NCBI GenBank assembly: GCA_014381305.1
Contig: JACNLW010000063.1
Span: 1 to 39,914 of the forward strand
Direction: 5' to 3'
Origin: Planctomycetota bacterium
GTDB lineage: Bacteria; Planctomycetota; Phycisphaerae; Phycisphaerales; SM1A02
Length of the DNA: 39,914 nucleotides
In this document: piece after piece, positions 1 to 39,914 of the stretch
Position numbering within the stretch: the first letter of the stretch is position 1
Layout: every line of letters begins with the position of its first letter
Notes under the pieces: generated by a model
Told to the model about the DNA's origin: nothing
Seen by the model: the letters and a program-made list of their open reading frames with translations, nothing else
The model's database searches: none
Position numbers and translations under genes: made by a program

Positions 1-679
1 TAACTGGACCATCGCCATTGATGTCTGCTGGGCAGTCACCGAGTGAGGAGTTACAAGGATCTGCTACTTGGTCACTGTACAATCGGTACGCAGCATCAGC
101 TGCTGCTTGTTGATGATTATTGGGCATCCCAAAACCACCACCTGGGTTTCCTTGCCATGCAAAAACACCATCCCCAATTGTTGAATCTGCTGTGCCGGTT
201 TGTCCACCTGTTGCAAAATCATTGCTTGGCACAAGACCAACGAGTTGTGAACCAGAAGCTGAGGTCATTGCTGTGTTGACGCTCATAAGAAAACCACCGC
301 CACCCCAAGTTCCGCTCATCGTTGCATCAGCAGCATCGATGTACTCACTTGCGATATCGCCAGTTAAGTTTACTGAAATTGAAACTTCATCTACATAAAG
401 ATTTGCGGTATAACCAGCAACAGAAGAAGGATCAGTAAAACCATTCCATCCATTGAGTACCATCTCTACCATGGAAACATTTTCACCAGCGCCTGAGAAA
501 TTATCAGCCGTTACGATGTCGTAGACATCGTAGGCAGCTTCAAAATCTTGGCAACCAGTAATGTTGGTTCCAATACCTGTGCCATCATCAGCACCAATTT
601 GGTCCATAAGGACTGTTTGCCCGAAAGTAAATGATGCCGTCCCTAGAACAGCGCTAACACCAAAAATACAATTCTTCAT
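1..679 (-). CDS. Secreted protein with C-terminal dockerin-like start (partial, 3' end outside window)
   Basis: The frame is open from an ATG at 679 to the window edge (226 residues), so the C-terminus is missing. A strong Shine-Dalgarno (GAGAGGAG) precedes the start. The N-terminus (MKNCIFGVSAVLGTASFTFG) is a signal peptide, so export is inferred. The body is rich in Gly, Asn, Ser and Asp and low in Lys, and it contains aromatic beta-strand-like stretches (ANLYVDEVSISVNL). I recognise no catalytic motif. The last visible residues, CNSSLGDCPADINGDGPV, match the start of the dockerin-like module in the neighbouring secreted proteins (C-x-x-x-LG-x-CP-x-DI-NGDG), so a dockerin very probably follows beyond the edge. 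Function unknown; probably a surface or extracellular structural protein. Confidence 0.85.
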   Translation of the reverse strand, partial: MKNCIFGVSAVLGTASFTFGQTVLMDQIGADDGTGIGTNITGCQDFEAAYDVYDIVTADNFSGAGENVSMVEMVLNGWNGFTDPSSVAGYTANLYVDEVSISVNLTGDIASEYIDAADATMSGTWGGGGFLMSVNTAMTSASGSQLVGLVPSNDFATGGQTGTADSTIGDGVFAWQGNPGGGFGMPNNHQQAAADAAYRLYSDQVADPCNSSLGDCPADINGDGPV

Positions 680-736
680 AACGTCAACTCCTCTCAAGTT
701 TGTAAGCTAAGAATTTTTACACATTTTTACGTACTA

Positions 737-765
737 ATTGTGACTGTTATCCAACAACATGTCAA
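737..765 (-). promoter_or_regulatory. Candidate promoter of the leftmost secreted-protein gene
   Basis: On the minus strand a perfect -35 hexamer TTGACA (765-760) is followed by a 17-bp spacer and CACAAT (742-737, 4 of 6 to TATAAT). This would give a 5' UTR of about 50 nt containing the Shine-Dalgarno. Seen by eye only; the -10 is imperfect. Confidence 0.35.
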
Positions 766-800
766 CCTAAATTTTCGTTGAATCAAAGAAACAAGCAATT

Positions 801-1745
801 TTACTCAATAGTCAAGGTTCCTTCGCCTGTTTGGCCTCCTAAACCCCCAATTCGTATCCAATACGACGAACCGGCAGTAACTTCATAATCGATATTTGAA
901 TAATAAGATTGGCAGCCAGCGTCGCCTGTACCGTCTCCATTGCAAGCTACTTGGTTTTCACAAGAATTTTCGTACAGCACGATCGATGTGTCGTAACTAG
1001 CAGCATCGCAAGTTGTAATATGAACCCACCCCGAAGCATGTGCTACAAACAAAAACCAGACGTCTTGACTTTCACCCCAATTGAGGTACGTTCCAGGACA
1101 TTGTGAATCATCGGGGAGGGGGAAACTCGTTGTTGCAAGCGATGTGTCAAAATAATTTTCACCAAAATACGCAAAAAAAGCATCTGCGCAATCATCTCCC
1201 GTACCTCCTGGTTGTGGACATACCGTCGTCGTACAATCTGATCCTTGACCTTGAAACGCTCCAAAAGTTTGAATACATTCTTCATCAAAAAGAACACTGC
1301 AAGAGCCATCGTCAAGACAGCACGAGCCAACTACTGGGCATGAAACTTCAGCACAAATTGAATCTTCACCATGCCACGTTCCATCACTTGCCAAGCAATC
1401 TGGCTCGTTGATTTCTTCAAAGCAGCCAGAGCCATCCTGCATGCAGCACGCACCTTTGGGTATACAATCAGAATCCCATCGGTCTATGATCTGCAATACG
1501 TCAAGAATTCCTACACAACAATCACCGTCAATATCTCCAACGGGGCGATATGTTCCGTCGCCACACTCATCCCAGTGCAAAAGGATTTGCAAAACGTCAT
1601 CTATGCCTATTTCTCCATTGAGGTCAATGTCTTCTGGGCAAAATGGCAAAGGCTGATCGCAAGGGTCACCTGCTGCTACAACTGTAGTTGGCAACGTGAG
1701 CAAGCCAATAAACGCGAGTGATACGATCGTAATTTTGTTCAACAT
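801..1745 (-). CDS. Stand-alone secreted dockerin / Cys-rich / C-terminal beta-domain protein
   Basis: 314 residues from the ATG at 1745. A longer frame to 1805 exists but would run through the promoter and upstream terminator, and only the 1745 start begins with a signal peptide (MLNKITIVSLAFIGLLTLPT). The mature protein consists only of modules. Residues about 28-94 are two dockerin-like calcium loops (DIDLNGEIGIDDVLQIL, DIDGDCCVGILDVLQII). Residues about 97-178 are two GACC/SCC Cys-rich repeats. Residues about 183-314 form a beta domain with TTCDAASYDTS, YENSCENQVACNGDG, GCQSYYS and a terminal GTLTIE. The same C-terminal block ends the proteins at 1848-3932 and 37201-39510. No N-terminal effector domain is present, so it may act as a free adaptor or anchor part. 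No Shine-Dalgarno is seen; a promoter lies just upstream. Confidence 0.85.
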   Translation of the reverse strand: MLNKITIVSLAFIGLLTLPTTVVAAGDPCDQPLPFCPEDIDLNGEIGIDDVLQILLHWDECGDGTYRPVGDIDGDCCVGILDVLQIIDRWDSDCIPKGACCMQDGSGCFEEINEPDCLASDGTWHGEDSICAEVSCPVVGSCCLDDGSCSVLFDEECIQTFGAFQGQGSDCTTTVCPQPGGTGDDCADAFFAYFGENYFDTSLATTSFPLPDDSQCPGTYLNWGESQDVWFLFVAHASGWVHITTCDAASYDTSIVLYENSCENQVACNGDGTGDAGCQSYYSNIDYEVTAGSSYWIRIGGLGGQTGEGTLTIE

Positions 1746-1754
1746 ATGCATATA

Positions 1755-1783
1755 TATTGTGCCAGTTTTATGAAAAGAGTCAA
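1755..1783 (-). promoter_or_regulatory. Candidate near-leaderless promoter
   Basis: Minus strand: TTGACT (1783-1778), 17-bp spacer, ACAATA (1760-1755). Transcription would start within a few bases of the ATG at 1745, which fits the lack of a Shine-Dalgarno there. It directly follows the terminator of the preceding gene. Confidence 0.35.
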
Positions 1784-1784
1784 G

Positions 1785-1824
1785 AAAAAACATCCCGCAG
1801 CACATAAAAAGTACTGCGGGATGT
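1785..1824 (-). terminator. Rho-independent terminator of the 1848-3932 gene
   Basis: A perfect 11-bp inverted repeat (ACATCCCGCAG, 1790-1800, and CTGCGGGATGT, 1814-1824) encloses a 13-nt loop. Read on the minus strand it is followed by a run of six T (1790-1785). It sits 24 bp after the stop codon of the upstream secreted-protein gene. Confidence 0.85.
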
Positions 1825-1847
1825 ATAAAAGTTAGAATAACATCGGT

Positions 1848-3932
1848 TTATTCAATCGTAAGGGTTCCTGTTCCGGTTGCACCTTGCCATCCACCGATGC
1901 GAATGTAGTAGGCTTCACCTGCATTTACGTTGTAATCGAATGCTGAGTAGTAGGATTGGCAACCTGATTCACCAGAACTATCACCGTTACATGTCACTTG
2001 ATTATCGCAAGTGCCTTGATACAGTGCCATGGATGTATCGTAACTATTGCCATCACAAGTTGTAAAGTGTACGTTGCCTGACGCATCAGGAATATAGAGG
2101 AACCAGATGTCTTGACTGTTTTGCCAATCAAGATACGTGCCAGAGCACTGCGTATCGTCTGGTACATTTGCGCTCGGAGTTGCAGTGCTCGTATCGAACG
2201 CATTCCCACCGAAACTAGCAATCATCGCTGTTTCGCATTCATCGCCAGCACCTGCAACAGGGCAGTCGGTGGAAGCGCAAAGACTGTTTGCTCCTTGGTA
2301 TGCGCCACCTAGATTAGCACAGTCACCTGAGAAAAGTTCAGCGCATTCACCATCAGTGAAACAACACGCTCCGAGTTCAGGACAATTTGCTGTTTGACAG
2401 TTCGTATCATCACCAACGTATTCACCACCAGCAGCAACACAGTTTGCTTCTGTTATCTGGGATTCGCAACCTTGTGCTAGACAACAAGCTCCAACTGGTG
2501 AACAATCCAAGCCCCAAGCGGCAACGACTTGTAGAATATCTTCTACGTTCACTGTGCAATCGCCGTTCACATCACCAGCAGGTCGATATGTTCCATCGCC
2601 TGTGTCACCGTATGTATCGATGATTGCGAGAACGTCACCAACACCTACGATTCCATTACTGTCAATATCTTCTGGGCAATTGCCTAGGGGCAAATCGCAC
2701 GGATCAACAACTGCACCTCCTGGAACGGTCGTTGCCATCGCAAAGGAACTCACACCACCTGGTCTAAAGAGTCCAAGATCAATAGTGCCTGCTTCGGGTG
2801 CTGCTGAAGCTGTGAAGCGGAAGTTATACATCGTTCCCCAGCGGAGTGCATTTGAATTTTCGTTTTGGTCAAACACACCACCTTGCCATGTGACAGAACC
2901 GGTATTCACTTGACTTGTCCAATCGGTGTTGTCGTAGAGTTCACCACTGTTGTAGTCAATGTCTTTAAAATCAACATTGGTGATGACTGCACTTCCAACT
3001 GGAATTTCTACATCACCAATACTTCGGTGACAGTTCAGGTTATGAATTGCATAATCGTAATCCCAAGTTCCGTCTCCGTTATCGAACACTTTTACACCAA
3101 CGAGAATTAATCCATCATCTGGGGCATGCATTTCAGTGAGATGTACTGTTGGGTCAATACTTGCCCAAGCACGGATTGCAGGATCGCCTGCGTGTGTCTC
3201 TGTTGCGCCATCTGTGCTAAGCACATAAGGGTCAGAGATTGAATTGAATCCAATCTCTCGCCATGAAGCGTTATTGTCACCGTTACCAATTTGTTGATCA
3301 TCTTGAGCAACATATTGCGCTTCAATAAAATATCGAGCACCAGCATTTTGCGCTGGGTCAACATCTACATTTAGCACTTGAAGGTTACCACGAATTGAAC
3401 TTGGACCAGACGAGCCAAAAGAAAACGGATACGGGTATGTACCAGTAAATCCGTTTACATCAGAGCGAGGACATTCACCGTTGGAGTTCAACCCAGCCCA
3501 GTACGTATCAGCGCAACCAATGCCAAGAGTATCACAATTTGTTGATTGACAACTCCCACATCCTGGTTCGCTCAATGCACAGAAAGAGTGTTTCATAAAG
3601 GCTTGCAAACCAATTTGTTCGAACCGTCCATTTTTCAGACGGAACATGTTTTGCATAATAATTGGTGATTGATTTGTACCACCGTACCAGTCGAGGACTT
3701 CGTCGCCCCAGTTACACGATTGCGTCGCAATTGCGTAGCCACCCATACCATCGGATGTTCCGTAGTAATCGATGTCTTCACTATTTTGTCCGCCAATCGT
3801 CCAAGCAACAACATCAGGACCAATGGCACCTCTGTCGTTATTGCCACGCAAAGCATGACTGTTCACGGCAAAAAAGCCAACAGTAGTAGTAGCACCAATC
3901 AGTGCTGGTAAAATAAGTGTGCGTCCTCGCAT
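1848..3932 (-). CDS. Large secreted protein with dockerin, GACC repeats and C-terminal beta domain
   Basis: 694 residues. The ATG at 3932 has a strong Shine-Dalgarno (AAAGGAGAG) and a signal peptide up to about residue 26. Residues about 35-400 form a domain with conserved-looking segments (WTIGGQNSEDIDYYG, GTNQSPIIMQNMFRLKNGRF, FIEAQYVAQDDQQIGNG). I believe this matches a family of uncharacterised secreted planctomycete proteins, but I can name no function. From about residue 410 comes the shared module: two dockerin loops (DIDSNGIVGVGDVLAIIDTYG, DVNGDCTVNVEDILQVVAAWG), two Cys repeats starting GACC, then the beta domain with FTTCDGNSYDTS, CDNQVTCNGD, GCQSYYS and a terminal GTLTIE. It has its own terminator downstream. 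Probably extracellular or surface-attached. Confidence 0.9.
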   Translation of the reverse strand: MRGRTLILPALIGATTTVGFFAVNSHALRGNNDRGAIGPDVVAWTIGGQNSEDIDYYGTSDGMGGYAIATQSCNWGDEVLDWYGGTNQSPIIMQNMFRLKNGRFEQIGLQAFMKHSFCALSEPGCGSCQSTNCDTLGIGCADTYWAGLNSNGECPRSDVNGFTGTYPYPFSFGSSGPSSIRGNLQVLNVDVDPAQNAGARYFIEAQYVAQDDQQIGNGDNNASWREIGFNSISDPYVLSTDGATETHAGDPAIRAWASIDPTVHLTEMHAPDDGLILVGVKVFDNGDGTWDYDYAIHNLNCHRSIGDVEIPVGSAVITNVDFKDIDYNSGELYDNTDWTSQVNTGSVTWQGGVFDQNENSNALRWGTMYNFRFTASAAPEAGTIDLGLFRPGGVSSFAMATTVPGGAVVDPCDLPLGNCPEDIDSNGIVGVGDVLAIIDTYGDTGDGTYRPAGDVNGDCTVNVEDILQVVAAWGLDCSPVGACCLAQGCESQITEANCVAAGGEYVGDDTNCQTANCPELGACCFTDGECAELFSGDCANLGGAYQGANSLCASTDCPVAGAGDECETAMIASFGGNAFDTSTATPSANVPDDTQCSGTYLDWQNSQDIWFLYIPDASGNVHFTTCDGNSYDTSMALYQGTCDNQVTCNGDSSGESGCQSYYSAFDYNVNAGEAYYIRIGGWQGATGTGTLTIE

Positions 3933-3997
3933 CAGGTCTCTCCTTTAAGGGGGGTGTTAGTTTGCACTCAATTGCATCCTGCATCAAGAGTACATAA

Positions 3998-4014
3998 GTT
4001 GATCAACAATAGCA
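3998..4014 (-). promoter_or_regulatory. Candidate -10 and adjacent 10-bp palindrome
   Basis: On the minus strand an extended -10-like sequence (TGCTATTGT, hexamer TATTGT) is followed immediately by the perfect palindrome GTTGATCAAC (4007-3998), giving a leader of about 65-70 nt before the Shine-Dalgarno of the 694-aa protein. No clear -35 is seen. The palindrome could be an operator, but a 10-bp palindrome can also arise by chance. The rest of the 3933-4115 gap shows nothing else clear. Confidence 0.3.
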
Positions 4015-4115
4015 CCATTTTCTGGCCTATGGAAGCATATTCGGGTATTTTTTATCATTGGTTGCGTAAAATATGGCACTTTGGAGACCTATTTCGCCAC
4101 GCCAAATTGCCTGTC

Positions 4116-5687
4116 TTACCAATTTGCCACGATGATCAACAAATCAGCCACGCCGACTACTCCATCGCCATCAAGATCTTCAGGACAACTAATGCCACAC
4201 GTTCCCCATTGTGCCATTACTTGAAGAATATCTTCGACGTTTACAAGTCCATCACCGTTTACATCGCCGGCAATTTGCGACCCATTGGTAATGAACATCC
4301 CACTGCCAGAATTCGAGCCTGAATTACCTGCGCCGTCGTATGCGGTCACTCGAAGTTTTCCTACTTGTGTTGAGAGATCCGGAACATCCCAAACAAATAC
4401 ACCAGAACCATTAAGTCCAGTTGCGACTGGTATCCATGAAAGCCCACCATCAATAGACAAATCAATTGAAACAGATTCGACTATGACATCATCATCGGTG
4501 ATCCATAAAACTGGAACTTGTTGCTCAGGTTCGAACAATTGACCGCCCGTTGGAGTTTGCAAATGTGCTGTAGGGGATTGCCCGCCAAGATGTTTTGGGA
4601 TGTGCATACAAATACAATGCATGACGCCTGCTGAAGTAACGATTGATTGACAGGGGATAGAAACAATAGTTTTATCAGGGCACGCTTCTTGCCAAGCAGC
4701 GAGCGCCTCTGTGTTGTGCTGTGATACCGAAGAATTTGTATAACTTGGGACGAGCACAAGATCATTACAAATGACTGAATTTGCATAAGTGTAATGGGTC
4801 CAACTCACACTTCGTGCTGGTGTACGTACAACTGTGTACCCAAGAAATTCCAACGTTGTACTTGTCGCATCGCAAATAACGTCTTGCACGCTTCCAGAAT
4901 CAAATGGCCAATCACTTACAATACATGTAGTATCAGAAGCCCAGCACATCCACATATCAATGTGTTGCGTGGAATCAACCGAAGTTGGAAATGCGTCTGT
5001 GATTGTCACATCAAGATTTTGATAATCTTGCCAATATGCACGTATTGCTGCGTCACTCAGACCACTGTTCTCGTTCGAGATCAATTCAGTAGCCCAGCCA
5101 ACGTTCCCTGCGTTGAGATGAAAATTACCACCGCCATGCACAAGTGGAATTTCATAAACTTTGTGACCTAGCACTGCTCCCAAGTAACCACTTAAAGCAT
5201 TGTCATTTGGTCTTGGGCGGTTGTAAGTATGATCAACTATTGCTCGACATTCCCCCTCGTACATATATCGCGGACCGTAATCACGAATCCATATCGTATC
5301 CGTGGCACGGACAACAAACTTCACACGAGAAGTGTTGCCACCATAAGAACTGATTTGAGAAATTGCACTTGACTCTTCGCTTGTTGTATCAACAACAACC
5401 AACGCATCAGCGTCACCAATCGTAGTGATATTTGCAGCCATTTGTGCAACAATTGCTTTCCATGAAGAACTTCCCTCCCACGCAAGTAAAATGGCATCCA
5501 TTGGTTCATATTCAGCAACGCAATGAATGGGTCCAATGGGCGGGGCAGTCACACCCCGTGGAGGCGTGATCGGATTGCGTTCAACGATCGCCGCTTCTTT
5601 GTTTGTTAGATTCCGCGGAATTTCCGCTCCTTCTGGGTAAGGAGTAGTCAGAAGTGATACTGAAAGAATACTAAGTGCTACAAACAT
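4116..5687 (-). CDS. Secreted peptidylarginine deiminase / agmatine deiminase family enzyme with C-terminal dockerin
   Basis: 523 residues from the ATG at 5687, chosen over an ATG 48 bp upstream because AAAGGA lies just before it and a signal peptide (MFVALSILSVSLL) follows. The guanidino-modifying deiminase signatures are all visible: WIRDYGP (Asp136), HGGGNF, QHIDMW (His242, Asp244), TYANSVI (Asn303) and GVMHC (Cys358). From memory these match in order and spacing the catalytic Asp, His, Asp, Asn and Cys of the Porphyromonas-type peptidylarginine deiminase, which converts protein arginine to citrulline and releases ammonia. Free agmatine is the alternative substrate. Residues about 380-470 look like an Ig-like domain with a PTGGQLFEPEQQVPVLW-type start. 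The C-terminus carries two dockerin loops (DVNGDGLVNVEDILQVMAQWG, DLDGDGVVGVADLLII). Export and dockerin favour an extracellular protein or peptide substrate. Confidence 0.88.
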   Translation of the reverse strand: MFVALSILSVSLLTTPYPEGAEIPRNLTNKEAAIVERNPITPPRGVTAPPIGPIHCVAEYEPMDAILLAWEGSSSWKAIVAQMAANITTIGDADALVVVDTTSEESSAISQISSYGGNTSRVKFVVRATDTIWIRDYGPRYMYEGECRAIVDHTYNRPRPNDNALSGYLGAVLGHKVYEIPLVHGGGNFHLNAGNVGWATELISNENSGLSDAAIRAYWQDYQNLDVTITDAFPTSVDSTQHIDMWMCWASDTTCIVSDWPFDSGSVQDVICDATSTTLEFLGYTVVRTPARSVSWTHYTYANSVICNDLVLVPSYTNSSVSQHNTEALAAWQEACPDKTIVSIPCQSIVTSAGVMHCICMHIPKHLGGQSPTAHLQTPTGGQLFEPEQQVPVLWITDDDVIVESVSIDLSIDGGLSWIPVATGLNGSGVFVWDVPDLSTQVGKLRVTAYDGAGNSGSNSGSGMFITNGSQIAGDVNGDGLVNVEDILQVMAQWGTCGISCPEDLDGDGVVGVADLLIIVANW

Positions 5688-5769
5688 GGTGTTCCTTTGA
5701 AGTCTGAAGCATACGCACAGATTATGCGAATGCAACTACTGATTCGCTAGAACACTCGAAAGGTTCCGA

Positions 5770-6189
5770 TTAATCGTGTTTCGGTGGCTTTCTAAGTGAT
5801 TTAGTCGTACTTCGACGTTTCTTTTGCTCCAAACGTTTCGCTCTCTGTGTTCGAGTTACTCCTGTCTTTTTTCGAACCACCTTGCGTTTCAATGCATCTT
5901 GCAGGAGTGTGATAAAGCGTTCTATAGTTGCAGTCTTGTTCGCCTTTTGGGAGCGGTGTTTTGAAGACGAAACCCGAAGCACGCCTGCTTTGTTGATTCT
6001 TGTTGCAAGTAAATGCAATATCCGTTTTTGTTGACATTTAGAAACCGATGTTGAAGTTTTCACATCCCAGAGGAGAACTATTTTTGTCGCAACGCGATTG
6101 ACATGTTGACCACCGGGACCTGATCCCGTAGTTGCTACAAACTTCAGTTCACGCATGGGAATCGAAAGCGTGGGCGTAATCTGAATCAT
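5770..6189 (-). CDS. arfB: Alternative ribosome-rescue factor / peptidyl-tRNA hydrolase ArfB (YaeJ family)
   Basis: 139 residues. The catalytic GGQ loop is present as GSGPGGQHVNRV, the release-factor signature that hydrolyses peptidyl-tRNA on stalled ribosomes. The C-terminus is a long Lys/Arg-rich tail (KRLEQKKRRSTTKSLRKPPK), typical of ArfB, where it enters the empty mRNA channel. Length fits the family (about 140). The start at 6189 is chosen because its ATG overlaps the TGA of the upstream rhodanese gene (ATGA), suggesting translational coupling; the frame stays open upstream without a better start. A related class (RF homologues lacking the codon-recognition domain) cannot be separated by eye, but the tail favours ArfB. 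Confidence 0.9.
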   Translation of the reverse strand: MIQITPTLSIPMRELKFVATTGSGPGGQHVNRVATKIVLLWDVKTSTSVSKCQQKRILHLLATRINKAGVLRVSSSKHRSQKANKTATIERFITLLQDALKRKVVRKKTGVTRTQRAKRLEQKKRRSTTKSLRKPPKHD

Positions 6190-7595
6190 GTCGTCGAAAC
6201 ACAGGTTTTTGTAGCCTCGCACCACCCCTTATAACCACCAGCAAGATTGGTAACATTGTACCCCTTGCGCTTGAGCGCCATGCAAGCAGCGGCACTTCTA
6301 CTACCACCTTGACAATGAATGACCCAAGCAGTGCTTCGATCGATTGTATCTAATCGATCAAACAACCGAGTGTGCGCAATATTCAACGCACCGGGAATTG
6401 CACCATCTTGATATTCCTGCAAACGCCGGACATCAAGCATTGCTTGATCTGTTCTTGCAAGAAGTTCGTCAGCTGCTATTTCTGGAAGTTGTACAAGTCC
6501 ATCCATGCCTTCAAGCATTGAAGGTTCTGCCCAACCAATGATCCGATCTAATCCGATACGAATTGCATTTCGAATAGCACGATCAAGATTTTCTTTCGTT
6601 GTGATGAAAACAATTTCTTCAAAATCGTCAACAAATGAACCCGCAAAACGATGAAAATCGTTGGTCGCTTTTGACCAAATTGATCCAGGCAAATGCCCAT
6701 CGCGAACATGTTCCCAATCGCGCGTGTCGATGACTGTGCATGATTCTGATTTTTGTTTCAATATTTCAGGCGAAGTAATTTGAGAAGGCTGAGGCAAGCC
6801 GCCGAGAATTGGCATCCCATCACGGTTCATACGTTTCATTCTCGCAAAATACAGTGGTGGTTCAGGTTGCCCTGTAAGCATAAAATCAACAAACTTGGGT
6901 TCATCCCCAACAAGTTGTAGCGGGGGACTTGTTCGTTTTTCATATCCAGCTGTTGACTGAGGTACTGCACCAAGTGCTTTTCCGCACGCGCTGCCGGCAC
7001 CGTGTGCAGGCCAAATCTGTACGAAATCTTCCATATCTAAAAAACGCTCGCATGTTGTATGCAATTGCTGTGCAGATGCAACCATGACACCTTCAACTCC
7101 CGCAGCGGTTTCCAATAAGTCTGGGCGTCCTAAGTCACCAACAAAGACAAAATCTCCAGTTGCATAGCCAATGGGTTCTTCTGTATTTTTATCATGTACT
7201 AAAAAACAAATGTGTTCGGGCGTGTGCCCCGGTGTGTGCACAACAGTCACTTTAAGGTTGCCAATGTGAAAGGTATCACCTTCACAAACGTACGTAACAT
7301 CTACATTAACATTTGAATTGCTCGGCCATTTGTACGACCAATCGGCTCCGCCATGCCCAGACAAATAGCATACGGCGTTGGTTGCGGTTGCGAGTTCAGC
7401 CGTTCCACTTAGAAAATCTGCGTGAATATGCGTTTCAGTGATTGCTGAGATTTTCAAGCCCGCATTTTCTGCAGCATCGAGGTAGCGACACACATCTCGC
7501 TGGGGATCAATAAGGAGGGCTTCGCCAGTTGCTTGGCAACCAATCAACCACGCTGCTTGGGAGAGATCTTCATCGTATATTCTTTCTAGATACAT
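6186..7595 (-). CDS. Metallo-beta-lactamase fold / tandem rhodanese protein (persulfide dioxygenase-like)
   Basis: 469 residues from the ATG at 7595 (MYLERIYDEDLSQAAW). The open frame reaches 7727, but that extension reads through a palindromic repeat and is unlikely to be coding. N-terminal half: metallo-beta-lactamase motifs THIHADF, HTPGHTPEH, ATGDFVFVGDLGRPD and WPAHGAG, as in ETHE1/BLH-type persulfide dioxygenases, which oxidise glutathione persulfide to sulfite. C-terminal half: two rhodanese domains, one around IDTRDWEHVRDGHLPGS that appears to lack the Cys, the other ending in VIHCQGGSRSAAA with the catalytic-loop Cys. Role inferred: sulfide or persulfide detoxification. It is translationally coupled to arfB. 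No Shine-Dalgarno; TACCCT sits 6 nt before the ATG, so the mRNA may be leaderless. Confidence 0.88.
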   Translation of the reverse strand: MYLERIYDEDLSQAAWLIGCQATGEALLIDPQRDVCRYLDAAENAGLKISAITETHIHADFLSGTAELATATNAVCYLSGHGGADWSYKWPSNSNVNVDVTYVCEGDTFHIGNLKVTVVHTPGHTPEHICFLVHDKNTEEPIGYATGDFVFVGDLGRPDLLETAAGVEGVMVASAQQLHTTCERFLDMEDFVQIWPAHGAGSACGKALGAVPQSTAGYEKRTSPPLQLVGDEPKFVDFMLTGQPEPPLYFARMKRMNRDGMPILGGLPQPSQITSPEILKQKSESCTVIDTRDWEHVRDGHLPGSIWSKATNDFHRFAGSFVDDFEEIVFITTKENLDRAIRNAIRIGLDRIIGWAEPSMLEGMDGLVQLPEIAADELLARTDQAMLDVRRLQEYQDGAIPGALNIAHTRLFDRLDTIDRSTAWVIHCQGGSRSAAACMALKRKGYNVTNLAGGYKGWCEATKTCVSTT

Positions 7596-7622
7596 GTCTA
7601 AAGGGTACCATGAATAAGATAA

Positions 7623-7741
7623 AAACTCACCCCCGGTGAGTTTCCTAGACCGCGGGTCAACTCCTTCAAATTTCCACCATATCCCTAGTTTTGTTAACCC
7701 AGTAAGTTGTTTGCGATAAAAACTCACCCCCGGTGAGTTTT
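7623..7741. repeat. Palindromic repeat element, copy A (two palindromes flanking a conserved core)
   Basis: Two identical hairpin-forming palindromes, arms AAACTCACC and GGTGAGTTT around loop CCC, at 7623-7643 and 7720-7740. The second extends one more base pair. Between them, read on the minus strand, is a core containing GATATGGTGGAAA and GAAGGAGTTGACCCGCGG, which also occurs in copy B (24772-24866). The element lies between the rhodanese gene and the 49-aa ORF, upstream of both. Confidence 0.85.
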
Positions 7742-7813
7742 CTCAAACTTTTTTCTCGTTTATGCGTACTCTTCATTAAGTAAGGCTATAAATAAGACGA
7801 TTTGAGAAGAAGT

Positions 7814-7963
7814 ATGAATTGGAAAAAAATCAAAGAACGGTACAAAACACGCTACAGTTGGCTTTTGCGTAAAGAAGACGTCTTTATGAAGGTTCTGATC
7901 GCAACGAGCGGGCTATTTATTGGTCTTATGCTCGGCAAGGGCTTGCAAGCACTCTTTTCTTGA
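7814..7963 (+). CDS. Small single-pass membrane protein (49 aa, tentative)
   Basis: The ATG at 7814 follows GAGAAGAAGT, a weak Shine-Dalgarno, and TATAAA (7787-7792) lies about 20 bp upstream. The product begins MNWKKIKERYKTRYSWLLRK, a strongly basic amphipathic head, followed by a hydrophobic segment of about 22 residues (VLIATSGLFIGLMLGKGLQALF), then stops. This would place the basic N-terminus in the cytoplasm. I recognise no family. Its last 51 bp overlap the 3' end of nadB on the other strand, and it fills an otherwise gene-free gap. It could be chance, but the ordered basic-then-hydrophobic layout favours a real gene. Confidence 0.5.
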   Translation: MNWKKIKERYKTRYSWLLRKEDVFMKVLIATSGLFIGLMLGKGLQALFS

Positions 7964-9610
7964 ATCGCAGGGAACTACCTCAATGTCACATTCAATCGTA
8001 CAATCATCGACCGCTATTGGTCGCATGAGGCTATGTTTAGGCTCATCAACATCCAAATAATCCGTCCTGAAATGCACACCGCGGGACTCTTCACGTTTCA
8101 TTGCCCCTTCCGTAGCAATGGATGCAACAGTCAACATATTGATCAATTCCCACGCACGAGGCTCGGATGGCGCTAGCCTACGAGCAGCATCAAACCAAAA
8201 AGAGATATGCTCACGCGCTTCGAGAAGAGCGCTTTTGTTTCGTTCTAGACCCACCTGCCTCCACATCAAGGATTTGAGTGAATAGACCAAATCAGAAATT
8301 CCAAGTTCAATCCCTTGCGGTGGGTGATCCATCGTACGGCGCAATAAACGATCAGGTCTCCGTTTTCTTTTGATTACAGATTTTGCGGCACCACGACCTG
8401 CAATTTCCCCTAATACCATTCCTTCAAGCAAAGAGTTTGAACCCATTCGATTTGCACCATGTAATCCACTACTTGCACACTCACCTACAGCCCAAACGCC
8501 CGGCGTTGTGGTTCTGCCCTGAGCATCAACAAGCAAACCACCAATCATATAATGCGCGCCAGGACGTACAGGTACTGGATCGGTAGCGATGTCAATTCCA
8601 AAGAAATTACACATCTTACTGATGCCTGGAAACAACACGTGCGGGTCACTGTCAACTTCAGAGAGATCCAAATACACGTTCGTGTCACTCGTTTGGATCA
8701 TCTGCCTAAAAGCTGCTCGGCTCACAATATCTCTTGGGGCAAGTTCAGCATCTGGGTGTGCTTTTGGCATAAAGCGTTGGCCGTGTCGATCTCTGAGTAC
8801 ACCGCCATGCCCGCGAACAATTTCACTAATCAATACGCGAGCAGCACCAGCAATATACAAGCACGTTGGATGAAATTGAAAAAATTCCATATCGCGAACA
8901 GTGCAGCCAGCACGAAAACCCATTGCAACTCCATCGGCCGTTGCAATGGTTGGGTTAGTTGTTTCTCTGTATAACTGACCACCGCCACCAGTTGCAAGAA
9001 TAATTTGACCTGCAGTAAAGAGCACGATACTTCCAGATGATGATCTTGCGAGAAGACCGTACGCTTCGCCTTGTGCAGTCACAATATCTAATGCAAAAGT
9101 ATTTGTAAAAATAGTAATGCTATCACTCGCCTTTAAGGAAGCGTTGATAACACGTTGGATTTCTCTCCCTGTTGCATCACCGTGTGCGTGGACAACACGA
9201 GCGTGTTTATGCCCACCTTCACGTGAGCAATCAAGCGTGCCATTAGACAAACAGTCAAATGAAGCACCCATTGCAAGTAAACTTTCTACTGCACTTGGAC
9301 CACCAGAGATTACTCGCTCAACTGTATCTAAATCACAAAGTCCAGAGCCAACTTTAATCGTGTCTTCAATATGTGAGGCAAACGAATCGCCTTCGGTCAT
9401 CACTGCAGCCATACCACCTTGTGCCATGTTTGTATTTGTCGTAACAGCGTCAGCTTTTGAAATAATCGCAACAGTTTTGCCCGCATTTGCTGCGTGCAAA
9501 GCAGCGTTACCGCCTGCAACACCACCGCCTACAACGACAACATCAAAACGGTACGCTGGAATAGAACGTAAATCTACGCCAAGCAAATGTCGATCGCAAT
9601 GCATGCTCAT
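7913..9610 (-). CDS. nadB: L-aspartate oxidase
   Basis: 565 residues. First step of de novo NAD synthesis: FAD-dependent oxidation of L-aspartate to iminoaspartate. Seen: FAD dinucleotide-binding motif VVVGGGVAGGNAALHAANAG near the N-terminus, NTNMAQGGMAA, the succinate dehydrogenase/NadB-type active-site segment (EFFQFHPTCLY, RGHGGVLRD, ELAPRDIVSRA), GAHYMIGGL, and the C-terminal ASSGLHGANRMGSNSLLEG. Length fits the family (about 540). The ATG at 9610 overlaps the nadA stop as ATGA; a second in-frame ATG two codons in is also possible. No nadC is seen in the window. The 3' end overlaps the 49-aa ORF on the other strand. Confidence 0.96.
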   Translation of the reverse strand: MSMHCDRHLLGVDLRSIPAYRFDVVVVGGGVAGGNAALHAANAGKTVAIISKADAVTTNTNMAQGGMAAVMTEGDSFASHIEDTIKVGSGLCDLDTVERVISGGPSAVESLLAMGASFDCLSNGTLDCSREGGHKHARVVHAHGDATGREIQRVINASLKASDSITIFTNTFALDIVTAQGEAYGLLARSSSGSIVLFTAGQIILATGGGGQLYRETTNPTIATADGVAMGFRAGCTVRDMEFFQFHPTCLYIAGAARVLISEIVRGHGGVLRDRHGQRFMPKAHPDAELAPRDIVSRAAFRQMIQTSDTNVYLDLSEVDSDPHVLFPGISKMCNFFGIDIATDPVPVRPGAHYMIGGLLVDAQGRTTTPGVWAVGECASSGLHGANRMGSNSLLEGMVLGEIAGRGAAKSVIKRKRRPDRLLRRTMDHPPQGIELGISDLVYSLKSLMWRQVGLERNKSALLEAREHISFWFDAARRLAPSEPRAWELINMLTVASIATEGAMKREESRGVHFRTDYLDVDEPKHSLMRPIAVDDCTIECDIEVVPCDSRKECLQALAEHKTNK

Positions 9611-10956
9611 GCGGATGCCTCGGTAATCTCAATCATTCGTTCTAATGCAAGTTTTGCATTTGCAACCATGATCGTTCTTTCATCTCCGGAAAGTCGCTGT
9701 CGCTTCGCCGTTTGTTCGTTTACTACATCGCCTGCCAATACACGATTGATATCCGGCGCGTTTCCCTTGCGCAATAAATCTAACATGCCCGCTAAATGCG
9801 GAGGGTCATTTCGGCTCATCGTTGCACAACCACAACCTCCGGAAGTAACACTTCCCGAAGTTGCACTATCCTGATCAACTTTCGCTTCTGCAAGATGCAT
9901 TACCTCTATACCATTCACTGCTGCTTGTTCTTGCAAATTGCGAACAAAGTGACCTTCGGTACCAACTGCAAATTTACTGCCCTTTGGCGCTTCCATCACA
10001 GTGTTCCATAAATATGCTGTACTGCCAGAACCATTCGCTTCTTGTACTGCTTCTAATTTTGATTCTGGGTGAATAATGACTTGCCAGTCTTTTTCTTTCC
10101 ACCAGCGCACTTGCTCTGGAGTAAATATCGTATGCACACCGCAGTACCCGCCCCAGCAAATCATTTCCGCTGCATCTGTGTCAAAGTCATCTGCTGTCCA
10201 TGTCACACCGTACGTGTGTGGATCACCTAGCGTGCACACCCTTGAAATGTCCATGCTGCATTTCACTGCAGTGTTACGTCCAAGATGTTCATCTGGAACG
10301 AACAATATCTTCTTCCCTTGTTTCCTTGCCCACTCCACGATCAGCGGGGCATTTGAACTTGTACAAACCGCGCCACCTGTTTGACCCGCGATTGCTTTGA
10401 TACGTCCAGACGTATTCATGTACGCGATGACTAACAAATCGTCGCCGTATTTTGCGATGAGTTCTTCTGCTACTGGCAAGACCATCCAATCTTTCGCCAT
10501 CATTTCCATCGTGCAACCAGCCTTTGGATTTGTTATCCACACTTGTTGATCGTCATTTGCGAGTGTCGCAATTGTCTCCGCCATAAAATGCACAGCTGAT
10601 TCAACAATTACTTTCTTTTCTGGGTTTTGCGATGCTTGCAATGCAAGGGCGTAACTGTCAGCGACTTTTCCTCCATATTTTTCGACAAGTTTTACGATTT
10701 CTCCGCCCATGTAGTAATGGGCAAGCAAGAGCAAACTATCTCCAAAGTAATCAAGTGCTGGCTTTACATAACTATCAAGCCAAGGGATAACACTTTCAGG
10801 TGTGCGATCTGGGAGGGCTAGATATTCTTCAGCATAGGGTGCAAATTCATCTTGGTACCAGTCCAAGGGCAAATCACCTTGGCAAATCGGAATGTCCGAT
10901 TGCAAGGTGATGCCTGTAGGTCTAGGTGTAAGTGAAATGTCGCGCGACGAGTGCAT
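9607..10956 (-). CDS. nadA: Quinolinate synthase
   Basis: 449 residues, longer than the roughly 350 of E. coli NadA and thus of the longer family form. It condenses iminoaspartate with dihydroxyacetone phosphate to quinolinate using a [4Fe-4S] cluster. Cys candidates for the cluster are in NPKAGCTMEM, CWGGYCGVH and GGCGCATMSRNDPPHLAGM. Also visible: LAHYYMGGEI, CTSSNAPLIVEWA and FVPDEHLGRN (substrate-binding segments). It lies upstream of nadB and overlaps it by 4 bp, so the two enzymes are probably made together, as expected since iminoaspartate is unstable. TACAAT (10971-10966, minus) lies 9 nt before the ATG, so the mRNA may have almost no leader. Confidence 0.95.
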   Translation of the reverse strand: MHSSRDISLTPRPTGITLQSDIPICQGDLPLDWYQDEFAPYAEEYLALPDRTPESVIPWLDSYVKPALDYFGDSLLLLAHYYMGGEIVKLVEKYGGKVADSYALALQASQNPEKKVIVESAVHFMAETIATLANDDQQVWITNPKAGCTMEMMAKDWMVLPVAEELIAKYGDDLLVIAYMNTSGRIKAIAGQTGGAVCTSSNAPLIVEWARKQGKKILFVPDEHLGRNTAVKCSMDISRVCTLGDPHTYGVTWTADDFDTDAAEMICWGGYCGVHTIFTPEQVRWWKEKDWQVIIHPESKLEAVQEANGSGSTAYLWNTVMEAPKGSKFAVGTEGHFVRNLQEQAAVNGIEVMHLAEAKVDQDSATSGSVTSGGCGCATMSRNDPPHLAGMLDLLRKGNAPDINRVLAGDVVNEQTAKRQRLSGDERTIMVANAKLALERMIEITEASA

Positions 10957-10988
10957 CAGTCACGCATTGTAACCGCGAAGCGTGTTAT

Positions 10989-13900
10989 TTACGGGCACGG
11001 TCCCCACGCGCCAACGATCGCGAGAAGGTCTTCCACATCAACGATGCCATCACCGTTAATGTCTGCAGAACCACTGCCGCCCCATTGGTCTATCGCAAGA
11101 AGAATATCAGAGACTGCAACATTGCCGTCACCGTCTACATCTCCTTCGCAAGGAGTTGAACAGGTTCCTACGGGACCATCAACAAGTAATTCGCCACTTC
11201 CCATTGATGCGTCACCCCAACCGCCGACACGGATGATGTAATTATTCCCTTCAGTGACTGTAGTAGTCAAGATAGATGAGTACCCACCACAACCATCGCC
11301 ATCGCCGTTACAAGCAATTTGATTCAATGAACCGCAATCTCCTTCGTAGACAACGAGGTCAGTGTCAAAGTCAACTAAATCACAAGTTGATACAGTCATA
11401 GAACCACTTGCACATGCTTCATAACTGAACCAAACATCGTTGGTCATAACGCCAAGATACGTGCCTGAACATTGGCCTTCATCGTATGGATCACTGGAAG
11501 TTGTACCCTCTAGTGTTGAGAATGCCCACGTGCCATTCGTTACTGTCGCCGCTGTTGCACACTCATCTGGGAATGGTATTTCCCCAACATGAATCGTTAC
11601 TGTTGCTTCACCAGATGGAGCGCCATCGTCTACTCGGTAGGTAAATAGATCCAAACCAATAAACCCACTATCTGGAACATATCGAACTTTGTCACTTGCG
11701 AGTGTATAAGGAAGTGAACCAATTGGTGAACCATCAAGATTTTCTAACACACCGTTGCCAGCGTTTGAAGTAATAACGTATTCGAGAACGCCACCGTTTG
11801 GTGAAGCGCCAACCAACGTAATATCAAGAGAAACATCTGCATCGGTAAATACTTCAACATCTTGCGCAACTGGAGGGCAAGATTCCCCACTAGAGGCAAT
11901 TTTAAGTGCCCAGTGATCAAGCGTTCCTGTGTCAGCGCCTGCGTTATCTGTAACAGTCATCGTCCAAGTACCAGTCACAATTTCGCCTTCCCAATCAGCG
12001 AGTGAGCCCGGACCTTCCGGCAAATCTCCGCCTTGTTCGTCGTAGTACATATGCAAATCGTCAGCACCACCGCCCGAACGATCGTGCAATCGAACAGTTG
12101 TGCCTTCAGGTGAAGTGACATCTACTTCAAGATCACCGATGTAAGTATGCGTTAAATCAAGTTCAATATCGACATCACCGATGCAATACGCATCAGTAAT
12201 AACAATTGTACTTGTCGTTGTTGCATTGTCATTGATTGGAAGAGGAAGGTCTAATGCAACATACGTATACCGACCAACGTCGAGCGTAACATTGCGCGAA
12301 GTATCTCCATCGGCTCCTGCGACGTTGTCAAACGTAACAGCACCTGTCACTATTCCAGCAGGCAAGTCGTTCACAGAACCACCAAAACCAACTGAAATTG
12401 TTGCCGAGTCTCCTACACCATTCAGCGAAACAGTAACTGGGTTCACTGAACCATTGAGTGTTAACCAATCTACATTTGCACTTACTTGTACATCAAAAGG
12501 TGTTGGGCGCGTGCTCGTCAAAGTATAGACTTGCGTCGTTGTGAATGGACCTCCGACTGGACCGCCAGCATAAAAATCTGTTGCGGGGTCAGTTTCAAAA
12601 TGGGTTGAACCAATATCAACAGTATGCACACGATCAACGTTCCGTGCATTTGTTTGATCCATGAACCGAACGATTTCTTCGTGAACTCCATCAGGCATTG
12701 CAGAAGCATCTACACTCACAAGAATATCAACTGTGTTTCCACTTGCAAGGAAACCGTTTACTGAACTACCTCCGTCAATCAAAATGAATCCAGCGTTGTT
12801 CACTGTCTCAACTCGATATGAAATGGTGTCAGGGGAATTGTTTGCCATCGTGTAGAGAACTTCTGATGGGTCTGGATCAATACACGGACTTGTACAAACG
12901 TGCACAACTGACTCGCCGGGATTTACACTCATGCCCGTTCCGGGCAAAGTGTTCACAGTAAGATTACCTGTTCCTGCAGCATCAAGATAAGCGTCAAGAC
13001 CAGCTGCCCACGAAACGGAGAATTTTCCGTACCAGTCACTTGTTTGACTTGTACAACTTGCATACCCACCGTGCAATTGACCAATTACCTGATGGTCTAC
13101 ATTAAAGACAGGCGAACCACTTGAACCAGGTTCGGTTGTACCAAGGTCCCAATCTTCAATACGGACATGTGAGCCGTCACCGGGGATTGCTTCACCGAGA
13201 TACGATGTTGTAGTTGTTGGTTCAAACTCAAAACTAATTCGTTTTTCGTCTGTACTTGGTTGATGAATTGCTATGCCTTGGGGAGAATCATCGCCAGTTG
13301 CATCCCAGCCACAATACGAAACTTCCCATGCATCATCAGGGGAATTATTCATCACAACCAAGGTGTAGTCACTAAAACTTCCGGAAGTGAGATGCGTTGC
13401 GCCTGTGTTAAATTGATTCAATTGGCCGTCGCCTGAACCGCCACTGTCACCAGAACCAGGAACGCGGCAATAACTATTTTGATAATTCCAATAAGTCACT
13501 AAAGAGGGAGCCGAGCCAGCGTCAACGCCGCAATGATTTGCTGTCATAAAGTAGGGCGTTCGGTCTTGCGATGTATTGTTCACCATAAAACCTGTACAGA
13601 ATGTTGATCCCCCAGTTGAGATAACTGCAACACATGGAATTTCATTCCACCAATCATCGCCTTCAGCGCACACAACATCGTAGTTACATGAACCACTTCG
13701 ATCGACTCCTTGTTCATAAAAACCGCGGTAGCCAACATTGATCGAAGACAATTCAATATTCTTGTTCACGTCTTGTTGATCATAAGGATTTACTAAAATT
13801 TCAATCAAGATGTCGTCGCCTTGGACAGCAGGGGTCCAAAGTTGCCCGTGATCATTATTATCACTTGAAGTGAAGGGGCGAATTGCCATAGACATATCAG

Positions 13901-14264
13901 TTGCACCAACAGTCATTGACGCCGAAACAGGTAACTGCCACCTTGCAAAACCAAGGTTTAAGGAAATTGCATTTTCTGAACGAACGCGCAAACTCCATCG
14001 CATTGTTCTCGAGTCAAGCCGCTGCCAGATACCATGCGTTGCTGGGGTGATGCTCACTTTGTGCGGGATTGCATAGCGAGGTGCTTCATCGAGTCGACTT
14101 CGGCTTGCGTCTTCTGCAAAAATTTCAGCCCAGTCAAGTTCGGCAATCTCAACAGTCTCAATGGCATCAAGAGGCCACTGGGTTGTTGGTGCTTGGTAAG
14201 CGAAAGTAGTAGTACTAACAATGAAAGCAGCAATTGCTGCAACGAACGAGATGCGTTTTGACAT
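10989..14264 (-). CDS. Secreted lysyl-endopeptidase-like serine protease with P-domain, C-terminal beta domain and dockerin
   Basis: 1091 residues, strong Shine-Dalgarno (AGGAGAAGGA) and a signal peptide (MSKRISFVAAIAAFIV). Residues about 195-435 resemble Achromobacter lysyl endopeptidase (S1 family): CTGFMVNNTSQDRTPYFMTANHC with His244, SDYTLVVM with Asp299, and TEPGSSGSPVF with Ser382. Next come Ig-like stretches, then a proprotein-convertase P-domain around residues 665-790 (THTYIGDLEVDVTSPEGT, WEGEIVTGTWTMTVTDNAG, LDHWALKI), then a cadherin/VCBS-like repeat (SGFIGLDLFTYRVDDG). After that is a beta domain (DECATAATV, CSGTYLGVMTNDVWFSY, CNGDGDGCGGYSS) and two terminal dockerin loops (DVDGDGNVAVSDILLAIDQWG, DINGDGIVDVEDLLAIVGAWG). 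Probable extracellular protein degradation. Lys specificity is inferred from similarity only. Confidence 0.9.
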   Translation of the reverse strand: MSKRISFVAAIAAFIVSTTTFAYQAPTTQWPLDAIETVEIAELDWAEIFAEDASRSRLDEAPRYAIPHKVSITPATHGIWQRLDSRTMRWSLRVRSENAISLNLGFARWQLPVSASMTVGATDMSMAIRPFTSSDNNDHGQLWTPAVQGDDILIEILVNPYDQQDVNKNIELSSINVGYRGFYEQGVDRSGSCNYDVVCAEGDDWWNEIPCVAVISTGGSTFCTGFMVNNTSQDRTPYFMTANHCGVDAGSAPSLVTYWNYQNSYCRVPGSGDSGGSGDGQLNQFNTGATHLTSGSFSDYTLVVMNNSPDDAWEVSYCGWDATGDDSPQGIAIHQPSTDEKRISFEFEPTTTTSYLGEAIPGDGSHVRIEDWDLGTTEPGSSGSPVFNVDHQVIGQLHGGYASCTSQTSDWYGKFSVSWAAGLDAYLDAAGTGNLTVNTLPGTGMSVNPGESVVHVCTSPCIDPDPSEVLYTMANNSPDTISYRVETVNNAGFILIDGGSSVNGFLASGNTVDILVSVDASAMPDGVHEEIVRFMDQTNARNVDRVHTVDIGSTHFETDPATDFYAGGPVGGPFTTTQVYTLTSTRPTPFDVQVSANVDWLTLNGSVNPVTVSLNGVGDSATISVGFGGSVNDLPAGIVTGAVTFDNVAGADGDTSRNVTLDVGRYTYVALDLPLPINDNATTTSTIVITDAYCIGDVDIELDLTHTYIGDLEVDVTSPEGTTVRLHDRSGGGADDLHMYYDEQGGDLPEGPGSLADWEGEIVTGTWTMTVTDNAGADTGTLDHWALKIASSGESCPPVAQDVEVFTDADVSLDITLVGASPNGGVLEYVITSNAGNGVLENLDGSPIGSLPYTLASDKVRYVPDSGFIGLDLFTYRVDDGAPSGEATVTIHVGEIPFPDECATAATVTNGTWAFSTLEGTTSSDPYDEGQCSGTYLGVMTNDVWFSYEACASGSMTVSTCDLVDFDTDLVVYEGDCGSLNQIACNGDGDGCGGYSSILTTTVTEGNNYIIRVGGWGDASMGSGELLVDGPVGTCSTPCEGDVDGDGNVAVSDILLAIDQWGGSGSADINGDGIVDVEDLLAIVGAWGPCP

Positions 14265-14366
14265 TTTTTTATCCTTCTCCTCGTTGACACTTCGCCAACG
14301 AATAAGTTTAAGGTAGCACCAAAAGTGGGCTCGGACAATGAAAAAATACAGATTATGGTTAATTAT

Positions 14367-14396
14367 TTCAACGTGATTACCAATAAATGCTAGAAT
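14367..14396 (+). promoter_or_regulatory. Promoter of tRNA-Gly
   Basis: Extended -10 TGCTAGAAT (hexamer TAGAAT at 14391-14396, 5 of 6), with TTCAAC 18 bp upstream as a weak -35. The expected start lies about 7 bp before the mature tRNA 5' end. Confidence 0.5.
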
Positions 14397-14409
14397 TACG
14401 AAATCCTAG

Positions 14410-14482
14410 GCGGGTGTAGCTCAATTGGTAGAGCGTCAGCCTTCCAAGCTGAATGTCGAGGGTTCGAACCCCTTCACCCGCT
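14410..14482 (+). tRNA. tRNA-Gly (anticodon UCC)
   Basis: Complete cloverleaf of 73 nt: acceptor GCGGGTG/CACCCGC, D-arm GCTC...GAGC with GGTA, anticodon stem TCAGC/GCTGA around loop CTTCCAA (anticodon TCC), T-arm GAGGG-TTCGAAC-CCCTT (one G-U pair) and discriminator T. CCA is not encoded and would be added by the Cca enzyme at 27519. The last 19 nt, from the T-loop onward, are the start of the 155-bp tandem repeat that follows. Confidence 0.97.
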
Positions 14483-14993
14483 TCGCTATCGACCCAAGAA
14501 AGAAGCCTTTCTTGGGTCGAGTTGCTTCGCGGATGCATGGCTGCAAAGCAGCCATCGTCTGGCAAAGCCACACAGGGGGTTCGCGGCGCACTAATTTGCT
14601 GCGCAAATCATTACGGCGTCGAACCCCTTCACCCGCTTCGCTATCGACCCAAGAAAGAAGCCTTTCTTGGGTCGAGTTGCTTCGCGGATGCATGGCTGCA
14701 AAGCAGCCATCGTCTGGCAAAGCCACACAGGGGGTTCGCGGCGCACTAATTTGCTGCGCAAATCATTACGGCGTCGAACCCCTTCACCCGCTTCGCTATC
14801 GACCCAAGAAAGAAGCCTTTCTTGGGTCGAGTTGCTTCGCGGATGCATGGCTGCAAAGCAGCCATCGTCTGGCAAAGCCACACAGGGGGTTCGCGGCGCA
14901 CTAATTTGCTGCGCAAATCATTACGGCGTCGAACCCCTTCACCCGCTTCGCTATCGACCCAAGAAAGAAGCCTTTCTTGGGTCGAGTTGCTTC
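14464..14993. repeat. 155-bp tandem array seeded by the tRNA-Gly 3' end (3 full copies plus 65 bp)
   Basis: Units start at 14464, 14619, 14774 and 14929, exactly 155 bp apart, and appear identical by eye. The fourth breaks off after 14993. Each unit opens with the tRNA T-loop to discriminator sequence (TCGAACCCCTTCACCCGCT). It then has three hairpins: a 14-bp perfect stem with a 4-nt loop (unit 1: 14489-14502 with 14507-14520), an 8-bp stem (14537-14544 with 14548-14555) and a 6-bp stem (14594-14599 with 14603-14608). 155 is not a multiple of 3 and several frames are open on both strands, so the ORFs through it are a by-product of the repeat rather than genes. Confidence 0.95.
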
Positions 14994-15019
14994 TCGGCGA
15001 ACAAATTAGCTGCGCAATT

Positions 15020-15040
15020 AAACTCACCCTCGGTGAGTTT
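15020..15040. repeat. Palindromic repeat, copy C (array cap)
   Basis: The same 9-bp arms AAACTCACC/GGTGAGTTT as copies A and B, with loop CTC instead of CCC. It lies between the broken fourth array unit and the stop codon of the GNAT gene. Read on the minus strand the flank (CATAAACTCACC ... GGTGAGTTTAATTGC) is close to that of copy B. Confidence 0.8.
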
Positions 15041-15053
15041 ATGAATAAGTGAG

Positions 15054-15578
15054 TCAAATTTGGGTATCAGTAGTAGTATCGCTATACAAATCGAGGTAGA
15101 AATCACGAAGTTTACGACCTTCGACCTCTCGCTCTCGACCTTGCAGAAAACCAAACGTGTCAAACATGGCGAGTGCTGCACCTCTTTCGATTCGCACATC
15201 TAAAACAACTTTTAGAAATTGCCTTTCTCTGCAAAACGAAATTGCTTGCTCCATCAATGATGAACCAATACCTTTTCGTCGAAAACCATCGCGCACTCGA
15301 AGTCGGCGGATCTCAGCTGAATCATCGCTCACTCGTTGCACGCCGATCATGCCAACAATTGCCGATTCGATTTCAGCAACCCAAAATCCACTGTCCTTAC
15401 ATTCGAGATATCCCGCCACTAAATGATCGATGTCTGCCCCAGTATCGTTTTCTCTTAACTGCCCTTCAATTCGACTTCTTTCGAAAAGTTCTAGAAGCAC
15501 AGGCACATCATTTTCTGAGGCAGTACGTATAGCAGCCCCTCGAGGTGTGTCGTCATGATTGTGCGCGTCACTAAACAT
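15054..15578 (-). CDS. GNAT-family N-acetyltransferase
   Basis: 174 residues from the ATG at 15578, chosen over the upstream frame because AGAGGTGG precedes it and it starts 5 bp after the yfcE-like stop. GNAT features: a central beta-strand with IVGMIGVQRV, then the acetyl-CoA-binding motif A, LRVRDGFRRKGIGSSLMEQAI (R-x-x-G-x-G/A type), followed by LKVVLDVRIERGAALAMFDTFGF, the usual 'N-x-x-A-x-x-(F/L)-Y' helix in varied form. It transfers an acetyl group from acetyl-CoA to an unknown amine. It is the last gene of the valS operon, and its 3' end abuts the palindrome capping the tRNA-derived array. Confidence 0.85.
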   Translation of the reverse strand: MFSDAHNHDDTPRGAAIRTASENDVPVLLELFERSRIEGQLRENDTGADIDHLVAGYLECKDSGFWVAEIESAIVGMIGVQRVSDDSAEIRRLRVRDGFRRKGIGSSLMEQAISFCRERQFLKVVLDVRIERGAALAMFDTFGFLQGREREVEGRKLRDFYLDLYSDTTTDTQI

Positions 15579-15583
15579 CAAAT

Positions 15584-16063
15584 TTATTCCACCTCTAGAA
15601 ACACAAGTGTATCCGCACTTGGATCTAGCACAGCAACAGTGTACACCGCAGCACGGTGTAGTGCACCTGGATTGATACAACGCGTCTTATTCACCATTTC
15701 ATCGCGTTTTTCATGCGTATGACCATGTAAAAGATAGTCCACACCATCATTTAAAAAAAAGTGGTATTTTTCTTCGTCATGCCCATGTAGAAAGGCAATC
15801 CGCTTCCCATCAACAGTTAAAACATCTGCACCGTCGCGAACATCAATGCCAACAGTGACTGCGTAATCGTAAAGCCTCGCACCCCAGTCACAATTCCCAA
15901 ATACAAGTACAACATCAAAACCAATGAGTTCATCAAGAACCTCAACAATTTCAACATCTCCCAAATGAATAAACTTCGTGCAACCATAATCGGCAAGTTG
16001 CTGCATCGCACTACGAGTACGAGAAACTTCACCGTGCGAATCAGAAATGATTCCAATCAACAT
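15584..16063 (-). CDS. YfcE/MJ0936-type metallophosphoesterase
   Basis: 159 residues, the usual size of this compact calcineurin-like family. All metal-binding motifs are present: SDSHG (near residue 8), HLGDVE, FGNCD (GNHD-like with Cys in place of His), HGHDEEK and HGHTHEKR, then the family-typical NPGALHR. It probably hydrolyses phosphodiesters with two bound divalent metals in the cytoplasm; the substrate is unknown. Its ATG is one base after the stop of the upstream lipoprotein gene, so it is within the valS operon. Confidence 0.92.
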   Translation of the reverse strand: MLIGIISDSHGEVSRTRSAMQQLADYGCTKFIHLGDVEIVEVLDELIGFDVVLVFGNCDWGARLYDYAVTVGIDVRDGADVLTVDGKRIAFLHGHDEEKYHFFLNDGVDYLLHGHTHEKRDEMVNKTRCINPGALHRAAVYTVAVLDPSADTLVFLEVE

Positions 16064-16064
16064 A

Positions 16065-17011
16065 TCAACGCCATGTATTTCCCGGCCGAACGTATCCTGT
16101 GATCCAAGTGCGATACTCCTCTTCCATTACATCGGGTGTATCAGTAAATGCGAGGAGCCATCCCGCGTGTCTTACTGGTTCACGTAACTGACCGTGCATT
16201 GCTTCTAACAAAATGTTACGCAGAGCAGGGCGGTATTGCCCATCGTTATACTCCATGATAAAACTTGTGAACGCCCAAAGTTGGGCGTAGTATCCAAGCA
16301 AAGCACCTCTGCTTTGCGCAAGTAATTCGCTCGGTTCTGCAGCAAGAAGAGATGAGAGTGATGAAAGTCGATCCGAAGCGACAATCGTTCGAAGGGTCGA
16401 GAGGCGATCCCTGTTACTCGCAGGTTGGAACTCTAATTCTCCGCGTCGAATTCGAAACCCTTCCATCCAAGTCCCAATTCCCTCATCAAGCCAAGTAGGC
16501 AGACAATCCTGTAACACTGCTTCGGCATATTGATGCCACCCTTCATGCGCTGCAATTCGAAATGTCGCACGACTTCGTCCACGCCGATCAAGGTGAAACA
16601 AAACAGCTGTTCCGTCGATGGTCAAACCGCCTCGGCCCAATCCCTCCCATTGACATGCTTCTTCACCTAAAAGTTCTTTCACTTTTTGTTGCCACTGCGG
16701 TTCATCGGCAAAGAGAAAAACTTCAAGTCGTTCACGAGGGTAGGGGAGTTCACCAAACACCGTCGAATAATGCTTCAAAAGTGTTTCATAAAAATTCGGC
16801 AGCGAATCCACGATGTGTTCATATCCGATAGTAGTACGAATATTCCAGCCATCTGTAATAACCCTTGTGCCAACATGATCATTCCATGTCCACGATTCTT
16901 TGACAACATTCAATGTCTGCGTAGCTGCAGGTTTTGGTTCAGCCTGTTGTGATTTAGGTATCCCGCAAGAAACAACCAGCAACAAACAAACAGCAATGGG
17001 CATCCGCATAC

Positions 17012-17015
<4 letters not shown>
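16065..17015 (-). CDS. Lipoprotein with HExxH zinc-peptidase-like motif (Peptidase MA / DUF1570-like)
   Basis: 316 residues. The N-terminus MSMRMPIAVCLLLVVSCGIP is a lipoprotein signal with lipobox LVVSC. The central segment AAHEGWHQYAEAVLQDCLPTWLDEGIGTWMEG has the gluzincin layout HExxH followed by a downstream Glu in a WLDEG motif, as in Peptidase MA-like proteins. Fold and zinc binding are therefore inferred; the substrate is unknown. The ATG overlaps the valS stop (ATGA), so the two are co-translated. An in-frame ATG four codons later is an alternative start. Confidence 0.8.
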
Positions 17016-20066
<3,051 letters not shown>

Positions 20067-20068
<2 letters not shown>

Positions 20069-20867
20069 GTCTCGTATCATACCCGCCACGTTGCTTGCGG
20101 TCTGTTTTTTGAGCGCGTGCTCAGATGATACGCAGTCAAACTCACCCACGATCTCTGCTGAGGCAAGACGAACCGCACTCGAGAGTGCAATGCAACACCT
20201 CGATGCTGGCAGAACAGTCGAAGCGCTGGCGATCACATCAAAGTTACTGTTGCGAGATCCGAACTCGATTAACACCCTAGAGAAACACGCCGTTGTGTTG
20301 CTTGGCGAAGCACAACGCCTTGAACGCCTTGGCAACAGCGACGCTGCAAATACTCGTAGAGAAGAAGCGCTCGAATCTTACATCGCTGCATGTACACACC
20401 CAGAAGTCCTCGGTGAAACGCAATTCTCCACTGCACAACTTGCGCACATGCTTGGAGAAATTGACGTTGCAATTTCTTTATACAAACAATCGCATAAGAA
20501 ATTACCGAACGATTTTCGAAGTGCTCTCTGGCTTGCGCAAATTGATTTGCTAGCTCAAGATTGGGACTCTGCAAATCACTGGATCACTGAAAGTTTACAG
20601 AGAAATCCTAACGAACCATCGACGCTCATTTCGGCTGGACTCATTGAGGCCAATCTTGGAGATTGTGAAAAAGCGATGGCTTTTACAAATAGGGCAACAC
20701 ACATACAACCAAACAACGAATCTTTTCGCCTCATACAAGCGAGAGTGCTCAGAATGTGCGGCGACCCAGTTCGCGCGATAGAAATACTTTCTGCATTGAA
20801 CTCCACATCAGTAGTGAAAGATGAAATGGAACGCTGTATTCAAATGAGAGAAAATAATGAACATTAA
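20067..20867 (+). CDS. TPR-containing lipoprotein
   Basis: 266 residues from the ATG at 20067. A GTG eight codons upstream is in frame, but only the ATG starts a lipoprotein signal (MSRIIPATLLAVCFLSAC, lipobox LSAC). The rest is helical with TPR-like repeats: ALEAMQ-type helices, LLRDPNSINTLEKHAVVLLG, AQLAHMLGEIDVAISLYKQS, ALWLAQIDLLAQDWDSANHW, TLISAGLIEANLGDCEKAM. Probably a membrane-anchored protein-interaction scaffold. Its start codon overlaps that of valS head to head in a CATG (20066-20069), so its promoter must lie inside valS. No Shine-Dalgarno is visible. Confidence 0.8.
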
Positions 20868-21039
20868 CCTCCTATCCCTTGTGGTCATCGCATTTCTTCT
20901 GCTCGTTCTTGGCATTGTTGGAATTGGTGCAATTTACTTCGTTGCACATCGCTGTCAATGCAAATCCGATAACAAGAAGCCACAACCAACTGATCAATCT
21001 GTTGATCCGTGGGAAGAAGCAGGGCGCAGGCAGCAATAA
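20857..21039 (+). CDS. Small single-pass membrane protein with DPWEEAGRR tail
   Basis: 60 residues. The ATG overlaps the end of the TPR lipoprotein gene by 11 bp, so it is probably translationally coupled. Residues about 5-31 form one transmembrane segment (LLSLVVIAFLLLVLGIVGIG), followed by CQC and a hydrophilic tail ending SVDPWEEAGRRQQ. I recall similar DPW-x-EAGRR tails on small planctomycete membrane proteins, but know of no function. The 170 bp after it (21040-21209) hold no gene I can support. Confidence 0.7.
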   Translation: MNINLLSLVVIAFLLLVLGIVGIGAIYFVAHRCQCKSDNKKPQPTDQSVDPWEEAGRRQQ

Positions 21040-21209
21040 TTCACTTTCGAACCCCAATAAGTTCGCGTACGTAAGAGTTAAGCAGGCTTTATTTTTCCAA
21101 TCAATCCTTAATATTGATATGAATAAGTGGGTTTGCTCAAGGTTACACCTCAGAGTGCCGATGCCAAAGTCAGACCTCTCTTATTATTGTTACTAAGGAT
21201 AATTCAAAT

Positions 21210-23414
21210 ATGCGAAAAATTTACACTTTACTCATTCTCCTTTCATGCCTATCAAGCCCTCTCTCCCAGACATTTGCGGAAGACTCAACTGCTGTTTGGT
21301 CCGCGCGCGTTTGGAGTGCAGCGACTGAAGGAAAGTGGGATGTTGTTGAATCTTTGTTTGATTCAGTTCCAGAGGGTACAAGTGAAATGCTGAGTGTGTT
21401 TAGATCTGAACTTGATGCATTCAAGCAACACCGCGAAGAAGAACAAAAAGCGAATAAAACTGCCCGTGAAGAATCGCTCACTGAAATGCGAGATTTTGCA
21501 AAAGACGGCAAAGTGATGCAGGCTATGCAATCTGCCATTGAAGCGCAAACATTGAGTGATGATCTCAATTCAGTTTTATACGATGCTGACACGCAGCAAG
21601 TACTTAAAGAAGTTGAGAGTGCAGTTTCTAGAAACAAAGGAAACGAAAATATTCTAGTTGCACAAACACTCGCTTATTATCTTCGTACTTTTTATGAAGA
21701 CACTGCCAGAAGAGATCTGTACGAACTTTGGAAAAAACGACACGAAGAAATTGCAATTGATTCGATGCTCCTGCGCTATTACGCTCCGGAACATTATCAC
21801 GATTTGCGGACTGAACAATCAGTACTCCGTGGTGATGATCCACCCGATGCGTTGCAAGAGAAAACAAAAGATCTCTGGAAAGAGCGCGTTGATGGCATTA
21901 ATCAATTCATGGTCATTCAATCTCTGCGAAAAGCAGAATCTGAACACATGGATCAAGTTTCATGGAAAGAACTTCTAGGTGGAGGGCTTGATGCAGTACG
22001 CCGAATTGGTGGATTACCAGAATTAGCAGAAACATTTCCCCACCTTAGCGATACCGAGTTACGAACAACTTGGCAATCAATGATCGAAGAAGAATCACAG
22101 TCTGTTGGGCAATATTTGAAGCATGTTTCAGGGCACAAAACTCTCGTCCAATTGCTCAAGCGTATACTCGCTGCAAATGACGAGACATTAGAACTTCCAG
22201 AAAGTGTACTGCTTCGTGAATTCGGCGACGGTGCGATGAGTAAACTCGATAGATACAGTGCTATTGTTTGGCCTAATGAAAAACGCCAGTTTGATCAAGC
22301 AACAGAAGGTAATTTTGTAGGCGTTGGTATAGTCATTCGCGAGAGTCCAACTGGTGAAATTCTTGTTGTGAATCCAATCGATGGATCACCTGCGTATTAT
22401 GGCGGTGTAGTTCCTGAAGACATCATTTCTCACGTCAACGGATCGTCAACGAGCGGTTGGAGTGTGAGTGATGCGGTTGATAAAATTACAGGTACTCGTG
22501 GTACTGCAGTTACACTTACTATTAAGCGCGCTACCGAAGAAGAACCATTAGATTTGGTGCTAAAAAGAGATAGGATTATCTTACGCTCTGTAAGTGGTTG
22601 GAATAAAAAAGAAATTTCAGAAGATGGTGAGCCTATTTGGGATTGGTACATCGATCCACAAAATCACATCGGGTATATCAAACTCACTGGCTTTTCTAAA
22701 TCTTCTTACGCAGACATTCTTGCTGCTATTCGAGATATGCAAGAAGTTGCTGAGCCAAATGGACTCATCCTTGATCTGCGACATAACCCAGGCGGGTTGC
22801 TTCCAACTGCGCGGCAAATTTCAAACTTGTTTATCAAAGAAGGCAGCATCGTCAGTGGAGAAAATGCCAATGGTGACCAACTTTTTAATATGAAAGCATT
22901 TCCAAACCGTGCCTATCTTTCAGATTGGCCGCTTGTCGTGTTGATTAACCAAGGCTCAGCAAGCGCAAGCGAAATAGTTTCAGGCGCAGTGCAGGCACAT
23001 GGCGCCGGCATTATTGTTGGACAAAGAAGTTGGGGCAAAGGAAGCGTGCAAACTGTGCATAACATTGGTTCTGGAGATCTTGCACTTGTAAAACTTACAA
23101 CGCAGTTCTATCGTCTTCCTCCAACTGAAGAAGGTCCAGGACGTCTTGTTCACAAGCGCGAAGGCTCTCTAGACTGGGGTGTTGTTCCTGACATTGAAGT
23201 ACGGATGTCCACCGAACAAATCACTTCATCAAATGAACTTCGCCGAGATTCTCAATTGCTTACTCTTGGCGGCGACAATTCGCAGCTCCCAAACATTAAC
23301 GACCTACTCACTGAAGGTCTTGATCCGCAACTTGAAACAGCGCTGTTGTTGCTTAGAGCAAACGCATTAACCGAAACATACTCAGATTTTCAGCATGCAA
23401 GCCTAACTAAGTAA
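21210..23414 (+). CDS. Secreted S41 (C-terminal processing) protease with PDZ domain
   Basis: 734 residues, AAGGAT Shine-Dalgarno, signal peptide MRKIYTLLILLSCLSSPLSQ. Residues about 25-355 are a long alpha-helical N-terminal region with no family I can name. A PDZ domain follows (about 365-450: GVGIVIRESPTGEILVVNPI, GSPAYYGGVVPEDIISHVNG). Then the S41 protease domain: YIKLTGFSKSSY, LILDLRHNPGGLL, the catalytic Ser region INQGSASASEIVSGA (about 579-593) and catalytic Lys in SWGKGSVQ (Lys610). CtpA/Tsp enzymes use a Ser-Lys dyad to trim C-termini of exported proteins. The long N-terminal region makes it larger than usual CtpA (about 400-680). Periplasmic role inferred. Confidence 0.92.
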   Translation: MRKIYTLLILLSCLSSPLSQTFAEDSTAVWSARVWSAATEGKWDVVESLFDSVPEGTSEMLSVFRSELDAFKQHREEEQKANKTAREESLTEMRDFAKDGKVMQAMQSAIEAQTLSDDLNSVLYDADTQQVLKEVESAVSRNKGNENILVAQTLAYYLRTFYEDTARRDLYELWKKRHEEIAIDSMLLRYYAPEHYHDLRTEQSVLRGDDPPDALQEKTKDLWKERVDGINQFMVIQSLRKAESEHMDQVSWKELLGGGLDAVRRIGGLPELAETFPHLSDTELRTTWQSMIEEESQSVGQYLKHVSGHKTLVQLLKRILAANDETLELPESVLLREFGDGAMSKLDRYSAIVWPNEKRQFDQATEGNFVGVGIVIRESPTGEILVVNPIDGSPAYYGGVVPEDIISHVNGSSTSGWSVSDAVDKITGTRGTAVTLTIKRATEEEPLDLVLKRDRIILRSVSGWNKKEISEDGEPIWDWYIDPQNHIGYIKLTGFSKSSYADILAAIRDMQEVAEPNGLILDLRHNPGGLLPTARQISNLFIKEGSIVSGENANGDQLFNMKAFPNRAYLSDWPLVVLINQGSASASEIVSGAVQAHGAGIIVGQRSWGKGSVQTVHNIGSGDLALVKLTTQFYRLPPTEEGPGRLVHKREGSLDWGVVPDIEVRMSTEQITSSNELRRDSQLLTLGGDNSQLPNINDLLTEGLDPQLETALLLLRANALTETYSDFQHASLTK

Positions 23415-23439
23415 TGGCAGTTCCCGCTATCATGGCGGG

Positions 23440-24726
23440 ATGCTTATTACAACAATTGCTTTATCCTTAGCGTTTCTAGCGCCTTCTGAACATCATCGTT
23501 TTGGTTTAACAGAAGCGATGCCTCGCCTAGAAGGCACCATTCGAGTTGGTTCGTACAACATGTTGAATTATTTTGACCAAACAGATGATCCAACTTTGCA
23601 AGGAAAGTACGACGATTTTGGTGACAACCCTGGTCCAACTTCCGATGCAAGGTGTAAGGAACTTGCGAAAGTTATTGTTGAACTCGATGCTGACATTCTT
23701 GCACTTCAAGAAGTAGAAAGCAAGGAAGCGCTTGAATGGTTCAATGAAAATTACTTGCAAGACATGGGGTATGACTATGTTGTTTCAGAGGAAGTTGGGT
23801 ATTACCGAGGGATCGAGCAAAGTTTACTCAGTCGTTTTCCCATAAGTGATGTAAAAACATGGAAAAATGTCGACCTCACAAAAGTCGAACGCAAGGGCGG
23901 CGGGTGGACTGAAGTTCCACCCGGCGAAGATGAAATTACATTCCAACGGAGTCCACTCTTTGTCACTGTGCAAACGCCTGATGGATATGCGTTGTCAATT
24001 TTTGTCGTGCATCACAAAGCAGGTAGAAATGCATGGCACCGCGAACTTGAAGCAGTGCAAATTTTACGTTACATCGAGGAGATGTCCTCTAAAAATTCAA
24101 CGCAAAACATTGCTGTGATAGGCGACTTTAATGCTGTGCCATGGGATCGATCGGTGCGATGGTATTTTAGAAATGGAATGACAGATGCATTGTCTCATCG
24201 TTCTTCTAAATTGAAATGGGATGACACATCACCACTTCGAATCACTCACACATCTGGGCGCATGCTTGATTACATTTTGTTGAATCCCTCTGCTCTCGAT
24301 GAATATGTTGTAGACAGTGGTTTTGTTCTTGGTTCATCTGCAGAAGAATATAACTGGCGAGAAGATCCGTTCCCTGCTGGGTATGCTTCTGATCACTGTG
24401 CCATTGCTATAGATTTGGTTCCTCGAGAAGGGCAGGGAAACACTGTTTCTGCTCCACCCTGGCCAAACGCGTTGACTAAAACCGCCCTTGCTGCTTCGCC
24501 ACCTGCAGCAACTGTAACTGCGACTTCCACCAAACCTTCAAACCAGACAAAAACTGCTGCTGCTAGCGATGCACCTTTCGTTGCTTCAAAACGAAGCAAA
24601 GTATTTCACACTGGCGTGTGTGGGCGAAAACGTGTTGGAGAAAAAAACCAAGTTGGGTATGCCTCCTTCAGTGATGCCAAGAACGCCGGCAAGCGACCTG
24701 CGAAGTGCTGTAATCCAACCGAATAA
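23440..24726 (+). CDS. Endonuclease/exonuclease/phosphatase (EEP) family protein with C-terminal Ada-like Cys domain
   Basis: 428 residues. A signal peptide (MLITTIALSLAFLAPS) suggests export. EEP core: VGSYNMLNYFD (Asn), ILALQEVESKE (metal-binding Glu), FVVHHKAGRNAW (His), VIGDFNAVPWD (Asp/Asn), and YASDHCAIAIDL (terminal Asp-His). The fold cleaves phosphoester bonds in nucleic acids, sugars or lipids. An Ala/Thr/Pro linker (about 345-380) leads to a C-terminal domain VFHTGVCGRKR ... SFSDAKNAGKRPAKCCNP, which resembles the Ada-type metal-binding domain attached to many secreted nucleases. That favours a secreted nuclease. TATCAT sits 6 nt before the ATG and no Shine-Dalgarno is seen. The stop codon overlaps the first terminator palindrome. 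Confidence 0.88.
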   Translation: MLITTIALSLAFLAPSEHHRFGLTEAMPRLEGTIRVGSYNMLNYFDQTDDPTLQGKYDDFGDNPGPTSDARCKELAKVIVELDADILALQEVESKEALEWFNENYLQDMGYDYVVSEEVGYYRGIEQSLLSRFPISDVKTWKNVDLTKVERKGGGWTEVPPGEDEITFQRSPLFVTVQTPDGYALSIFVVHHKAGRNAWHRELEAVQILRYIEEMSSKNSTQNIAVIGDFNAVPWDRSVRWYFRNGMTDALSHRSSKLKWDDTSPLRITHTSGRMLDYILLNPSALDEYVVDSGFVLGSSAEEYNWREDPFPAGYASDHCAIAIDLVPREGQGNTVSAPPWPNALTKTALAASPPAATVTATSTKPSNQTKTAAASDAPFVASKRSKVFHTGVCGRKRVGEKNQVGYASFSDAKNAGKRPAKCCNPTE

Positions 24727-24755
24727 ACTCACCCCCGGTGAGTTTTCTTTTTTTG
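24725..24755 (+). terminator. Palindrome with T-tract serving as terminator of the EEP gene
   Basis: Arms AAACTCACC (24725-24733) and GGTGAGTTT (24737-24745) are followed by TCTTTTTTT, the layout of a rho-independent terminator. The hairpin begins within the TAA stop codon. It is also a member of the palindromic repeat family. Confidence 0.7.
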
Positions 24756-24771
24756 CTAAAGAGTGAATCAT

Positions 24772-24866
24772 AAACTCACCCCCGGTGAGTTTATTTGCAA
24801 GAACTGACCCAAGGGTCAAAAAAATTGAGATATGGTAGAAACCCGAAGGAGTTGACCCGTGGGTGA
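24772..24866 (+). repeat. Palindromic repeat element, copy B with conserved core
   Basis: Palindrome arms at 24772-24780 and 24784-24792 (loop CCC), then a core that aligns with copy A read on the minus strand: GCAA...AACT, GATATGGTAGAAA, GAAGGAGTTGACCCG. It contains a second small palindrome TGACCC-AA-GGGTCA (24805-24818) and a near-palindrome TGACCC-GT-GGGTGA (24853-24866). It lies between the convergent EEP and trpB genes. The remaining 24867-24921 shows no gene. Confidence 0.8.
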
Positions 24867-24921
24867 AATAATCGTAGATAACGCAAAGCGAGGTGATCCG
24901 TAGCAAATGGACACGATTAAT

Positions 24922-26109
24922 TCACCCGCGGTCTAACAATCGTTGTACTTCTTCGACATCTTTGTCACCACGCCCAGAGAGATTGATCAGGAGATGTTCC
25001 TCTGCTGACATATCGCTCGCAATTTTCAACGCACCTGCCACAGCGTGCGAAGATTCAAGCGCGGGGATGATCCCCTCGGTTTCTGAAAGTGTTTGGAATG
25101 CCTGCAATGCCTGCGCATCATCAACAATCATGTATTGCGCGCGATTCTCATCTTTCCAGAACGAATGTTCAGGGCCAACGCCGGGATAATCTAATCCTGC
25201 AGAACAAGAGTGAACGTCTCTGGTTTGACCGACTTCATCTTGCAACACGTAACTCATCGAACCATGCAAAACGCCCGGCGAACCCAAACAAAGCGGGGCA
25301 GCGTGTTCACCAATTGCCAAACCAGTACCTCCAGCTTCTACCCCTACGAGCCGTACATTTTCGTCGTCAATAAACGGTGCAAAAATTCCAGCAGCATTCG
25401 ATCCACCACCAACGCATGCAACGATGCAGTTGGGTAGTTTTCCAATCAGTGAAAGGCATTGCATTTTTGCTTCCTTCCCAATGACCGATTGAAGATCGCG
25501 AACGATCAACGGAAATGGGTGGGGTCCAACAACCGAACCCAAAATATAATGTGTTTCTTCAACCGAACCCATCCAATCTCGCATCGCTTCGTTGGTGGCA
25601 TCTTTCAACGTTTTTGATCCTGAATCAACAACGTTTACTTTAGCGCCAAGTAACTCCATTCGAAAAACGTTGAGTTTTTGCCTCCGTACATCTTCTGCGC
25701 CCATATAAACTTCGCAATCCAAGCCCAATTTCGCGCATGCCGTAGCCGTCGCAACACCATGTTGTCCAGCACCAGTTTCTGCGATGATTCGATTCTTCCC
25801 CATGCGTTTTGCTAATAATGCCTGCCCAATTGTGTTGTTAATTTTATGTGCGCCAGTATGTGCAAGATCCTCTCGCTTGAGCCAGATTGTTGCACCACCT
25901 GCAAGTTCAGTGAGACGAGGCGCAAGTGTGAGTGGCGTAGGTCTTGCGACGTAATGTTCAAGGAGATGTTCAAGTTCTGCTGTAAAAGAAGGATCACTTG
26001 AAACTGCTGCCCACGCCGCTTCAAGTTGATCAAGTGCCCCGATCAATGTTTCTGGAACATACCGTCCGCCAAATTTTCCGTATCTGCCTTGCAATGCTTG
26101 CGTGCTCAT
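24922..26109 (-). CDS. trpB: Tryptophan synthase beta chain
   Basis: 395 residues, normal TrpB length. It joins indole and L-serine to make tryptophan using pyridoxal phosphate. Seen: N-terminal [20 protein letters not shown]-Lys motif [28 protein letters not shown], the phosphate-binding [29 protein letters not shown], and the C-terminal [10 protein letters not shown]. No trpA or other trp gene is in the window, so the pathway is split. Its ATG overlaps the stop of the alpha/beta hydrolase gene (ATGA), so the two form an operon. The 3' end faces the repeat element copy B. Confidence 0.97.
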
Positions 26110-26903
26110 GTTGTTTTCTCCATTGATACTTCTAATGCTTTGGCGAGAAATGAAACTTGAACTTCTTTGACAAAAGCAGATTCTCTACCAAATCCTAGAT
26201 GTTCTTTCGGCGCTCCGGTGTGATCAAAAGTAACAAATTCTATCTTCTTGGGATCTTTGTATTGTTGTTTTAGCCTTGCGATGAACTCCTCTTGCGCTGC
26301 ATAAGGGATCCATGCATCATGACGGGAGTGGAAAGAGATAACTGGAATTTCTTCCCAGTGCTCAAGATGGTCAGCAGGATTGCAAGCGGCGAATTGAGAA
26401 TCTGAGAGATGACTAAACATTTTGTGATGTCTAGATAAACGCCATTGTCCCATCGTTGCTTCAAGAACTGCAGCTTTAAAAGGATGTGGATGAAGAAGAC
26501 GAACAATCGATGCAATGCCACCAGCGGACATCCCCCCAATTGCACAACGTTCCAATTCAAAACCATCAATTTCAGAAAGCGATTCTAAAACACCGTCCAC
26601 TTCTTCTGACATTTGTTTGACAACTTCAAAAGCTGCTTCTGGCTCTTGTAGTGCTGAGTCAAATCGCTCTCCGTGACCGGGCAAATCAACGGCGCAGATA
26701 TTAATTCCTCGACGTACGTATCGAAGGTACCGACCGGCATCAAGTTCTTTATCTGCTGTGCGTCCATGAATCCACAAAAGAAAAGGTCTTGGGTTGTCGT
26801 TGGGTTTGATGACCATTGCTGGGACTTTTCCAAGCCGCTCTACACTTGCCATTGCCCTGAGTCTGCTTGGAAGTTGTTCAAATCGTGTGCTCACAAAACC
26901 CAT
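26106..26903 (-). CDS. Alpha/beta hydrolase
   Basis: 265 residues from the ATG at 26903, chosen because GGAG lies 9 nt upstream and it begins [15 protein letters not shown]. An in-frame ATG at 26942 would share a CATG with the rsmD start. Alpha/beta-hydrolase features: oxyanion segment [24 protein letters not shown], nucleophile elbow [13 protein letters not shown] (G-x-S-x-G), acid [12 protein letters not shown] and catalytic His in KEHLGFGRE. Probably a cytoplasmic esterase or dienelactone-hydrolase-like enzyme; the substrate is unknown. It lies upstream of trpB with a 4-bp overlap, but I see no functional link. Confidence 0.85.
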
Positions 26904-26940
26904 TCTACTTGGCTCCGAGACAATGCGGTATCCTGCGTAC

Positions 26941-27522
26941 ATGTTAAAAGTCATTGGTGGACAATTTAAATCTAGGCGACTCAAAACGCCTCGAGATAGT
27001 GACACGACACGCCCTTGGACGGGCAGGGCACGTGAAACTGTCTTCAATCAACTCCGCGGTCACATCCCTGATGGAAACATCTTGGATCTCTTTGCAGGAG
27101 TCGGCACAATGGGTCTTGAGGCTGCGAGTAGGGGAGCCAAGCACGTAGTGATGGTTGAGCGAGATCGAAAAATTTTTGAATTGCTCGAAGAGAATATTGC
27201 AGCCCTAGATTGTACCGATCAGGTTTCCGCAGTCTCAGCAGATGCCCTTGGGACTGTCCCGCTCTTGCGCGCGCCCAAGCCAATCGACGTTGCTTTTATC
27301 GATCCGCCATACATCATGATGTCAGACGAAAATCTGTTTCAACGTGTTCTTCACCAAGTCGAGCAAGTTGGTCAACACATCGCTAATGATGGGCTCATAG
27401 TGCTGCGATCACCGATGAACCCACAAAGAACCGACCACACGATTGACGCACTTGCAGGGCCTGAAGTACATAAACTTGGCGCAAGTATGTGGATCCTTTT
27501 TTACGGAAAGAAAAACGCTTGA
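26941..27522 (+). CDS. rsmD: 16S rRNA (guanine966-N2)-methyltransferase RsmD
   Basis: 193 residues, normal size. Start MLKVIGGQFKSRRLKTP is the typical RsmD N-terminus (M-x-x-I-G/GG-x-x-(K/R)-(G/S)-(R/K)). SAM-binding LDLFAGVGTMGLEAASRGA and catalytic DPPY (FIDPPYIMM) are present, together with the RPT-like PWTGRARETVFNQL. It methylates G966 of 16S rRNA. No Shine-Dalgarno; TATCCT (26929-26934) is 6 nt before the ATG. It overlaps the next gene cca. Confidence 0.94.
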   Translation: MLKVIGGQFKSRRLKTPRDSDTTRPWTGRARETVFNQLRGHIPDGNILDLFAGVGTMGLEAASRGAKHVVMVERDRKIFELLEENIAALDCTDQVSAVSADALGTVPLLRAPKPIDVAFIDPPYIMMSDENLFQRVLHQVEQVGQHIANDGLIVLRSPMNPQRTDHTIDALAGPEVHKLGASMWILFYGKKNA

Positions 27523-28754
27523 CTTCTTCTTGTCCAATCGAAGCTCGAAAAGGTGCACTTGAAGTTCTCCTTGCACTGTGTGATGCTGGACACACAACTT
27601 ATTTTGCTGGAGGCTGCGTTCGAGACAGGCTTCTTTCAGCTGCGCCAACCGAGTACGACATCGCAACTGCGGCAAAACCTGAAGAAATCCGCAAGATTTT
27701 TCCAAAAGCAAAAAGTGTTGGCGAAGCGTTTGGTGTCATGCTCGTACGACAAAATAACATCATCTACGACGTTGCAACGTTTCGCACTGACGGCGAATAT
27801 AAAGACCATCGCCACCCAACGAATGTGACATTCACTGATGCAGAGCATGATGCGCAGCGACGTGACTTCACCATCAATGGTTTGTTTGAAGACCCTGTCG
27901 ACGAGAAAGTCATTGATTTTGTGGGTGGCCAAGATGATCTTGATGCACGAATTATCAGAGCGATAGGCGACCCTCACCAAAGATTTGCCGACGATCACCT
28001 TCGAATGTTGCGAGCTGTTCGGTTCGCAGCAAACTTTTCTTTTTCAATTGAAGCTGAAACAGCAGATGCTATTCGGAAACATGCGCCTCACCTTTCGGGC
28101 GTTTCCAAGGAACGAATTGGTGGAGAACTTCGGCGGATGTTCACGCATCAAAACCGTGGCGTTGCAGCATGGGAGTTGCAATATTTAGGACTCGACGTTC
28201 AAATTCTTGGCGAAAAATCTATTCTCACAGCGCCAACACGAGTCGGGCGGCTTCCTGCGACAGCGGATTTTCCAACAGCACTTGCAGCATGGATCATTGA
28301 TAGACATACTTCTGAGGCAGATCTTCAAACAATTGCAAGGCAATGGCGAGATCATCTTCTTCTTTCCAATCGTGAATATACAGCATTACAAGAAATCCTC
28401 ACCCTGCACACGACTCTCTCTGCTTGGGAAACACTTGGAATTGCGAAAAAGAAACGCCTCGCGAGTGCTGATCGTTTCCCAAGCACTCTCGCTATCCTTC
28501 AAGCAGAGGACAGACCGATGTTTGTATTCGTCAAGCAAGCAATCGCCAAACTTCTCAAAACTGGGCTTGCACCAAATCCGCTCGTAACTGGGGATGATCT
28601 CATTGCGATCGGTATCCCCTCGACGCCTGCTATCGGAACAATATTAGAAGGTGTCTACGATGCACAACTTGAGGGTGGAATTTCAACAAAAGAAGAAGCA
28701 CTTGCACTCTCAAGGCTAATTGCGAGCGATATCCTCGGTGACAAAGGCCCTTAG
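27519..28754 (+). CDS. cca: CCA tRNA nucleotidyltransferase (class II poly(A) polymerase family)
   Basis: 411 residues from the TTG at 27519, which overlaps the rsmD stop as TTGA and follows GGAAAG by 7 nt. A GTG at 27489 is an alternative. It adds or repairs the 3' CCA of tRNAs, needed here because the tRNA-Gly in the window does not encode CCA. Motifs: YFAGGCVRDRLL, PTEYDIATAAKPEEI (the family DxD appears as ExD, Glu45-x-Asp47), RRDFTINGLF, FVGGQDDLDARIIRAIGDP, DDHLRMLRAVRFAA and ERIGGELRRMF. The C-terminal part is a loosely conserved helical body. It could instead act as poly(A) polymerase. Confidence 0.92.
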   Translation: MTSSCPIEARKGALEVLLALCDAGHTTYFAGGCVRDRLLSAAPTEYDIATAAKPEEIRKIFPKAKSVGEAFGVMLVRQNNIIYDVATFRTDGEYKDHRHPTNVTFTDAEHDAQRRDFTINGLFEDPVDEKVIDFVGGQDDLDARIIRAIGDPHQRFADDHLRMLRAVRFAANFSFSIEAETADAIRKHAPHLSGVSKERIGGELRRMFTHQNRGVAAWELQYLGLDVQILGEKSILTAPTRVGRLPATADFPTALAAWIIDRHTSEADLQTIARQWRDHLLLSNREYTALQEILTLHTTLSAWETLGIAKKKRLASADRFPSTLAILQAEDRPMFVFVKQAIAKLLKTGLAPNPLVTGDDLIAIGIPSTPAIGTILEGVYDAQLEGGISTKEEALALSRLIASDILGDKGP

Positions 28755-28772
28755 CCTGCTACACTGCACGGA
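28738..28772 (+). promoter_or_regulatory. Promoter giving a leaderless mRNA for the 28772 gene
   Basis: GTGACA (28738-28743), 16-bp spacer, extended -10 TGCTACACT (hexamer 28760-28765), then 6 nt to the ATG at 28772. No Shine-Dalgarno is present. The expected start of transcription coincides with the A of the ATG. Confidence 0.5.
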
Positions 28773-29941
28773 TGAACAAAAGACACGTATCCTTGATTCT
28801 TGGCGCGCTTTTAAGTGTGCCTTTCACTTCAATCTCATTTGCAAATGATGACAAAATCTCAGCATGGGCAGACGCTGTCACTGAAACCGAAGATCGTGGA
28901 ACTTCCGTACTTATTATTCCGATGAGCGGACAAACGCTCACTGACATTCGAGGTGAAGTCTATGCTGATCTACAAGAAGATATCAAAACACTTAATCCTG
29001 ATTTAATCGTCATTGAAATCGATTGCAAAGATGCGAAAGATATTTTTTATCAACAAATGGGCTGGTTCAACCCAAAGGAGATTGGTAGATTTGAAGGCGA
29101 AACCAAGAATTTACCCGCGGTTGCGAAAGTATTCAGAGTAAATTTGAAAGATATTGAACAGGTCGCATTCGTCAAAGACTCGATGGGATCCATTACACCT
29201 CTCACCCTTTCTTGGGAAAAAATCTACATGACTCCCGACGCACGACTGACTGGAACCTTGGCACTTGCAGCACGCTATTCCAATATCTCAGATGAGAATG
29301 TTCGTGGCAAAATGCGAACTGCGTGGACACTTCTTGCTTCAATTCTTGGTGGATATGGCAAAAGAGATCCAGACTTGATGCTGGCTTTAGTGGATCCTGA
29401 AAAATTTCTCAGCGGTACTTGGAACGGGAGAAACGTTGAGTGGTTTAATCATCTAGACGCAGATTTTTACGTGGATAATTCCAACGAAATGGTCCCAGGT
29501 TTTTCAGCAACACAAGCAGAAGAACTTGGAATCAGTGAAGCAACCGTTGATTCACTCAATGACGTACTTCTGCTCAATGACATTCGAGAGTATCACATCG
29601 TTGGAGAAGAAATCACAGAAGAACTCAACGATTATGTAAGTGATTGGCGAAGCAACTTAAAAAAAGCCCAAACGCTATGGGGTGATTATGAGCAACAACG
29701 TGGTTGGGCGGCAGGTGAAGAACGAGTAAGATGGCTTGTAAAAAATAAAAACACCATTAAATCCCTGATCGGTATTTGCAAGAAATATCCAGCAGTAAGA
29801 ATTCGAATGAGATTTGACCCCAAACTACAACAACTCGAGAATATTTTAGAGGAAATAGAACGAGAATTACGGAAACCAAGTACACCAACTCGTGGCGGTG
29901 GCGGACCATCAATGGGCGGTGGTGGTGGTGGAATGAAATGA
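28772..29941 (+). CDS. Secreted ClpP/SppA-fold-like protein, probably non-catalytic, with Gly-rich tail
   Basis: 389 residues, signal peptide MNKRHVSLILGALLSVPFTS. The N-terminal segment SVLIIPMSGQTLTD ... DLIVIEIDC resembles the start of NfeD/SppA-type ClpP-fold proteases (GVFLLPLDG ... ILILDINSPGG in the next gene). VAFVKDSMGSITPLTLSWEKIYM aligns with the next gene's IAWVDRATSGGAFLSFCCDEIYF, and FSATQAEELGISEATVDSL with ITSEQAEHCGLSDGTADTL. The two are therefore tandem paralogues. Here the Pro-Gly-Gly turn and SGG serine loop are lost, so activity is doubtful. The C-terminus ends in a GGGGPSMGGGGGGMK tail. Function unknown; probably a partner of its neighbour. Confidence 0.75.
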   Translation: MNKRHVSLILGALLSVPFTSISFANDDKISAWADAVTETEDRGTSVLIIPMSGQTLTDIRGEVYADLQEDIKTLNPDLIVIEIDCKDAKDIFYQQMGWFNPKEIGRFEGETKNLPAVAKVFRVNLKDIEQVAFVKDSMGSITPLTLSWEKIYMTPDARLTGTLALAARYSNISDENVRGKMRTAWTLLASILGGYGKRDPDLMLALVDPEKFLSGTWNGRNVEWFNHLDADFYVDNSNEMVPGFSATQAEELGISEATVDSLNDVLLLNDIREYHIVGEEITEELNDYVSDWRSNLKKAQTLWGDYEQQRGWAAGEERVRWLVKNKNTIKSLIGICKKYPAVRIRMRFDPKLQQLENILEEIERELRKPSTPTRGGGGPSMGGGGGGMK

Positions 29942-29963
29942 TTATCAATTCGGTAAGATTTAT

Positions 29964-31262
29964 ATGAATTATACAAAAACGCTGTTCATTGTTGCACTCA
30001 CCCTTTTTACGAGTTTGTTGTTTGCAGAACCTGTCACACTTACACTTACGGATGGAACTGTTTGGCAAGGTGAAACCGGTAATCCAATTTCGCTTGTAGT
30101 CAAAAAAGGTCGAAAAAAGACTACTGTCGAAGGCACGTTAACACGAAACGCCGGCCAATTTATTGTAGTTACAACAACATCGAGAGACCAAGTCATCTTT
30201 TTAAGTGACATTGAGTCTGTTTCGACTGAGACAAATTCCAGCACAAAAGCTCCAGAAGAAATTGAATCAACTAACGATCGCGCACAAACTGAGCCCACAC
30301 CAAAGATAAAGCCCAAAGCAAAACCAGAAGCTGGGAAACTTACAAAAGGTGTTTTCCTTCTACCGCTCGACGGAGGGGTAGGCGAAATAATTCGATCAAC
30401 TGAAATTAGAGAACTCGCAGAACATGCAGATCAATATGGACCTGGGCAAATTCTGATTCTCGATATTAATTCACCAGGCGGGTCTGTCCTTACTGGTGTT
30501 CAAATGCGTGATTTGCTCTACGACATTCGAAAAAGACACCGCGTTATTGCTTGGGTCGATCGAGCAACATCTGGGGGTGCTTTTCTTTCGTTTTGTTGTG
30601 ATGAAATATATTTTCGAAGAAGTTCAAATTTTGGTTCGATTACGATGTGGAGTGGCAACTTTCAAGGTGCCGCTGAACCAGAAATGAACGCATGGATTAC
30701 CCAACTTGAAGGCGTCCTTGCAAAGTCAAGCCGAACCCCTTTGTTTGCTGCACCAATGGTGGTCTTTGCTGCACAACTTTCATATGACATCGATGAAAAA
30801 ACTGGTGAGATTACATATTTTGACACCACAGAAGGGGAGTTTGTTCTATCTGACGGGCAATCAGTGGAAGTGCTTTCAATTACTTCTGAGCAAGCAGAGC
30901 ATTGCGGTCTCTCAGATGGCACTGCCGACACCCTAGAAGAATTAGCAACATTGCTTAACCTAGATCAGTGGGAAGAAGTAGACGAAGAGGGGAGAAAACT
31001 CGCTTCTACTTGGAAAGTAACACTTGAAAAAGCAGGAGTTGAGATTCCTGAATTGTATGGGGAGTTTGGTGGTAATGTCGAAGCACGTACCAACGGCGAA
31101 CGAATCATGAAACAGATAAAAGCAGGGAAAGCACTACTCAGTTGGGCAAAGAAACTTGGCGAGTCTGCAATGAACTTTGGTTTAGATGATGGGTTTCTTG
31201 GAGGTCCGGATCGCATTGCTGCGATCAAACGCCAAATTAAAGAACTCGAACAGCAGCGTTAA
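29964..31262 (+). CDS. Secreted NfeD/SppA-like serine protease-fold protein
   Basis: 432 residues, signal peptide MNYTKTLFIVALTLFTSLLF. Residues about 25-90 form a small beta-rich domain (LTLTDGTVWQGETGNPISL, QVIFLSDIESV), then a charged linker with KIKPKAKPEAGK. From about 128 comes a ClpP-type fold: GVFLLPLDGGVG, ILILDINSPGGSVLTG, then VIAWVDRATSGGAFLSFCCDEIYF with a Ser in the position of the NfeD/SppA nucleophile, and SSNFGSIT. The catalytic Lys could not be assigned. Unlike NfeD there is no C-terminal membrane or OB domain. Starts 22 bp after its paralogue; its stop overlaps the FHA gene end by 4 bp on the other strand. Confidence 0.78.
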   Translation: MNYTKTLFIVALTLFTSLLFAEPVTLTLTDGTVWQGETGNPISLVVKKGRKKTTVEGTLTRNAGQFIVVTTTSRDQVIFLSDIESVSTETNSSTKAPEEIESTNDRAQTEPTPKIKPKAKPEAGKLTKGVFLLPLDGGVGEIIRSTEIRELAEHADQYGPGQILILDINSPGGSVLTGVQMRDLLYDIRKRHRVIAWVDRATSGGAFLSFCCDEIYFRRSSNFGSITMWSGNFQGAAEPEMNAWITQLEGVLAKSSRTPLFAAPMVVFAAQLSYDIDEKTGEITYFDTTEGEFVLSDGQSVEVLSITSEQAEHCGLSDGTADTLEELATLLNLDQWEEVDEEGRKLASTWKVTLEKAGVEIPELYGEFGGNVEARTNGERIMKQIKAGKALLSWAKKLGESAMNFGLDDGFLGGPDRIAAIKRQIKELEQQR

Positions 31263-31564
31263 ATATCAGCGTCGTAAAATTTAAGGACTGCAGGTCCGAT
31301 GACAACTTCAAGTCCATCCTCGATGCGAACTGCGTCTATCTTTTTACCTTCTACAAAAGTTCCACCCGTTGATTCGGAATCGCGAAGTAACATTGCACCG
31401 CTGTCATCTTGTTCGATAATACAATGCTCTCGCGAAATACTTGCAGAACGAATTCGGATATCACAATCTGAATCACGACCAATAAGCAGTTCGCTTACAT
31501 CACCAAGTGCGAACTTGCGAACAAGGTCACCTGTGGTTTGTTTACATACATGTAATTCCATCAT
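31259..31564 (-). CDS. Stand-alone FHA-domain protein
   Basis: 101 residues, essentially one forkhead-associated domain that binds phosphothreonine peptides. Seen: LLIGRDSDCDIRIRSASISREHC (GR and SRxH phosphopeptide-binding residues) and LRDSESTGGTFVEGKKI (the family's N-G-T-x-V-N loop, here GGTFVEG). No other domain, so it probably acts as a small cytoplasmic adaptor for a Ser/Thr kinase encoded elsewhere. Two adjacent ATG codons (31564, 31561) are possible starts; no clear Shine-Dalgarno. Divergent from waaA with a 169-bp gap, convergent with the protease-fold gene. Confidence 0.9.
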   Translation of the reverse strand: MMELHVCKQTTGDLVRKFALGDVSELLIGRDSDCDIRIRSASISREHCIIEQDDSGAMLLRDSESTGGTFVEGKKIDAVRIEDGLEVVIGPAVLKFYDADI

Positions 31565-31593
31565 GAAAGAGAGTGGTCCTTTGGGGGCGAAAG

Positions 31594-31610
31594 AACGCTA
31601 GCATAGCGTT
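31594..31610. promoter_or_regulatory. Inverted repeat between FHA gene and waaA
   Basis: Perfect 7-bp arms AACGCTA and TAGCGTT around GCA, 30 bp upstream of the FHA start. It could be an operator or a short hairpin. The rest of the 31565-31733 gap holds no gene I can support. Confidence 0.3.
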
Positions 31611-31733
31611 ACTCATCCCCAATAGTACACGCCAATGAGCGAATTACCACAAGAGATTGCGAAATTAATGAAATAAAAACCCGCTGTTATCGGAAGTAGG
31701 GCTAGATTTTGCCTCTCAGGATAAGATACCTTC

Positions 31734-32957
31734 GTGTTTCTCTTTTTTGACTTTCTTTATATTCTCGCTTTGCCAATTTTATTGATCACTTCAATAAGAA
31801 GTAGATTACGTGGGCACCCTCCTCGAAAAGGAGTAGGGGAGCGCCTTGGGGCAGGTCCCCAGTTACATCATCAAACCAAACCCATTCTCCTTCATGCAGT
31901 TTCAGTTGGAGAAGTAAATGCAATTCGAAACCTTGTGCAGTTGCTCGCCGCAGATGGGTACAACCTTGTCATTTCAGTCACAACAGATACTGGCATTCAA
32001 AGAGCAATAGATCTTTTTGGCAATACGCACACGATTGTTCGATACCCCCTTGATTTTAGTTGGTCAGTAAAGAACTTTCTTCGAAGAGTCAACCCAACAC
32101 TCATTGTCCTTGTCGAACTTGAAGTTTGGCCAAACATGTTACGTTTCGCAAAAAAGAAGCACATTCCTGTTGTAGTTGTCAATGGTCGACTCTCTCATCG
32201 AAGTTATAAGCGGTATAAATTAGTTTCCAGCCTGCTTCGGAATACCTTTGGTCGAATTTCAGTTATAGGCATGCAAAATAAATCGTACGCGAAAAAAGTA
32301 TCTGCTCTTGGCGCTGACAACGTACGCGTTCTTGGAACAATGAAGTGGGACAATGCCATAATTCGAGACTCTGTTGAAGGCGCAAAAGAACTTGCACAAA
32401 ATCTTGGAATCGATTCTAGTATTCCACTCGTTGTCGCTGGATCCACAACACCTGAAGAACATCGACTGCTCCTAGAAGCACTTCCAAAAAATGTGCAACT
32501 CCTTATTGCACCGAGAAGACCAGAATGGTTTGATGATGCACAAGAAGTATTCTCGCCTTGCAATCGTAGGACAAAAACTACACGATGCGATTCTCGTTAT
32601 TTTGTTCTTGACACAATTGGCGAACTTACAGCAGCATATTCCCTTGCAACAATTGTAGTCATCGGGAGAAGTTTTGCTCCGCTCCATGGTTCTGATCCAA
32701 CTGAACCAATCGGTCTTGGTAAACCAACAATTGTCGGTCCAAACATGAGCGATTTTCCTGATATCGCAAAAGCATTCATTGACGGAAACGGGATCGTACA
32801 ATGCAATTCCGCTGAACTCAAAGAGAATATCCAGCGGCTGCTTGGTGATGAGGATTTTTGCAAAACCATCACTGCAAATGGAAGAAAAGTTATTGCTTCT
32901 CATCAAGGGGCAACGAAAAAATATGTCCAACTCATTGAGGAAGCGGTTTCAACATGA
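31734..32957 (+). CDS. waaA: 3-deoxy-D-manno-octulosonic acid transferase (Kdo transferase)
   Basis: 407 residues, GTG start. It attaches Kdo to lipid A at the inner membrane. The N-terminal hydrophobic anchor FLYILALPILLITSIRSRLR is typical. Then come the WaaA signature segments: LLHAVSVGEVNAIRNLVQLL, ISVTTDTGIQRA, RYPLDFSWSVKNFLRRVNPTLIVLVELEVWPNML, VVVNGRLSHRSYKRYK, VLGTMKWDN, VVAGSTTPEEH, APRRPEWF and IGRSFAPLHGSDPTEPIGLGKPTIVGP. Length is normal. It implies an LPS-type outer membrane. TAAGAT lies 6 nt before the GTG. The stop overlaps thiL (ATGA). Confidence 0.95.
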   Translation: MFLFFDFLYILALPILLITSIRSRLRGHPPRKGVGERLGAGPQLHHQTKPILLHAVSVGEVNAIRNLVQLLAADGYNLVISVTTDTGIQRAIDLFGNTHTIVRYPLDFSWSVKNFLRRVNPTLIVLVELEVWPNMLRFAKKKHIPVVVVNGRLSHRSYKRYKLVSSLLRNTFGRISVIGMQNKSYAKKVSALGADNVRVLGTMKWDNAIIRDSVEGAKELAQNLGIDSSIPLVVAGSTTPEEHRLLLEALPKNVQLLIAPRRPEWFDDAQEVFSPCNRRTKTTRCDSRYFVLDTIGELTAAYSLATIVVIGRSFAPLHGSDPTEPIGLGKPTIVGPNMSDFPDIAKAFIDGNGIVQCNSAELKENIQRLLGDEDFCKTITANGRKVIASHQGATKKYVQLIEEAVST

Positions 32958-33808
32958 AAGAACTTTCGCTCCTTGAAAAAATTTATAAAACATCACCTCG
33001 CGATGATTCAATTTTAATTGGCCCAGGCGATGACATGGCGTTGATGCAATTTGATTCAACCAACCTCCTCTGCGGCGTTGATCAACTCATCGTCGGAAGA
33101 CATGTCACGATCGAGACCGCTCCGGAATTGATTGGAAGAAAAGCCGTTGCTCGGAGTTTCAGTGATGTTGCCGCAATGGGGGGGGTACCTACTGGTTCTT
33201 TAATGACCGCGGCGTTGCCTCCTAAGACAGATGAGTCGTGGGCAATGGCGGTTTTTCAAGGCGCCAATGAACACGCTGCAAAATGGGGCGGGCCGATTGT
33301 CGGGGGAGACATTGCTACTACAGAAGAAAATGCACAACCAATGTTCACTGTCACTACATTCGGTACTCTTCCAACGACACCAATCAAGCGAAGCAATGCA
33401 CAAGTTGGCGATGTAATTTACGTCACAGGAACAATAGGAAATTCAATTGCATACCATCATTTGCATTTCACTCCACGCATCAACGAAGCGCAACTTCTTA
33501 TGGACTCGGTAGAAATTAATACAATGATTGATATAAGCGATGGGCTCGGGCAAGATGCTTCTCATCTTGCAACTGAAATTTCACAACTTGTTATCGACAC
33601 TGCACTGCTTCCTCTTCGAGAAGGCGCAACATTGCCAAAAGCACTCTCCGATGGAGAAGATTATGAATTGCTTTTTACAAGCGGTTCAAAACCACCAGAA
33701 CATTTAGCAACACCCATTGGGTATGTACAACGCAGAACACCGAGCGAGCCAAAAGTAATCACGACTACAGGTGAAGATGTTTCAAACCTTGGGTGGTCGC
33801 ACGAATGA
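32954..33808 (+). CDS. thiL: Thiamine-monophosphate kinase
   Basis: 284 residues, slightly short for ThiL (about 310-330). It phosphorylates thiamine phosphate to the cofactor thiamine diphosphate. Visible: IGPGDDMALM (GDD metal/nucleotide motif), LLCGVDQLIVGRHV, RKAVARSFSDVAAMGGVPTG, GPIVGGDIATT, VIYVTGTIGNS, MIDISDGLGQDASHLA and SDGEDYELLFT. The last part is shortened relative to E. coli ThiL. No riboswitch is seen upstream, since it is an internal operon gene overlapping waaA and tsaE by 4 bp each. Confidence 0.94.
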   Translation: MKELSLLEKIYKTSPRDDSILIGPGDDMALMQFDSTNLLCGVDQLIVGRHVTIETAPELIGRKAVARSFSDVAAMGGVPTGSLMTAALPPKTDESWAMAVFQGANEHAAKWGGPIVGGDIATTEENAQPMFTVTTFGTLPTTPIKRSNAQVGDVIYVTGTIGNSIAYHHLHFTPRINEAQLLMDSVEINTMIDISDGLGQDASHLATEISQLVIDTALLPLREGATLPKALSDGEDYELLFTSGSKPPEHLATPIGYVQRRTPSEPKVITTTGEDVSNLGWSHE

Positions 33809-34221
33809 CAATCACAAAAAGCGAACAAGAAACACATGAAGTTGCCAGATCATTCGCACAGAACCTTCCGGCGTTTGCAATCATTGCACTTGTTGGTGAA
33901 CTTGGCGCAGGCAAAACATGTTTCGTTCGCGGACTATGCGAAGGTCTTGGGGGCGATCCAAAACAGGTCAACAGCCCAACATTTACGATTATGCAAGAGT
34001 ATGAAGTAGGGCAGGGGAGGCGACTCGTGCACATCGATGCGTATCGTCTTTCGGGTGAAGATGATCTTGAGTCAATCGGCTGGGATGAACTCGTTGGTGA
34101 CAAAAATGCGATTATCGCCATAGAATGGGCATCGCGGATTCAGAACGCACTTCCACAACACACCACCAACATCCATTTAGCCCATATTGATATCTCTTCG
34201 CGTGAGATAATCACAAAATAA
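33805..34221 (+). CDS. tsaE: tRNA threonylcarbamoyladenosine biosynthesis ATPase TsaE
   Basis: 138 residues from the ATG at 33805, which overlaps the thiL stop as ATGA. An earlier GTG is in frame but lies inside thiL. Walker A ALVGELGAGKTCFVRG, switch-like SPTFTIMQEY, HIDAYRLSG and the IAIEWASRI motif (W-E/D-type) are those of TsaE. It works with TsaB/TsaD to make t6A37 on ANN-decoding tRNAs. Last gene of the waaA-thiL-tsaE operon. Confidence 0.95.
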   Translation: MTITKSEQETHEVARSFAQNLPAFAIIALVGELGAGKTCFVRGLCEGLGGDPKQVNSPTFTIMQEYEVGQGRRLVHIDAYRLSGEDDLESIGWDELVGDKNAIIAIEWASRIQNALPQHTTNIHLAHIDISSREIITK

Positions 34222-34236
34222 TCCTCTTTTTATATT

Positions 34237-34264
34237 TTGATTTCTAATTCATCTGTGCTACTTT
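34237..34264 (+). promoter_or_regulatory. Promoter of the 34301 secreted-protein gene
   Basis: TTGATT (34237-34242), 16-bp spacer ending in TGTGC, then extended -10 with hexamer TACTTT (34259-34264). The leader would be about 30 nt and contains the Shine-Dalgarno GAGAGGAC. Confidence 0.5.
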
Positions 34265-34300
34265 AAGTGTTCAATTATCTAATTTTAGAGAGGACTAGAA

Positions 34301-35446
34301 ATGAAAACAATCGCAATCTTATCTGCTATCACAACTTTCGCAACCATCGCTACTGCACAACCTGTCATTGATGGTACTTCATACACCGAATATGGCGATG
34401 TTTGTGTGTTGCAAAACAATAACACAAACTTCGGCGATAGTTTAACCGGCAATGTTGCCTACGCAGATGGTTCGGAACTCGATGGCGGTTCAGCCATCAT
34501 TTCCGCAGGCTTCTTGTATATCCATCTTGGTGGTAACTTGCAACACAATTACAACAAATTAGAAATATTCATTGACGCTCGTGACGGTGGTCAGAATACA
34601 ATTCTAAGCACCAACCCTGATGTCAGTTTTAGTGCACTTCAACGCATGGGCGATGATGGAACTGGCAACGGCTTAACATTTGACACTGGTTTTGAACCAG
34701 ACTTTTACATCACTCTTACTTGTGGCGACAACGGTATTGGCACGGGAGTTACATCATATGTAAGTTATGCTGAGCTCAAAAGTGATGGCTCTGGTGTGGG
34801 TTCGTACGCTGGTGCAAGCGACACTTATTACTATCAAGACGGTGATGGAAATTGGATTCCTGTTGTAGAAACTGGCGGTTCAGAATTTGGGTTCCGGTTC
34901 GCACTTAACAACAGCAACTGGAGTGGGGTAGTAAGTGGAACTGGCGAAGATTGCGGGATTGCTGGGGGTGCACCAGTGCAAACAGGTTTTGAATTTGCTA
35001 TTCCATTATCGTTATTCGACTGGGATCAAGAAGGTCTTTTAATTGAAAACGCGTCTGTTTGTGCATTCATAAATGCAGTCGATCATAACTACGTATCCAA
35101 TCAAGTGCTTGGTGGACTTGGCGGGTTAGACAACCTCGGCGAACCAAGACTTATTGATTTTTCGCAATTGGCAGGCGATCAATTTTTCTCAGTTGGTGAC
35201 GTTGCTGCGATCTGTGGAGCACTACCAACTGGGGCATGTTGTTTCGCAAACGGCGAATGCTGGGAAGATCTTACTGATGACAATTGTTTCGCAAGCCGCG
35301 GTGCTTGGGGCGGAGAGAGTTCTGTTTGCGTAGATTGCGACCTTGGTGGTAGTAATCCTTGCCCAACAGATGTCAACGCTGACGGTATTGTCGATATCGA
35401 AGACCTTCTCGAATTGATCTCTGCTTGGGGAACGATCTGTCCTTGA
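34301..35446 (+). CDS. Secreted protein with GACC repeat and C-terminal dockerin-like loop
   Basis: 381 residues, good Shine-Dalgarno, signal peptide MKTIAILSAITTFATIATA. Residues about 20-300 look like a beta-rich domain resembling carbohydrate-binding or DOMON-like folds (FLYIHLGGNLQHNYNKLEIF, IDARDGGQN, FEPDFYITLTCG, FEFAIPLSLFDWDQ), but I cannot assign a family. Then one Cys repeat (TGACCFANGECWEDLT ... CVDCD) and a single dockerin-like loop (DVNADGIVDIEDLLELISAWG) before the stop. It lacks the C-terminal beta domain found in the proteins at 801, 1848 and 37201. Extracellular, function unknown. Convergent with the Fur-family gene, 13 bp apart. Confidence 0.85.
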   Translation: MKTIAILSAITTFATIATAQPVIDGTSYTEYGDVCVLQNNNTNFGDSLTGNVAYADGSELDGGSAIISAGFLYIHLGGNLQHNYNKLEIFIDARDGGQNTILSTNPDVSFSALQRMGDDGTGNGLTFDTGFEPDFYITLTCGDNGIGTGVTSYVSYAELKSDGSGVGSYAGASDTYYYQDGDGNWIPVVETGGSEFGFRFALNNSNWSGVVSGTGEDCGIAGGAPVQTGFEFAIPLSLFDWDQEGLLIENASVCAFINAVDHNYVSNQVLGGLGGLDNLGEPRLIDFSQLAGDQFFSVGDVAAICGALPTGACCFANGECWEDLTDDNCFASRGAWGGESSVCVDCDLGGSNPCPTDVNADGIVDIEDLLELISAWGTICP

Positions 35447-35459
35447 CCTAGATTTCGAC

Positions 35460-35915
35460 TTACTCAGGAGAAGTTGCGTAGATCACAAATCGATGACCTG
35501 CTGGATCCCAGCCATGTTCTGCGCAGATCTTCTTGCGGATGCCAACAATTTCATCTGATGAAAACTCGATACGTTTTCCCGTTCTCATGCAAACAAGTGC
35601 ATCTATAGGTTTACGCCCGTAAATCAGTTGATAATGCGATTGCTTGCCATCAATTGTCACTTCCTGAATTATTCCTGCTTCGCGAAGTAACTTCACTGTT
35701 CGGTACAGGGTTGCTTTAGATGCCCTGTGTCCATCTCGTCGCATGCTGTCCATTAAGGATTCTGCTTCGAACAAACCGTCTTCAGCAATAATCGCATCGA
35801 GTATGTCCGCTCTCTCAGGTGTGTATTTTAAATCTTGTGATCGCAGGTATCGCCGAAACACCGAACAAAGTGGTGCCATAACGTCACCAGTTAAGATGTG
35901 TTCATTCTTGTCCAC
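35460..35915 (-). CDS. Fur-family transcriptional regulator with degenerate metal sites
   Basis: 151 residues from the GTG at 35915; an ATG at 35879 (MAPLCSVF) would give 139. The N-terminal winged helix is clear (LKYTPERADILDAIIAEDG, HRASKATLYRTVKLLREAGII), as is the start of the dimer domain (SHYQLIYG). The usual HHDHLxCxxCG segment reads RKPIDALVCMRTGKRIEF, so the His cluster and one Cys of the CxxC pair are missing. The C-terminal Cys pair is also absent (protein ends YATSPE). Metal sensing as in Fur, Zur or PerR is therefore unlikely in standard form. It is divergent from the glycosyltransferase gene with a palindrome between them, so it may regulate itself and that gene. Confidence 0.85.
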   Translation of the reverse strand: MDKNEHILTGDVMAPLCSVFRRYLRSQDLKYTPERADILDAIIAEDGLFEAESLMDSMRRDGHRASKATLYRTVKLLREAGIIQEVTIDGKQSHYQLIYGRKPIDALVCMRTGKRIEFSSDEIVGIRKKICAEHGWDPAGHRFVIYATSPE

Positions 35916-35916
35916 G

Positions 35917-35931
35917 ATGGTATCTTACCAT
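35917..35931. promoter_or_regulatory. Palindrome in the Fur-family / glycosyltransferase divergent gap (candidate operator)
   Basis: Perfect inverted repeat ATGGTA-TCT-TACCAT occupies most of the 23-bp gap between the two divergent starts. The right arm TACCAT is also a possible -10, 7 nt before the glycosyltransferase ATG. A regulator bound here would block that gene. It does not look like a classic Fur box. Confidence 0.45.
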
Positions 35932-35938
35932 AGCAATC

Positions 35939-37006
35939 ATGGCAAATATTCTTGCATTTGAATCTTTTGACGGTGGTTCACACCGCCAGTTTCGTGAAAC
36001 ACTCACACTACATTCGTCGCATACATGGACGTGGATTACTCGTCCCCCAAGAGGATGGAAGTGGCGCATGGCAATCAGTGCACAAGAGATGGTTGATGAT
36101 GCATTAAGGCAGGGGGTTCAAAAACCGGATTGCATCTTTACAACTTCACTTGTAGATGTTGCTGCGTTGAGAGCTGCGCTCCCGCGTGGTTGGCGAGATC
36201 TGCCACTTGTTTTGTACATGCATGAAAATCAAATTGCGTATCCAACGAGCGACGAGAGGGATGCTTCTTTTGCGTGTACAAATTTGCAGAGTATCCTTAC
36301 TTCTGATCTCACTATATTCAATAGCAAATGGAACATGGATTCGTTCATCGATGGCATCTGTACGTTCCTCAAGCATTCAGATACTACACTTTGTAACGTT
36401 GAACAACGCATTCGTGACAACGCAACGGTCGCGTGGGTACCCGTCGAAGTACCAACTGAAAATTCAAGAGTTTTACATAACTCTAATATGAGCGGACGTA
36501 AAAAAGGCGCATGCACGACAACAATTGTCTGGCCCCATCGCTGGGAACACGACAAAGGCCCCCGAAAGTTACTTAAACTGGCGAGGGAACACACCAAGAC
36601 ACGCAACCTACGCTGGATTATTCTTGGCGAACAATTTGAAGAAGCCCCTGAATCGCTAAGAAAATTTGAAGATGAGTTTCGGGATCAAATCGATCACATG
36701 GGGTATGTCGAGTCGAAAGGGGAGTATTGGAAGTGGCTTCATAAGGCTGATTGGGTACTTTCAACTGCAATACACGAATTTTTCGGTATTGCAGTTGTTG
36801 AAGCTTTGTTTGCTGGGTGCTTGCCTTGGCTGCCTGAGAAACTCAGCTACCGAGAATTGTTGCCTGCCTGTGCACGCGGTTTGTCGCCCGGAGTTTGCAA
36901 TTTTGACCAAGAATCAATAACTACACAAATCCAAAATCATCTGTATATGGCACAGGCACCCCAAGCCAGCAGACGGATCGATTCACTCATATCAGACGTT
37001 TTGTAA
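35939..37006 (+). CDS. tRNA-queuosine alpha-mannosyltransferase-like glycosyltransferase (DUF3524 / GTDC1 family)
   Basis: 355 residues. The N-terminal DUF3524 domain is well marked: ILAFESFDGGSHRQFRETL, WTWITRPPRGWKWRM, FTTSLVDVAALRA and LVLYMHENQIAYP, all hallmarks of GTDC1/QTMAN. The C-terminal half is a GT4-type Rossmann domain: VWPHRWEHDKGPRKLL, WIILGEQFEEAP, MGYVESKGEYWKWLHKADWVLSTAIHEFFGIAVVEALFAGCLPWLP (E-x7-E type region). The animal member is reported to mannosylate queuosine in tRNA-Asp; the bacterial substrate is inferred, not shown. No Shine-Dalgarno and TACCAT 7 nt before the ATG. Divergent from the Fur-family gene. The 37007-37188 gap after it holds the next promoter region only. 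Confidence 0.9.
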   Translation: MANILAFESFDGGSHRQFRETLTLHSSHTWTWITRPPRGWKWRMAISAQEMVDDALRQGVQKPDCIFTTSLVDVAALRAALPRGWRDLPLVLYMHENQIAYPTSDERDASFACTNLQSILTSDLTIFNSKWNMDSFIDGICTFLKHSDTTLCNVEQRIRDNATVAWVPVEVPTENSRVLHNSNMSGRKKGACTTTIVWPHRWEHDKGPRKLLKLAREHTKTRNLRWIILGEQFEEAPESLRKFEDEFRDQIDHMGYVESKGEYWKWLHKADWVLSTAIHEFFGIAVVEALFAGCLPWLPEKLSYRELLPACARGLSPGVCNFDQESITTQIQNHLYMAQAPQASRRIDSLISDVL

Positions 37007-37153
37007 AAAGGTTGCCGCAAATGGGCTACGTTTACGTAAGTATGCAAGGGTAACATTTGCCCAAAACGCCATTTCATCGGCTTTTTTCATCATTTTTATA
37101 GATCTATACCGCTTATTTTAGCGAATAAACTTTTATTACAACCCTTTTTGGGC

Positions 37154-37159
37154 TATATT
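37154..37159 (+). promoter_or_regulatory. Candidate -10 of the subtilase gene
   Basis: TATATT lies about 42 nt before the ATG at 37201, in an AT-rich stretch. No convincing -35 was found at 16-18 bp. A Shine-Dalgarno (GGAG) follows nearer the start. Confidence 0.3.
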
Positions 37160-37200
37160 GAGGCATTGGAAAACCCATTATCAACTGCTTGGAGACAGAG

Positions 37201-39510
37201 ATGAACTTTAGAATTCGAACCCTTATCACAACCACCCTGACATTAACGCTTTGCAACATGGTTCATGGTGAAACCGTCATAGACAATAATCTTATACAGC
37301 GAATGGATGAAGTTGGACCAAATGGGACTGTCTCGACACTTGTTTATCTAGTAGACCAAGTGGATGTTAAATCTCTATCCGATTCAATTGCTCAAGCCAA
37401 CATGGGTTTTGAAGATAGACATCAGTTTGTCGTAGAAACTTTACAATCTACTGCATTGAGCACACAAGGTTCAATTCTAGCTTCACTGAAGAGCCTACAA
37501 GGTGCGACGAGGATTACACCGTTTTGGATTTCAAATGTAATTCGTGTTGATGCACGCCCTGATGTCATCCATGAACTCGCAAACCGAAGCGATGTGCTTC
37601 ATATTTATTTGAATTATCCAATTGAATTAGTTACACCAGTACGCATAGGGCCAGTCGAACAATTAGACAACAGAGGTGGCGTGGAACAAGGCATCACCGC
37701 GATCCGTGCGACCGAAGCTTGGGCCATGGGCTACACAGGCGAAGGCGTCCTTGTTGCCACACTTGATACTGGCGTCGATGGAAATCACGAAGCATTGGCA
37801 AGTCGTTGGGCTGGTCTTCGTCCTGAATACGCAGGGCACCCCGAATGGGCATTCCTTGACCCGTATACTTACAACCACAACTTTCCCTTTGACTCAGGCA
37901 GTCATGGTACCCATACTATGGGTACTGTTTGTGGCGGTTCGCCCGGACTTGGTATTGGCGTTGCACCAGATGCACACTGGATTACTTCCGCAGGTATCGA
38001 CCGCAGTTCTATTGCTGAAACAGTGGCAGATGCAATCGAAACTTTTCAGTGGTTCATCGACCCAGACGGCAACCCTGCAACCGCGTGGGATGTACCACGA
38101 GTTTGTTCCAACTCTTGGGGCTTAACATCCGGTCATGGGTACCCAAACTGCGACCAAACTTTCTGGACATACCTCGATGCACTTGAAGCAGCGGGCTGTG
38201 TTGTTCTGTTTTCTGCAGGTAACGAAGGGTCCTCTGGATTGCGTCGACCTGGCGACCGTGCCACTGACGAGTATCGAACATGTGCGGTTGCAGCGATTGA
38301 CCCATACAACGCAAGTTTTCCAATTGCAAGTTTTTCTTCGCGTGGACCAACAAACTGTACGCCTTCTGGCGCGTCTGCAATTAAACCAGACATTTCTGCT
38401 CCGGGTGTAAGCACATACTCCAGCGTTCCCGGTGGATACTCTTCGTACGATGGAACTTCCATGGCGTCGCCACACATTAATGGCGCAGTTGCTTTAATAC
38501 TTCAGGCTAACCCTGATCTTTCCGTTGAAGAAGTCAAAGAAATTCTTTACGTCACTGCTGTTGACTTAGGCTCCGCTGGCGAAGACAACGATTACGGACA
38601 CGGAATTATTGATTGCGTTGAAGCAGTTAATTTGGCAATCGAACTATCAGATCCTTGCGAGGCACCCCTTGGATTTTGCCCACAGGATGTTAACGGTGAC
38701 TACAGCGTTAACGTTATAGATATTCTTACAGTCATCGATACGTATGGTGTATGTGGCGATGGTTCATTTAAACCAGCCGGTGATGTTGATGGAGATTGTT
38801 GCGTCACTGTTGCAGATGTTCTTTCTGTTGTTGGTGCTTGGGGAAATGACTGTACACCAGTTGGTGCGTGTTGCCTTCCAGAAGGGGGCTGTTCAGAGGC
38901 AGCAACTGAAGCGGACTGCTTACAAGCAGGTGGCGAATACAACGGTGATGACTCAACTTGTGGTTTTTCCAACTGCCCAGACAATGGCGCTTGTTGTTTC
39001 GATGATGGTTCATGCACGTATGGAATGCCAGACCAATGTATCGCACAGGGAGGTGCATTCCAAGGCAATGGTACCGCCTGTGACACGACTAATTGTCCTA
39101 TTGCTGGCGCTGGCGATGAATGCACAGGACCTTTGATAGCAAACATCGGAGCAAATTCCTTCGAAACAAATACCGCGACACCTAGTTCACCTCAGCCAGA
39201 TGAAGCACAATGCGCTGGAACGTATTTGGACTGGGAGGGCTCACCAGATGTTTGGTTTATTTACGTAGCTGGGGAGTCTGGATTAACACACTTCACGACC
39301 TGCGATGCATCAAGTTACGACACCTCAATGGTTCTATATGAAGGATCTTGTGACAACCAAGTAGCCTGCAATGGCGACGCGAGTGGCGATACTGGCTGTC
39401 AGTCGTATCACTCTGAGATTGACTACACAGTGCAAGCCGGTTCAACGTACTACATCCGTCTTGGTGGCTGGCTAGGATCCACTGGCTCCGGAACGCTTAC
39501 GATCAATTGA
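37201..39510 (+). CDS. Secreted subtilisin-family (S8) protease with dockerin, GACC repeats and C-terminal beta domain
   Basis: 769 residues from the ATG at 37201, chosen over an in-frame TTG at 37189 because GGAGACAGAG sits just before it. Signal peptide, then a propeptide-like region to about residue 150. Catalytic triad: Asp189 (VATLDTGVDGNH), His235 (GSHGTHTMGT) and Ser420 (DGTSMASPHINGA), plus the oxyanion Asn in FSAGNEGSSG. From about residue 485: two dockerin loops (DVNGDYSVNVIDILTVIDTYG, DVDGDCCVTVADVLSVVGAWG), two GACC Cys repeats, then the beta domain with FTTCDASSYDTS, CDNQVACNGDASGD, GCQSYHS and a terminal GTLTIN. The same module ends the proteins at 801-1745 and 1848-3932. Extracellular protein degradation is inferred. 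Confidence 0.94.
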   Translation: MNFRIRTLITTTLTLTLCNMVHGETVIDNNLIQRMDEVGPNGTVSTLVYLVDQVDVKSLSDSIAQANMGFEDRHQFVVETLQSTALSTQGSILASLKSLQGATRITPFWISNVIRVDARPDVIHELANRSDVLHIYLNYPIELVTPVRIGPVEQLDNRGGVEQGITAIRATEAWAMGYTGEGVLVATLDTGVDGNHEALASRWAGLRPEYAGHPEWAFLDPYTYNHNFPFDSGSHGTHTMGTVCGGSPGLGIGVAPDAHWITSAGIDRSSIAETVADAIETFQWFIDPDGNPATAWDVPRVCSNSWGLTSGHGYPNCDQTFWTYLDALEAAGCVVLFSAGNEGSSGLRRPGDRATDEYRTCAVAAIDPYNASFPIASFSSRGPTNCTPSGASAIKPDISAPGVSTYSSVPGGYSSYDGTSMASPHINGAVALILQANPDLSVEEVKEILYVTAVDLGSAGEDNDYGHGIIDCVEAVNLAIELSDPCEAPLGFCPQDVNGDYSVNVIDILTVIDTYGVCGDGSFKPAGDVDGDCCVTVADVLSVVGAWGNDCTPVGACCLPEGGCSEAATEADCLQAGGEYNGDDSTCGFSNCPDNGACCFDDGSCTYGMPDQCIAQGGAFQGNGTACDTTNCPIAGAGDECTGPLIANIGANSFETNTATPSSPQPDEAQCAGTYLDWEGSPDVWFIYVAGESGLTHFTTCDASSYDTSMVLYEGSCDNQVACNGDASGDTGCQSYHSEIDYTVQAGSTYYIRLGGWLGSTGSGTLTIN

Positions 39511-39621
39511 GTATGTAAGTTGTTATAGAAGGTTGTTCGATATTGCTATTTGTTCACTTGCGTGCCTCACAGCAACCGAAGGGCAATTTGTAATTTTTGC
39601 CTCTTTGTATGCCGAAAGTTT

Positions 39622-39653
39622 TAACATACTTCAACAGTAATTGAAGTGTGTTG
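39622..39653. terminator. Hairpin downstream of the subtilase gene
   Basis: A 12-13-bp stem (about 39622-39634 with 39641-39653, two G-U pairs) around loop CAGTAA. There is no T-run directly after it on either strand, so termination is uncertain. The surrounding 39511-39687 shows no gene. Confidence 0.4.
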
Positions 39654-39687
39654 AGTAAACTTTTAGTAGTTCGCTCCACTGAATCCA

Positions 39688-39900
39688 CTAAGTAGTTCTT
39701 GAACCTTGGCAATCAGAGTATCGATTTAAATCTTCCCCGATAATTTCAAACTGGCGTTCAATAGCACTTTCACCATGCACATAATCAACAACGCGTGCAG
39801 CAGAACCAAACACATGCATTGAAGACACATGCGTGCGTTCGCACAATTCAGCAATTGCATCTCGATTGTCTTCAAGCAGTTGAATCAGGTATGAAGTGAA
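39688..39900 (-). pseudogene. Remnant fusing an MNT nucleotidyltransferase start to part of a HEPN (HepT) protein
   Basis: The 70-codon open stretch between stops at 39901-39903 and 39688-39690 has no ATG at its head. It reads LIQLLEDNRDAIAELCERTHVSSMHVFGSAAR, the classic N-terminus of MNT-type minimal nucleotidyltransferases (antitoxin MntA) up to the GS-x-AR motif. It jumps directly to VVDYVHGESAIERQFEIIGEDLNRYS, which resembles the middle of HepT/DUF86 HEPN proteins. The catalytic D-x-D of MNT and the R-x4-6-H ribonuclease motif of HEPN are both absent. An in-frame deletion between adjacent mntA and hepT genes, plus decay at the start, would explain it. Non-functional as a toxin-antitoxin pair. 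Confidence 0.7.
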
Positions 39901-39914
39901 TCATTTTAGGCAAA

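Follow-up and report, generated by a model that had tools for sequence, protein, structure and literature searches.

The tRNA-Gly(TCC) gene of this planctomycete is followed by a tandem array of 155-bp units, each of which opens with the 3′ end of the tRNA and carries a body that can fold into a tRNA-like shape. The most plausible explanation, to which we give a probability of about 0.6, is that these are degenerate tRNA-like cloverleaf units that were born locally from the preceding tRNA and were then multiplied and homogenised by recombination or slippage. Arrays with diverged units are present at the same locus in two related species, and copies of the tRNA tail are found behind other tRNA genes of the genus.

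The window, meaning the whole stretch of 39,914 nt that was analysed, is contig C114 of the assembly designated G000 (other G numbers denote the compared genomes). The parent tRNA gene is placed at 14409–14484 by ARAGORN and at 14410–14482 by the Rfam tRNA model (RF00005, 75.4 bits); like all parts of the array it lies on the forward strand. TRF reports a period of 155 with 3.4 copies and 99% matches from 14464 to 14997, and a repeat search of the window gives three in-register stretches of 224 nt, spaced by 155 and 100% identical, so the tandem array of identical full copies described in the first-pass annotation is real. Every unit begins with the terminal 19 nt of the tRNA (14464–14482, T-loop to discriminator base), as that annotation had also stated. 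By TRF and the repeat search, unit 1 (14464–14618) overlaps the tRNA 3′ end, and units 2 (14619–14773) and 3 (14774–14928) are the same in sequence. The annotation closed the array with 65 bp of a further copy; there is indeed a partial fourth unit, consisting of tail and hairpin, but TRF extends it to about 14997 (14929–14997, 69 nt, 99%), and the repeat search adds 27 nt of degenerate T-loop-insert sequence after the last hairpin (14991–15017, 85% identical). The units are composed of the 19-nt tail, a hairpin, and a body of ∼108 nt that includes ∼18 nt of the next tail. The hairpin 3′ of the tRNA (14489–14520, from folding and the repeat search) has the perfect 14-bp stem claimed earlier and recurs in all copies (14644–14675, 14799–14830 and 14954–14985). 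It is poor in T-runs, and a scan for terminator-like structures was passed by the last copy only (1 found, 1.3 expected). The tRNA-like bodies, defined by the minimum free energy (MFE) fold and by a covariance model (R1, see below), lie at 14529–14637, 14684–14792 and 14839–14947, and are closed by the regenerated tails that the repeat search places at 14619–14637, 14774–14792 and 14929–14947. A convergent GNAT acetyltransferase ORF (15054–15680, reverse strand) serves as a marker for the locus. Directly 3′ of the array, at 15020–15041, is a palindrome, AAACTCACCCTCGGTGAGTTT, and palindromes of the form CTCACC..GGTGAG were seen by eye 3′ of tRNA-Asp, tRNA-Leu(CAA) and tRNA-Val(GAC) in G000, the last two sharing 28 identical nt; the kind is possibly a dispersed palindromic repeat.

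When the body is folded alone, the MFE structure is a four-way cloverleaf of −49.4 kcal/mol, in which an acceptor-like stem (GCGG/CCGC) is followed by arms of 8 and 6 bp and by a long T-arm; in body 1 the first arm occupies 14537–14555, the second 14557–14573 and the T-arm 14574–14629. Along the T-arm, AGGGGGTTCG is followed by 35 nt containing a hairpin and then by TCGAACCCCTT, an arrangement equivalent to an insert in the T-loop. The insert of body 1 lies at 14584–14618, between AGGGGGTTCG and TCGAACCCC. When four bases of flank are left at either end, the preferred fold (−51.2) instead has two long arms, so the cloverleaf is a possible but not the sole fold of the window unit. The T-arm pairing is present in each MFE structure, while the acceptor pairing appears only with the flanks trimmed. 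In the predicted fold the tail pairs with an upstream complement and closes the unit. R1, which was built from three Gly bodies including body 1, matches the window at 14529–14641, 14684–14796 and 14839–14951. No second tRNA was detected in the array by ARAGORN or Rfam, both of which found the first tRNA alone; at gathering threshold this was the only Rfam match in the window, and relaxed thresholds added sub-threshold, chance-like matches only.

The first-pass annotation proposed that the unit be looked for in relatives and at other tRNA genes, and comparable units were found in both. The GNAT marker was matched in 12 of 13 genomes of the genus, and the tRNA-Gly(TCC) locus could be viewed in ten of the 13, the window's genome included (G004, G009 and G011 are not among them). 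Arrays with diverged units occur at this locus in G002 (162 bp) and G007 (166 bp). Each is split over two contigs that are presumed to be linked across the gap; the GNAT marker sits on the array contigs (C44 in G002, C8 in G007). The remaining seven genomes (G005, G001, G012, G008, G010, G006 and G003, that of G008 on a short contig) have the tRNA and a hairpin only. GNAT identity to the window's protein is 87% in G005, 86% in G002 and 64% in G007. The hairpin varies among species, and that found in the array units is the one of the species concerned. Over 46 nt of the T-arm and insert, G000 and G007 share 87% identity. RNAalifold predicts 30 pairs for the three Gly bodies, four of them changed on both sides and five broken in one sequence, which is weak covariation backing for the modelled structure. 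Under stricter filters R1 matched three of 121 genomes of the family, and these were its three source genomes. The core pattern of the T-loop insert matched two genome-contig records, in a search from which the window's own genome was possibly left out, and had no match in viral contigs. In G008, runs of a GGTCTGACCCCGGACC-like repeat follow the hairpin 3′ of tRNA-Gly, by eye unrelated to the 155-bp unit.

In the two other assemblies with arrays the contigs break off within the array at this locus, which supports the existence of the array. Its exact copy number in the window is unproven, the assembly being fragmented into 114 contigs of which the window is one. An assembly artefact, to which the fragmented assembly and exact repeats exceeding short-read length might point, is highly improbable, given that three genomes have differing unit sequences at the same locus and that two of them have contigs ending inside the array, as real repeats cause.

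Tail copies are not restricted to tRNA-Gly. The 28 terminal nt of each tRNA were aligned to the 300 nt downstream and upstream, with other tRNA genes masked, for five genomes of the genus (26 distinct loci from 28 hits in G000, 36 of 37 in G002, 37 of 37 in G005, 31 of 31 in G007 and, in part, 18 of 36 in G001). A forward score of at least 10 was reached at 18 of 140 testable loci downstream, against one of 140 upstream; by genome, the downstream counts are 6/26 in G000, 3/34 in G002, 2/36 in G005, 6/26 in G007 and 1/18 in G001. With a score of at least 12 the difference was 11/140 against 0/140, and with the reverse complement also counted at score 10 it was 21 against two. These hits do not include the Gly arrays of G002 and G007, which are split by the ends of their contigs. 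The tRNAs involved include Gly, Lys-CTT, Asn, Val-GAC, Val-TAC, Thr-CGT, fMet, Arg-TCT, Asp, Cys, Pro and Tyr, although the hits at G001 Asp and G005 Pro-TGG are probably due to chance. In another genus of the same family, G074 has three forward-positive loci of 38, including a tRNA-Asn array with a period of 206. Genomes of other genera gave none at forward score 10 or above: 0/39 in the one-contig genome G021, 0/20 in G033 and 0/7 in G019. With the reverse complement counted, these become 1/39 (also 1/39 upstream), 1/20 and 0/7. The locus sets outside the genus are partial (39 of 48 tRNA hits in G021, 20 of 39 in G033, 7 of 42 in G019 and 40 of 49 in G074). Apparent hits at tRNA-His and tRNA-Ser in G033 were neighbouring tRNA genes and disappeared after masking. 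A search of 397 genomes of the class for a tandem tRNA-Asn tail pattern matched two, G000 and G074; G005, which has an Asn tail copy, lies outside that sample.

At 13 of 148 loci of the genus, a tandem repeat with at least 18 exactly matching nt starts no more than 150 nt 3′ of the tRNA; not all of these repeats include the tail, and the upstream control gave one case over 254 loci, in G074. Examples of the periods are 168 bp (Asp), 173 bp (fMet), and 194 and 203 bp (Asn). The repeats of G000 Asp, G074 Met and G074 Ala have no tail; at G000 Thr, G007 Tyr and G007 Val-TAC the repeat either is internal or has no exact tail. Directly 3′ of tRNA-Val(TAC) in G007 is a hairpin-rich 225-bp tandem array with an exact self-match of 380 nt and no exact tail, and tRNA-Met and tRNA-Ala(CGC) of G074 are followed by short tandem hairpin repeats with periods of 66 and 102 bp, without tail copies. 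A local hairpin is found inside the units of the arrays at Gly (G000, G002, G007), Asp and fMet (G007) and Asn (G005, G074). At tRNA-Lys(CTT) of G000 two tails are 99 bp apart and the hairpin lies only 3′ of the second, outside the unit, so not every case fits the anatomy expected of local duplication.

Twenty planctomycete elements were folded, chosen by eye together with their start points. Most are tail-positive loci, to which were added G007 Val-TAC, G005 fMet, G074 Gly-GCC and the split Gly arrays; outside the set are Ala of G002, Asp of G001, Phe of G000, the cut fMet of G000, and the Pro loci of the genus except Pro-GGG of G007. A four-way junction closed near the tail was predicted in eight of the 20, compared to 2.2 expected from dinucleotide shuffles. 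The z-scores are strong for several elements (Asn G000 −13.1, Asp G007 −7.7, Arg-TCT G002 −7.2, fMet G007 −7.2, Val-GAC G000 −5.6), and the 206-bp unit of G074 tRNA-Asn is likewise predicted to be a four-way cloverleaf. Twelve elements have no four-way junction: Asn of G005 is three-way, Lys of G002 is five-way and ten form none. Among the twelve are the window's unit with four flanking bases on each side and the G007 Gly unit. The fMet element of G005 (z −0.9) looks decayed. Two further G074 elements, outside the 20, gave separate arms (Val-TAC) and one weak stem (Pro-GGG). These predictions are supportive of cloverleafs across loci, not conclusive, and the T-loop position of the inserts was likewise judged by eye.

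The history that we favour would begin with a duplication of the 3′ part of a tRNA together with its downstream hairpin. The copy would then have lost its tRNA identity while keeping or regaining a cloverleaf-like shape with an overgrown T-arm, and retaining the tRNA tail. The identical tails and hairpins may then have served as sites for unequal recombination or slippage, which would have multiplied the unit and kept its copies identical, a form of concerted evolution. If the first hairpin is read through, the product would be a chain of structured RNAs, by analogy with the tyrT operon of Escherichia coli. Local duplication and concerted evolution are favoured over a mobile element because the hairpin in the units is the local one and the body usually is too; BLAST matches between the downstream regions of these loci and those of other tRNAs are 59 nt at most. 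R1 does find the tRNA-Val(GAC) element of G000 (E 2.9e-6, E-values being rough), and the T-loop inserts of Gly and Val-GAC look related. The bodies are therefore not all strictly locus-specific, and exchange between loci or common ancestry is possible. The recent slippage expansion offered in the first-pass annotation, or unequal exchange, remains likely for the copy number, but leaves the tRNA-like body and its recurrence at other tRNAs unexplained.

One possible alternative is that the units are neutral by-products of tRNA loci that form cruciform or cloverleaf DNA, in which template switching perfects and extends palindromes and slippage repeats them. The arms are indeed near-perfect, the bodies diverge fast and the distribution is patchy. 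A hairpin palindrome after the tRNA reaches at least 3 nt into the tRNA at nine of 21 tail-positive loci compared to seven of 119 others, a comparison that is partly circular, a few of the 21 being positive by reverse complement only. Such processes alone, however, would explain neither the recurrent position of the T-loop insert, as judged by eye, nor the similarity of the Gly and Val-GAC bodies.

A more doubtful proposal, which overlaps the local-origin reading and adds selection to it, is that each cloverleaf is a selected small RNA, acting as a tRNA mimic or decoy, or regulating tRNA maturation. For the latter, a post-tRNA hairpin that reaches into the tRNA means that tail copies 1 and 2 could compete for the complementary strand. 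Four-way folds are predicted from largely unrelated bodies (for example tRNA-Asn of G000 and G074, though that of G005 is three-way), with strong z-scores, and G000 and G007 share the 46-nt stretch at 87% identity. On the other hand, the array is missing at the Gly locus of seven relatives, the fMet element of G005 appears decayed, and covariation is thin (four of 30 pairs double-changed). The first-pass idea of an array of small structured RNAs made by read-through of the tRNA would be compatible with the predicted structure and with tyrT/rttR of E. coli.

The option listed first in that annotation was that a tiny element inserts step by step at the tRNA 3′ end, a classic target of tyrosine integrases. 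We consider this improbable, also with a recombinase of that type acting in trans. In classical tRNA-integrated elements the integrase core is a direct repeat from the T-loop to the 3′ end, and the direct repeats here span the same interval. Six loci, spread over five genomes of the genus, have an integrase gene (PF00589) directly 3′ of a tRNA, the bodies at Gly and Val-GAC are related, and the spacing of the Lys tails in G000, with the hairpin only after the second, could also be read in this way. Against this, the array units hold the hairpin of their host locus and are about 100–225 bp long, the cross-tRNA body matches are short, and related units are found at the same locus in species whose GNAT proteins are 86% (G002) and 64% (G007) identical to the window's. 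The window contig has no PF00589 match, in agreement with the earlier report that the window holds no integrase gene; the three matches of G000 are on contigs C80, C4 and C10. No tail copy with a score of at least 10 was found in the 0.6–3.6 kb available downstream of the integrase-bearing tRNAs. Long cross-tRNA BLAST matches fall at other loci (Leu-GAG, Tyr, Val-TAC and Ile), several of which hold integrase genes directly 3′ of the tRNA. These integrase genes, with open frames of up to 464 aa, are convergent to tRNA-Leu(GAG), tRNA-Val(TAC) or tRNA-Tyr (loci L256–L261; L256 is tRNA-Leu(GAG) on C10 of G000, 2357–2442), and the 137 nt 3′ of tRNA-Leu(GAG) and tRNA-Tyr are 85–86% identical in G000/G002, which suggests a single integrase element family using several tRNAs. 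Overall, the earlier interpretation is partly supported, and a recurrent cloverleaf repeat linked to tRNAs should take the place of integrase insertion or simple slippage.

The closest known parallel is the tyrT/tyrV region of E. coli K-12, where a 178-bp unit is repeated 3.1 times downstream. The 3′-terminal 19 nt of tRNA-Tyr are present in every one of these units, and rttR and tpr are annotated there. The history of the tyrT repeats was reportedly treated by Egan and Landy, and a role in the stringent response has been proposed; to our knowledge their origin has not been explained. The window's array shares the anatomy of such RtT-like repeats, a tandem unit of similar size behind a tRNA and containing its 3′ 19 nt. 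In both, the tail is predicted to pair with an upstream complement, and several arms are formed. The E. coli units are closed by GGGGAAGGAT/AATCCTTCCCC, with a four-way junction in three of four and a six-way junction in the spacer copy, and an upstream AAGGTTCGA resembles by eye the 5′ half of a T-arm. Their folds are weaker than those of the planctomycete units (z −2.2 to −3.3 for the tail-closed part, and −0.7, no better than shuffles, for the whole 178-nt unit). The planctomycete case further differs in the tRNA involved, in the hairpin present in every unit, and in affecting several tRNA genes per genome. The RtT model (rttR, RF00391) matched none of 13 genomes of the genus at E ≤ 0.001, while the E. 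coli positive control was matched, and it was absent among window matches up to E 5 at 14300–15100; the similarity is thus one of anatomy, with no detected homology. For E. coli RtT itself, two papers report parts with covariation support and one proposed helix without any (PMC7657543, PMC8250186), the reported support being a point for the selected-RNA proposal. A Salmonella table lists both an ‘rtT RNA, 175 bp VNTR’ and a ‘tRNA-Gly, 220 bp VNTR’ (PMC2658671).

Other comparisons are more distant. In E. coli, small RNAs between the dual terminators of rRNA operons (rrA, rrB and rrF) arise by read-through of the first terminator (PMC8144298). The planctomycete arrays would resemble them, if read-through occurs, in placing a small RNA 3′ of a stable-RNA gene past a first terminator, but in the available portion of that paper they are not described as tRNA-derived or tandem. 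The bacterial pseudo-tRNA tRNA-Other of Bacillus cereus is a tRNA-like gene unused in translation (PMC3399842); it differs in being a single gene, and the available text describes neither an array nor a T-loop insert. A literature search that took in few subscription papers found no such arrays described in planctomycetes.

In this genus of small-genome planctomycetes, tail-bearing units lie behind about a dozen different tRNA genes, and since unit states range over absent, single, decayed and tandem, origin and function can be compared across loci and species. A speculative extension, which we hold only tentatively, is that they represent an undescribed class of tandem ‘ghost tRNA’ loci, cloverleafs with a T-loop hairpin that keep the tail of the preceding tRNA and arise repeatedly behind many tRNAs, the E. 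coli tyrT repeats being the one studied example; they might be both expressed and under selection, perhaps serving as decoys in tRNA processing or as switches of tRNA maturation. If expressed, they would form a family of tRNA-like RNAs not detected here by ARAGORN or Rfam. If not, they would provide a clear case of cloverleaf-forming DNA giving rise to repeats.
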